Source of the DNA: Tausonia pullulans
Lineage: Eukaryota; Basidiomycota; Tremellomycetes; Cystofilobasidiales; Mrakiaceae
Direction: 5' to 3'
NCBI GenBank assembly: GCA_951802195.1
Contig: OX637632.1
Location: 682,001-746,000 of the forward strand
Length of the DNA stretch: 64,000 bases
Both the position numbers and the translations under genes were made by a program. Positions 1 through 64,000 of the stretch are shown here, in pieces (the first letter of the stretch is position 1; each line of letters starts with the position of its first letter). The notes below the pieces were generated by a model that saw only the letters and a program-made list of their open reading frames with translations, did not search any database and was not told the origin of the DNA.

Positions 1-1605
1 GTGGTCAGCCTGCCCATTTCCGGTGTCCAGGTTGCAAATCAGGTTGGTTTTTTTGTGGGGGGGGGGGGGGGGGGGGGGAGGGGAGGGGGTCTACTTGGAG
101 GCGGAAGGATGCAGAGCGCGCGGGCGGACCTGTTAACGCGAGTGCCCGCCTTTATCAGCGTGGTATTGCACTCAGACATGCGCGATCAAGCACTTCTTTT
201 ACGGCCATTCCGACTACTGCGTCGTCCCGGACCGCCAAGAGCGATGAGCCGAGTCGATGGACGGCTCAGACGTCAGACCCCAACAGCGACAAATCCGACC
301 GTGGCCGTCATCGGCGGCCTCATCCCCCTCGCCCCCTTTGTCGCCAGCTCGCATTTCCTGGTCCTTAGCGTCCTGCCTTTCACCAGAAGCCCGCATTCCT
401 CCACCTCCTTCTTAAGTCCGAAATACCGCCACCATCTCTGGTCTCGACTGTGGGCGTTCAGGACCGACACCTTGGTCCGATCGGCGCGCTCCTCCTCGAT
501 CTTTTCTCTCTGCGGAGTCCCAACCACAAGTGAGTCTCCGCATGTATGTATCGATGGTGTCTGATTTATTTGTTTTCAGCCACCACTTCAATCAGCATCC
601 AGCTACTTCCCAAGTCCCTAACCGTTACTTTCTAATCCCCATGCGACTGCAAGCCGCTGAGGATCGTTCGACAACCTCATTTCCGACGACGCCTTTCGGC
701 TGCGCTCTAGCTCCGTCTGGCATGAGCGAGAGGGAAGCGAGATCATGCCAGTGTCAGGTCGCAGATATGTCAACAAGTCCCGATAATTCAGATCAGATCA
801 GTGCATGTTCGTTGCGAAATAGATGAGCGAGCGTGACTTGAAAGCCCGCCGACGGCCAGTCTCAGTCTGGTCCGATCAAATCAAACACCCTCGATACTGA
901 TTTGAAGATCAATCTTTCTTTCGAGGCCCGACTGCAGCAACTGATTGGATTACGGCTCATGAGTCCCCATGAGACTTGATGGGCAGCTTCCCCACTTGCG
1001 GGCTGCAGCTCTCACTCGACATGCTCGGTGCAGTGTTCTCGCCAGAGAGCCGGACACTTCGAGACCTTGTAGAAGGGCAGAACTCATTGCCCTTAGGCTT
1101 TCTCGCCAAATGGCTGACTGGGAGCCTCCCACGAGGTCGGCCCAACCCCCTTGACCTGCACTACGTGGGTGGCGTAGAGATCGATATCGTGTAACGAGAA
1201 GCATATATGCCCCAGTTGCTCAAGAGAGGTCGAAACAATAATTCCACCTCGGTACGACTGACTCGCCGGCTGTCGGGTTTGCACATGCGAGAGCGACGGA
1301 GACATGCATCCGGAGGACGGAGAACAAAACCAAGGGCCAAGAGCAATGACTTATGCTTGTCAAGCTGGATGTAAGCGGCTCGTTTGAAATTGGGGCAAGT
1401 TAGTCTCGTAGGAGCAAGGACCACAGATCAATATGCGGCCGATGATTGACTCATCTCACGAATGAAAGCAGGCGATCAAAGCTACTACTTGCTTCCAATT
1501 TCAATGATCAGTGAGAGCTTCCTTGAAGCTAGTGTCCAGAATTGGAATAATATGTGAAGAGATAAACCTGTTGAGCCATTACCTAAAGGACCGCTCCGAG
1601 ATCAG
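1..1605. other. no supported gene
   Basis: Open frames here are short, lack recognisable motifs and do not join through good splice signals. The 187-residue plus-strand frame at the very start runs through the poly(G) tract and has no ATG at its first codon. I see nothing that I would annotate, apart from the duplicated exon that begins at 1606. Confidence 0.5.
57..78. repeat. poly(G) tract, 22 nt
   Basis: An uninterrupted run of about 22 G followed by G-rich sequence. It is one of four long G/C homopolymers in the window (also 13624-13640, 28353-28375 and 41230-41246). The surrounding 1-1600 shows no reading frame that I can support as a gene. Confidence 0.9.
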
Positions 1606-1682
1606 CCTGGACTGGTTCCTTTGTTTGTGGCGGTATTCATCGTTCCGTCAGGATTACTCGAGGCTCTCGAGCAGCCTTTCGG
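1606..1682 (+). pseudogene. duplicated exon of the four-TM membrane protein gene
   Basis: The frame reads ...FLCLWRYSSFRQDYSRLS..., closely matching FLCWRYSSFLRDYSKLS encoded by the penultimate exon of the minus-strand gene at 41900-43052. The nucleotides are also clearly related, for example a shared tggcggtattcatc core. The 20 bases before it (AAGGACCGCTCCGAGATCAG) resemble the intron end before the parent exon, so the copy includes intron sequence and is not a retrocopy. It is followed by a GT in the right place. I could not find the other exons of the parent nearby, so this is probably a partial duplicate or the relic of a paralogue. It could also be one surviving exon of a gene whose other exons have diverged beyond my recognition. 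Confidence 0.55.
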
Positions 1683-2534
1683 GTACACGCTTTATGTCTG
1701 AGTCTTGGAGGGACTAGCTGAACGACTTTCTGGTCCCGTTTTCGCTTGCCGTTTTGGAAGGGGGGGGGTTTCATGCCACTAGGCGAGTCCGCCGATGGAT
1801 GGGATCAGTAGGACAGACAAAGGAACGAGGGTCTCGGAAGATACAAAACGGGTAGGAAACAGATGGACAGGGGATGAGGTAGTCCGGGTCGAGAGGGCAC
1901 TGGGACAAAGCTGTTCGGGAAGAACTGAGACTAAGCGCGAAAGAACGCAGGCTGACTCCAGCTGAAGCCACAAGAGCTCTGATTGAGAAATGTCGCAAAT
2001 TAGCCTGGACGGGACGAGCCCATGTCGGGTCATGAGAACTCTCAAGCCAGTCTCGGGACCGACCAGGGGGAGGAAGCTCGAGTTGGAATAGTTCGGCGTT
2101 GGTATGAGGAGCATTAATCGCTTGTTTCAGAACGATAATGGCCAGCGGAGTGGGGCGTCAGCGTTGGCCAGCCATCAGGCCACGCGTCAGGTTGGAAGGT
2201 GATCGATTGCACCAATGAGGGCGAGAAAAACTCATTAGGAGGATCTTAGCGAAGTGACTAGAACTGGGAAAGACAAGCGATGAGAAGTAGACCTTACTTG
2301 CCCTTTCTTTCCCTCTATCCTTTCCCTAGCACGGTCCCAACAAGAACAGGGCGTTTTATCTTCCATAAGAAGCCTGACTCCGATGGAAAGATGAAATATG
2401 TGGGCATGTCGTTGTGTTGCCAAGCTTCGAGCCCTTCATACGTTTCCCAAACTCTCGGCCGTGCGCAAACAAGTCTGTACGCTTTCAGATGAAAGCGTGT
2501 CGATCCGATGCAGAACAAACAAATATATGGATGA
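1683..2534. other. no supported gene; 3' flank of the lipase gene
   Basis: Only short frames without motifs. The right part is the expected 3' untranslated and terminator region of the minus-strand lipase gene, whose stop codon is at 2535-2537. Confidence 0.5.
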
Positions 2535-5072
2535 TCAAAAGCCCTCCTTGGCGAGGTGATCCGCCTGAGCAGAGAGTAAACATAACAGCGCAGTCAGCGG
2601 TTGACAGGGGGCGCTGATACAAAACTGAGAGGAGCGCACCATTTCGAGGTCTATTGAGTCGGTTTTGAGAAAGAGAAGGTCAGTAGTTGCTAGATGGGCA
2701 GAGGCGAAGGGGTGGGAAGTTTACTGACAAAAGCTCGCCGGTTTGAACTGAATTGGCTTGCCGGCCCATTCGCTGAGCGTGTATCGGACCGTGTTGACCC
2801 ATCCGACGAGGTCACTGGAATGATGCGGGTCAGAAAAGGGAACAAACGTATGTGCCAACGGGACCTAGGGGCGAACAGGTGCGTGACACCCTCGAGGGTG
2901 CCCATATAAGTCCCCCACTTGGCGGATTTGACGGAGACGAGGCCGTCATTGGGTCCCTCGATGGGGTAGATGACGGAGTGTGGCCATCTAATAAGCGAGT
3001 GGAAATCAGTAACAGGCTGGCATGAGAACAAGAACCAGGACCTACTTGAATGTATTCAAGTAACTCGGCTCAAAGGTAGCCCCCCAGGAGAAGTATCGGA
3101 CGTTTGGGTCGTCAGGGGTCTCCTCGTTGAACTGGCGCATCGTCCGAACAGCAAGCGCGTCAAAGGCGGCGCCAGTTCCCTGGTTTGGGAGTCGGAGGAC
3201 ATCGAGCAAGTTGAGGAGCGAAGGGAGATGGGTCCGACCGATGATCTCATCAATCAGGTAGTCGGCAAAGGGCGACCCTCGATGGGGGGTCGAGATGGTC
3301 GTGATGGTCGCTACAGAGAAGGTCGTTGGCTTGAGCCGCGAGGCAAGGAATCGACAGTCGAGGCCGCCCATCGAGTGACCGACGAGGTTGATATTTCGAC
3401 CCGGGTATCTCTCGCCGATCGTCCGCTCGAGGATCTTGGCCCGTTCCTCAATAGATGACGTTGCAGGGACGCGTGTGATGAGGACCTCAGCGCCGTTGGA
3501 CTCGAGGATCTCGCGAATCCCGCGCCAGTGCGATATCTGGAGAGGCGGGAGCGATGTCGGGCCGAGGACGTCAAACCCGAAGAGGCCATGGCAGAAGACG
3601 ATCGGGTTCTTGGGTGGGGTGTGACGGGAAGCGATCTGCTGCTCTTCATGCTCTTGAGTGTCGCCTTGGTCCTCCTTCTTGAGCATGCCGTCCATTAGCT
3701 GGAGAGGCGGATCGATCTTACATCAGTACGTTCCACATGCAAAGACCAGGTTCATGACTACGCAAACCTTTTTGTTCTGCTCCCACCAGCTTCCGCCACT
3801 AGTCGAGAAACCCCTCGTGCTTTCCTGGCCTGCGATCCCACGCGTTTGAAGCGTCCGGAGCGAGTCAATGCTACTTAGCGTCGCAGAGCGATGGAGCAGC
3901 GGTGGTCCGTGGGAGTCAAAGCCACCCCAGGGAGACGACTCTTCGCCGATGCCGCGGCTGGAGGGTCCGCGCATGTAAGGCAAAATGACGTTCGACGTCG
4001 AGGTCGCCGTCGTGGCGGGCAAGGGCAGAAACGCCGGGCCGCTGCCATTCCGAGTTGTCAAAGTGATTGACGGCTTCTTAGACTGAGGAGAAGCAGGAGC
4101 GCCGCCACGCTCGAGCGGAGCAGCTTTACCATGGGTGGCGGACGAGCGTGCTTTGGAAGTGGAGGTATCGATGACGCGCGCGCGTGGAGGCGGTGTCGGG
4201 GCAATGGGGGGAACAAAGGAAGGAGAAGCAGCAGAAGCTTGATAGAGGGTTGGACGGGAACTTCCCGATGGTGATGGTGGGGAGGAGGTTGAGTGAGGGA
4301 GCTGCTGGAGGGAGAGGGGCGAGCTGAGTGCATCTTCAAGCTGCTGAGAGAAGTTGGGTGACTTGAGAGCGGACGCCTGGGCATCCATGGACTCAATGGA
4401 TGGGAAGTTGGAAAGGAGCGAGGGCATACGAGCCTTGGGCGACTGGTCATGGTAAGGGCGGCCCAGGTCGAGCGACTGGGTGAACCTCGCCGAGAGCGGA
4501 CGCTGCTGCTGCTGGTCGGTCGTCTCCGTCAAGATGTGCTGCCTCTTCTTCGTACCGTCGCCTCCTGCCCCTCCTCCCCACCAGCTGCCAAAGGAAGACG
4601 GTATGGACGGCAAGATCGAGCTAGCCGTTGACTTGAGAGCGGTCACAGCTGGAGCAACGTCGCTGCTGCCGCTGCTCTCTGGCCGAAGGCTGAGACTCTG
4701 GCATCGCGGCGTCGCCGGGGCGGTTGAGGCGCGCCGGGCGAGAGCAGGTGGGCCGATTCTCGCGAGAGGCGGGGCTTCCGGAGGCGGGACGACGGCGATG
4801 ATGCGGCGCATGAACTCGTTGGCCGAGGTGATAAAGTCGTCTGCCAAGGGAGTGGAGGGGCGGGCGGGAGTGGGCTGATCCTTGAGTGGTGCGGCGGATG
4901 TTGGCGGCGTGACGGCGGCAGGTTGCTGCTTGGGTGCGTGGTCGAACTGGGCAAGGTCGATAATGTGGGAGTCGGAGGACTCTGCGCGGTGAAGGGAGGG
5001 GCGGGCGTCGACAGGCAGGTGCTGGAGGGAGGAGGAGGCGGAGGAAGAGGAGGAGGCGGAGGAGCTGTTCAT
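2535..5072 (-). CDS. Triacylglycerol-lipase-like alpha/beta hydrolase with long disordered N-terminus
   Basis: Predicted exons on the minus strand are 5072-3768, 3716-3046, 2987-2877, 2814-2729, 2650-2640 and 2564-2535, giving 737 residues in one frame. The hydrolase core starts near residue 470 with PIVFCHGLFGFDVLGP (oxyanion-loop HG). The nucleophile elbow GHSMGG puts Ser at about 550. GPNDGLVSV probably supplies the catalytic Asp, and GVTHLDLVGW the His, which is split across an intron. The C-terminus FYLEMADHLAKEGF is assembled through an 11-nt exon. By family it should cleave acyl esters of glycerolipids. About 460 Ser/Pro-rich residues precede the enzyme, far more than simple lipases have, and no signal peptide is visible. 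The start is the first in-frame ATG (residues MNSSSAS); an upstream exon cannot be excluded. It is divergent from SED5 with 345 bp between start codons. Confidence 0.85.
2640..2650 (-). other. 11-nt micro-exon of the lipase gene
   Basis: Without these 11 nt the frame is broken. With them the C-terminal segment reads FYLEMADHLAKEGF, which has the look of the lipase family's C-terminal helix. The exon is bounded by AG (2651-2652) and GT (2638-2639) on the minus strand, with introns of 76 and 75 nt on either side. Confidence 0.65.
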
Positions 5073-5417
5073 GGAAGCATGGACAGGGTGACGCTTCCGA
5101 CGACAACGAGGAGAAAGGATGACGCGCTTCGAGACTAGAGGCAGCGGAGACGAGGCGGAGCGATGGACCGCGGGGGAGTAACTCGAGGAACGAGATCCAC
5201 GGGGCTGTAGTGGTGTTTTGTTACAGGCCCTAAACAAGGAGGATGCCTATGGAATGGCCAGAGGAGACGTGATGCTGAAGAGCGGAGAGTGGGGGATGGG
5301 AGCAGGTCGGAAGGCGCCGACTGTCGCCTCAAAGGCGTTCCGCCCTGGCGGTCCCGCCCCATGGGCCCTGTCGACCACCAGCACACCACATCCACCCGCC
5401 GATCCCGCCTCGCCACC
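5073..5417. promoter_or_regulatory. bidirectional promoter region, lipase / SED5
   Basis: There are 345 bp between the two predicted start codons of divergent genes, so both 5' leaders and promoters must lie here. The SED5 start has a good eukaryotic context (CCACCATG). I recognise no specific factor sites. Confidence 0.5.
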
Positions 5418-7203
5418 ATGCCCGGCCCTCGCGACCGCACAGCCGAGTTCAGGCAGTGCCACGACTCGATCCGTTCGCGTTCGGCTTCCAAGCCGACGCC
5501 TGCCCGAAAGCCCAAGCAGCAGCAGGCGTCCGCATCCAAGTCCGAGATCGCCCGCCTCGCCGGCGGCATCGCCAGAGACATCAATGCCACCACGGGCAAG
5601 CTCCAGAAGCTCGCTCAGCGTGAGTGGCGTTCCATCCTCAAATCTGAGACCGACGCGACGTCTGAGGCGAGAGGTGGAGGAACGCCCGAGTAGCTCTCGG
5701 GCCCTCGTCGCGCGTCTCGACCCTTGTTGCTGGCTCTGTCGGAGGCATGGCCATCCTCTATGCTCGGCTCGACTAACTGTGTCTCATACAACCCATCACC
5801 AGTGGCGAAGCGCAAGACTCTCTTTGATGACCGGCCAGTCGAAATCTCCGTCCGTTCCCTCGCGTATCTCTCTTCCTCGGGCGCGTGAGCCCTTCGCGAC
5901 CCCCGTGGACACGCGCTCATCTCTAGGCGCTGTGGCCCGCCCCGTCCTTTCTTATTGTTCGATAGGAGCTCACCTACATCATCAAGCAAGACATTTCGGA
6001 CCTGAACTCTCAGATCGCCTCGCTTCAGCAGCTTACGAAAGGTGCCGGCGGCCCCCAGGGGAAGAAGTCTGGCAGCCAGCAGGCTCGCCAGGTCGAGGAG
6101 CACAACTCAAACGTCGTCATGCTTCTTCAGAGCAAGCTCGCCAACATGGGAATGGGGTTCAAGGACGTGCTTGAGATTCGTACTCAGGTGCGTCGGTTCC
6201 TCAAGAGGAGAAGGTGTCTTCGCTTGGGCCGACCGACCAATGCGCTGGACCTCAACGCGACCTCCTTTTGTCCTGATCGACGCACAGCAGACTGATCCCT
6301 CTCGCTCCTCCCACAGAACATGAAAGCCTCCAAAGATCGCACCGAGCAATTTATGCATACAACCTCGGCTGCCCCGGCATATCTTCCCTCTCGTTCGCTG
6401 CAGCCTCCGTCCTCGACTCTGCTGGCTCCAGGTCACGTTCTGACTCGGCGCCTCACGCCGCCTCCACGCCACGCATCACCAACAGAATCTATCCTCGCCC
6501 AGCCGCCACCCTCGCGGACGCTGTATGGCGGCGACTCGTCAGTGGGCAGTAGCACTGTCGGGTCGACGTCGGATCTCAATGGTAACAATGGGTACCCGGT
6601 CGACCGGAAGGGCAAAGCTCGAGGAGGTGACTACCTCGCTCTCGACATGGAATCGGCAGAGACGGGTCCGAATGGCGCTGGCGGACACAGGAACGCAGAT
6701 GGTTTCATGCAGATGGAGCTCATGGAGCAACAGGTGGGTAGCGTGCGCCGCTCGTTCGCCTGACTGCACATTCGCACTGATCACATTGCGGTGGAGCAGG
6801 ATGATTACATCCAGACGCGTTCGACAGCCATTGAGACGATTGAGTCGACCATAGCCGAGCTCGGAACTATTTTCCAGCAGCTTGCGTCCATGGTCGCCGA
6901 GCAGCGGGAGACCGTCCAACGGATCGATGCTGATGTGCACGACATTTCAAAGTGAGCCACACACACTTTCTCTCTGTCTTCTGTCATATCTCTGCTGACA
7001 GAGACACCTTCAGTAATGTTTCGGGTGCTCAGCGTGAGCTTCTCAAGTACTACGCGAGCGTCAGCTCAAATCGGATGCTCATGGTCAAGATCTTTGGAGT
7101 CCTCATCAGTGCGTCAACTCCCTTCCCTCTCCGACTTGCTTAACTTTACCATGGACCCATCCCTCTCTCAGTCTTCTTCCTGCTCTTTATCCTCGTTACC
7201 TAG
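5418..7203 (+). CDS. SED5: Syntaxin-5 / Sed5, Golgi Qa-SNARE
   Basis: Seven exons (5418-5619, 5803-5849, 5966-6187, 6317-6733, 6800-6951, 7014-7108, 7172-7203) give 388 residues. The N-terminus MPGPRDRTAEFRQCHDS is the Sed5 N-peptide type that binds the SM protein Sly1. It is followed by LAQLAKRKTLFDDRPVEI and ELTYIIKQDIS (Habc region). The SNARE helix includes ELGTIFQQLASMV, with the Gln zero layer, and the protein ends in one membrane anchor (IFGVLIIFFLLFILVT) without a lumenal domain, as expected of a tail-anchored t-SNARE. It acts in ER-to-Golgi and intra-Golgi fusion with Bos1, Bet1 and Sec22. The linker between Habc and SNARE (exon 4) is long and Pro/Ser-rich. Every junction keeps the frame, so the model is strong. 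Confidence 0.96.
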
Positions 7204-7675
7204 AGGGGCAGGCGGATTATTGCCTCGCCTCTTGCGCCGTGTTTCAGGGAAGGGAGAGAGAGTACGACGTGGGCTGGAAGTAATAACATGTGCAGTGGAC
7301 GGACACCGACGCTTGAAGGTGAACAATCGAGGAAAGTTTGTCTGCGATCAACGTCGGCGTCTATGGTCATCGAACCATTGGCATCGAGGCTGCTGCCGCC
7401 CGTGCTGTAGGAGCGAGTTGGAGAACCCGAAGCTCAGGGAAGGCGGCTCGATCGAAGTGGCCTGCAAGAGAGATTGGAGGAACGGTGGAGGGAGGAGGGT
7501 CCGTGGCCGTGAACCTCGAGTGTCTGACGCTGGCGTGTCTGGTGAGGAATCACTAGAAGAGCAGTGGGACAAGAGGCTGAGGTATGTGATGTTAGGGATG
7601 AATGAGATCGAGGAAGGTCGGTGGGACCAATTCAAACTGTACCTTCAGGTTCAGGACGATGAGAGTTGGGGCGTA

Positions 7676-8449
7676 TCATATGAGGAGTTTGAGGAAGTCG
7701 AGTCGACGCCTCAGGTCGCAATTGAGGTAGACTGTCAGGTAGAGGAGTCGAATAGGGAGGTCCCGCGCCACGGAAACGATCGGCCGCAGGATGTCGATTT
7801 GATTCGCTTTGACGGCGAATTGGGTGATGTAGTCTAGAAGCCGGTCCGCACCGAACTGAGGAGCTCTGTTGTTCGCCCTCTCCCACCACGTGAGGTTAGT
7901 CAAGACTGGGAAGATCTGGGCGACCCCGATGCCAAAGGGCCAGGTATCCCCTTGTCAGTAAGCGGGGTCCTCATAATAGCAGATTTCGGGAAACAGATGC
8001 AGGTTCTCAGGCCCTTGAGCAAGCAGACCAAACCTTGGGGCTGGGAGCCCGGGAGCCTCGCAAAGGAGCTCAAGGAGCGCGAGGTCTCGATTAAGCGGGC
8101 AACTTGGCACCACTCTAACTTGCTCTCCTCGAAGACACAAAGGACACGCTTTCAAGCAAGGTAGAGCAATTTTTTGAAGATTCAAACCGAACGCAAGCGT
8201 GCATCTGGCGCGGCCTGGTCCATCTGGGACTCTTGTCGAGCACAAATGAGCAAATGGGGTAGGTTCGGGGATTGACATTCCCAGTGTGATCCACGATGCA
8301 AGCGAGAAAGACACTAGTGTGCATTTTTCTTGTTCGTGACATCCTATTTTGAGTTCGACGTGTTGCAGGGGATGAGAGATATGATGTCCATGGCGAAATG
8401 AGGAGAGAGCCACCTGCGACCGCGCACGCCATGGCCGGGACAGTAGCAT
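7676..8449 (-). pseudogene. unassigned coding-like trace, interrupted
   Basis: On the minus strand one frame stays open for about 260 codons with a single interruption near 7955. The distal half looks protein-like (WPFGIGVAQIFPVLTNLTWW, then QFGADRLLDYITQFAVKANQ, then IVSVARDLPIRLLYLTVYLN), with alternating hydrophobic and charged residues, whereas the proximal half looks less so. There is no family that I recognise. It could be a real multi-exon gene whose splice sites I misjudge, a decayed gene, or chance in GC-rich DNA. The region lacks any other convincing gene. Confidence 0.25.
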
Positions 8450-11400
8450 GGACGGAGCACATTCAGCAGAACACAAACGCACAGGGCCTTCTCTCCAATG
8501 GGAGACCTTGTCTCTGAATCATGTGAGCTGGTAACCATCATGATAGTAGATAGTAAAGCAGGATAATGATGCTGGGCGGAGGAAGACCGTGAGCTCTTGC
8601 GTCTCGCAGTTGTCCCCAGGCACGCGCGAGATCAACGCTTCAGTCGCGCAGCGCGTCATGATCGCCCCTGTCTTTCCCTTATCCTATCTCGCCATCTCGC
8701 CATCCCCTCCCCAAGCAATCAGTACACTTGTTAGAATCTTCCATTCCCTGACACAGATGTCCTTGCTTCATGCGCTGCTCACCATCAGCATGCACACCAC
8801 CGGAGAGCCTATGCGCATCGTCATTCGTAGGATCAACCACCTCCTTGTGAGCGACCGGCTGTTCAGCAAGCGGGAACACGCTGAGCGTGAATTTGATTCT
8901 TTGTGAAAGAGGCGCGGGCCTGAACTTTGATCTTTGAGGAGCCGTACAGTGAAGAGATAAAGGACAAACAAGATGGAATCCAGGATCGAGCTCGAACCGA
9001 GAGATCACTCAGGATTGTCCGGCGCGATTTTCGCAAGGAAGAAGAAGCTTATTCGTACTGGAGAGGCGTATGTAGACTAGCTCTTCATCCACTGCGAGGA
9101 ATACCCGAAGAGCGAAGTTCTTGGGCCTACTGCTTGAGAGATGTGATGCGACCTCTGACATGTCAGCCTGTCCTCTTAGGTGCGGTAATGCCACGCTTGA
9201 ATTCGGACGGGGCTTCATTTATCAAGCGTATCAATGAAGTGGTGAATTGCCTGTGCACGCCACGTAGCTCTACATATGTTCGCGAACGTGCGACAGCTTG
9301 TTGAACCGGACCGCGCGCTCTTTCACAAGACCTCCCCTCGTCGCTCCTCTCTCCAACACGACCCTGCCACGCTCAAAACCAACATCAGCCTCCACGCTCC
9401 TTGTGGTCTTGTCCAAACTACCGTTCCAACCACGTTCAACGTTACGACCAGCCAGATTCGCTACAATGAGTCTCGGCGCGTGAGCTTCCTCTCGGTGCCA
9501 TCGTTTGCGAGCGCTATAGGATCGTGGTGAAATCCTCGAAGGGGGATCGGTGGCCTGGGCTGAGGGAGCCTGGTGAGAAGTATGCCGGGCTTGTTGTGGC
9601 GGACGGAGAGGGATTCTGTCCCTCCATCAACGGAACCTAATCGGCCAGCGGTTCCGACAGTGCATGTACCTTTGTAGTGCGTACCTCCACGACGCAACAA
9701 GACACGCGCATCCTCAATGGTGGACGTTTGACATTTCGATGGCCGAGTGGCCCGACGGTTCCAAACCAACGACTTCGGCTCTCTTTCTAGGTCTTAAAGA
9801 AAGGCGGGCCCGAGCCATGAGCGGGAACAAGAGGACCAGGAATGTGTATGGGTAGGCTGGCCACATCAGGAATGCCAACTCGATCGATTCGCCCGAAACA
9901 AACGTAACAAGCTATTTCGGTGAAGAGGGATAGAGAAGGGTCGCCTCAAGCGCCTGCATCTCTTGGCGCCTGAGAACATCGATCTCGCCCATCACCTCTC
10001 CCTCTAATGCCCAACATCGTCTGTCCGGCGGTCGCGGCGCGCTCCCCCCACACCCTCCTTTTCCACATCATTGCCTCCACTCTGATCCACTGCCTCTTCC
10101 AGGAGCAAGAAATTCAGCCATGCGGGGGTGCTCGGAGACATTGGGGCTGGCGGCGTCACCTAGGTTGTTCGGGAGAATCAGAGGACATCTCAGATGGCCA
10201 CGATACGCGCTTAGGGGTCATGCGCAGGCAGGGGAAATAAGGCTCTAGGGTAGCTGAAGCGGTCGGCTGAGGTGGACTGTGGCCTAGATCTCTGGCTGAT
10301 TTGGTGGTGGCGTCAATGTCGGTGCTGGATCTGTTGGCCATGATGGGTTGGATGGTCTCGGGGGTGTTCTCCTGGTGTCCTCCTTGTCTCCCTCTTCTTC
10401 TTCCCTTGTCCTTCCAATTCTCCTTTCTCTTTCTCCTTTCCTCACACTTTATTCGTCACTCCTTTTCCTCTCCTCCCTTTGTTCTCTTCATTCTTTTGTG
10501 CCATTCCCAACTCTTTCGGGAGCGAGGTCTACCTCCCCCCCCCTTTCCGCTCCTCTCCCTCCCATTGACCACTGTTTGTTGTCCTTTAGTTGGGGCAATT
10601 CGAAGGTTAGATTAGAAAAAGAATCCAATAAATCGGGATTCTGGGCTGAAGCCCGCAGTAAGATCCCCACAACCACAAGTATCTCGCGTTGGCTGCTTAA
10701 TTGAGCAAGGGGAGAGTGGTATATGAGTCCACGTTCTGGGGTCCGCATTGGGGACGTGTCTGACATCACGCCTCACCCGCGCGTGCGAGGGCGGCGCGCC
10801 CTGTTTTGAGACGCCGCCGGACCTGGTCGCTGTATCCGCGAACGTCAGTCGCGTCCTTCCGTGTGCGGAAGCATCGGCGCCTTCGATGGAGAATGAACGG
10901 CGAAGAGACCCTTGCTGGTCCCCTCTTGTCGCCCTCGTCGCTGCTCTTGGAAGCAGGCTCTGTCTTCAGTTCGTCGGCGGCTGGAAGGACCTCGCGGCAG
11001 CTTTTCTTGGTATGATGCTGATGCGAAACGTCTGCGGGTCTCTCTGCGGGTCGGTCTGCGGCAAGGGAGAGAGAAAAGGTCCCTGTCTGGTCGTTACTCC
11101 GCCAGTGTCCCTGAAATCAGTTGGAAAAGTTGGAAAAAACGAGGGACCACTATGAGAGCAGACAAGGCAGCGAGAGAGGGGGATTTCGTGCTAAGGAGTG
11201 GATTATCTCCATGACGGAAAGATAAAACGTGAGACGGGAGGCAAACACACGCGGGGCGTTTCTCTGCTTCGCTCCCCACTTCCGCACCCTCACGCTCCCC
11301 CCTTGCGACGAGCCGGATGAGCGCCTTTCTCTCTCCCATCTATATCCCCGCCTTTCTCTCTTCTCTCCCCTCCTCCTCCTTTCTCCCTCTCTCTGCCTCT

Positions 11401-11665
11401 CTTTTCGAAGCGTGCTCTTCCTCCCAAACCACTTTTCGCACCCCGCCTTTGTTCACCTTCGACCTAGCACACGCCCTTCCTTCCTGCCCCTCTCCCTCCC
11501 TCTCTGGAGCGCCGGTCGCCCTCACCCCTCCCTTCCCTCTTCGCCTCCCTCTCACGACCCACCAACATAACACACCCAGCTAGCCAGCTCGCCCATCCCG
11601 AGGACACATCCACATCCTACTCAAATACCACAACCCTACCCTCACGCAACCACCTCTCCCCCGCC
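8450..11665. other. gene-poor region
   Basis: More than 3 kb without a supportable gene. Frames are short and none joins into a recognisable protein. Two parts are strongly pyrimidine-rich on the plus strand (about 10370-10560 and 11260-11660). The second lies directly before the start codon of the next gene and is probably its promoter and leader. Confidence 0.5.
11260..11660 (+). promoter_or_regulatory. polypyrimidine leader/promoter of the 11.7-kb gene
   Basis: About 400 nt are dominated by C and T on the coding strand up to CCGCCATG at 11661-11668. Long CT-rich leaders are common before highly expressed fungal genes. That this one drives the downstream gene is inferred from its position. 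Confidence 0.5.
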
Positions 11666-13179
11666 ATGCCCTCTGTCGCCTACGCGTGCGCCGAGTACCT
11701 GCTCGCCTCGAGCCCAGAGTCGACGCCCGAGTTGTCTCAGTACGCGTGCTTCGCCAACCAATCGACGCAGGAGCAACACCTTCAGCCCGAGCCGGTCTCC
11801 AGGCCGCCCACCCTCGGGATGCTCGCCGAGCGTGCCCAGGGCAGGAAGGCGGCCGCCCTTGCACTCGCCAGCGTCCAGGAGGATGACCGCGAAGAGGGTG
11901 CGTTGGTCTCCGCTCTCTCCCTTTGTCTGGAGGAGTCGGCTCTGACATCCCATTTTCCCTTTCATGATCTTGTGCAGCCTTCTCCCGGCTTGTCGCGAGC
12001 CAGCCGATTCAGCAGCAGCCAAGGCCCCGTCTCTTACGGCGCGCCCCGCCGCCTCCGGCACTCGTCAAGCTCGCGTCGATCCAGGCGCCCGTGACGGCGT
12101 CGCTCCCCCCGACGCGGCCAGAGTCATCCCCGGTCTTCAAGTCTCCGCTCCCTGTAGGTCCTTCATCCATCCGTCGTCAGTCTGGCCGCGAAAGGAAGGT
12201 GGGGGCGCGGCCTCACGCTCGCACAAGCTTGAATGGCGCGAAGAGGTGCTAGCGAGAGCGCATCCGCACTTCGCCCCTGCGACGCCCGCCCGCTGCCCGA
12301 CCCCTGACAAGCTTGCGGAGGCTGAAACACGGGAGACTGACGCGACTTTCCTCTCTCCTTCCCTCGCTTCTTCATTCAACATTATTGCAGAGCCCCGGAC
12401 TCGGCTCGCCGCTCCCCGTGTACGACCAGCTCATGCCCTCGACCCGGGCTCAAGCCACGCCCTGGACTGAGGTGATCGTCTTCCCCGCCGCGAGCGACCG
12501 CGACCGCCACCACAACAACAACAACGTGGCCAGGGCTCGTAGCCGATGCCTTCCCCCCGTCGTCGCCGCCCGCTCGCCGACGCCTCCCTACTCGGAGGAC
12601 GGCAATTCGTCCGACTCCGAGTCCGGCGAGTGCACAACGCCGACCTCGGACGAGTCGTCGTTCGCCTCCTCGCTCCACAAGGCGCCCATCAACGCCGCCG
12701 CCCCCTCGATGATGCCCCCAATCCCGACGATCAATGTTTTTCCGGTCCCTTCTCGCCGGGCCTCGGCTCCTTCCGTCGCTAGGGCGGCCAAGGTTAACCC
12801 GACTCCCGTCGTCCGCGTCCTTGCTCCTCCGGTCGACCTCGTCCGTCGCCGCACTGCCTCGCCGACGCTCTCCCAGATCTCGGCCCATGTTGTCTTGACC
12901 TCGTCATCGAGGCCTCTCCGCCGTGCCGCGAGCATCCCTTCGGCCGCAGCAACCACCGCCACCCGCAGTGCTGCCTCCGGCGAGTCACGGCTCCCCCTCT
13001 TCCTCCTTGCCCGTCGCCAGGCGGCTGCCGAGGCTGCTGCTTCCAAGGAGCAGCAGGCCCCCCAGCTGGGCCCTGCGTCCCCAGCTGGCGTGTCGATCCC
13101 GACATTCACTGTCACCCCGCCGCCGGAGCGCGCTGACTCGGGCAGGCGGCTCAAGGAGATTCTCGCGAACCGCATGTAG
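11666..13179 (+). CDS. Uncharacterised disordered protein
   Basis: Three exons (11666-11897, 11978-12153, 12391-13179) give 398 residues. The start has a strong context (CCGCCATG) after a CT-rich leader. I recognise no domain. The protein is rich in Ala, Pro, Ser and Arg, with a His-Asn run (HHNNNN), an acidic-Ser patch (SEDGNSSDSESGE), several Arg-Arg-x-Ser sites (SRRASAPS, RRAASIP) that would suit basophilic kinases, and a short conserved-looking end RRLKEILANRM. The ordered C-terminal tail after long disorder suggests a short binding motif, which is inference. Codon usage agrees with coding: third positions are strongly G/C. Function is unknown. Confidence 0.7.
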
Positions 13180-13760
13180 AGTAAAGCTGGGCTCCTCTTT
13201 CTTCTCTCCCTTCCCTTTTGATAGAATAAAGGTCCTTCTGTCCCCTTTCTCTTCGCATACCTCTTTGTCTATACACCCCCACCCACCCTTCCTCCATCCT
13301 CACCCCATCTCACGCTGTGTACTCGGTTACCCCCACCTTAATGCCCCTTCTTTCTCTCCCTCCTCGTCCATACTGCCATCCTCCATTGCGCATGTCTCAC
13401 ACTCCCTTTCTCACGATACCTCCTTACTCTCCCTTTCTCCTACCTCCAGGACGTTCGCTTTGCGCCCCCTTCTTCCGCTTCACAATAGGTAGGAAAGAGC
13501 ACCGCGCGGACGCTGGTCGTCTCGCCGTCTCCCGATTTCGTTGTCTTCTTTTTTCCATCTCTTATTCACCGGCATCCACCAACAACTACCGCCCACATTC
13601 CCTAGACAACCTACCCCCCTCTTCCCCCCCCCCCCCCCCCAACCCCTTCCCCTCCCCCACCTCGCCTGTCCCCCAGGTGAAGGTCTTCTTTTTCCCCCCT
13701 TTTCTTTCTCTTCGCCCTTCGCTTTGTTTGCTTCCGCTCTCCCGGGATCCCCCATGGACT
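13180..13760 (+). other. pyrimidine-rich 3' flank
   Basis: About 550 nt after the stop codon are strongly C/T-biased on the plus strand, including a 17-nt poly(C) run at 13624-13640. It probably holds the 3' UTR of the preceding gene. I see no coding evidence, and the long frames here are low-complexity Ser/Pro/Leu. Confidence 0.55.
13624..13640. repeat. poly(C) tract, 17 nt
   Basis: A homopolymer within a C/T-rich stretch downstream of the gene at 11666-13179. Confidence 0.9.
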
Positions 13761-14360
13761 ACCTTCGTAGCTAGCCTTGCTTTGTGTTTATCGCATCGGG
13801 GTGACACGGTTTTGTCGACAAGTTATGAAGAGGACTTTTTCAGACACCCTGCTGCATCTCTCGATGAGAGCGAGCCGCCAATTGCCTCTTCCTGCGGCTT
13901 TCGTTGATTCACCGCAGACTGGGCTCTGGACAATGCTTGGCTGCACCCTTCATTCATTGCGCGCAACTCATCCTCATCATCGACCTCATTGGGATCTACG
14001 GAAACACAGCATCGTAACAATCTACATTTCGCCTGAGGTCGAGGAAGATGCCTCATCAGGCAAGCTGGAGTTTGGGAAACAAACGTAGGAGCTGCTCTCC
14101 GACGTCAGTGGCACGTTTCACCGGCAGCTGGCCCTTAGCGAACGTCAGAACCCTTACCGCCTGAGCCCCGGTTCGGTTGCAGGGATTAGATTGCAGGCGA
14201 CAGAAGGATCAGGGGAAGTGGAACTGCGGGTAGTAGGAGCTGGCTGGCCTGGGAAAGGTAGGGTAGATGAGATGAGCAGCAATTTCAAGGAGAAAGAGAG
14301 GGAGAGGGAGAGAGAGGACAGTCAGGCTCGATCGGCGCACGCTTACTTCGCACCTCTCTG

Positions 14361-14575
14361 TCAGGGACCACAGATCTCGCTATGGACCTCCCAGTGGTGG
14401 TTCTGACACAACTGGGAGCAATAATATGCTTCAAACCATATACGGTTGTCCGTCAGCCACCCGTTCAAAAGTGTTGCCTCAGTTGAAAGCAAGACTGACC
14501 CGCGTGGCAAGTGCCGCACCTTCGAGCGGCTCCTTGCCCGCAGACCCAGCATGATTGAGTGGTATAGTAGGACAT
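14361..14575 (-). CDS. MYND zinc-finger mini-protein (47 aa)
   Basis: Two exons (14575-14500 and 14428-14361) joined through a 71-nt GT-AG intron encode 47 residues that consist almost only of a MYND finger: CWVCGQGAARRCGTCHA, then AYYCSQLCQNHHWEVHSEIC, then GP and stop. Zinc ligands fit the C-x2-C ... C-x2-C ... C-x3-C ... H-x3-C pattern of MYND domains, which usually bind proline-rich peptides. The start is ATG (MSYYTTQS). A paralogue with the same layout and an intron at the same codon lies at 58614-58892. The shared intron position and stop just after the finger argue that both are genuine free-standing fingers rather than fragments of larger proteins. Function is unknown. Confidence 0.72.
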
Positions 14576-14900
14576 CCTGTGAGGGGAGGAGATAAGGGTT
14601 GTCCGCTGGGGATTAGGCTAGAGAGAAGATATGGTTGTTGGAAGAGAGGTTTGGGGAGAGGGCGGGAGAACATCGTCCTATGTCGAGACCTATCAAGTCA
14701 GTCCCTGTGACCTTGAGTCGCTTACTGCCCCAGCATTTTGTGGGCCGAGCTCTGCTCCGAATCTGTGCTGTATGTCTGATCCGAGGAAGGAGCTGGCGAT
14801 GGAGCCATGCAACAAGGTCGAGAGCCGTCCGAGGGCCGTCCGGTCGTAAATTCGTTAGACTCGATCGACCGCCCAACTTGACTTTGCAGCGGTGATTTCT

Positions 14901-15465
14901 TCAGCACTCACGTGGTGTGCGTGCTCTAGAAGGGATCTTCCTGCACTCAGGGAGGTTGTTTTTTGACTTCCGAGGCGAGATCGAAAGCCGGCCGGCAACG
15001 ACCGCCCGCATCCAAAATCGCGGACGGACCTTGCTAGGCCCCTTGTCTGTTAGACGAGGCTTTCCCATACGTCCTTTCCAAGCAGCATTGATAGCACTGA
15101 CTTCACCCTGGACCGCTTGATCGCTCAAAGGCCACGCTACTGGGTGTGGTCTGTCCCCCAGTCCCAGTTCTGACACCTGGCGCTGCAGAACCAAGCTGGC
15201 GGCGTTCGTTAGACTCCCAGAGAGGAGCAATCATCAGGCACTCGCGCACGACTCACCTGCTTTACAGCCACCACAAAGAATCCAGGCCGTAGGTTCTCAG
15301 AATGAAACCGACAGGCTTGAACGACGACATGATAGGATGTAGCTGAGGCGGTAGTAGGAAGCAGAACGAGAGCTGGCGAGAAGCGCAGTCAGCCGAACTC
15401 TACCATCGATAGTCGCATTATGTCGGCGAGATTTCCAGGTCCTGAGCGAGATATGTACACAACAT
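14901..15465 (-). CDS. Possible small secreted protein
   Basis: Exons 15465-15459, 15372-15257 and 15182-14901 make a 134-residue frame with correct GT-AG junctions and phases. It begins MLSLVLLPTTASA, which resembles a short signal peptide with an Ala-x-Ala cleavage site, followed by TSYHVVVQACRFHSENLRPG. The rest is basic (RKSKNNLPECRKIPSRARTP). I recognise no family. The 7-nt first exon and the alternative acceptor at 15195 make the model uncertain, and chance assembly is possible in a region with few other genes. Confidence 0.3.
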
Positions 15466-15863
15466 GAGTGAGGAGACCTGGATAAATATACAATGACTCA
15501 ATTTGGGATGGGATGAATGACCGTCGGAAGAAACACGAGATGTTGAAGCGAGCGCCGCCAGTCCTCGAACGTAGATCTCCTCCTCAGTCGCAGCATGTCC
15601 CCCTTGTACACAAGCTCAGTGTGTGTGTAGACGTTCAGGTCATGCTGCTCTCAACTGAAAAGCGGACCGGATGAGATGACTAGTTGTTGTGATCAGCTGG
15701 CTTGCCGTACCGGGCGGTCTTGCCGACGTTTACAACAGCGAGTCGGAGCGCCAGCCGCCTGCCGTTGCTTATACCCAGGCTCAGGCTCGCTCGGCGCGAC
15801 ATCAAACAGAAACGAAGGACCCATGGAGATTCAGGCACGGTCTCCAGCCTTAATAAAACCCAT
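15466..15863. other. no supported gene
   Basis: A short region between the possible secreted protein and the stop codon of the helicase gene. It holds the helicase 3' flank and otherwise nothing that I can support. Confidence 0.5.
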
Positions 15864-18800
15864 CTAACGCGGAGCCGGAGTCGTCGTAGCGACAACCCCC
15901 AACGTCGCAGCAATCCCCCCTTCCTCCACGCTCAACTTTTCCCTTCCAAGGAGCTCCATCGCGATCTCCCACCAGGCCAGCTGCTCCGCCGTCATTTCCT
16001 TGCCGCGCATCCGCGTCGCGAGGATCGAGCTGAGCTGCGCGCGGAGGTGCTTGAGGGCGAGGAGCGTCTTGGGTGCGACGAAGTGCTTTATCTTGCGGTC
16101 GAGTTGAAGGGAAGAAGCCGCGAGCTGAAACAGGAAAAAAAAAGGGTAAACCGATGAAACTCGAGATGGACGGGCAAATCTTCGGCGCACCTTGAAGTCT
16201 ACATCACCACAGAGCATGAGAAGCGCCCGATCATCGACGGGGCCTGTCTCCCACGCATACAACTTCTTCGAGTGCCTGTAGCGCCGTCAAAAATTGTCAA
16301 GTTTTGTTCTGGAGGTTTCAAAGGAGACAATCGACCCACATGATGGTGAAGAAGGCAAGGTGGTTCGTCCCGAAGTCACGGACGCGGAAGTTGACGGACG
16401 AAGGGTGAATGCTCGCCGGCTGGTTGTTACTGAACGTCCGGAGCGAGCCGTTCTGAGGATCGACCGAAAGGATCTTGGGGAAGAGACCTGCGGCAAGCGC
16501 AGCACCAATCATATGCGTGTCGTTCGAGTTGACGTCAAACTCGGCTGGGATCGGGACGAAGCGGAAGCCCTTGCGGGAGAATCGAGCCCTGCAAAGAAGA
16601 GACAAGTTGATTAGGCTTGAAGAATAAGGCCGCTGTCAGAGCGTAAGACCCACCTGCTGATGGTGTTCCGCTGCTCATCCGAAACGGTGACGAAGCCCGA
16701 GTCGACGAGGTAAGAGAAGAGCTGCTGGCGGAGTTCCTCGATCTGCTGGAGGTTTTGGTGGGAGAGGTAGTTCTTGCGGCAATACTGCCGCACGAAGAAG
16801 GCCGAGTTGGCCGACGCGCGGCGCCAGCTGGAAAAGGCGTTGTGAAGAGTGAGGAAGTCGCTGTTCTCTGATATCGAGAATGGATATATTTGCGACGTCA
16901 GGACAGCACCGAGCACGGTGTGAGAGACTACAGTAGACGCACCCGTCTTGAATGATAGCTTGGCGCGATCGGCCTCTTGCTCCAGGCCAAAGGGCGCGAC
17001 AAAGGGCGACTTGGAGTTAAGAGTGGCTGCAATGGTGAGGGCAGGGTCGAGACACTTAAAGAGAGCTGCGATAAGAAGGAATTTTCCGAGGTGGACGTCC
17101 ATCTGGGCAGGGACACCAACTATGGTCAGTCGGGCGATCTGGGCTGAGGTCGAACAGATCACAAGAACGCACGGGCAGCTTGGACAGCAGGCGTCCCATC
17201 GGCGTGATGTCCTCGGTGGAGGTGAGTGCCTTAACCTCTACGAGAGAGGAGACGGCTGGAAAGGAGGTGGTGGATCAGCTCTGATGTGCGCATCGCATGA
17301 GAACAGAACACTCACCCCTTTGAATATTGAGCGGAAGAGGCGGGTCGAGAGCCCGAGAGAGGACTACAGCGAGATGCACGATCAGTTACACACTCGAGAG
17401 CCAATCCAGTAGACTAAGACCAGGGACGTACCCTCCTCGATCGTGGAACCGATCTTGATCTTCAAGATCTTGATCCGGAGCGCGAGATCTTGGAGCGAAA
17501 GACGAAGCATCTCTGGGAGCGGGTGATCCTGAAGCTGGGTCTCGTGCCGAAGTTTCGTGAAGAGATGGAACGCGAGTCCTTCCTGAACACGACCGGCACG
17601 TCCCCGACGCTGGGCGGCGTTGCTCTTGGCGATCCATGTCTCGACGAGCTTGGAGATCTGTCGCTTTTCGTCGAAGCGCATCTCACGGTGCTTACCGCTG
17701 TCGATCTAATGAAGAGCGAGTGGAGATCAGCCGAGTTTATGTACAACTAGCAGAGAGGTACCCACAACGCAGACAACATCGGGGATAGTAACTCCCGTCT
17801 CAGCGATGTTGGTAGAGATGACGATCTTGCGGACACCTGGAGGCGGAGTGTTGAATACTGCGCTTTGCCCCTCAGACGAAACGCTGGAGGCAAAGGGAAA
17901 TTCCCGTCAACCTCCGGTAAGTTTGCAGCGAGGAAGCCGGCACGACGCACCTGGAATGGAGGGGATAAATGACGAAAGAGTTGGAGCCGAAACGGTCATG
18001 ATCTTGCAGCAGATCGTTGAGGCGCCGGATCTCGTTCCTGTCGAACAAGAGCACTTAGCAAGGAAGGTCGCCAGATGGAACAAGAGAAGTTCGCAGACGT
18101 ACATTCCGGGCAGGAAAATGAGAATTGAAGCGGAATATCTTTCGTACGACTTGTCCTCGAAGCAGAGTTTCTCGAGAAGTCGGACAATCTGAAAAGCGGT
18201 GACATGGGTGAACACGAGACTAGACCATGTCGAGGGATAGTAACAAGGCTCACAAGGTCATAGGGGATCAAGCGGTCGTCGAGGAAGTTCACTGTTGAGA
18301 CGGTCTTGGATCCGTACTTCTTCTCGAGCTTGACGGGCGCATCAGGTTTCTTCGTCCCGTCCTCGTCGTCGTCATCATCCGCTTGCTGAACGACGACGTC
18401 CTCGTTCCAGTCGAGTTTCGCAGGGCGGCCCTTCTGGAATTTGCCGTCTGCGAAGATCGACAACGAAGAATGAGCACCTATACGCAAAAGCTTTCCTATA
18501 GCAGGGAATAACTTACAGCGTCGAGCGTAGGGCGACTCGCCGTTGATGTGCCACTTGGAGTACTCGATGGCATCCTCAAGGAAGAACGTATTAACGGGGA
18601 ACGTGCGACCAGGGACAGAGAGGGTCGGGCAGCCGCCGAAGAAATTGGAGATTTTCTCGGCGTCGACGGTGGCCGACATGAGGACGACCCTGAAGGCAAG
18701 TGCGTAGGTTCAGCGAGCAGGGAAGACGGGATAACCCGTAAACGAGAATGAGATACTCACTTGAGATCCTTTCGCTGAGCAAGGAGGGTCTTGAGGACGA

Positions 18801-21800
18801 TGAGTAAGAAATCGGACTCGATCGAGCGCTCGTGGACCTCATCGACAATGATGTGCTGCAAGACAAGGGAGATTCAGACATTGGCTCTTCGAGAGGAAGT
18901 CGAAGTGCTGACAGTGATCTCGTCGAACGCCGTTCCCTTCCCTCCGCCCGGCATGGATCCACCCTCGAGCATGCGGAGCGCGATTCCGTTCGTCACGAAA
19001 GCGAGTCTCTACAAGTTGGCAAAGCTGTCAGTCGTGCTCATCGTTCATTTGCTTCACAAAAGAGGACCAACTGTGTTCTTCGAGATGCAGCTCTCGAGCC
19101 TGATGGAGTAACCGACCAAACTCGACATGGTGCCAACTTGGTTCGGCGAGTCGCCGAGCTCTTGCGAGACACGCGCGGCAAGCGAGATAGCCGAGATACG
19201 GCGAGGCTCGGTGACGTAGATTTTGCAGGGTTTGCCCTTCGAGAGCTGGTCCTCGAGAAGAAAAGAAGGGAGCTGGGTGGATTTTCCGCTGGAAGAATAA
19301 GAAGGGGAAGTGAGCATCGACCATGGACAAGGTGACGAGGGAAGACTCTCACCATCCGGTCTCTCCGCTGAGGACGAGGATCTGAGACTCCTCGAGCGCG
19401 TTGACGATCTGTTCCCGGTAGGCGGCGATAGGCAACTTCGCACGTTGCTCCTACAATTTCCAGAGTGGGATGTCAGCATGGTCGGTCTCTGGGAACTGAT
19501 TGAGCGAGGAGGGAAGGCGCACCAGCATTGTCTGATAGGCCGGGGACGACTGCCGACGCTCAAAAGACGCCCGGATCTGAGCTGCCTGGTCCTCCGAGAG
19601 CGGTGTCAAGGCTGGCGGTGGCGGCGGGGGAAGACCTCCTTCAAAGCCAGGAATCAGCTTGGAAGCGTTCTTGCTCTGCGCCTGCAGTCAAGTGAAGAAG
19701 ACGCCATAGTCAGTGAAGACCATTGAAGAGCAACAACCAATGTTTCTCACCTTGGCATTGCCTTCGTCGACGGCCATCTTGGCCTCGACGATGCCGCGGA
19801 GCATTGCCCAAGTCGTCCTCCTCTCCTTGTCGACGATCTCCTTCCTCTTCTCATCGAGCTCGTCCCAGAGGTCCCTAAATGCCGGCGGGAGCGTCCGCCA
19901 TATGCTCTTGTCGCCCTTGCTTTCGACGACGGTGAGCTCGTGGAGCGCGAGCGTGGCAATGTAGTTCTCTGCCTCGACGAGCGAGTGGCACCCGAGGTCC
20001 TCCATTCGCCACTCCTGTTGCTTCGCCGAGGACCACCGAATCTTAAGGGCCACCCGAGTAGCCCGGAACGAGCCCGAGAGCGGCGTGTAGTCGACGACGG
20101 AGAACTTGTCAAGTTTGACGACGAGGGCCTGAAGGGACGACTTGGGCGTCGGGGCGGAGGAGCCATACGATTTGGGGAAGGGCATTGGCCGGACGGTGAT
20201 AAGGGTGCCGTTCGAAGTGTCCGTCTCGGTGGCCGCAAAGAGCTGCAAATAGGGAGTCAGTGTCGTGACGTGGAGAAGAGCGATGTCTGAGGCCACTTAC
20301 GCCTTCAAGTCCCCCTTCGCCATCGCCAACCTCATTCTCAAGCCCAAGACCGTCGAGGAGATCGGGCAGGCCGCCACTATCAGCTTCCAAGACGTTCTCC
20401 ATGGCAGAAACTGAAGGCGGCGTGGGGAGCTCCTTCCCGCTGAGTCTTGCCTCAAGGAGGTCAGCTTCAACCTTTTGCTTCAAAGCGCGATACTCGGTGT
20501 CTGGGCAGGAATAATTGTCAACCAGACAGCGCAGAGTCGCCCAACACCAAAAGACGTCAACACGTACCGGCTTCCTTCTCGCCGAAAAAGTACATCACCT
20601 TGACCTCCGCCATCCGCTTCCTCACAGCGAAGGCCTCCTCAGGTTCCTTGTTCGCCCCGGCCTTGATCTTGCCGACCTTTTTCTGCTTCTTGCCCTTGGG
20701 ACCCAGGTTGCCGAGCAGCTCGTCGAGCCGGATACGGAGCTTAGCGTACTCGGTGTTAGGCTCGTCTCCTTCACTGTCGGAGCTACTGTCGTCGTCGCCG
20801 GTGGCAAGAAGGGAAGAGCGGATGGCCTTGGTCTCGGGTGAAGGGGCGGCTGAGACTGGCTTGGAGGCGGCGGTAGAAGGAGCGGAAGCGAGTGCCTTGG
20901 TTACGAGGTTAGGAGGGGTCAAAGTGATGATGGAAGACAAGGACGGCGACGGCAGAGGCGGAGGGGTCAAGTCGGTCCGAGGTGTCGTCGGGGCGTGAGC
21001 CGGCGTGGCGGGAGTGACGGGCGCTGTGGTCGAATGAGACGTCGGCTCTGCGTAAGCAGCGCAATCGTCAGTCAAAAGTCCTGTACAGCGAGCGAGTCAT
21101 GATGCGCACCAGTGTTCGGTGCAAAGTCGCCCTCGAGGAGGACCTCTTCCTCGGAGCAATGAAGGTGGATCTGAGAGAGGGAGAAGGTCAACGACAAACC
21201 AAGAAGAGATAATGCCAGTTGTCAAAGCCCACCCAGTCTAAAGCGTCCTCCAATTCCCAGCCACCGTCGAGAGCGCGGAGACACTCCTCGACACGCGCCG
21301 AAGAGTATCCCAGGCGGACGAGAATGCCGTGGGTGATGGCGAGCCGGAGGAGAGCCTTGTCCGAGTCCGCAGCAGCAATAGGATGTGGCACTAGGTGAAG
21401 CAATTACGATGAGACAACCGTCAGCAGGAAAAGGACGATGAGACAGATGGCGGCGAGTAGAGCAGACAACTCACCGTGCTCAGCGGCCTCCTCAACCTGG
21501 ACGAGCTCCAGGGCGCGTTCCTTGATCAACTCGGGGATCTCGAATAGGGGAAATCCCTTAGCCTGTCGCTTTTCAAAGTCGATGTTCTGGAAGCGTCCAA
21601 GCAAGGGTCAATCTCAAAGTCGGACAAGGCCCGCAACACAGGCGCGGCAGATGAAGGTGCGACCAAGGGAGGAAGAGTGAGCGAGTGGTAGACGGACCTT
21701 GAGACCCCTTGCGACCTCTTTCTCGACTTTGTCTTGGAGCTTCTCAACGAGCCCCTGGAGGTAACTCTCCTCCTTCTCCCAGTCCTCTAGCTCGCCATCG

Positions 21801-22121
21801 TCCTTTTTCTTCTCGCCCGCTGCTCCGTTCTCGACGGCGCCGCCCGTCGCGCCCGACGGGCCTGTCGCGCCGTTCGACGCTCCTCCAGACGCGTCGGGCT
21901 GCTCGACGGCCTCGGGGGAAGCAGGTTCAGCCTCAACAACGGGCTGAGGCTTCTTGGCGATCGAGGTTGTGGCAAAGCCTCTGCAAGTAGGATCGCCGTG
22001 AGGCGAACGTAGTGTCAGTCAGCCGTCGCGACGCGCCCTGTCCACCTGGACAAAAGGTAGGCATGAGACAAAGGACGAACCTGCTGACGGCCGGCAGGGC
22101 ACTCTTCTTCTTCTTCGCCAT
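15864..22121 (-). CDS. DEVH-box RNA helicase, DHX29/YLR419W family
   Basis: A multi-exon minus-strand gene. The N-terminus is [20 protein letters not shown], followed by an acidic coiled region ([19 protein letters not shown]), a UBA-like segment ([20 protein letters not shown]) and a dsRBD-like part near [15 protein letters not shown]. The helicase core has motif I GETGCGKST (split by an intron after GETG), Ia [29 protein letters not shown] and [10 protein letters not shown], then winged-helix/ratchet and OB-fold regions ([11 protein letters not shown]) and an Ala-rich end ([11 protein letters not shown]). UBA-like plus dsRBD-like parts before a DEAH core is the plan of DHX29 and yeast YLR419W. 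In mammals DHX29 binds the 40S subunit and helps scanning through structured leaders; the same role here is inference. DHX57 or DHX36 type is the main alternative. Confidence 0.88.
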
Positions 22122-22753
22122 AGGCAGAGGGGCGAGTTCCTAAGGCTCGGTCGATCAGAGGCGAGGGAGTGTGGACGAGAGCTGTCCGTCATGGACGTTG
22201 CGACGTGTGCATTCGCATGTTAGTTGTGTGCAGCTCAAGGCGAGCGTTGAGCAGGGAAGGCAAGGAGACTCACGTCGGGTATGTTGGGCCAGCCCGTTCT
22301 AAGTCGAGATATTGGGCTGAGGAGGGAAAAGCGGATACGGGAAGATAGAAAAGTCGAGGCAAGCAATGGCGGTGGTTCGGGAGAACAAGGGTTCGAGACG
22401 GAAAAGAGCGGATCCGCTCAAACAGCGGGCACGCGTCCTCTGAGCCAGGAGCAAGTCAAACGTCAGACAGCAATACTTCGAGGAGCCATTTCTTACTGTC
22501 CTGCTTAGGACAAAACTTGTCTAGACTCTTTGCGACTGCGTGTTGCGCGCGAATGTTGTGCATGATCGTCTCAAATCCACCGCCACCTACCGAGGCTTAA
22601 TTCAGTGGGGTCTCTCGATCTCTATTTGGCTAGCTCTCATCCCAAGACTTTTAGACTGACCAGCATCATCCGCCAGGCCAGTTTCTGCTTTTTTTGATAT
22701 AATGAAGGTGGCCATCTCGCACCGGCCGCCTTGCATTGCTCTGGCGAGAAGAC
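22122..22753. promoter_or_regulatory. divergent intergenic region, helicase / Atos-like
   Basis: 632 bp separate the two start codons and must contain both promoters. No reading frame of note and no recognised regulatory motif. Confidence 0.4.
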
Positions 22754-24619
22754 ATGTGGGGCCGGCCGTCTCCCGAGCCCCTGGTCTGCCTCCCATCCAC
22801 CATACCCTCCCTCGGCCATCGTCCCATGCTCCAGCCCCTCTCGACATCACCCTACCAGTCATCCCCGCTCCGCCCGTCCCCGATCCCCATCTCGCCCGCC
22901 TCAGGATCCTTCCCTCCTTCCCTTGGCTTTGGGCCAGCTCCGACGGCCTCGTCATCGACCTCTCACCTCCACGGGAACGGGAACTCGACGACTAGTGACA
23001 ACCAGCCCACGCCCTCACCGCCTCAGACTAGGTCTCTTGCAAGAAGCTCATCCCGGCGACTGAGTTCCGGCAGCCTGCTCTCCTTCGGCGAGCGCGGTGC
23101 CTCGCCGTTCGTCGGCTCGTATGAAGCCAGGTGAGTCAGATCAGCCCGCACGCGACCAGGCGTGCGGCCGGGTGTAGCCGAGGCAAGGCGCTCGCGCTCA
23201 TGAGGTCAGGTCTGACCATCTCATCTTCATTCTCCAAGTCTTCTCTCCTTCCGGTTCTCTACGACGCCGTCCCCGCCGCTCGAGTTCCGGCTTTCCCTAG
23301 GCGTCATTGGCCTGGGGCCGTCGACCCCGCCGTCCCTCAAGTGTCCATCGCACCTCGTTCTCCCCTTCTTCGCCCACTTCTTCCCGCTCGTGTCCTCCCC
23401 AAGCCCAAGCCCAGTCATCCAGTCTTCCTCGTCTTTCCCGTCGGGGGGAGTAGGAGGGAGAGCGACGGGGCTAACCGGCTCAGCTCTGTCAACCTCGCCC
23501 CAACTCGCCGTCTCGCCCTCGAACGCACCCCCCTCGACGCCCTACCTCGCGACCTTCTCCCTTAACGCCCACTTCCTCTCTCTTCCGTACCCGGAACTTC
23601 TCCCTGCGTTCCCAGGGTATCAGATCCCGGTGAAGGGCCAACTGCAGCTTCTCGTTTGTGGAACCTTGTCTTTGTTGCCGTTCTCATCCTGCATTAACGC
23701 TGCCTCTTCCCCTTCCCCCTGTCAGATCAGCAATCCCTCGACGGGCACAGGCATCAAGATCTTTCTCCTCCCTTATGACTGTTCTGGCATGCCTTACGGA
23801 TCTCGCATGGTCCTCCGTCAGAAATCCTATGAGCTCGACTCACGCACTTCGCCATCACCACCCACGTCCGCCCCCTCCACCTCACCCGCTCGACGACGGA
23901 ACAGCGGCAGCAACCACCAGCAGTATCACCAGCACCGCGAAGTCCTCCGGTCCTCCGTGACCGTCCACATTTGCTCTCCTCCAAATAACCGCGGGCCCGG
24001 TCACCCGCAGAAGTACTACCTCCACGGCGCCGTCAAGCTTATCTTCTCCCCATTGGCGCCCTCCTCGACCTTGCCGTCCAAGTCCAAGTCATCCGGCTCT
24101 CACTCGTCTGCATCCTCGTCGCTTCCACGAACGCGAAGCGTCGTCGACCTAGGGGGCAGCAGCAGCGAGGCCGACGGCGTAAGCGGCGCGGACAGTCGCT
24201 TCCTTCCTTATGAGTCGGAGCCGAACGCCGAGGAGTATGAGCAAGCGCGGAAAGAGCGGAAGCGCGCCGTCTTCGAGGTGATGAACCCTGGCGCTGCTAC
24301 TTCTGCAGAAGATCAGGGAATGGAAACTGTCAGAGGGCGCGTAAGGAGATCGAGGAAGTCGACGACGGTAACGGATAGTCATCGGCGCGGTTCGGGAGCC
24401 AGGAGAGAGGGGACAGAGTCGACGACGGTTGCGGATGATGGCGCGGGCGCGTTGACGTTCACGAAGAATTCGATGAAAAGGGCTCCTGGGGGTGGTGGAA
24501 GTGGTTTGGCGAGTGGGGCGGCCAACGCAGGCGCGGGAGGAGTAGGCGGAGAGGGGTCATCGTCGTCTTCAATCAGCGAGCTGAGCAGGAGGCTCAAGGC
24601 CGCTGAGCCGTTCCGGTAG
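22754..24619 (+). CDS. Atos/FAM214-like protein
   Basis: Exons 22754-23130, 23239-23653 and 23726-24619 give 561 residues. Two conserved blocks are visible. Block one is LSSGSLLSFGERGASPFVGS...YEASLLS, then EFRLSLGVIGLGPS and LKCPSHLVLPF. Block two is PAFPGYQIPVKGQLQLL...IKIFLLPYDCSGMPYGSRMV, LRQKSYEL, VTVHICSP and KYYLHGAVKLIFSP. These match the two domains of the Atos family (older names DUF4210 and 'chromosome segregation during meiosis'). Animal members act in transcriptional control; fungal members are poorly known. The tail is disordered with RSRKSTTV-type phosphosites. The second intron (72 nt) is in frame and stop-free, so retention would add 24 residues. The start is the first ATG (MWGRPSPEP); an upstream start is possible. 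Confidence 0.82.
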
Positions 24620-24804
24620 GAGGACGGATGGACAAATGCCCAGTTCACATTCTTAGTCCCATATCTTGTCTTTTTTTTGCATAGATTTGTTCTCCATCTT
24701 CCTTACACTGTTGTTTTATTCTTGCCTTCTCATGGCTTTCATATTGTCACTTCTAGCCTTCTTTTCTGCAGCTCCATTGCATCTGTTCTATGACATTCAG
24801 TTCT

Positions 24805-26584
24805 TTACAGCCTCAGCACCCCACCTGCCCCTACCCTCGACTCTCTCCTAGCCTGGAACCATCGCCTCGCCACGTCAACAGGCGCGAACCCAAATGCCCA
24901 AGCAACGACGACCCATGCCGCGCGATCGACGCTGGCCTTCCACCACCAGCCAAGCCCCTTGAGCCTGTCTCGGTCGGATATGATGGACCGCGGAACGTAG
25001 TACAGCAAAGCAGCGGGGAGGCGACCGACGACGACGGGGACGAGGTTGAGCGGGGAGGGCAGAGGAAGCGGGACGGGAGGAAGAGATCGATATTCTCTGA
25101 TCGCCTCTCCTCCTCGTCCAGCGGTTGTCCCTCGTCTGCGAGGCGCTCTTCCTCCAATAAGCGGCTCCCTCTCCCAGATCCTCTCTTCTCCCTGTGAAAC
25201 AGCGCCCTCGCCCCCACAGCTCATCATAAACTCCGTCGGTTCGCCCCCCTCGGCAAGGTACCTCAACAACGCGCGGATCCTCTCCCTCCTCGCTCGCACA
25301 GCGGCCTCCCATCCCCATTCAGCCTCCCAGGGGTCTTCGGGCGAGCTGTGCCGGCTGCGGGACGTGCTGGGAGAAGAAGGAACGACAAGGCGGGAGCAGC
25401 TGACGATGAGCCAGGCGAGAAGGGTCGCGACGAGGGAGAGAGAGAGCCAGACTCGGCCGAGAAAGGGGGCAACGCCGGGTTCGGGTGGGTCGATGATGAT
25501 GGGCGGGGGCTGTTGGGAGGGAGCGAAGCCTAGGCGTAATATGTCGCCGTTGAGGGATATGGTGAGCGCAGAGGCGATACAGAGGGTGAGGGGGAGAAAG
25601 AGGAGGGAGGGTTTGAGGAGCCGATGGGAGATGGTAATCGAATAGGCGGAGAGAGGAAGAAGGACTGAGGGCAGGAGGTGCGCCATGGAAGGCGTGGAAG
25701 GGGTGATGAGGGAGAAGAGAAGCGCAAGGAGCGAGGCGGAGAGAAGAGGATAGGAAAGCGAGATGAGCGCTGGGATGAGGGACGTAAGAAGCGCCATCGA
25801 TGGTAGGATGTGGGATAAGGAGAGTAAGAACCGGGGCTATTGGCAGATGACCATCAGCTATCCATTCGGAAGATTTCTGCGTAGATAAAGGAGTCACCTG
25901 GAAGAGATGCCCAACGGAAAAGATAATAAAGACTATCTCTCGTCCGTCTGGCCGCCAGGCACGACCGGATCCGTCGTCGACGCGTGCCTCAGACGGCCGG
26001 TCGTTAATGAGCGGACCCGGCAAAATGACCATGGTAAGGACAAGGATGATGAAGAGGACCCGGAACAGGAAGTCCAACGCGTGGATCCGTCTGGTAATCC
26101 ACAGGACGTGTCAGGCCAGAATAGCGAGGCGGCACGAGGGACAGGAATGCGGACCTCGGGACGCAGAGCGCTCGGGTCGAGAAGCCGGTCGTCGTCCTGT
26201 CCTGCCGACGCGTCCAAAGGTCCTCGACGGCGTCAATCAAGCTAGTATGGCTCAGGAGAGTTGATGCTGCAGGTGAGACGAGAAGCTCCAGCGCTGAAAA
26301 GGCAACAGTCAGGGACAGGGATCGATGACAACACGACGCGAAAAGCCAACCCCACCGGAGACCGTTCTCGAGTCACCAGCTTGCAGACACCGCCGCTCCA
26401 GCAGCGCAGGGATGAGATGGCTCGCGTCGGTTGCCTGGAGGAGCCCGTGGAGCTTGTGGAGGAGATCGGCCTCTTCCTGGGGGTCTGTCGTGCTGTGTGC
26501 GTGCTGGATCGCGAGGAGCGAGGACGCGAGGTCTTCTAAGTGCATCGTCGGGCCGGGCTCTTCGCCCAAAATCGAGGGTGACAT
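24805..26584 (-). CDS. Multi-pass membrane protein, uncharacterised
   Basis: Exons 26584-26377, 26293-26155, 26090-25898 and 25836-24805 give 523 residues. The N-terminal part is helical and acidic (EEADLLHKLHGLLQATDASH, LIDAVEDLWTRRQ). Membrane segments follow: LFRVLFIILVLTMVILPGPL, then after the last intron LLTSLIPALISLSYPLLSAS, LLALLFSLI, LLPSVLLPLSAYSI, SLLFLPLTLCIASALTISL and WLSLSLVATLLAWLIVSC. A hydrophilic stretch follows with REPLIGGRAPRRR, and two amphipathic segments lie near the C-terminus (LNLVPVVVGRLPAALLYYV, AAWVVVAWAFGF). I recognise no enzyme motif. The start ATG is uncertain because the frame before it is closed and an upstream exon is possible. It is convergent with the Atos-like gene (stop codons 186 bp apart). 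Confidence 0.75.
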
Positions 26585-27872
26585 TCCGAGCAGGGCGTGG
26601 ATGTCGATGGGTTCATCCTAATGCGGCTGGCAAGAGATGACAAGCCGGTCGAGAGACGCTTCTTTGAAACTGTGATGGCCGAGGCGCCTCAAGGAGAAGG
26701 GAGAGCCGGCTGGCTTGGGATCTTGGCCCTTCTCCCAACCACCACCCCCTCCCCCCTTCTGCCCAATGGCCCGACGGCGCCCACATCCCTCTCTTTGATC
26801 TTCCCGAGCCTCTGTCCATCGCAGTCCTCGTTGCTCGCTTTGGATGCTTCCTCAGCCGCCGCCATTGTTCTTCAAGTCGGCTCCGCAGCGGCCCTCCCTC
26901 GTCGAGGGAATGTCTCTCTTTACAACGGACCTTTTCTTCGATTGCCTCATCTTCCTATCCGCTGGATGTCCTCTTGTCGCGACATGGGCGGTTCGCGTCG
27001 GATGGTATGGCAGCAGGCCGTGGCGAGCGACGCTGTGACTCAGAGCGCTTGCCCTTTGACAACAGCATCCCTTTCTCCAGACATGATTGCGCCTGAACGC
27101 ACGCACTCATATGACCTCCAGTGCGCGAGGATCACGGTGCACGGTGGTCACGCTTCTCATCTTAGCTTGATTTCTCTCCGTTCATTCATGCCATGTGATC
27201 TCGCTCCTTCGTACTTGGACTCTAATTGTGCTTCCTGCTTGCGCCTCTCCCGCATGCGCTTGTTTCTGCTCGCATCGACCACCTCCAATGTTTATGTGGA
27301 CGGGAGCGGGCGCCTTGTGAGCGAGGGCAATGAGGAAGCACCGAAGCAAGCGCAAGTGCGAAGTTGCTGAATGGAAAGCTGGAGCTTTGGATAGACGTTA
27401 GCAAAAAAACCGGGGACGATGTCTCTGACTCTAATCTCCCCATATTACGCGACGCCCTCGAGGGTCTCCCGTTCGGCGTGGTCTGCGATGGCTTGTAGCA
27501 TGCGCTTGAACAAAGGCTAGGGCTAGTCCTGGTTGAGACCAGGAGATCCTATTTGATTCTGGTACTCTGAGCAGCAGGTAGACATTGAACAACAAAGATC
27601 AGGTTTCACGCAATGTGAAACGGCGTGGCCCATGAGCTGGAAAAAGTGCACGCGAAAGAAATAACCCTGACTATCCTTTCTCCACGCTACTTCATATACA
27701 TGTCTAGATGTCTGAATATGATAATGGCCTCCCAATCTCGAACTAAGGGAAGAAGCGTCGGCTCCGGTCGCTATAACGAGGTTGGAGCGAGGGGGTCAGA
27801 GCAGGCAGGTCAAGGAGGAGACGCGCTGCCGCCTTGGTCCGTCTCCTTCGACAACCACCAACCCCTTCCTTC
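26585..27872. other. intergenic region upstream of HSF1
   Basis: It contains a 257-codon plus-strand frame (26597-27370) that has no recognisable motif, no supporting splice structure and a composition like a chance frame, so I do not call it. The region should hold the HSF1 promoter and that of the membrane protein. Confidence 0.4.
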
Positions 27873-30763
27873 ATGCCGTCCAGGAAAGTCGCTGTCCCGC
27901 CTGCAAGCGAATCCTCCATGGACCTAGTTCTTGCTCGCATCAAGGCGGATGCTCCGAAAGGCGGGAGCGCAGCCTCAGGCACGAAAGTCTCCCCCTTCCT
28001 TAACAAGCTCTTCTCGTACGTAACAACTTCGCGGCCCTCCCCCTCTCATTCGCCTCTCTTCTCGCTTCCGGTTTCGCGTTCCAAAGCTTCTGCTTGGCAG
28101 GTCTTGTCAAGCTCGATGCTTCCTAACGCGATGCTGGACGGAAAGGCCAGCTTCGTTGGATGACGTCGTCCAAAACTTAACGGTTGACGCATTCCGCTCG
28201 TCGCCCTCTCCTTCCTTCCGCCAGCATGGTCTCGGACGAGTCCACAGACGAGATGATCCACTGGGCCGAGAACGGGGAATCCTTCTTCGGTGAGTCCCAG
28301 CGTAGCCTCCACTGACAGCATGGACGGTCGTGTCCGGCCCCCCTCCCGTCTTCCCCCCCCCCCCCCCCCCCCCCCTTCCCCCCTTCCGCCCTGTCCATCG
28401 GCCTGACGCGGTTGTCCCGTCCTCCCTTTCCCTTTAGTCCCGAACCATGAGCGTTTCGGCCAGGAGATCTTGCCTCGTTTCTTCAAGCACTCCAATTTTT
28501 CGTCCTTTGTTCGCCAGCTCAACATGTGCGTGCTATCCATCTGAGAGCCGCGCGTCGGGGAGAGAGACGCTTCTCACGCTACCCGACCCGACTGGACTGA
28601 CCGACCTCCGAACCTTCCTGTCGTCTCGCAGGTACGGATTCCACAAGGTCCCCCACCTCCAGACGGGTGTCCTTGCCCCAAACTCGGCCTCGGAGCTCTG
28701 GGAGTTTACCAACCCAAACTTCCGGCGCGACCAGCCAGAGCTGCTACCGCTCGTCCAGCGCAAGAAGCATACCCCTGCCACCCAGGCTGCCTCGTCGTCG
28801 GACCAGCCCATCGCCTCAGGCTCTGGCGGGTCGGGCTCTCGCCCAGTCGCTACGACAGCTGGCGGTGCCCAAGGCTCAGGCTCCGGCCCCAGCTCCGGCA
28901 GCGTCAACGGCCACCTTCCCTCGGCACCCGGGCTCGACCTCCAGACGGTCCTGAACGGCCTGACGTCGATCCGAGCATCCCAGTCGTCGCTCAACTCGGA
29001 GCTCAAGAATCTCCAGACGTCGAACGAGCACCTCTGGCGGGAGGCCATCGCCTCCCGCGAGCGCCACCGCCGGCACCAGGATACTACGGACCGGATCCTC
29101 CGCTTCCTTGCCGGGGTGTTTGGTCCGCAGGCGGCGGAAGGTCTCTCAGCCAAAGGCAAGGAGAAGGCTGGCGACGGGAAGAAGGGCAAGCGCAAGATCG
29201 TCGTCGTGCCCAAGAATCGCCGGCGGCTCATGATTGGGGATGGGACGATCGGGGTCGAGAGCGATGCGGACGTGTCAGATGGTGACGCCGAGGAGTTTGA
29301 GCTGCCGTACGCCGAGGATGATGAGGAGATGGAGGAGATCTCGAAGAGTGAGTTCTCACCTGAACATCGATGCTCACCCTTGGCCAGTCGCATTGACATC
29401 TCTACGTGCTTGCTCGACAGATCGCTTCACCGAGTTCTCACCCGGTTCGACGACATCGGGCAAAGCCCCCAACAACTATACCCGCGCATCGCCATCCATC
29501 ATTCACAGCATCGATAGCCCGGAGAACACAATGAATCGCTTCGACGAGCTCTCCTCCAGCGTGACGCCGAGTGGTATGACGCCCAAGTCCGAACCCCGGA
29601 ATGGCCTCGAGCTGTCTCTGCAGCAGCGACAGCAGACCGTGGCGCCCTTCTCCTCTTCATCCGAACCTCCTCCCCAAGCACCTCTCTCCCCCTTCAGCCA
29701 ATGGATGAACCCAGATCCCTTCTCGATCCAGTCCTCGATCGCTTCGCTCGCCGCCGCCGGCGGGTCCAACCCCACTCCTCAGCAGATCATGTCCCCGCTC
29801 GGCAAGTCCACGTCGGAGCTCGAGCTTTACAAACGGCAACAGCAGAACGGTCATCGTCCGCCGGGCGTCAGTGGTTCGACCGCTTCTGACTTGCAGTCGT
29901 ACTTCGAGCCGACAGCACCGTACGGCGCACCGGGCGTCGCTGGCCAGATCGCCGACCACCCATATACCTTTTCGCCGTCGGCGTCACCTCTAGCAGCCTC
30001 TCAGTCCGCTGTAGACGTGCTGTCGAGCAATCCGCTCTCTCCTGGGACGATGGCTACATTGCAGGCGTCGATGCGTCACGGTACATCTCCATCAATCTTT
30101 GGAGATCTCTTTCCTTCGCGCTGAAGAAGGGGCCTGACTTCCGCCTCATTTTTACTTAACACAGATCCTTACTCGTCCAATGCTTCCCAGACGGCACACA
30201 CCCGCCACTACCAGTCCACGGAAGCCATTGAAGCCGATGTCGACGCCGTGCAGAGGTCGATCGACGATCTCGTCGCATCGCTCGGTCTTGACCCGGAAGC
30301 CGGCGCCCAGCTCAAGGGCGAGCTTTCCTCTGAGACGCCGTTTGACATAGACGCCTTCTTCCGCAACTATGTCGCTTCGGGCCCAGCGCAGGTGCCCGGG
30401 CTAAACGGGGTCGCCGACGAGGCGGGGGACGGTCGGTCCCTAGAGGACCTACCGAGCGAGGAAATCGATCGCCTGCTCGAGGCGACAAAGGGGCAGCTTG
30501 GAGAGGCGGAAGTCTTTGGCGCTGGGAATGGGGGTGCTGGCTTGCTTGGGGACGCTTTGAGTGGGGCTACGACGCCTGGAAGAGAAACAACAAGTGGGGA
30601 TGTGACTCCTGGCGGGGGGAGAGGCATCAAGCGGAAGAGCACAGGCATGCTTCCAGATATGCCGCTGAGCGTCGATGGAGAGGACGCGGACGATGTCGAT
30701 GAGGAGGCAGCGGGCTCCACGGCTGCGGGCAGGAAGAAAGGCAAGGGGAAGAGGCGGACTTGA
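27873..30763 (+). CDS. HSF1: Heat shock transcription factor HSF1
   Basis: Six exons (27873-28015, 28225-28289, 28438-28525, 28632-29347, 29421-30080, 30165-30763) give 756 residues. The winged-helix DNA-binding domain starts near residue 42: [16 protein letters not shown], then [18 protein letters not shown], the recognition part [20 protein letters not shown] and the closing [11 protein letters not shown]. It is followed by a flexible Ser/Gly linker, an HR-A/B trimerisation coiled coil ([20 protein letters not shown], then [17 protein letters not shown]) and a long Ser/Pro-rich activation region. A late acidic patch ([14 protein letters not shown]) precedes the basic end [10 protein letters not shown]. 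It binds nGAAn repeats and drives chaperone genes; in fungi it is normally essential. Three introns split the DNA-binding domain, and intron 2 contains a 23-nt poly(C) run. Confidence 0.96.
28353..28375. repeat. poly(C) tract, 23 nt, in HSF1 intron 2
   Basis: An uninterrupted C run inside a 148-nt intron, followed by more C-rich sequence and then a normal acceptor (CCCTTTAG). Confidence 0.9.
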
Positions 30764-31027
30764 GGAGCAGGATCGTGGGTTCTGGTGGTGGTCATGTCGG
30801 TTTCCGGGTTTCGTTCTTATTCCTCGTCGTCTTCTATTTTTCCCCCATATTGTAGTCGTATCCCCTAGCTCTTCTTCATTGTCGTTGCGTAATGTCTTTG
30901 CAACATCTTGGTTACGTAGACAGAGCAAAGCGCACGGGCTGACGTGTGGCTTCAGCCGAGGAAGATGACGTTTTGTTCGGGCGAGGTCTCATTATCTCCA
31001 TCTAAAACGACGATCAACCATTTCACT
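30764..31027. other. HSF1 to GNL1 intergenic region
   Basis: 264 bp between tandem genes, holding the HSF1 3' UTR and the GNL1 promoter. No other feature seen. Confidence 0.4.
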
Positions 31028-34000
31028 ATGGCTCGCAAGAAACCCCAGTCCGCCAAGTAAGTGCTAAACTCTCTCTTGTCGTTCCAAGAGGGCCTCGCTC
31101 TGACAGGTCCTTTCCATTCTTCCCGCCTGGTCAGGCAGCGCAAAGCGTGAGTCTCGCCCCGTCGTTCGTTCCTCGAGCCTCCATCTCGTTGCTGACCATC
31201 TCGCACACCCTCCTCTCTCCTTACAGTCAGCTACAAGAGAAGCGAGCCATCAAGCGCGGCGACCTCCCAACTCCATCCCCCGCCTTACGCTCGAATACAA
31301 CTCGCGGGTCGCGCTCCGCCGCTGGAGGACTCGGTTACACCCTTCACGCTGGTGGGACGGCAGCTGGGCGGGTCAAGGAGTCGGACCCGAGCTCAAAGAG
31401 GCTGGCGTCCAAGTTCATCGATCTACCGCCCGAGGTGAGTCCTTGAGGTGGTGGAGGAGGAGGCTCGCCATGTGAAGCGGACGAGGCGCCGACGCGTTCG
31501 TCACTTGCCTGTCTCTTTCGCTAACGTTCAGGACGGGCGTGCGTCGTCACCAACTCTTTTAGTTCATCCAGCGGGCGAGGACGACCGCTCTGACTGAGGT
31601 GATGCCTCGGCCTATTGATCCGGAGGTCGCAGTATTCCCCGTAGAGCTAGTCGAGCGAGCAAGGGACAAGCCGGCGCTTCGCATCGTACATGTTCTTTCC
31701 CTTCTTCCCTCACGCTCGCATGCTTATGTGGACTCGGCCTTCCTAGATGCGCCGTCCCAAGTGGAGATACGATCAGACGAAGAAGGAGGTCGAAAAGAAC
31801 GAGGAGGGCATGTTCGCTAAATGGCTCGCAGCCGTCGACAGCGAGGTGGATGAGTGGCGCGAGGAGGGTCTGCTAGAAACCAAGGCGCGACAGGAGCAGG
31901 CCGAGGCAGAGAAGAGAGAGGGTGGCCACAAGGAAGAAACGAAGAAGATCCCTGGTATATCTTGGCCGAGATCGGCGAGTGAGTCTGGCATGATGATCAA
32001 TTCCAATGAAGCGCACCTATGCTGATTGACGCACCTGACCCAGCCTTTTTTGAGCGTAATCTCCAGGTTTATCGTGAGTCAGAACAACCGGAAGCCTCCA
32101 GCGTTGCACTGAAGCTCATTTCTCTTTCCAGGCCAACTTTGGCGGACTATCGAACGCTCATCGATCCTGCTCGTTCTCATCGACGTCCGTTGCCCGCCGC
32201 TTCATTTCCCGCCCTCACTCCAGGAGTACATATCCTCTCTCACACCTCGACGCGAGATAGTGCTCCTCCTCACAAAGAATGATCTTGTCCCGGAGGATAT
32301 CTCCAAGGGATGGCTCGAGTGGTGCACGCGCGAGTGGGGTCACTTTGGCGAAGTTGTCCCTGTCGAGAGCTACCGCCGAGAGGCTAGGAAGCAAGGTGGG
32401 TGACGATCGATTCTGAGGTTCATCGAGTCCAGGACTGATCCTTGTTCCCCATTGTCTTTCAGGCACTCGAGCGGCGATCAAATCTCATCTCCCTTCGGAG
32501 GATCTCATGCGTCTGATCGATGCTCTCGAAAGGGCGCACAAGCGGCTTTTGACGCCGCCAGCTCCAGTCACAGCGGACCCAGGGCGATTGGCACGGTGGA
32601 AGCCTTGGGTGAAGGAGGACGTCGACTGGGCGGGCCTCAGGCAATACAAAGCGCCTCCGGTGGGTGGAAGGGCGCAAGCTGTTGGGACAGAGGCCGGAGA
32701 GGAGGGGGAGAGGGGAGAGGAGGAGAAGAGTGACGATGAGCCGGGGCGAGAGGAAGACGAGGAGAAAGAGCGCGGTGGGGAAGGTGATGAAGGTCAAGCT
32801 GATGCTGCCGGCGTGCACAAGGAGGAAGACTTCCTGACCATTGGTCTCATCGGGTCAGTGTCACATTCGAGAGATACATACCCAACACACATAGCAGCTG
32901 ATCCTCTCTGGTCTCATCCCTCATAGCCAGCCGAACGTCGGCAAGTCATCTCTGCTCAACGCTCTGCTCGGCCAGTCGCGCGTCCGCGCCTCTAAGACGC
33001 CCGGGAAGACGAAGCATTTCCAGGTGAGTGATCTGGCAGACGCTCTCCTTACAAAGTCTAGCAACTGATGGATCCTACGGGCGCGTTGCAGACTATCTTC
33101 TGGAGCCCCTCCGTTCGCCTTGCCGACACACCGGGCCTAGTTCTGCCCTCCCTGACCCCTTACGAGCTCCAAGCCGTCTCCTCCATCCTCCCAATTTCCC
33201 AAGTCCCTGCCTTGCCCGCCGTTCTCGGTCTCGCTAGCCGGCTCATCCCGCTCGAACAGGTCCTCGGACTCAAGCACGATGTCGAGGGGGATGCTGCTGT
33301 TGCTGACGGCGTGGAGGCGAAAAAGACATGGCGCGCTGGGATGCCCAACAAGGGAGGGGAGAGGGAAGAGATCTGGACAACGGGCGACATCCTCGAGGGT
33401 TGGGCACTCGACAGAGGCTTCCGTGAGTGCTGCTAGTCGCTTGTACGCCGGGAAGAGTAACGCTGACAGAAGACGACTTCTGCAGTGACTGCCAAGGCGG
33501 GGCGACCGGACCTCATGCGTGCTGCAAACCACAGTCAGTCATCCTTCGCTCTGCCGGGTACGTTGACTGGGAGCTGACGATGATGATGTCTGGTAGTCCT
33601 TCGCTCGATCGCCGAGGCCCGGATCAATTGGGCGTTCTCTGCGCCACCTCTCCCACCAGCATCTTTTCCGTCCGAGGAGGCCAACACCTCGCCACCTGTC
33701 TCAATAGCACCTCTCCGGCCGGGCCAGGGGATCTGGCTTGGAGAGCGCGAGAAGATCACTTACGAGTCGTCAGAGGAAGAGGAAAACGAGAGCGAGCCTG
33801 AGTCGGAGTGGGCGGAGGAGGACGGGTTTGAGGCAGGGGCGGATAGCGAGGAGGGCGGGCTGGAAGGGCACGAGGAGAGTGAAGAAAGCGAAGAGGATGA
33901 TACTCGGCCCACGATGGTCGCTTCGTCGATGTTCAGCAGTCTGATCATCGAAGGAGAGGAGGACCAGGAGTCCAGGATGACCCAGAGTAGTGATGCTTGA
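31028..34000 (+). CDS. GNL1: GNL1-like circularly permuted GTPase
   Basis: Twelve exons (31028-31056, 31135-31146, 31227-31434, 31563-31685, 31747-31978, 32044-32073, 32132-32395, 32463-32853, 32927-33023, 33092-33422, 33486-33533, 33597-34000) give 722 residues. The basic start MARKKPQSAKQRKAQLQEKR is typical of GNL1. G motifs come in permuted order: G4 LLTKNDLV first, then G1 GQPNVGKSS, the G2 region KTPGKTKHFQ and G3 DTPG. FFERNLQVYRQLWRTIERS and DVRCPPLHFPPSL mark the YlqF/MMR1-HSR1 GNL1 branch. This family works in ribosome biogenesis or nucleolar transport; the exact role of GNL1 is less clear. An acidic insert and an acidic tail are present. Exon 2 is only 12 nt. Convergent with NAN1. 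Confidence 0.93.
31135..31146 (+). other. 12-nt micro-exon of GNL1
   Basis: It encodes part of KQRKA between exons 1 and 3. The 12 nt are bounded by AG at 31133-31134 and GT at 31147-31148. The length is a multiple of three, so skipping it would delete four residues from the basic N-terminal motif while keeping the frame. Confidence 0.7.
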
Positions 34001-34178
34001 ACGATGATAGCATGCACGCTCTTCTCCAATGACGTCTCGATATATACGGCGATCGGTTCGAGAAAGTGAAGTGGCGAGGACAGCAGAGCATAAATACAGG
34101 CAGACTCGATTGGCCTCGCAAAAGAAAAAGAAAAAAAAGAAAAAAAAAAGGAACAAGGTACAGAGGGACGGCGACCGT
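34001..34178. terminator. shared 3' region of GNL1 and NAN1, with A-rich tract
   Basis: 178 bp lie between two converging stop codons. An A-rich run (about 34121-34150) is present on the plus strand. The region must hold both 3' UTRs and polyadenylation sites. Confidence 0.4.
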
Positions 34179-37100
34179 CTACTGAGCTTTCCGCTTGCGG
34201 GCGCTGCCACCGACGGAAGGGCTGGCAGAAACGGTACTCAAGGTGTCGTCCATTGAGACGTCATCGGCCGTAGAAGCGGCGAGGGAAGTCCGCGTCTTCT
34301 TTTGCGTCAATCCGGCGGGCGTCAACATGGAGGCCGATGCTGGAATGCCGTTGGGCGTTGAGCGGGAGAGGCCGTTGGCCCCAGCGGCACCCCGAGAGGG
34401 AGTCGACAGGGCCACTGGAGTCGTTTTGCCGTTGAGTTTGGTGGTGGAGGGAGGAATTGGAGATGAGGCTGAAAAGGGGAAGCAGGGGCACGTCAACATC
34501 CAAGATCGGAGAAGAACTGAGAAAGGACGGCACGCACAGCTCAAGATATCGCCGAAGAGGCTGGTGAGCTCATCCACATCTGTGTCCGTAACCGGGCGGA
34601 TCTTCCCCGCGTCGGCGTCACCGAGGACCACGACTGCCTCGTCCATATCCATGTCCTCTTCGACAAGGTCGTCAGTCTCCTCAACGGCGCCACGGCGAGC
34701 GAGAAGACTGTCGAGGACCTCGTAAAACACGAGACCCATGCCCGGGAGGACCTGCGCTGGCGCATCGAAGAGGGAGTCGAGGCTCTTCCGCTGGGCCGCG
34801 GCAAGTAGCTCGGGGCGGGCAGCGGCCAGCTGAGGAGGGGTGAATGCAGACGAGGAGTCGCCGAAGATCTCGTCGAAGAGGGTCCGGCTTGTCAAGGTGG
34901 CAGAGAGGTTGAGAGCCTGGGCCGAATCAGCGGCGTAGATCGTTTTCTCAACGCCATCGCCGATGAGAACGACGTCATAATCAACGGTGACAGCCAGGAA
35001 CGAAAGCTGAGTGTGGGACTCGGCCGTCGACGTTGAAGCGTACGAAGAGGTGGGCTCAATGCTGGTGTATGGGACGAAGGAACGGAGGCGGTGAGGAACA
35101 AAGTGTTGCCGCAAAGGGGTGGAGGAGGTGACGGAGAAAATGTGGAAAGCGGTCGAGGCTGTGGGCTGGTACGTCGTCTCAGTGATGGTGAAGAGGGGGG
35201 AAGAGGACGACGGGTCAACCGAGAGGCCGTCAACGGCCCGGTGGTCATCGGACCAGGCGACAGTGCCCTTGAGAAGATCCCAAACAACGACGCCTTTTCT
35301 CTCGCCCGTGCCGACGACCCAACGTCCCTCGCCACCGACGAAAGAAACCCTGGTGATGGGCCGACTGCGAGGCGACGCAAGCGATCCGCGAAGCTCGCTA
35401 GTGATGGGATCCCAGACAGAGACAACAGATCCGTGGGCGAGAGCAAGGAGGGAAGCATCCGGCGCCCAGGCCGAGTCGCGAATGGGGAGTCCGTGATGAG
35501 AGAAGAGGGTGTGGGGCTGGAAGAAGGCTGGCGGACGCACGCAACAAACAGAAACACATCAGCGAATGCTCAACGACCGAAAGGGAGACAGAAAAAGAAG
35601 ATATGCAGAGGAAAGGGTCCCATCAGAATTGCAGAACTATGGGGATCCACATGTATGGATTCAGAAGCCTCGCTGCCCCTTGCGAGACGCGCGGGACAGC
35701 AAAGAAATGTGTTTGGTTTTCATCTTTGGGAGCAGGCACGCGTAGAAGTGGCAGAGGGACACGGCGAAGAGGTTGATACAGAAGAGAGGAGAAGAGATCA
35801 AGAAAGGAAGCTCACCTGTGGATCCGCGAGAGAACGACGAAAGGCGTGCGAGAAAAAGAAAATCAGTACTTGTCACTTTGTAAGAGGGTTCGTAATGAGT
35901 CCGTGAAGGGGAAAATAGAGAATGAGGCTCAGAGATAAAGAAGAAGAGTTGTGTCTACACAGGGGATTTGGACTGTTGAGCTTTTGACCCGAAGGTCGGT
36001 TTGTTCATCAGAGAAGAAAAGTCGCGCTCGAGGCGGAGGCCCTCTAGCGCTATGATTGGAGATTGACAGGCCTGCGAGACCAATCACAACAAGAAAACAA
36101 GGCTCACCTTTAGGTTCCGATCAGGAGAGGATGTGTCAATGAAGCAGTGAAAGGGGGCAGTCAGTCAACCAGGTCTCAAAAGGGAAGTATCGCAACAGGG
36201 TGTAGGCAGTGGCAGGAGATCAGAAATAAAGAAGAAGAGTTTGTGTCTGCAATGTTTTTAAGACTGTTGAGCTTTTGGACCGAGGTCCGTGTTGTTCATC
36301 AGAGTGGAAGAGAAGGCAGATCGAGCGCATGAAGCGTCGACCTTGAGAGGGCCATGGTGGCGAACGCTGAGGGAAACAAATCAGGGTCTCACCTAGACAG
36401 GAAGCAAGGCAAGAAGTAGAGTTAGTGAAGGGTTCATGAGCAGAGGGTAAGAAAGGCGCGATAAAGTGAGGGATCAGAGATAAAGAAGAAGAGTTGGATC
36501 TACACAGGTGATTAAGACTGTTGAGCTTTTGACCCGAAGGCCGGTTTGTTCATCATAAATACGCGACAGCAACCAAGACTTGACCACACAACGCGGGCAA
36601 GTCGTGACGGAGCTTATGACACACGAGAAGCCAGGCAGGGTGCAGGGAACACAAACGCACCTTCAACACGACCAGTCTTGAAGCGAATGCGCTTCTCCTT
36701 CCAGAGACGAGCAGTGCCCTCTTCGCTGGTAGAAAGGAGAAGGAGCGAACCCTGCTTGTCGGTAGGAGCAAGAGTGACAGGGACCGGGGAGAAGCCGAGC
36801 GAGGTGATCCTTGAAGTGTGAGGCTCAGGAAGACGCGTCGTGAGGGAATACGTCTTGGCGTCGGCGTCCCAGCGCCAAACCTTGATGGCACGTTCCTCAA
36901 GACCTCCCTCCTCCTCGTCGGCCTCACGGCTTTCAGCGGTCGCGAGCCACTCGGAACCCTCATCTCGGGAGAGGACGGCGCGGTCGACGTGGGCCGACTC
37001 GATGGGTTTGTCGGCGAAGGCGGATACACGGTTGGAAGGGGCAACCTCAAGCTCGAGAAGAGCGGTTTGAAGGGTAGAGGAGTAAAGCTGGAGGGAGGAA

Positions 37101-38909
37101 GGGTGCGAGGCGGGAAGGAGGAGGGAAGAGGTGGGTCCATGGTAGGCGATGGGGACGTGCTGATTGGACGGTGAGGCAGTAAAAGGCTGGATGCGCGAGC
37201 TCTCGAAGCCACCCTTAATGGTGCGACCGCCGCGACCATCGGCACCGAGCCTCTTGACGCTGCCGTCCTTAAGGCCAGCCCAGATCTCCTCCTCGCGTCC
37301 CTCGGCGGGCGGGCGGACAGCGAGAGCAGATATCTCGCCTCCAACACGAGGGACGAACTCCTTGCCGGACGTGGCAACGCTCCAGATGACAACAACGGCC
37401 TCCTGACCTCCTGAGAGGATAGACGTGCCCGACGAGTTGAAGGCGATGCTGCTGACGGCGTGCGAGTGCCAGTGGAGGGTAGTGGTTGGGGCTGAGCGAT
37501 GACCGGTGATGTCAGTAACTGGGCGCGGGCACTGAGTGCGGTGTAGCAAGACTCACTCTTGCGAAGACCGCCCTGGCTCTTGCTGCTGCCGACAACCTCG
37601 TCCCCCTTGACACCCTCGTCGCTCAGGCAATACCAGAGGCGGACGATACCGCGAACATCTCCCGTAACGAACCAATCCTCGGTCGGGTGGAAAGCGCCAC
37701 AGGTGAGCTCGACGGGGCTGACAAACTTCTTGAAACCGGTCTTGACGCTCGCGAGCCGAAGACAGTACGCCTTGGTGGTGGCGATCGCGACGAGGTAGGA
37801 GCCTGACGGAGAGACCATGAGGCTCGAGGTAGGGCGGATCTTGCCAAGGCGCGCGAAGGGCTTTGAGGCATCCGTGGTGGCCTTGAGCGAGACGCGGTAG
37901 ACGATAGACTGAAGGCCGGCGTGACCGCCTGAGAAGACAGTAAGGAGGTTTAATTAGCTCAACATTCTTCAGGCAGATTTTCTGGACGAGGGTCCATGCA
38001 TGCAAGATGGTGACAGGGGCACGCACCAGTCTTGGTGTCTTTGAAATACGAGGCAGCGGCGAACCAGGTTCCCTTCAGAGGGCCCTCTGTTGCAACCGTG
38101 AGATGAGTGATGGGTCGGCCGATGGTGATCGTCCGGAGAAGGGTCGCGTCGATAAAGTCCCAGATCTTGATCGTCCCGTCAAGGGAGGCCGTCACGAGTT
38201 GAAGAGGGTTCGAAGGGTTGATGAGGAAGGCCGAAATCGCCGCCCGATGCGAGCTGGACGACGTCGGGGAGGAGAGTGTCGAGACAGCCTGAGAGGTGAG
38301 AGCCGAGTGGACACGGATTGACGAGGAGGCAGCGAGGAAAAAGTGGCTGCGGTGGGCAAGAGTCAAGGTCAGCTTCCCAGTGATCTTACAATGCCAGACA
38401 TGAGAGCTGCCGGATAGCAGAGCGGACGGGCAGAAGACTCACGAGGCATCCTTTGAGAAGACCGGAGGAAGTGTCGCAGGAGGGGGGCCGCCGCTGACGA
38501 GTGTTGAGCAACCCCAACGAGGAATACCATCGCGCTCTTCGACCTCGGGCTCAGCCTCCTCGAGGTCCTTGAGCTTGGGGAAATGGCTCGCGGGCCTCTT
38601 AGGCAAACGGCTGTCGCCCTTCTTCATCCGAGGGCGACGCTCTTCGCGCTCCTCGACCTCCGCTGGGGCTGATGCCGATGCCTCGACGATTTCGGCCGCC
38701 TTAAGCGCGCGAGCCTCCTTGCCGAGGAGGACATCAGCCTTCTTCATCCGGGGCTTACGAGGCGTCGAATCAGCAACAGGGGTGTTCGCCGATGTCGACG
38801 CCTCCTCGGCGACCAGGGAAGAGCGACCCTTGCCCTTGGACCTCGTCGTCTTCGGGGCAGCAACAGGCGAAGCCGGCAGCGTCGACGTGGAAGCAATAGG
38901 GCCAGGCAT
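34179..38909 (-). CDS. NAN1: NAN1/UTP17 (WDR75), WD-repeat subunit of the t-UTP complex
   Basis: Exons 38909-38443, 38346-38027, 37928-37557, 37491-36661, 35527-34538 and 34468-34179 give 1089 residues in one frame. The WDR75 landmarks come in order: PPVFSKDASHFFLAASSSIR, QLVTASLDGTIKIWDFIDAT, CGAFHPTEDWFVTGDVRGIV, LHWHSHAVSSIAFNSSGTSI (then LSGGQEAVVVIW), SRDEGSEWLATAE and DASLLALAHGSVVSVWDP, with the C-terminal conserved LLAAAQRKSLDSLFDAPAQV. It forms twin beta-propellers of the t-UTP/UtpA complex that binds nascent pre-rRNA in the nucleolus. The N-terminal 150 residues are basic and disordered, with repeated PRMKKGD/PRMKKAD motifs; the tail SARKRKAQ is basic. Intron 4 (35528-36660) is about ten times longer than the others and carries snoRNA-like units. 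Exon 4 joins directly to exon 5 as RVEAFFQPHTLF. Confidence 0.93.
35925..36016 (-). ncRNA. candidate box C/D snoRNA, copy C (NAN1 intron)
   Basis: Minus strand: C-box core TGATGA at 36010-36005 and D box CTGA at 35932-35929, again 83 nt. The hairpin is GACC-TTCG-GGTC with a UUCG tetraloop. The conserved AAAAGCTCAACAGTC block and CTTCTTCTTTATCT before the D box match copy A; the sequence between them is partly different. Confidence 0.58.
36215..36306 (-). ncRNA. candidate box C/D snoRNA, copy B (NAN1 intron)
   Basis: Minus strand: C-box core TGATGA at 36301-36296 (preceded by C, not the usual purine) and D box CTGA at 36223-36220, again 83 nt. The hairpin is GGAC-CTCG-GTCC: two of its pairs differ from copies A and C, yet pairing is kept. 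The conserved AAAAGCTCAACAGTC block and the CTTCTTCTTTATTT element before the D box are present. The middle (AAAAACATTGCAGACACA) differs from the other copies. Confidence 0.58.
36470..36560 (-). ncRNA. candidate box C/D snoRNA, copy A (NAN1 intron)
   Basis: Minus strand: C box ATGATGA at 36556-36550 and D box CTGA at 36477-36474, 83 nt from one end to the other. Seven nt after the C box is a 4-bp hairpin GGCC-TTCG-GGTC, followed by AAAAGCTCAACAGTC, which is identical in all three copies. The sequence before the D box is CTTCTTCTTTATCT, the place where C/D snoRNAs carry their rRNA guide. Location in an intron of a ribosome-biogenesis gene is typical for such RNAs. I could not name the target. 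Confidence 0.6.
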
Positions 38910-39480
38910 CACGTCGGACGAGATGGGCTGGGTAAGGGGGAAAGGAGAGAAAGGGGGAAGGAAAAAGGGAGGAGGATGGTTGAGGGTCAAACGGGGGGAA
39001 GAAAAGCAGAGGCAGGTTGGAGCTGGAGGCAGGAATTTCGAGCGACGACGCGGCGGGACCGCTTTTCGCTCGTTCTCTGGCCTTCTCCTTGTGCGAGTTG
39101 CATTTTGAAGAATCCCTATAGTCATTATATGTGCTCAATTGACTCTTTAGGTACCAGTATGCTCAAGCTAGCCTCATCATTTGAAAAGCGGGCGTTTCAG
39201 GGGGTCAGACAAGAAGGCTTTCCACTCGATCGGTCCAAGCGCTCGAGGAGGAGAAGGACAGCTGTTACAAGAACAAACTCTTTATAGAAGGTAATAATCC
39301 CTTGAGCAGGTATGCTTGGGCGCTGAAAGGTGAAATCTTATTGACATAGATTCAAAGGAACAGAGGCCAGATCGCTCACTCATCTCATACATCAAGTCTT
39401 CCACCTGCAAGTCCTTCGTTATCAAACAAACAGCAAGCAAACAAACAGAAGAGGATCCATAACTAATTGTCCTGAGCTTC
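38910..39480. promoter_or_regulatory. NAN1 promoter region and SVP26 3' flank
   Basis: About 570 bp between two minus-strand genes. The NAN1 leader is C/T-rich on the coding strand directly before its ATG. No other gene seen. Confidence 0.4.
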
Positions 39481-41168
39481 TCAAAAGACGGTCCGTATCG
39501 GGCTGCTCGGTCTGCTTACCGGTCGACTCGTCAAGCTTGAGAGCGTCACGCTCCGTGTGGGTGGCATCATGCCTGATCGCCGACCGACACTTCCACCGCC
39601 CGACCCAGCCACCCCCACACTAGAACTCTCAATACTGACTCGATCCTCGCCTCCACCGTGGTCTACGCCCAGCCCGAGACCGAGCGATGATTGAAGGTGT
39701 GTCGCACTTGCCACGCGGCGCAGCATCGGTGTCCCTCCGTTCGGCTCGAGCGGCGATGGCCCAAGATGAGGCGGGCGGAGGTGAGGCGAGGCCGGGGGCC
39801 GGATGGAGAGGAGGCCCTCGGTTCGGTCACGCTTGGAGACAAAATAACGCTTGGGAAGGAAGTACGAGAGGAAGGTGGTGAAGAGGGACGTCGGCGGTTC
39901 CGAGTTGCTAAGGGTTGGTGTATCCGGGTTCGTAGATTGAGGTGTGGAGCCTGCGAAGGCCCAGTGCAGTGGAGGTGAATCTTCTGAGAGGCCAAGAGAT
40001 AGGAGAGGGATGCGGCCACTTACTCAGGCTGAGGAAAACGAAAAATGGCACGAGCCAGACGACGACGGCATAGAAGGCAAACCGGTCGAGCGAGTCAAAC
40101 CGCTTCTCGGCAGCGATATTCTCCCTCCCTTGTCGACCATACACTGGGCGCCGCTTGCGCTCAGCGACATCGATGCTAAGGAAGTAGTTATACCACGAGA
40201 GATGGGTGATGGGGAGGAGAAGGATGGAAAGGATGAGAGAGAGGGTAGGTCGGGAGAGAGATGGGGAGGGGATGAGGATGATGACGCGCTGCAGCAAACA
40301 AAGGGCGAAGTGTCAACAACAGACAGACAGCTTGACATAATACAAAAGAGCAGGGGTGACGAAGTGACAAGACTACTGGACGCCCGATGATTAAGCCGCG
40401 TCAACAGCCGACGCCAAACATAGGGTATGCCTCTCGCCATTGATCGGCGGAGATAACCTTTTGGTTCCTTGTCACAGGAATACAATCACGACCCCAGAGC
40501 CATCCGTAAAACATCACTCAAGTCTCCAGGGATCTGGACCAAGTCGCGCGATGCAGTCAGGGAAGACCGGACACCGACGCGCATTGGGGGAAACGCGCCC
40601 TCTCATTTCGACTATACAGCGCTGAAAAGAGGCAGCTGGCATAATCAAGAGACAGGCAAACATCCTACCATTCCTCCCCATTTCCACGCAGTCGCGAACA
40701 AGGAGCCACAAGCGAGACTCACAAGGTAGACGAGCAAGGCAGTCACCGAAAGCAGCGTCTGTTGAAGTGGGTACTCGTCGATCAAGTACAGGCCCCAGCA
40801 GATGGCGATGACAATCTGGATTCAGAAGCAATGTGGAACTTCAGTCAGCCTGAGATACAGATGCTGTTGGTTTAGGAACCCAGGATCAGTCGAAAGATCA
40901 GATGTACGTAGACTAGACCCCTCCCCCAGCGCCGGGCTCCCACGGGGTTGTGCTCGAGGCTGTCGGCCAGCCAGAGGAGTCCAGCGGCTGATGCCATCCC
41001 CCGGAGCGAGTCAGTAATGAGAGGCAAGGGGAAAAAATGAAGGGAAGCGAGAGTGTGCCGCCGAAAAACGAGAGGCTCACCGAAGGCAAGGAGGGAGAAG
41101 GACCCGAGGAGGAAGACCGAGGTAAGGCAGACGAGGTGCAGGAACGTCGTCGGCGGCTGGCCGGACAT
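39481..41168 (-). CDS. SVP26: SVP26/TEX261, ER-Golgi cargo adaptor
   Basis: Exons 41168-41081, 40987-40908, 40815-40723, 40288-40024 and 39983-39481 give 342 residues. Membrane segments line up with yeast Svp26 and human TEX261: LHLVCLTSVFLLGSFSLLAF, AAGLLWLADSLEHNPVGARR, LVYIVIAICWGLYLIDEYPL (position of the DGFP motif), LSLILSILLLPITHLSWYNY, then FAFYAVVVWLVPFFVFLSL. Svp26 recruits glycosyltransferases and other type II membrane proteins into COPII vesicles. The Ser/Pro-rich cytosolic tail of about 165 residues is longer than in yeast. The donor after LVY was chosen because it restores both the frame and the exact length to the family's Asp; the nearer GT does not. Intron 3 is unusually long (434 nt). 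Confidence 0.88.
40289..40722 (-). other. long intron 3 of SVP26
   Basis: 434 nt, against 64-92 nt for most other introns of this gene. It contains an internal acceptor-like CTCTTTTCAG about 100 nt from the donor. I found no convincing C/D pair, and its content is unexplained; a cassette exon or a structured RNA is possible. Confidence 0.4.
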
Positions 41169-41229
41169 GCCTTGACGGAGGGAGAGCGTCTGAGGCGGTG
41201 AGGGGGAGAGGAGAGGGGAGAGGAGGGGA

Positions 41230-41246
41230 GGGGGGGGGGGGGGGGG
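41230..41246. repeat. poly(G) tract, 17 nt
   Basis: A homopolymer in a G-rich stretch about 60 bp upstream of the SVP26 start codon; on the coding strand it is a poly(C) leader or promoter element. Confidence 0.9.
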
Positions 41247-41899
41247 TGACGAAGCGAACGGCGAACAAAAGAGAACCTAGGGACGACGATCGATGTGGTG
41301 GGTGAGGGCTGAGGAGAACGTCAATCTCAGTCCTCGGAAACCCACGTCAGAAGGGGGAAGCGCGCCGCGTTCCACGGCGCGTCTCACTCGAGTTCATTGC
41401 CGGTCAGGTCAGGGAGATTCATTGGAATCATGCAAAGGGCTCGAAAATCCGGGATCTGAGCTAGAACTCGGGCATAGGTCCGGATGATTCTGGAAAGACC
41501 CAAGGACAGGACTGAAAGACAGTGGCACTTCGAGATCGCGCTACACTTTGATTCGCGCTGATGTGAAGCCAAGGCATAAAATAAAGGTAAGCTTTCGGGG
41601 AGCGACCGAGAGCTGTCTTGAGATGAAAGGCAACAGAAGCACATGCGAAAAGGAAATTATAAACGAAACGACGTGAAGGATTACGTGAGGAGTCGAGGCG
41701 CGAAAAGGTAATCGTTCGTGAGGGGGTCCCAGTTGTCAACAGGTAGGGTTAGGCGATGCCGAAAGTCACAAGCGAGGCAAGGACCCATCATTAGTGTATC
41801 GTGGAGGGAAGGTAGGGTATCTGGAGTCTGAAGTCGGTGGAACTTGGACGACTGATGAGATCGATCGCCTGGCGGCGTCGATTCTCGCGAAGGGTACGC
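41247..41899. other. SVP26 promoter side and 3' flank of the four-TM gene
   Basis: No frame here has recognisable motifs or supporting splice sites. Regulatory and untranslated sequence is expected. Confidence 0.4.
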
Positions 41900-43052
41900 T
41901 CAGGCATAGTAGCCTGGTGACAGAGAGCAAAAAGGGATCAGTGAGAAATCAAACTGATCTGCAGACATGAGAGACATACCCATGTTCGGGTTGACCGACA
42001 GCTTCGAGTAATCCCGGAGGAAAGATGAATACCGCCAGCAAAGGAAGGCGGCATAAAGCTGGATCCACGACGATCCTTGTCAGACAACTCCTTCTGCTTT
42101 GCGGCAAATCGCCACACTCACCTGGAAAACGACGTCGACGCAGATCGAGATGAAAAACGCTGTCGTGAAGGATCCGACGCCGGCGGAGCAGAAACCTGAT
42201 AATGCAATAAGCGCGGGATCCGCCGCTCTCGTCAGACCTGGTCCGCAGTTGAAATACAGACGTCAGGATACACACCAGAGGGAAGAGTCGCGGTCCCGTT
42301 GGCTGCTGTAGTACCCTCGTAGGCTTCCTTGGTCCAGAGCTGTCCTCCGTTGTCGCACTCCCCTGTAATGGTGGGATGAGGAGCTCAGACAACATCGTTC
42401 GTTCATCGCGACGTGGGTGAAATCGACTTACACTGGATATAGTCGCGACGGTGATTCATCTGATAAATCATCAAAATGCCGCGGATACCTGAGGGTGTGA
42501 CAAAAGAAATTAGTCAGGTCCAGCTAGCTGCACGAAGGAATGATTGAGATGCGACTACGGACCGCTAAGGACGAGCACAATTGGCCAGCAGAAGAGCGAG
42601 GCGCGTGTCCACAAGTAGGATCGCGTAGCAAATGCAAGAACACCGACAAGTCCAAGAGCAGCAACAGCGAACGAGATTCCACCATAGATCTAAGAAGAGC
42701 GCGCACATGGGGAAGAAGCGGGGCGGAGGCGCAAAGGAGGGGTCAGGGGTGGTCAGTCCTCAGCCGCACGGGCAAGCAAGCCTGCTTTCGGCTTTTTGCT
42801 ACGTACGAAGTACTCAGGGTAGAGGAAGAACCAGTACTGTCCGTAAGTGACAAGCAGATATCCTCCTGCGGCCGAGTAGAGCTAGCATGGTGAGTCAGCT
42901 AGATGTCGGCCAACAAGACCAAGGAAGCATGCCGACGCCGCCGCTCGCCAAAGGCGGGCTGGCTCCATAACAAAACCCACAAGAATGATTGCACTCCAGA
43001 TGAGGGCGCCGACACGAAGTGGGAAGAGGAGGAGACAATTGTCGCACCACAT
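41900..43052 (-). CDS. Four-TM (tetraspan-like) membrane protein
   Basis: Eight exons (43052-42981, 42881-42807, 42689-42563, 42488-42432, 42362-42276, 42195-42122, 42058-41980, 41913-41900) give 194 residues. The start MWCDNCLLLFPLRVGALIWS has the Cys-rich lead-in seen in fungal tetraspan families. TM1 is ALIWSAIILLYSAAGGYLLV, TM2 YGGISFAVAALGLVGVLAFA, TM3 LFCWPIVLVLSGIRGILMIY, and TM4 TTAFFISICVDVVFQLYAAF. The loop between TM3 and TM4 has ECDNGG...SGFC, two Cys that could pair, and one N-glycosylation site (NGT). The tail is SSFLRDYSKLSVNPNMGYYA. I cannot name the family. The last coding exon is 14 nt including the stop. A frame at 43062-43475 with its own Met may be an alternative first exon, but it does not join in frame. 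A duplicated exon lies at 1606-1682. Confidence 0.8.
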
Positions 43053-44227
43053 GCTAAGAGGTTATATACGGTGATTTGTTGCTGAGGAGGGAGAACGGCC
43101 GCGAAAGGGGCGGGAGAGGGCCGAGGAGGTGTGGGCGGGGTGAGGTGATACCGCGAGTCCGAAGCGAGGTCGTAAGGATGGGGAGGGGGGGGGGTCGTAA
43201 AAAGGCTCGAAGCAGGAAATTTCGAGGTCGTGAGAAGGGTCGTAAGGCTGATTCGTGATGGAGGGTGGGAGAGGGTCGTGGGGGTTGGGTCGAACGAAGG
43301 GAGGAAGAGAAGAGGAAAGGGGAGGAGTTCTAGAGCCGATCGCTGACCGTCCGTCCCCCACCAGCAAGAGGGGCACGACGGCCGTCAAGAGGGGCTGAAA
43401 AAGTCCTGCACGCTGCACAGGCCTGTGAGCGAGCATGAAGTCATGCAGAGTGAGGAACTCCGACTGACCCGTCATTAACTTCAGTCCACGGCGGCGAGGA
43501 GAAAGCGGTTAGGCACGACTCATGTGAGCAAGAGCAAGACGCGCAGCGTCATCATCCACCAAGTTCCGAGACGGTCAAATCAAGATTCCTGGCTCTGCTG
43601 CCGGCAGCTCGCTCAACCAGAGTTCTCTCCTTATTTGATCGCTGGAACAAAGTGCAGATGGCTACAATCAACAATCGAGGCCGTACGCCTGAGCGGCACG
43701 AAGTGCGCTGGCAGCGATAGCCATGCAGGCCATTGACTGCTGCGCGGTGGTCAGTCAGTATCTAACGAGACGTGTCAGTTCACCTTCACTTTTTTGGGGG
43801 CGTTTTCTTTGTGCAACTAAGAGATGAGTCAGGAGTAAATAGTGGCACAGCCCTATGAGAGATGATAAGAGAGAGGAAGGAGAGAGGGAATCTGGCTAGG
43901 GAGGAAGAGGAAAATGTACAGAGGGGGAGGGGGAGTGGTTGAAGCTAATAATCCCCATGAGTATGGAGGACGGAAGGAATGAAAGGAGTAGGAGGAGAAG
44001 AAAGAGGAGGAGGAAGAGTAGGAGGGGGGAGAATTCTTACTCCGGCGTTGGGGGTGATGGTCGTTTTAGGCCAAGACATATGACGCGTGCGCCGTAGAGG
44101 CTTTGGGAAACGATGTCCCTCGACCGATTCTCGTTCCAACCTTGCTTCCCGCAAGGCTCTTCGGCTCGGTCCGACAAGCTGGCTTTCTATCCCCAACCCA
44201 CAATCATTCCATCTTTCTTTTCTGCCA
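43053..44227. promoter_or_regulatory. divergent region, four-TM gene / GST
   Basis: About 1.2 kb between start codons. It includes purine-rich plus-strand stretches (43080-43330 and 43860-44040). No supported gene. Confidence 0.4.
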
Positions 44228-45663
44228 ATGTCTACTGCCCCCTTCCGCCTCATCTAGTCTGCTTGCTCCCTCTCATCGTTGGGCCTTCGACTGGACCCTG
44301 CTGATGATCTGCCTGCCGCATCAGCTGGTCCGGCATCCCCGGACGTGCAGAGCCCATCCGCCTCGTCTTCGAGCTAGCCGGTATCGAGTATGAGGACGTC
44401 GCAAGGAAGGGGGATGAAGCCGACGGGGAGGTCATGTCAATGTGCACTGAGACTTTCAAGTGTCCGGGTGAGTCGGTCGATATCTCGTTGCCTTCTCAAT
44501 AGCGGGCTTTGATCGCTTTCGTCTGTCCTTCTTCACAGAGGGAAACGTGGCTCCTTTCGCTTCTCCCGCACTCCACCACGGAAAAGTGTTCCTCTCGCAG
44601 CTGGTGAGCTGCTTTTCTTTAAGTGATTTGCGACGCGACTGCAGACCTGCGTTCTGACGGTTGAGCTGTACACGCTCCCACGCTCAAGCCCAACATACTG
44701 TTCTACCTCAGCGAGCAGTTTCCTAAACTTCGCCCTGCCGAGGATGACAAGTGGAGGGTGAATCAGGTGGCCCTCACGGTCCTGGATCTCCAGAACGAAA
44801 CCGTGTGTAGACCTTGATTAGCTTGGTCAAGCTCTGTCACTGACATCATCATACGCTACGACAGCACGATACTCAGTAAGTAGCCTGATAGCACCCCTGA
44901 TAATGCTTAGAATACTGAAAAAAACTTGTTTTTAGCCACCCGATCGCTCAGATGGACTGGTGTGAGTACAGTGGGATAAACCCTCTGAGACCCCTTCCAT
45001 CGCTGACGACTCCCTGTCGGCCGTCATCTGCTCTTTCTTCCCCAGACGAGAATCAGACGACTGAGTCGCTTCGCCGCTCCTATGATTATCGGAAGAATCG
45101 CCTTCGTGAGTTTACACTGTGTAAGTGGGCTTCGCGCTTGTGCTGATGGTCTCTGGCGTACGTTTTGCGGTATTCAGCTAAGTTCCTAAAGTGAGTCAAA
45201 TTATCTCAGACCATTTGGCCCCACCAGCGGGGGCGACATCTGAGACGCAAGCCCCTCTCCTCTCTACTGCAGTTATTTCGACCGCCTCATCACGGACCCT
45301 TCCAAACCCTACCTCGTAGGCGGCAAGCTCTCCTACGCCGATCTCACCCTCTGGCACGTCGTCGAGGGTGTCAAATATGCCTTCCCGAACGCTACGGGTA
45401 GGATCCTTCCATCCTGCAAGAAGCTCCTAGCTCTCTGTGATAAGTCTGTCTCGAGCTCTTTCTTCTCAGGCCTCCTCCATGCGCATGCGCTGACAGCGCG
45501 CCCGCCCACTAGCGTTGCGAACCTCCCGCAGATCAAGGCTTACGTCGCCTCGGGCCGGCGGCGACCCTTTTCAAACGGTCTCTTCAGACATTACCCGGAA
45601 CTCGACGTCGAGGCTGACCTTGAGCGGATTGAGAAGGAGGAGAAGGCCAATGCCAGAAAGTGA
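44228..45663 (+). CDS. Glutathione S-transferase
   Basis: Ten exons (44228-44256, 44325-44467, 44539-44603, 44689-44802, 44865-44875, 44936-44961, 45046-45120, 45178-45190, 45273-45397, 45470-45663) give 264 residues. The thioredoxin-fold half shows MSTAPFRLIYW (catalytic Tyr position of sigma-like GSTs), PGRAEPIRLVFELAGIEYED, the cis-Pro/Ser region VFLSQLPNILFYL, and the alpha-helical half NETHDTHHPIAQMDWYENQT, YLVGGKLSYADLTLWHVVEG and LPQIKAYVASGRRRPFSNGL. It should conjugate glutathione to electrophiles in the cytosol. Three exons are very small (11, 26 and 13 nt); the 11-nt one supplies HDTH of the conserved segment. All phases agree. Confidence 0.92.
44865..44875 (+). other. 11-nt micro-exon of the GST gene
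   Basis: The sequence CACGATACTCA, bounded by ACAG and GTAAGT, is needed to restore the conserved NETHDTHHPIA segment. The introns on either side are 62 and 60 nt. Confidence 0.75.
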
Positions 45664-45810
45664 GAGGGGGAATATGAAGAATGGAGGATGACCCGTTTGC
45701 CTGTGTGAGCAGTGGTATCGCTCGTATAAATCTATGTATGTCCATCGATCAATTCAAACCCGCCAGACTAAGGTCATGAGAGAACATCAAAACGAAAAAA
45801 CAAAATTATA

Positions 45811-48800
45811 CTACTGAAATACTGTTGGCGGCATAAATTCCGAGCCATCTTCGGTCGTCGAATTCAGTCCAGCGAGGAAGCTGCACAAAGACCGAGCGAA
45901 CGAGATCAGCTTTGCTATGATGAAAAGAGAGAGAACCAAACTTGAAGGCTCACTGATCCATCTCTCTAGCAAAGTCGGCCTCGGTCATCGTTACCCCTCC
46001 CACCCCGCCAGACCCTAACGACACCTCTGATCCTCCGCTGCCTCCTGGCTGCTGCTGCTGAAGAAGCTGATGTAACACCTCAGCGTCAGGATGATGTGAC
46101 CCTTCAAAGCTGTATCTCTGATCCGAGTATGGGGGAAATGGCTGTGGCGGCAGCAGCTCGTGCGAATAAACCGGTTGGCCGCTGAGGGTCGCGGCCATTC
46201 CCAACGTCGGGACGCTGCCGAACCCGCCATCGTTCATCACTCTCGACGTGGATGTTGCCGAAATGGGATCCTGTCCCTTGCCACCATCATTGTCGGGGAA
46301 GCCGCTACCGCTGAGACCACTGAGGTCACGGCCGCTCCAGTAAGGCGGGTAAGGCCCTGCGCTGTCCGAAGGATGGTCCACGCCGTCGAACACCGATTGT
46401 GGCAGCGGGTACGGCGATTGCTGTAGGGAAAGCGACTGGGGCGGGTAGGACGGCTCCGTTGGTCGGGTTTCCTCTCCCTCCGCCACTGATATCGACGGAG
46501 AGCCAAATGTCGCTTTTGTCTCCGAAGGCGGAGGGGACCTGTCGTCCGCGACAGAAGAAGCGGCCATCAAGTCCTCCAGCGTACGGATATCCTCGTAGCG
46601 ACGAGAGATGAGGTCGCGGAGGAAGCTAGTTGGCGGATCAGCTTCAGTTGAGGTTGTTTTGATAGGATGACAACCTTGGGAGGAAAAAGAAAAGGAAGTG
46701 GACGAGGAGGAAATTGATTCGGCGGAGGAAGGAGGGCGGGCGGATTCGGAGCTCCGGTCGAAAAAACCTTTGGATTGAAGCAGGTGGGTCAGAAGCGGCC
46801 GGAGAGGCTCAAAGCGAAGAAGGGCACGGCGCACGAGAATGCATCCCTGGCTGCCCAGTCCCCTGCGATTGAGCATGCGTAGCCACACCGCTCGATTGAG
46901 GACGCTCCCCGCGACCCAGGTATTGCGACCCCGAGTTACCAGCATGAGAGATGGTCGAGAGCGTAGAAAGAGAGGAGTTGGGAATCCGGGCGGCGAGACT
47001 GTTGCGCATGCGGCCCTTCTGGAGAAGACTGATCAGATCGCGCTCGAGCGAGTAGGGGTCCGAAGCTGCAGACGACTCGGAGAGATCGAACTGGAGGGGC
47101 GAGAAGGGCGGGAAGCCCGGAGGCGTATTTTTGATCATGATCTATCGGTGGCGGGGTGAAACGTGAGCAAGGTCCCTGTGAGATCTAGGTCTGGACGAGC
47201 GATGACGCACCTGCCGAACTGATCTGGTAGCACGAAAAGAGCGGGGCTTCGTCAGCCGAGAGGAAGAGCAGTGCAAAAGTAGAAGCACACGCACTCATGT
47301 CCCCCCTGATTCATGTCCCACGCCCATCCCACGCGCTTGATGCTCTCCATGAGCAAGCTGACCTCGAGTGTTTTCGCCTGCCAGGTCCAGTCACTCGAGG
47401 AAGGCTCACGCCAGCAAGCGCCTTGCTCCTGGACGGGGACTTCGGCGAGGAACTCAGCGATGACACGGATCTCGCGAAATTCGGTGCCGCTCGATCGACT
47501 GCAGAAGAGGAGTGAGGATGTGGTGATCAGAGATACTCTTACTCGTGCGTCAGCGAGCCACATACTCACAGAAAATGTTTGTTGGGCAGCGTCTGAAAAA
47601 ACCTCAGAGATTGTCAGCTGATAAGGTCTTCGCCTGCCAGAAGTTGGACGGACCGAGCTGATATCCATCGCCACGTCTCGTGCCGCCGCCAGCGAGCGCT
47701 CATACGAGATGGTATCAAGCGTGCCCCATCGATCCATGTCTGACGAGGGACCATTGCCCTCGGAGGAGGGTGTTGCGTCCGGAGAGGGATCATTGAACCG
47801 GTGGAGCGTCGCGGAGGGATTGCCCTTGTTCGCCTTCATCCGCTCTGAGAGAAAGCGCTCGTGGACGACAATTTGGCACATCATCCAGGCCTGGAGATGG
47901 AGCATGCCAGATTAGTCGCGTGGCTGAGGTGACAAAGGAGAAATTGCGAACGAACGAGAGCCAGGCCTAGCCGTACACTGAGGTACCAAGTCACCGGGGA
48001 GAACGTCGAGAGTGTCGGGGACATGCCCAACACAGGTGACAGCTCACTGAGCCACTCTCCGAACTCGGACTGGGCAAGAGCGAGGAAGATGATTCAGCAA
48101 CGGCGACTTCTTCCATAGGGTCTTCAGCGGGCATGAACACGCACGAGTTTGTCCCAAATCTCCTCGCAAGCCGATTCCATCTCGTCGAGGGATAGTTGCT
48201 GACGCCGGTCTGCGTGAGGTACGATGAGTCGTCGACTGGCCAACCTTAAGTGACCGCCGAGGAGAGGGTAAGCAGAAATGAGAAGCTGATGCGGTCACAG
48301 ATCGATCAGCAAACGATGTCTAGGAGCACACGGTGGTGGCCACCCAGCCAGGATGAGTTACGAGCACTTACAAGAAAACGTTGAGCTGCATTGGCCTGGG
48401 ACGTGTCTGGGAGCGGATCGCCAAATCTTGGCAGGATTGGGCAGATATGCTGGAGAGCGTCGTCCGCAAAGCGAGGCGGTTTCCGAGAGCCGCAGGAGAG
48501 AAATGCGTCCCAGATCCAGCTCACCCAAAGAAGTTGCTGCGCCCTCACTGCAGGAAGACAACAACAGTCAGCGTGAGCATACATTTAGCGGAAATGTAAG
48601 TACTCCTCACCGAGGGTGATATATCGCTCGCCAGGGAGATTAACCCAGGTATCCTGTTGACTGAGGCCGCTGTCCTCCCAGTGTTGCTCTGCCTCAGCCC
48701 AGAGATCGAGGCTCTCGACGTGCTCCGTCATGATCCCCCGCAGGACGTGCGCTTCTGCCGCTACGGGGTTTGACTGAACATCCAGTGACGACATCAACGA

Positions 48801-50482
48801 GAGACGAAGATCAATACATGAGGTGAGGGGATTTACATCTCCTCGGATCTCAGCCGAGTACTCGACCAGTGGACTGATGAGGATGAGGGCGGTAATACTC
48901 TGTCGACCTGGTTTCCGTAAGAGACTCGACGAGTCCATGAGAGCGAGGGCACGGTCGAGGAGCGACTGGCAAGTCGCTTCGCGGATCCGGCCGGCGTTGT
49001 CATCATAAACCGCAGAGGGAGGTAGGACGAGAGGGTTGTTGGAGAACCTACAAAGGCGAAGGGACAGAGTGTAACGTTAGTACATGGATGCCGGAAGGCA
49101 AGGCGAGACACTTAGTCCGGCCAGGCTCACCTTGCCCCCCAAGCGACCATGGCAGCCGCGAGGACCTGGTCAAGAGGCGACATGAACGACGAGTTCTCCG
49201 AGGCGGCGTAGTAGATGTTGCGAAAGTGCTGGAGGGAGAAGAAGATTGAGGCGTGAGCTAACGCAGGGAAAGGGCGATTTGAAGGGAGACTTGCCTCTGG
49301 GTCGACCGACTTGAGTGAGACGATGTGAAATAGACTGTCAGCGGGCCCGTTTGGCACGTAATATGCCCTCGTTCTCGCCCTCACCTTGACTGCAAGGTGG
49401 GCCGAGATGAAGTACGTGTGAAGGAGGTCGCGCTCAAACGCCTGAACGAGGGCGAAATGAGGAAGAATGCCCGATGCCTGATTCCGATCGGGCAATGCTG
49501 GGAGTCGGTTTGGCTTCCACTCCCTGACGGAGAGAGCCGAGGCAGACGGCGAGGACGACCGGGACCCTGAAATGTAAGCCTCGAGCGGGAGGAACTCTCC
49601 TCCTATGTGAGAGCATTGTCTGGCCAGATCATCGCCACTACTGAATGTGCCGTGCCTGGCTTTGGCTTCCTCGATCCGAACCCCAGTTCGCTTGGGCGGC
49701 GGGCGGGACTGATTGTATCTGGATGTGCACCGGATACCCTTGTCGAGGCATTTCGAGCACGATGAGTCGGGCGGGAGATCGGCGAGGTCGCACTGGCGTA
49801 GGGAGAAGAAATACGACAGAGGATGCAACGGAGCACAGCGCGCGGAGAAAGCCGCAATGATCCAAAATAGTAAGCCAGAGCGAGCGAGCAAGCGAGAGCG
49901 GGAGGCACTACCCCAACGTCGGGGCGCACCTTGACGCGTCTGGCCTTGCAGGTATCGCATGCCTGGTTCTGCTCTGATGACGAGGAGGCAAGGAAAGAGC
50001 GAGAGTGGACGACGACGTCCAGTGATCGGGGTGAGGACAGGAGGAGGATGAAGGGAAGAAGCAGTCAGCGAGAGCAGGCCGCGTGTGTGTGTGCGTCAGG
50101 TTCGTGATCCCCAGCCGGCCTGGTCAGCGCCTGTCCACCCAGCCCTCTTGCCAGAGGACACACCCGCCTCCTCGGTCGCCCACTCGCTATCAGCCTCGTT
50201 GCCCCTAGCAGACCCTTCGCTCCTCCCCGGCCCCCCGGTCCCGGCTCTGCTAAAACGCGCGCTCGCGTTCGAAGCCGCTTCCGTGAGAGTCCGCCCGCCC
50301 GCGTGCAACTCTGATCGTCGACCTGTCGGGTCCGAGGAGGCCGCGGACGTAGGATGGACCTGGAAATGAAACGACGAACTTCGCTTCTTCTTGACAGGCG
50401 GCTGTGGAAGGAGGTCGTGCCCCGGCGGGCGGGTCCTGCGATGAGGGCCGCCCATCGAGGGCTCGGCGGCTGAAAGCGGCAT
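45811..50482 (-). CDS. Zn(II)2Cys6 fungal transcription factor
   Basis: A multi-exon minus-strand gene. The first exon (from 50482) is disordered and basic (RTRPPGHDLLPQPPVKKKRS). The zinc cluster is ACDTCKARRVK (ending 49930) plus CDLADLPPDSSCSKCLDKGI and RC (from 49792), i.e. C-x2-C-x6-C-x10-C-x2-C-x6-C, interrupted by an intron exactly after the third-Cys-preceding Lys. The fungal-specific middle domain follows: LVQAFERDLLHTYFISAHLA, FRNIYYAASENSSFMSPLDQ, RALALMDSSSLLRKPGRQSI, TALILISPLVEYSAEIRGDV, AWMMCQIVVHERFLSERMKA. A long Ser/Pro/Gln-rich activation-type C-terminus ends HFLAGLNSTTEDGSEFMPPT VFQ through a last exon at 45880-45811. It should bind CGG-type DNA sites; the target pathway is unknown. 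The first intron junction is uncertain. Confidence 0.85.
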
Positions 50483-51075
50483 CGGTCCGTGGGGTGGGGG
50501 GTTGGGGTGGTGAGTGAGCGTTCAGGTTGCGAGCGGCCTCAGGCCATTCATTCCTTGTCGCGCGGGCGATAGCCGCCGTGTGTGTGGCCCACGTTCTCGC
50601 ATGCTCCTGCTACTTTTCATCCTTTGTCCTCCCTCGAGAATCTTGATGAGAAGACGCGCGAGTGAGTCAAGTAGACTGCAAAACACACAACTCCGTATCT
50701 GCATCCAACCTTCCAAAAGGATGGAGACGTCACGCTCGCATGGGGGGAAGAAAGAGCGAGCCCATGTCCTAGCATCCAGGGTCAAACAATCATTTTTATA
50801 ATGTTTCGCTGCTTCGGCCGATCCTCCGCTGAGGACGCCGCGCTACTATGCGCGTTTGCTCCTGCGCGAGAGATCAAGGCCCAATGAAAGACACACATAG
50901 ACTGACGGCCTTGGCCCCTGCACTCTGCTCATTTAGTGGCGCCTTGCATCTCGAGAGATGTGTGATGAACGACAGTCGGGGACTTGAGGCGGAGGAGGGA
51001 CGCGACAACGACGCGCGTCCGACGCGTCTCTCGCCCTCTAACTCCAACTCCAGCATACGACCTCACCCCCTCATC
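50483..51075. promoter_or_regulatory. divergent region, Zn2Cys6 factor / NSE2
   Basis: 593 bp between start codons. No gene or recognised motif seen. Confidence 0.4.
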
Positions 51076-52697
51076 ATGGCCAAGTCATCAAAGAGACGCG
51101 CTGTGAGGTCTAAGCTCACCTGGTCTCTCGCGGAGGACGTCTCGTCTGACACCTACGACGCGGGCATTTGAACAGGAATCCCCTGAGCCCTCCGAGAGCA
51201 ACCACCGTCGCCGAGGTGGTTCAGATGACGGCGAGGGCGGTATCCCCGTCCTGACGGCTGCCGAGCGGGGTCTCACGATGTCGACCTTCGCCGACAGGCC
51301 GATCGCATTTACGACGTCCGTCGACAAGCAGGTCCGTCCATCCTGCCAAGACACGTCGTCGCGTCGAACTCCTAGCTGAATGACGAGCGCGCTTTTCACC
51401 CGCAGACCGAGCAGCTCATCAAAGGCTGGGTCACGCACGAGGAGCGTTGTAGCCAGGCCCTAAAGAGCCTGCAAGAGTCAGCCACAAACCTGGAGGAGGC
51501 CGGCCTTGACGATGACGCCGAGGTGCGCGGGCTTGGCGGAGTCTGTTACAACGCGTCGTATCGCTCCTCGTCCTGACAGATGAAGCCTGCCGGTCTGCTA
51601 CCTTCGCAGCTCTTTTCTAGAATCGATGAGGCATTCCGGGACCTCATTGACGAATTGGAGTGCAACCGGCTGAGGAAGAAGCTTCTTCAAAACCTCAAGA
51701 CTGCCTCGGAGGATGGGCAGCAGGTGCGTGAGGTGGCCATTGAGGGAGGACTCGCATCCCTCAACTGACGCAGCAGGCACATTTCCCACAGGTAGATCTG
51801 CAGGGGCAGTACAGGAAGCGCTGCAAGAACGCGGTGGACGAGTACACGAAGCAGACACCGAGACAGAAGTGTGCGTTGCTGTTCTCACCCCCTTGCCGGT
51901 TCGATGTACACTGACTGCTTTTTCCATCACTCAGATGCTAAGTCGAAGGTGTACAAGGAGTTTCGCGAGCGTCATTGGGTGCGTTGCACTTCACTCGCTC
52001 ACTCTCCATCGCTTGGCCCCTGATAGATAGACCATGCTCTGCCCCATCATTGCAGGAGTCCAAAGGAACTGGCGAGGCCATGCCTCCTTTGTCCACTTTT
52101 TTCCCCAAGGGTCCGTCACTGTACCTGAAACGTTCGAGGTTAGACTAGAGTGACTCTGACTCCCTTTCTGTTTTGCGCAGTCAAAACCGAGGCTGGCGCT
52201 GGTGGCGACTCGGACTCGGACAGCGACATCGAAGCCGGTGGCATGACCGTCAGCTTTAAGTGCCCAATCTCACTTACGCGGCTTGAGGACCCTTGGTCAT
52301 CGCGAGTCCACGTCTCTTTCGCCTTCCCCTTGAGCGTTGTGCTTTCTGCTTACGTCCAGCTGTTCTCCTGTCCCTGCAGCACTGTTTGCCCGCACTCGTA
52401 TTCCAAGGCCAATATCTTTGACTATATCAGAAACGCCCTCCAGGCGGGAGAGCGCAAGGTGGGCTGCCCGCAGTCGGGATGTCAGGCGAAGCTCGACACG
52501 ACTCTGATCAAGGTAGGCATCCACGCCTGGACGAGATGCCGTATACCTATCTCTCGACTTATTTGGGCATTTTTTTGTCTCTCCATCAGCCGAACCCGGA
52601 CCTGAAAAAGCGCGTGGAGGCCGATGCGAGGCGAGCGCAGCGGCAGGACGAGGCACAGACGAATCAGGCGGACGAGATCACAGACGAGGAGGAGTGA
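51076..52697 (+). CDS. NSE2: NSE2/MMS21 SUMO E3 ligase of the SMC5/6 complex
   Basis: Ten exons (51076-51102, 51176-51331, 51406-51522, 51580-51723, 51792-51870, 51935-51978, 52056-52110, 52181-52305, 52360-52512, 52590-52697) give 335 residues. The C-terminal SP-RING reads SFKCPISLTRLEDPWSSRLF, then SCPCSTVCPHSYSKANIFDY and VGCPQSGCQAKLD: Cys-His zinc ligands in the Siz/PIAS order, with the Nse2-type 'CPHSYSK' turn. The helical N-terminal half (LDDDAEMKPAGLLPSQLFSR, LIDELECNRLRKKLLQNLK) would lie along the Smc5 coiled coil. A Ser-Asp acidic stretch (GDSDSDSDIEAGG) precedes the RING. It adds SUMO to repair and cohesion proteins. The size is close to that of the family. Confidence 0.93.
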
Positions 52698-53627
52698 CGA
52701 GCCGGCTTGCCTTGTGATTCGATATTGTACGTAATCCGATGTTGTATCTCTCCATAGCTGCTGTCAGCGGGGGTTTGTTGAGTAATGTGCGCGCGCGTGT
52801 GTGGTTGTGGAGTGATCAAGCAAGCGGCCGCAGGCATCTGTCCTAGAATTCTGTACCTGCTCCTTCTCTTGTCCAATACCTATGTACACAGTCCTTTCTC
52901 TCCTTTTGACCATTTTCGGCCAGCCCTTGCGTCATCCGCAGGCTACAGTCTCGATCGACGTGCATCCCCGCTCGTTCCGTGGAGGAGCGCGCCGCAATCG
53001 TGTCCTGCGTTGTTCGTGGGCCTGAGAAGCTTGCCCCAAGCACCCACTTACTCACCTCCCTTTGACCGTCGGCCTTCGTGTAACCCTTGGCCAGCCCTCG
53101 TCCTTGTCTCATCGCCCACGGATACCCGGATCCTTTAATCAACCTAAGTGAGTCAGCTAGACGCTTACCGACCATCGTGGAGAGCCCCGCGTTAGGTTCT
53201 TGACGTGTCTGCTCGACTTGCTCATGCACTGCACTCACTCTCCTCCACAACCCATATGCTGGCAACCAATGCTGACGCGGGACGAAGACACCTTCTGAAC
53301 TTGATTGATTCCCGCTTCTGCCTCGGTCTGCATCCTCCTCCACGCGTTCATCGATCATCGGCCTGATCCTAGGGACGGACGACTTGGTGCCCTTGGCATT
53401 CTCACGAACCTCTACTCCAGCCGACACGGGCTGATCTTGGTGTGTCTCAATCTTATGCCTTGCTTGGAGCTGTATGGACCATCTGTGTTGATCAGTGCTG
53501 TAAAGCAGCGGCCTCAGCCCTCTCTGGCGACGCGTTCCCACGGACCTCGCCGCCGTGACCCAGCCTTTCTCCCCTACCCCTACACATACCCTCTCTACTT
53601 TGCCCCCATCTACCTTCGACGGCCCTC
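52698..53627. other. NSE2 3' flank and leader of the PH-protein gene
   Basis: 930 bp. A GTGAGTCAG donor-like site near 53149 and CT-rich sequence up to the next ATG suggest a spliced 5' leader of the SPO71-like gene, which is inference. The frames here have no recognisable product. Confidence 0.4.
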
Positions 53628-56600
53628 ATGACCGGGACTCAGCCTACACCTCAGGTCGAGCACACCGCCCGTTCGGGCGCCCTCTCGCACTACCACCAGC
53701 ACGTCCGCCTCTTCCTCGGCCCTCTCCCCTCCTCAGCCAGCACGGCCGCGCAGGCGCTCAAGCACGGCCGGACGCGGTCTGCCTCCGGCGACTCAGAAGA
53801 CGGCGATGAAGACGCTCGTCGACGGAAGCGTGACCTCATTCGGCGGAGAGAGAGAGAGAGGCGTCGATCACAACGGTCAGGCACAGGGGAATGGGCCGAA
53901 GGGCCGTCCCACAGTAGCGGCATCGGGGCCGCACCGAGTCACATCAAGAACTTCGTCGAGCGTCGGTTAGGCGACTCCTCACGGCTCGCCGAGTCGGAGG
54001 AAAGACTCATCGAGCAGCTTCAGCTCCAGCAGCAGGAACAGGAAGAGGACGTTGAGGGCCTCGCATGGTTCAAAATCCGTTGGGAGGGCGAGGAACACAG
54101 CATCGCGGGCAGGTCGAGGGCATCGTCAGACTTCTCGAACCGCCATCCCCTCCCGCAGACCTCGAGGCTTGTCAGCGCCGAACCAGGCCCCATGCCTAAG
54201 CACCTCGATATTGACAAGCCAATCATATCGGCTGACATCACCGACTCTCCTCTCATCACCCCCGATCTTGGCGCCACCCTCTCGGGTTCTCAAGTTCCCT
54301 TTAAGGCTCGCTCCAACTCGAGCCTTGCACCTCCCGGCGACAGGCCACCGGTTTCGCGCTCTACCACCGACGCAGCTTCTTTCGTCACCGCCCGCGAGAC
54401 CCCCTTTGCCCAGTCGCACGCATCGCTCGAGCCCGCGCCGACCATCGCCGTCAAGTCACTTGACAAGGGCAAGGGCAAAGCCTCCATGGACTTTTTCCCC
54501 ATTCGACCAATGCTTTCTCCCTCTCCGGCAAGCGCTCCCGAGATCCCACATGGAGGCTCCTCCGCAGATCCCCTCCCAACCATTACCCATGATCCGCCAT
54601 CGCCTCCCGAATCTGAGGCAGACGACAACACCCCGAAAGTGGCAGCTGCTACCTCAGCAATGCCCAGGGAGACCTCGCTTGACACCCCCAAGCTCCGCTC
54701 TGCACTCAAGCCGGACGCACCGCTCCCGATCAGTCGACCTCGTGGTCAGACGGTCCATTTCCCCATAACGCCTGCGCGCTCGTTCATGAATAAGAAAGAT
54801 TCGGTGGGCCAGGAAGAAGGGAGTTTTCTTTCTGGGGATGGGAAGCCCGCCGACCCAGAGGAGGTCCTGCAGAGGGACTTGCCCGTTGGTGTTGAAGTTG
54901 ATGCGGATGAGGTGGACTCCGAGGACAGAGACTTTGGGCCGAGGAATGCCATCATGCGAGGTGGGTCGAGGCCTACTTCATCATAATCAGAGATTCGAGC
55001 TGACGCCCAATTTTTGTTGCTTTTAAGACCGTATGCTCGTCAAGGGTATGTTGTCATCTATATATCCATTCTGCTACATAGACTGAGCGCTAATGATCCT
55101 GCTTTGCAGTCCAATACTCTCGCTCGCCTAGTCTTCCACCTGAGTACGATGCGGATGCTCAGCGCAGAATACCCGCAGACCGGGACGAGCCCTGGGAGGA
55201 GAAGATTGTTGTCCTCCGGCTGAACAGGGTTGAGATCTGGGAAGACTGGGTGAGCATTTCCCTATACCTCGTAGGCGATCCTAGGCTGACAGCCCGTCTC
55301 TGCAGAAACTGCCTCTACGTGAGAGATTTCTAAGGAAGAAGAAACTACGGCACGTCATCCCGCTTCAGACGCTTGCAACGACTCTGTCCCTCTGTGCGTC
55401 TCACCTCCTTTGCTCTTCCCTCAATCTCTGACCTATAATACTCAGACTCCAACGCCGACCTTACGTTCTGTCTCACTACACCTCCGACGACGTACTCAAC
55501 CATCGACTCGGCCTCCTCTCTCGCCTCGAGACGCACCCAGCCGCTCGCCAAGCTCCACGTCCACAGGCCCCGGAGGACGAAAGCCGGAACCTCGATCTTC
55601 ATCTTTGACTGCAAGACACGGTCCCGCTCGCTCGACTGGATGTGGGAGATCTGGCGTCAAATTAATGGGTCGACCGCTCTCCCGACGTTCCTCGACATCC
55701 ACGTGCCGGACCTGAACGACGCCCGGATTGACATCAAGGTCCCCACGATTGGCTCTCCTGGGGTCAACAACGTTGAGGACGTCGCCCGGCAGATGAGCCG
55801 GAAAGAGATCATTACCAAATGCCTCGCAGTTCTCAAGGAAGTCCCGGGTTGGAAGGCTCTTCTCGAGGACGAAGGCATAGATCATCAGACGGAAGATGGC
55901 GGTTCCGATAAGATAGCTCTCGCTTGGAGGAAGGAGGATAGGCTTGACTGGGTGTGGACCGACTTCGACGTCCGGGGCGAGAAGCGTGATTGGGCTCTTC
56001 TGGCTGGCGCAGGGCCACTGAAGCAGGTGCATCGACATCTCCTGAATACAGCTAGACCGTCCTTTCGAGCTAACCCTTACGAATGCACACACGCAGAGCA
56101 AGAAGCGGTCGATCCTCGAACTGCGCGTCGCGCGGCATGACCCCGCGGTCCTTCACACCTCAAAGAACGTCCGTGTCGCCGAGCCACCATCCATCGAGGG
56201 CTACCTCTGGCGCTTCAAGCACACTACTCAGGCTCGCACGATGGTTTACCTCTCGACCCAGTCAGTCCCGGTTCGATTTAATCTCCCAGCGGTCCTGGTG
56301 TCCTGTAACACTGACACCCTGCCTGCTCACAGCGATGGCAACGTGTTCGTCTGCTCACCTGCCAAGTCCTATCCTCCCCGATCAGAGCCCCCTTCAGGGT
56401 CCGCGACTGGCGGGGCTTCCTTCGCTTCCGCGTCTGGCTCTGGAGGCCGGTCCATCCGGTCCTTCGGCGGGAAACGTCGAGGCTCAGACGGATCCGAGAC
56501 CCGGCCCAAGCGTACGCTGGAGGAATATAAGCACGATGAGCGGCTTCGCGCCATCAGGCAGATTCTCGGCTGCTCCGGCTGTGTCGACCTGCGGGACATG

Positions 56601-58043
56601 AAGGAGATCCGGCGGACGATGAGGAGCAAGCTCAAGCGTTCCGAGACGATCCACGTCGTACAGAGAGAGCCCGGAGAAGAGGATACGTGGGAGAGTCTCT
56701 CGGAGGATGAGAATGACGAAGGGGGGGAGGAGGGGCTCAAGGCTGTCAAGGACCCCAAGGCGATGCGGGAGAGGCGGATGTTTGAGATCGAGTTTGAGGA
56801 CGGCGAGGTTCAGACCTTCGAGGTGAGGTCTGGATTTCTGCGGTTGTCACGAGAGTATATCTGACACTGTCTGATCTGCTCAGGCTCACTCACGACTGGT
56901 TGCGCGGGAATGGGTCGAGCGAGTGAGTCCTGTAGCGTGCATGTGAGACGACTTCGACTGCTGAAGCGCTATTCGCTCCACTCAGTTGAATGATCTCAAG
57001 GCATACTGGATGCTCAAACACAAGCATGAGTGAGTGAGCTCCTTGGACACTGCCTTCGGCGCCTTAGCTGACCCTGTTTTTCCCCCTCTTTCTCATTAGG
57101 TCTGCTGTCAAGATGCAGATCTCTGCGGTCCAGCGCATCAACATCCAGGACATTATCTTGGGTCGCACTCAAGAGCCCATGGATATGTCGCCGGTTGTTG
57201 ATCCGGACGCGCCTTCACCTTACATCGAGGATCTCTGTTAGTCCTCCTTTCTCCTCTGAATGCCTGCGGAAATAATATCTGACATTTTTCTCCCAGGGAA
57301 TTGGTGTGTCATCGACAACTGTCGACCCATCACTAAGGCTGGGCGGCTATTCAGCAAGAAGGGCAATCGCCAGTATCGGTGGGTCGTTCAGGCTGTCTTC
57401 CGATCCTGCTGGAACTTGCTTAACCCCAGATATTACAGCGTCAAGTACAATGTTCTTGCCCAAGGCTACCTCATCCAGTTCAGCATGTATCTCGAACAAC
57501 CGTTCCATGTCCGGACGCACCGCATCTCTCTCGTTGACGCCTACGTCCGTGCCTCTCCTTCTCTCCGCCTGTGCATTGCCTGACGGGTCCTCTCCCTTCT
57601 CGTTCCCCAGGTTTACACTGGGCTGCTTGCCCAGAATGAGCTGCCTCACTCTTCGAACGAAGACGCTTGGAAGGGCGAGCCCCGACGGTACGCGGACGGT
57701 CTTGAAACGGCGGACGGATCTGAAGGTGCGGGACTCGGTGCTAGCTCATGTCGTCACCTTCGCTGACTGATCCTCCTTTCGTCCAGACACCTGTCTCATT
57801 CTCTGGTACCGTCCTTACTGGAAGACCTCGTCCGAGGCCAAGCTGCACCTGGCGTGTAAGGCCGACGAGAATTACGACCCACCATCGCTCAGTTCCAAGG
57901 GTCACAAAAAGCTCATTCTTCGAGCAAGGAGCAAACTCGAGCGGGATACGTGGGCTTGGGCTATTGGCTTCGAGATTGAACGGCTCGCGCGCAGGCTTGC
58001 GACCAGGGAGGAGAAGATCCGGATGGGGGGTGAAGTCGGGTGA
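53628..58043 (+). CDS. SPO71/Mug56-like PH-domain protein
   Basis: Fourteen exons from 53628-54960 to 57787-58043 give 1200 residues with consistent phases. A disordered first exon has a basic stretch (RRRKRDLIRRRERERRRSQR). Next come EKIVVLRLNRVEIWEDWKLP and LRKKKLRHVIPLQTLATTLS (first PH region), FIFDCKTRSRSLDWMWEIWR and DLNDARIDIKVP. PSIEGYLWRFKHTTQARTMV with HDGNVFVC begins a second PH region; EDLWNWCVIDNCRPITKAGR, NVLAQGYLIQFSMYLEQPFH and TCLILWYRPYWKTSSEAKLH continue to a third PH-like end (RARSKLERDTWAWAIGFEIE). This architecture matches Spo71 of budding yeast (prospore membrane, Vps13 partner) and Mug56 of fission yeast. A link to membrane growth or lipid transfer is inference. Exon 2 (55028-55045) is an 18-nt micro-exon. 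Confidence 0.85.
55028..55045 (+). other. 18-nt micro-exon of the SPO71-like gene
   Basis: It encodes DRMLVK between exons 1 and 3; flanking AG at 55026-55027 and GT at 55046-55047. The length is a multiple of three, so skipping would remove six residues in frame. Confidence 0.65.
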
Positions 58044-58613
58044 GGTAGGGTCAGGTGCCAGGATGAGACTATGACATCTTAACTTGCGAGACGAGATGCA
58101 TCGGACCCTGACAGATTGGAGGCACAAGAACATTATCGAGGCGTCGACAGATACCGCTGATGTGGAGATTGGCCGACCGGAGCTGTTGTAATTCTCTACA
58201 AGGAAGGACATGATCTTCAGAGACGCAAGAGAGGCTTGCTTTGCGATTTGGCTTGTGATTGCGCGAGCTGCCAAACTCGCTCGCATGGCTGCTGCGCGGC
58301 GGAGAACGGGTCGGTCGCCCCACGCATCAAGCGAAAGAGGTGCGTCCGTCATAAACCCAGCTTGGCTGTCCAGTGATGCTCCTCTCAACGCCCACCTGCC
58401 TCTCTTTTCCTATTCCCACCCAGTGAGTCTCCTCTTGTATGGCGTAGGCTGCATCTGTTCTTGAGGTTATCGTGTACTGGAGACCGACTGTCGTCGTGGC
58501 TGCTTTCTCTTCCAGCGCGTCTTCTTCTGGGTCCTCCCTTTCATCCTCACAACTTCTTTCACCCGCCCTCTTTCCCGCCTCTTCTTCCCAGACGCTGGAT
58601 TACTCAGTCCAAT
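58044..58613. other. intergenic region
   Basis: 570 bp between the PH-protein stop and the MYND mini-gene, CT-rich in its last 150 bp. No other gene supported. Confidence 0.4.
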
Positions 58614-58892
58614 ATGAACTACAGTCACATGAACTGCTGGACGTGCAACGCGGCAGCCGACCGCCGCTGTGCGTACTGCAACGCAGGTGAGGCCAGATGA
58701 TATTCCCGTCAACCACTGTCAAGTCCGCTCTTGCTTCTCAGCGTTCTGAAGATCCGTCCTCCTTCCGAGCTAGAGGAACTGTCTTCGTGGCTGACAGGAG
58801 AACTATCAGCATACTACTGCAGCGAGGAGTGCCAGACTACCGACTGGAACGAAAGTCATAGCGAGTTTTGCGGCCCGGGCGACTTCAATTAG
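58614..58892 (+). CDS. MYND zinc-finger mini-protein (51 aa)
   Basis: Exons 58614-58686 and 58810-58892 (intron 123 nt) encode 51 residues: MNYSHMNCWTCNAAADRRCA, then YCNAAYYCSEECQTTDWNES and HSEFCGPGDFN. The Cys/His ligands fit a MYND finger, and nothing else is present. It parallels the minus-strand gene at 14361-14575 in length, finger sequence (AYYCS..CQ...W..HSE.CGP) and intron position (between Ala and Ala-Tyr-Tyr-Cys, phase 1). The leader before the ATG is CT-rich, as in other genes of this window. Single-finger proteins of this size may act as adaptors or inhibitors of larger MYND proteins, which is speculation. Confidence 0.75.
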
Positions 58893-59842
58893 AGTCTAGG
58901 TGCCTTTTCAAGTTCCGATCCGGGTTTTCAATGGTCAGCCTTCCTGAAGTATCTTTCAGACTTCTCCCAATTTTGCTCATCATGTGCCGTCTTATATTCG
59001 GCGTAGATATCTGCCTTTCCTCTTAAAGTATACCTTTACTGGCCTGCAAGCCGCAGCTGCAGCCACGTCCGGGGCACGCGCGCCTGTCTAGCTATTATCT
59101 TCAGGTCCCCTGTCAATGGTCGATCCTTTGGGACGCTCCTCCTTGCTACGCTCGATCTTCACTCCCCCTCCGAACTTCGTCGTTCCCACATTAGATGATC
59201 AGCGCACTTTCCTAGTTCGTCGTTCGAGATGCAGCTTCATGATGCCTTTGGTCAAACCAGCTTACCATCAGAAAGGACTGTATCGCTCACCCTGGTGGGC
59301 ATCGTCCTTCCTCACCCCCTCTCTTCCAGGACTGGTGTCGGAGTTGTCAGAAAAGCTTGGAAGGAAATGCCGCCTGCGCCGGCGTACCCCGATGAGCCGA
59401 GACAGGCGTGCTTCCCTCCAACCATCACTATCCACCTCAACGTTACTCGTGACAGAGAGAGTCACCGCAATCTCTCGCTTCTCTCTCCCGATTAGAGGCA
59501 AATCACGAGCATTTATATTTTGTTCTCTGCGGCCTCTACGCTCTCGATTCAACCTGTCCCGACCCTCCCACTCGCTCTTCTCCGACCTGTGAGTCTTGCC
59601 CTGATCCTGCATTATGCCTTGCCTTTGTCCTTCGCTCTGAAAATATATGTTTAAGTACCTCCTAGGCAGTCAAGGCGCTACTTACCGAATCAGGAGGAAG
59701 CAGGGCCAAAAGTCGTCGACTCGAGCAAGTCCGTTCGTTCGCGTCGAGACGCGTCAACCGACCAGCCTACATGATTTGACGACTTCCTTTGGCAGTCTCA
59801 CCCCAGCCCGTTCGTCTTAGAACCTCATAACTTTTGCTCTTA
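58893..59842. other. intergenic region before NPR3
   Basis: 950 bp. A 158-codon plus-strand frame (59116-59592) has no motif and looks like Ser/Arg/Leu chance sequence; it may be part of the NPR3 leader. No gene called. Confidence 0.4.
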
Positions 59843-62800
59843 ATGCAAGGTACCAGTCGACATCCCTTTGTCCAGCCCATCGGTATCCTCCTTGTCTGCT
59901 CCAACACGTCTGGCCGGGCCGTGCCGTTCAGATGGCCTCCCTATCCGATCCGCTATACCCGAACCCGGAAGCGCAGGACAGAGGACCCGACGTGCGTTGA
60001 GATGATGAGCAAACGTGACCGTGGACTCATCGATAACGACGAGTGAGTCGTCGGTCGAACAAGCGACGCCCCTCCCCATACACCCCTCTGATAGGACCTG
60101 GATTTCAGTGACGACGAGTCCTCATCGTCAGAGAACGAGAGCGAGTCGTACTTTGACGTTCCCAACATCCACGCCCTCTCCTCCAACCATCGAGACGATG
60201 ACGCGGCGTCGCAGGCCCCCTCGACGTCCTCTTCTCGTCGCACGGTCGGCGGGATCCGAAGCTCGCTCACCACCACTCTCTTGAGAGCACCCTCCGATCC
60301 TTCCTCGCCAGCGGCGGGGAATATCCCTCTCCCACCGCCTCCGCCTGATCGGAACCCCTCTTCGGGGACGCCCTTCTCTCCCGCTGAGTACAAGTACTTC
60401 CTCGGCCTGGACCTCGTCGAGCTCGCCAAGGTCCTCACCCCCCAGGAGGATCTCTGCCAGCAACAGTTTGAACTTGTCATCGACGACCTCTGCTTTCTCG
60501 GGCATCCACTCCGGCCCGTGGGCCAGGGTCTCACGTGGAAATTCGTCGACGAAGATACTGAGAAGTCCGCGCCCGAGGTGACTCGAGGGCGGACAAATGC
60601 TCCGAGGGTTGCCTTGTCTACAGGCTCAACTCTCGGTGTCCAGGGGATCACTTCCGCAACGAATGCCGCGTCGGAGCAGGCCATCGAAGAACCAGCCACG
60701 CCCACACCTTCCAGGCCTCGGCTCTCCCTATCAACGTCGTCGAGCGACCCAACGCCCATCAACTTTTTCCACCTCGTGATCGTCATTGACCAGCCGGACA
60801 CGACTGTAAAGGACAAAGCTCTCCGGCCGACGCGCAAGCTTGATGCGCTCTATCGTCAGCTCATCTTCAAGGTGACGGCTGCGCTGTTGAAGGCCCAAGT
60901 TGAAGAGAATTGGGTCGCGATCCAAAATCACGAGCTCGTCGGCATGCGCGAGACATTTCTCAAGAAGCGTGAGTTGATGAGCTTCTTTTGAGCTTTACAA
61001 GGGCAAATTGCTGACGTTGTCCATGCTCTAGAGATCCCTTGGGAGGACTTTTTGCGGCATGCCGTTGAGACCAACCCTCTGGCCAACGCCCTTCATACTA
61101 TCTATGAGTCGCTCTTCAAGCCGCCCTTCTCGACGACTATCAAGATCGCCTCCCTCCCACTCTATTTGCAGCTCCCCGTTCTCCCCGCCCAGACGGACCT
61201 CGACTGGAGCTGGTTCGACGAGATCGCCTTCCCAGACGACGAAGGGGATGACTCGCCTCTCCTGGCCGCAGGGGAGATCCAGATGGTACCGTGGAAGGCG
61301 CTTCTTTTACTCAAAGACCCAGCCCAGATGGAGTGGGAATACAAGAGTCGAACAACAAGCGGGACGTGGACGGCCAGTCAAAGGAGCCGCCAGCCAAGTG
61401 GGGCGTGGTTCGGGAGCGGGCTCGGTGGCACGTTCACGGACATCGAGCCGGAGAGAAGAGGAACATCCACGGGCAGCCCAATTGGAGGAAATGGAGAGGT
61501 CGAGGAGGTCCGGGAGGAAGATGAAGAGAGCTCGATCGCCTCTAAGCTCTTCATGCGCGCTCTGGAGCCTGGCATGAAGTGAGTTCTCTCCTTGCTCTGA
61601 TTCTTGGAGTCTGGCTGAAGCATCGCCTGTCCATCGCCTGTCCAGTCTTGCGGATGTGGCCACAGCACTCAATTTAGACCTAAAAAAAGACGTCTTTCCG
61701 ATGGCTCGACTCCTTGTCTCGAGGGTGCGACGCTTCTCGTCTTAAGCGGTTTGTTTACACGCAATCTCACCTCGCTCCCTCTTCTACTCAGCGGAAAGCC
61801 AAGCTCATTGATCCCATCAAGTCAGCGACGCGCAACTACTACCTACCCTCGACGAGCGATGGCAAAGAGTTTGCCCGTCATCTTCGTTTTCTCTCAGCTC
61901 TCAAACAAGTCACGCTGACCGCCTTCTCTCTCTTCCAGCATGGCCCGCCTCCAAGTCGACTTTCAACGCCACTTCCCTCAACTCCCGCACCTCCTCACCT
62001 TCTTCTCCCGCATCACCCTCGCCGGCCCAGTCCCCTACGCGACGCTCATCCCCGACGTTATGGACCCGGACCAGCGCCGGCTGTACTTTGACGCGCTCAT
62101 CTGGCTCCTGAGGGAGGATCTGCTCATTGAGGCGCCGTTGAGAGTTAGGGTGTTTGCGAGAAGGGAGATCAAGCTTGAGGCAAAGAGGATCGAGGTTGCG
62201 AGCATGCAGGTGAGGGCGCTGGAGAAGAAGATGCAGCGAGAGGCCACCGTCAGCGTTGTGGAGCGTAGCGGGTCCGTCGTTGGCGGTGGAAGCAAGACGG
62301 CGACGTTCGAAGACGTCTTTGCGCAAGATTACAGTGAGGACGAGGAGGCAATCGAGGATGAAGACGAGGAAGACGAGGGCATCGAGGACGTCGACTGGAT
62401 GGGGGAGGAGTCACTCATCAACAATCCGGCGCAATGCAAGGGCATCGTGAGTTGGCTCGATCCGCAGACCGTTCAGTCTGGCACCGCTGACCCCTCCTCC
62501 TCTTCTCATCGCACACAGGAACTAGCATGGATCAACGCCATGTGCCTGGACAAGAGCGAAGAGGACAAAGCCCTGTTCATGAGGTCCGTTGCCCGCCCGG
62601 GCCCTCGAGCTGTAGTTACTGATCAAAGTGTGACCTCCAGGCTCTTCAAGTACTTCGACGGGAAAACCACGATTCATGAGATGCAGTACCGAGAACAGCG
62701 TTCGCGCAAGGAAATCACTCGCGTGCTGAAGAAGTTTGAGCAGGATGTGAGCTGGCCTGTCTTCTTCTTTCTACTTTGTTGTCATCTTCTAACGCTCCCT

Positions 62801-62844
62801 CTTTCGTCTCTCCCGCACAGCTAATTGTAACTATTCACCCTTGA
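59843..62844 (+). CDS. NPR3: NPR3, GATOR1/SEACIT subunit
   Basis: Nine exons (59843-60042, 60109-60968, 61032-61578, 61646-61724, 61792-61820, 61939-62446, 62519-62583, 62641-62746, 62821-62844) give 805 residues. The longin-type start QPIGILLVCSNTSGRAVPFR, the FSPAEYKYFLGLDLVELAKV block, NFFHLVIVIDQPDTTVKDKA, LIFKVTAALLKAQVEENWVA and the C-terminal winged helices (LFKYFDGKTTIHEMQYREQR, RVLKKFEQDLIVTIHP) are Npr3/NPRL3 hallmarks. With Npr2 and Iml1 it stimulates GTP hydrolysis by Gtr1 and so lowers TORC1 activity on nitrogen starvation, at the vacuole. A long acidic insert (SEDEEAIEDEDEEDEGIEDV) is present. The fifth exon is only 29 nt; the donor inside 'CCC ATC AA' was chosen because it alone restores the frame. 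Confidence 0.93.
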
Positions 62845-62877
62845 TCGATGTATTCCTGAATGGCTGCACATACCCGA
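62845..62877. other. 33-bp gap between convergent stop codons
   Basis: NPR3 (+) stops at 62844 and the NUDCD1-like gene (-) at 62878. Their 3' UTRs must overlap or run into each other's coding sequence. Confidence 0.7.
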
Positions 62878-64000
62878 TCACAGCAGCCCGCGCATAAGGA
62901 CGAGCCCCCTCTCGCAAAGCGCCACGAGCACCTTCTCCTTCTTCTCCTCACCCTCCTCCTCCGACTCTACCACCACCCCCTTCACGCCCAGCAAAGCCCC
63001 TTGCTCGTCCCCACCGCCAAGCTTGACAACCCTGCTTGGGGCGGTCGTTCTGCCCTCTGCATCCCAGTAGACGAAGACGTCGCCCTCGGCTCCGGAGGTC
63101 GTCGGTGAGGAGAAGGCGAGGACGCAAGTGGCAGTGTGAAGAGTGTATTTGAGGGCACGCTTGGAAGCGAGGACATATGAGAGGGCGGGGAAAGTCTTGG
63201 TGTGGGTAAAAGTGAGTGGTTCAGTGGCCGCACTGGAACTGGGAGGGTGGAAAACAAGGGCATCGAGCTGGAGGGGTGAAGAGTCAGCTCTGACGGACCA
63301 AGATGTTTCTAAGGCGAGACGGCAAAGGGACTCACCGAGTGTTTGAGAAGAATGTCCGACGAAGGGTCCTGTCCGTTGTTGCCCGCCCACTTCAGGCTTG
63401 ATCCCAGCCAGACCTCCTTGCCCTGCCCACCCTCCACTTTGACCGTCTCCGCCTGCAACACCCCGCTGCCCTCTGCTCCACCAGTCGCCAAGACCGCCGA
63501 GAACCTCACGTCCCTCCCAACGCGAGTCTCGTCCTCCATTCCAGCCGCTTCCTCAACACCTGCCATCTCATCGCCCTCCCTCTCATCAAGTTCGTCAATC
63601 TCATCCTTCAGCGAATGCCCAAGCCCCCTTAACTGCGTCACAGGCTCGAGAACCTCCCCATTCTCATCGACGTCCATCTCGCGCGTGAACTTATCGAGCG
63701 AAGCCGTGATGGATGCGAGCTTCTCCGCGTCGAGCGTCTCGGGCACGTCCTCGTACTGCCCTGCCGCCTCGGCCTCAGCAGTGGAATGCGCGTCCGAAGG
63801 CCGACGGAATAGGCTTGGCCAGCGCGTCGAAGCGTTGGCTTTCTCAAGCTCGAACGTCAGTGCTCCCGAGGGAGGGTCGTACGTCCAGACGGAGTCGGAC
63901 ACCCGAATGGCGTCCCACCATGTGCGGCGGGCATCCGAGGGACCGAAGCCAACGACGTGCGAGTGGTGTTCGCCCGCGAGAAAGATGGAGATCGAGGAGG
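62878..64000 (-). CDS. NUDCD1-like NudC/CS-domain protein (3' part)
   Basis: Exons >64000-63337 and 63267-62878; the 5' part lies outside the window. The visible sequence starts within or near the CS domain (GEHHSHVVGFGPSDARRTWW, SDSVWTYDPPSGALTFELEK, then STRWPSLFRRP), where NUDCD1 has 'L.LEK....WPEL'. Later it has LDALVFHPPS, FPALSYVLASKRALKYTLHT, GDVFVYWDAEGRT, LLGVKGVV and VLVALCERGLVLMRGLL, which line up with the C-terminal beta-propeller-like part of human NUDCD1 (CML66; 'DALLWQP', 'GYVQASKRDKKF'). NudC-type proteins act as Hsp90 co-chaperones, and NUDCD1 is linked to COPI and DEAH helicases in animals. An acidic linker (DELDEREGDEM) is present. Confidence 0.82.

Follow-up and report, generated by a model that had tools for sequence, protein, structure and literature searches.

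How are three sister small RNA-like units carried within one fungal gene, and what kind of RNA do they specify? On the minus strand of a 64,000-nucleotide (nt) stretch of Tausonia pullulans DNA (the window), three units resembling box C/D small nucleolar RNAs (snoRNAs) lie between two exons of the UTP17/NAN1 gene. The original prediction placed them in one intron and saw in a hairpin behind box C the possible mark of a distinct subclass. We consider it probable that the locus encodes three paralogous C/D snoRNAs resembling Neurospora crassa CD20, Schizosaccharomyces pombe snR88 and Arabidopsis thaliana snoR58, along with a fourth snoRNA, each in its own intron of a head-to-tail UTP17 array that would be spliced stepwise. 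The argument is built on the boxes, the guide complementarity, the splice-site layout and the back-translated fit with two relatives. These are very probably C/D snoRNAs of a known target type; what is unusual is the carrier, and no new RNA class is called for.

The host encodes a t-UTP ribosome-biogenesis factor, as had been proposed. Joined, its six exons (Table 1) give a frame without internal stops, and the protein matches both WDR75 propeller families in Pfam (5e-37 and 4.6e-25) as well as the human WDR75 chain in the PDB (4.1e-42) and Utp17 chains. The best named match among the 8000 candidates scored is from Mrakia frigida (52% identity), versus 32% for Rhodotorula pacifica and Leucosporidium creatinivorum. 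We take Mrakia to belong to the Cystofilobasidiales (Tremellomycetes) and the other two to be Pucciniomycotina; on these identities, the affinity with Pucciniomycotina implied earlier is unlikely.

Table 1. Features of the UTP17/NAN1 locus, in positions of the window
Feature	Position	Strand	Details
Host gene UTP17/NAN1 (WDR75)	34179..38909	minus	six exons, 1089 aa
UTP17/NAN1 exons 1-3	38909-38443, 38346-38027, 37928-37557	minus	
UTP17/NAN1 exons 4-6	37491-36661, 35527-34538, 34468-34179	minus	
Composite intervening sequence	35528..36660	minus	1133 nt, between exon 4 and exon 5
Four introns as read	36660-36393, 36392-36108, 36107-35816, 35815-35528	minus	268, 285, 292 and 288 nt
AGGTGAG junction 1	36388..36394	minus	acceptor TAG, next donor GTGAGA; branch-point-like CACTAAC (CTAAC 36425-36421)
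AGGTGAG junction 2	36103..36109	minus	acceptor AAG; three YTRAY candidates in last 60 nt, one from 36139
AGGTGAG junction 3	35811..35817	minus	acceptor CAG; branch-point-like TACTGAT, CTGAT from 35866
Predicted C/D snoRNA, unit 1	36474..36556	minus	guide match to LSU; read-through of P0003 and P0079
Parts of unit 1	36556-36550, 36542-36531, 36528-36518, 36477-36474	minus	box C ATGATGA, hairpin, D' guide, box D
Predicted C/D snoRNA, unit 2	36220..36302	minus	hairpin 36288-36277, D' guide 36274-36264
Predicted C/D snoRNA, unit 3	35929..36011	minus	hairpin 35997-35986, D' guide 35983-35973
Fourth, different C/D snoRNA candidate	35623..35726	minus	box C AAGATGA (one mismatch), box D CTGA 35626-35623
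Candidate 5.8S guide of fourth snoRNA, GTTCTGCAATT	35637-35627	minus	pairing to Rfam 5.8S consensus
Terminal stem of fourth snoRNA	35731-35727 with 35622-35618	minus	TCCCA/TGGGA, 5 bp

Rereading and alignment bear out three units, with 83 nt between the outer ends of boxes C and D, which share AAAAGCTCAACAGTC and CTTCTTCTTTAT, the conserved 15-mer included. In all three, 21 nt separate the GATGA of box C from the guide AAGCTCAACAG, and 40 nt lie between the guide and box D (CTGA). Compared with the consensus RUGAUGA, box C reads ATGATGA in unit 1 and CTGATGA in the other two, where C stands in place of R. The C'-like motifs are TGTAGAT, TGCAGAC and TGTAGAC, and box D' is degenerate (CTTA/TTAA in units 1 and 2, CCAA/CAAA in unit 3). 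Dense identity among the copies is confined to the interval between boxes C and D, and the flanks align poorly; diverged flanks around conserved boxes and guide are the pattern left by selection on an RNA, not by a recent DNA repeat. A terminal stem is usual, though not universal, for intronic C/D snoRNAs. None adjoins boxes C and D in units 1–3, whose overall folding energy is no better than that of shuffled sequences. An Rfam search with the units, suggested earlier as a check, returned no match at the gathering threshold; at E up to 10 it gave eight chance-level matches, the highest-scoring being snR56 on unit 2 (19.2 bits, E 7.2). Boxes and guide pairing agree with the earlier description, which placed C/D snoRNA-like units in intronic sequence of a t-UTP gene, and despite the absent terminal stem we file units 1–3 as, very probably, box C/D snoRNAs.

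In domain V of the large subunit (LSU) rRNA, CTGTTGAGCTT (2407–2417 in yeast numbering, set by landmarks) is complementary to the D' guide AAGCTCAACAG along 11 nt. These 11 bp lie upstream of the degenerate D', and a C/D guide is expected to form 10 bp or more ahead of its D or D' box. By the +5 rule, a CTTA box D' would put the target at U2410 and a TTAA box at G2409; since D' is degenerate, also in unit 3 (CCAA/CAAA), the sequence accommodates both nucleotides without deciding between them. The bases U2417, U2421, G2395 and C2392, as named in PMC8536666, agree with the numbering used. Intact rRNA of T. pullulans itself was not found in the assembly, and the LSU comparison used three eukaryotic LSU contigs from bacterial metagenome-assembled genomes, where we regard them as contaminants; two of the three cover the LSU partly. 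These contigs were fetched by a pattern that contains the 11-nt site, so its presence in them is no independent evidence. Outside the site, the longest Watson-Crick matches of the guide in the three contigs are 9, 7 and 6 nt, and in the two contigs scanned for duplex energy (L053 and L054) the site ranks first at −17.8 kcal/mol, the next best places reaching −14.5 and −14.2 kcal/mol.

The predicted site is known from other eukaryotes. In the N. crassa table of PMC2780460, the entries for snR66 and snR78 differ from yeast numbering by 38, and on this offset Um2372, the site of CD20, corresponds to yeast U2410; snR88 and snoR58 are named there as the counterparts of CD20. The plant table in PMC11542601 lists Um2411 and Gm2410 in Arabidopsis, which the offset of 1 converts to yeast U2410 and G2409, and marks Gm2410 as lacking a known snoRNA. 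In these two tables the site has no S. cerevisiae or human counterpart. The name Um2411 in PMC8817022 follows another numbering and denotes a different nucleotide, yeast U2421.

Relatives can be compared through predicted proteins that run past an unspliced donor. Two of these, P0003 and P0079, have frames that enter the orthologous host intron, and we compared the snoRNA by back-translating their peptides; a third read-through protein, P0080, ends ahead of the expected snoRNA. Past the donor, the sole long block common to P0003 and P0079 is RMT(Q/K)(Y/H)SSSTVLITSVDYPLLLFISD, which back-translates to GATGA, the guide, C' TGTAGAT, TCTTCTTT and CTGA in the correct order. The two proteins give SSTVLITSVDYPLLL where unit 1 encodes SSTVLITCVDPTLLL, and the read-through scores 27.6 against unit 1, the best of 60 shuffles per peptide reaching 18.1 and 18.3. 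A second guide fits P0079 249 nt further on (the spacing here is 254), and between its two copies AG/GTATG is possible and AG/GTGAG impossible. Neither read-through can encode the motif RTGATGA; as box C they come closest with AGGATGA at R-M-T, and the second P0079 copy with ATGATNA at M-I-T. The orthologous introns of both relatives thus appear to fit the same snoRNA, that of P0079 in two copies. As the end of P0079 illustrates, predicted proteins running into introns are usable as a source of non-coding RNA sequence.

Searches beyond the locus gave no sign of the interspersed repeat, with copies outside introns, that the original prediction had raised as a counter-case. The guide 11-mer occurs at 23 exact places in the 23.86-Mb genome: the three units, three rRNA-derived places (Rfam identifies L014 and L023, and L018 aligns to these two) and 17 others, where neither inspection by eye nor the corrected covariance model R2 (E up to 5) found a C/D unit. 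The D-guide 17-mer, with at most two mismatches, occurs at nine places, three of them the units. In 28 sources, R2 matches only the three units at E up to 5, and genome-wide the absence of further copies rests on the short-pattern searches. Eighteen viral-contig stretches with the 16-mer were dropped; their best model match (E 0.88, 16.7 bits) came from R1, a model with its structure one column off. The Rfam models of SNORD14 and SNORD24 had no match in the genome, but none in control genomes either, which makes the result uninformative, and a search for an snR78-type guide beside CTGA found none. Separately, diverged LSU and 5.8S rRNA fragments are dispersed in the genome (L014, L018, L023 and L025, on contigs 13, 16 and 8). 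Their pairwise identity is 75–90% where alignable, a stretch of ∼200 nt is common to L018, L023 and L025, and the 26-nt 5.8S core occurs only in the fragment of L025, with three mismatches.

The units are intronic, as first described, but a single intron is doubtful. Within the 1133-nt composite intervening sequence, every gap that separates one snoRNA from the next contains one AG/GTGAG, three in all, with the acceptor AG followed directly by a donor. Markov sequences of matching composition predict 0.014 AGGTGAG strings in 1133 nt, and not one of 5000 held as many as three. Such a comparison is too lenient, as 14 further copies of the string lie on the rest of the window's minus strand; their rate predicts 0.25 (Poisson P 0.002 for three or more). 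The branch-point-like YTRAY, a lax motif with 2–7 occurrences per intron, is present in the last 60 nt of all four intervals versus 287 of 1066 windows. At the protein level, the spliced Mrakia sequence KVQASFQPHTLF (VQASFQPHTLF) runs straight across the position at which the host reads RVEAFFQPHTLF (VEAFFQPHTLF), and this continuity implies that no sequence from between the snoRNAs enters the protein; the spliced homologue P0001 has zero extra residues at the composite intron. The 1133 nt look like four head-to-tail introns separated by three zero-length exons, and since simultaneous splicing at both edges of a zero-length exon is impossible, their removal would require stepwise (recursive) splicing.

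Intron four appears to carry a different C/D snoRNA, a candidate with a 5.8S guide at the human Gm75 site. Up to box D, GTTCTGCAATT pairs with AATTGCAGAATT of the Rfam 5.8S consensus through 10 Watson-Crick pairs, or 12 pairs with one G-U, a pairing equalled by 3 of 2000 shuffles over the 98 consensus letters; against this, one LSU sequence, L054, offers the same guide 10 nt of uninterrupted Watson-Crick pairing. Counting by the +5 rule leads to consensus position 74, which we take to be human Gm75. According to PMC7812721, the predicted guide for human Gm75 is SNORD96A. The terminal stem is matched in quality by 10 of 500 shuffles, and the 14 nt of guide and box D occur once in the genome without mismatch and four more times with one. 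Unlike units 1–3, the candidate has a strong internal hairpin: for the 121-nt stretch 35612–35732, z is −2.0 and 6 of 200 shuffles do as well.

Two other functional readings of units 1–3 deserve weighing, one centered on the hairpin and one on the second guide. The 4-bp hairpins after box C are as claimed (GGCC/GGTC, GGAC/GTCC and GACC/GGTC): all 12 cells hold standard pairs, two of the four pairs have changed on both sides, and two of the three loops are C(UUCG)G. Sliding the structure by 1–3 columns leaves 0–75% of cells paired. If the units formed a distinct C/D subclass with the hairpin by box C as a selected functional element (a protein site, a processing signal or a guide-spacing device), its retention in every copy would be accounted for, and P0003 alone could, by eye, encode a GTCATC-TTCG-GATGAC hairpin at RHLRMT that overlaps the proposed box C. 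The hairpin does co-vary, but with three sequences the same covariation arises in 119 of 500 shuffles, a rate that does not set it beyond chance. The P0003 hairpin is made less likely by P0079, which by eye (FSRMT) cannot encode it. In both relatives R-M-T is the one place that can encode GATGA ahead of the first guide, at a distance of 10 nt that is too short for the hairpin, and the second GATGA of P0079 fits only at Q-M-I, 17 nt before the second guide; the 21 nt found here amount to 9 nt plus a 12-nt hairpin. As far as back-translation tells, then, the hairpin is not conserved in the orthologous NAN1 introns, P0003 being readable otherwise. A snoRNA that fits the relatives without the hairpin and has a target site known from other fungi and plants speaks against a distinct subclass, which we judge unlikely. 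From the shorter gaps in the relatives, the hairpin looks like a later, lineage-specific 12-nt insertion outside the shared snoRNA; its presence in all three copies here, with two units lacking it in P0079, points to concerted evolution or to an array that was re-made. Another reading would make the units placeholders or chaperones on LSU domain V, as is yeast snR190, with both guides on one 25-nt stretch and no methylation. The TCTTCTTT of the D guide can pair over 8 nt (7 nt in L023) with LSU AAAGAAGA, which immediately precedes the D' target on its 5' side, with the complement present in four of five rRNA sequences or fragments, and this part of the LSU overlaps the region bound by box A of snR190 as given in PMC8536666. 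Against this, shuffling the D guide gives an equal match in 152 of 4000 trials (mononucleotide) and in 353 of 4000 (Markov), rates at which the D-guide site beside the D' target is suggestive only, and there is an A-G mismatch at D+4. In L054 the site is only the fourth-best for unit 1 and the third-best for unit 3, and it falls outside the four best for unit 2 in L054 and for every unit in L053. A chaperone role is accordingly improbable.

It is also conceivable that the units are non-functional repeats or pseudogene copies, as their multiplicity might suggest; the conserved boxes and guide amid diverged flanks, the fit of the same unit to the read-through of P0003 and P0079 and the lack of a further copy by pattern in the genome or by model in 28 sources make this very improbable. 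A stronger competitor concerns the carrier: the whole 1133 nt may be removed as one intron, with endonucleases excising the snoRNAs or a single lariat yielding them, and with AG/GTGAG unused or present by chance. The string is short and recurs on the same strand of the window, the acceptor at junction 2 is AAG, and polycistronic endonuclease processing is known in yeasts (PMC5033589, PMC12508059). Yet the junction falls in three of three gaps between snoRNAs where 0.25 would be expected in the whole stretch, the four intervals are near-equal in length with one snoRNA each, and the gene's other introns measure only 65–98 nt. We rate removal as one intron as rather unlikely, and retain the reading of four introns with one snoRNA each.

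On the four-intron reading, UTP17 pre-mRNA, if transcribed through the locus, would carry each snoRNA in its own intron, the introns lying head to tail with zero-length exons. The spliceosome would work stepwise, each splice to an AG rebuilding AG/GTGAG as the next donor, and debranching followed by exonuclease trimming to the box C/D protein core, expected to hold Nop1/fibrillarin, Nop56, Nop58 and Snu13, would free each snoRNA. The D' guide of units 1–3 on LSU 2407–2417 would then direct 2'-O-methylation of U2410 or G2409, and the fourth RNA that of the 5.8S G corresponding to Gm75 in human. The 12-nt hairpin is probably tolerated, as it folds on itself and leaves the guide in place, which suggests more generally that the linker behind box C can accept a folded insert. 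A more ambitious version, in which the four-step recursive array forces an ordered release of LSU and 5.8S guides, couples their dose to Utp17 and has a selected hairpin shape the box C RNP, strikes us as unlikely.

Compared with known snoRNAs, units 1–3 would work like CD20, snR88 and snoR58 in that the predicted LSU target stretch is common, and in the CTTA register the nucleotide is the same; the likeness is by target only. CD20 is intronic and 75 nt long, and guides from box D (PMC2780460); the units here are also intronic, but are 83 nt long and have the guide at box D', and on account of this difference we do not file them as orthologs. They further differ in their three copies, the extra 12-nt hairpin and the UTP17 host. 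Methylation at U2410/G2409, found in plants, N. crassa and S. pombe, is thereby hinted at for a basidiomycete. Yeast snR190 has a box A upstream of D' that is complementary to H73 (G2395) and a box B that binds domain I (PMC8536666). One guide of the units may touch the overlapping LSU stretch 2393–2404; identity with snR190 was rejected by arrangement, the D' guide here pairing at 2407–2417. The fourth snoRNA resembles the SNORD96 type (5.8S Gm75) by its predicted site and by a guide directly before box D, and differs in its length of 104 nt, its strong internal hairpin and its lack of an Rfam match.

For the carrier, the open-access literature matches listed included no recursive snoRNA intron array in a protein-coding fungal gene. 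The locus is thus a compact and testable candidate for recursive splicing in such a gene, with a snoRNA marking each intron, and suggests that copy-number growth of a guide snoRNA may be tied to head-to-tail intron gain. The closest known systems are snoRNA clusters II and III of Candida and Debaryomyces, for which PMC5033589 describes recursive splicing with exons of zero or one base. As proposed for UTP17, snoRNA introns are parted there by zero- or one-base exons; those clusters are non-protein-coding transcripts, whereas the array described here, read from its sequence, places three zero-length junctions in a row within a protein-coding basidiomycete gene.
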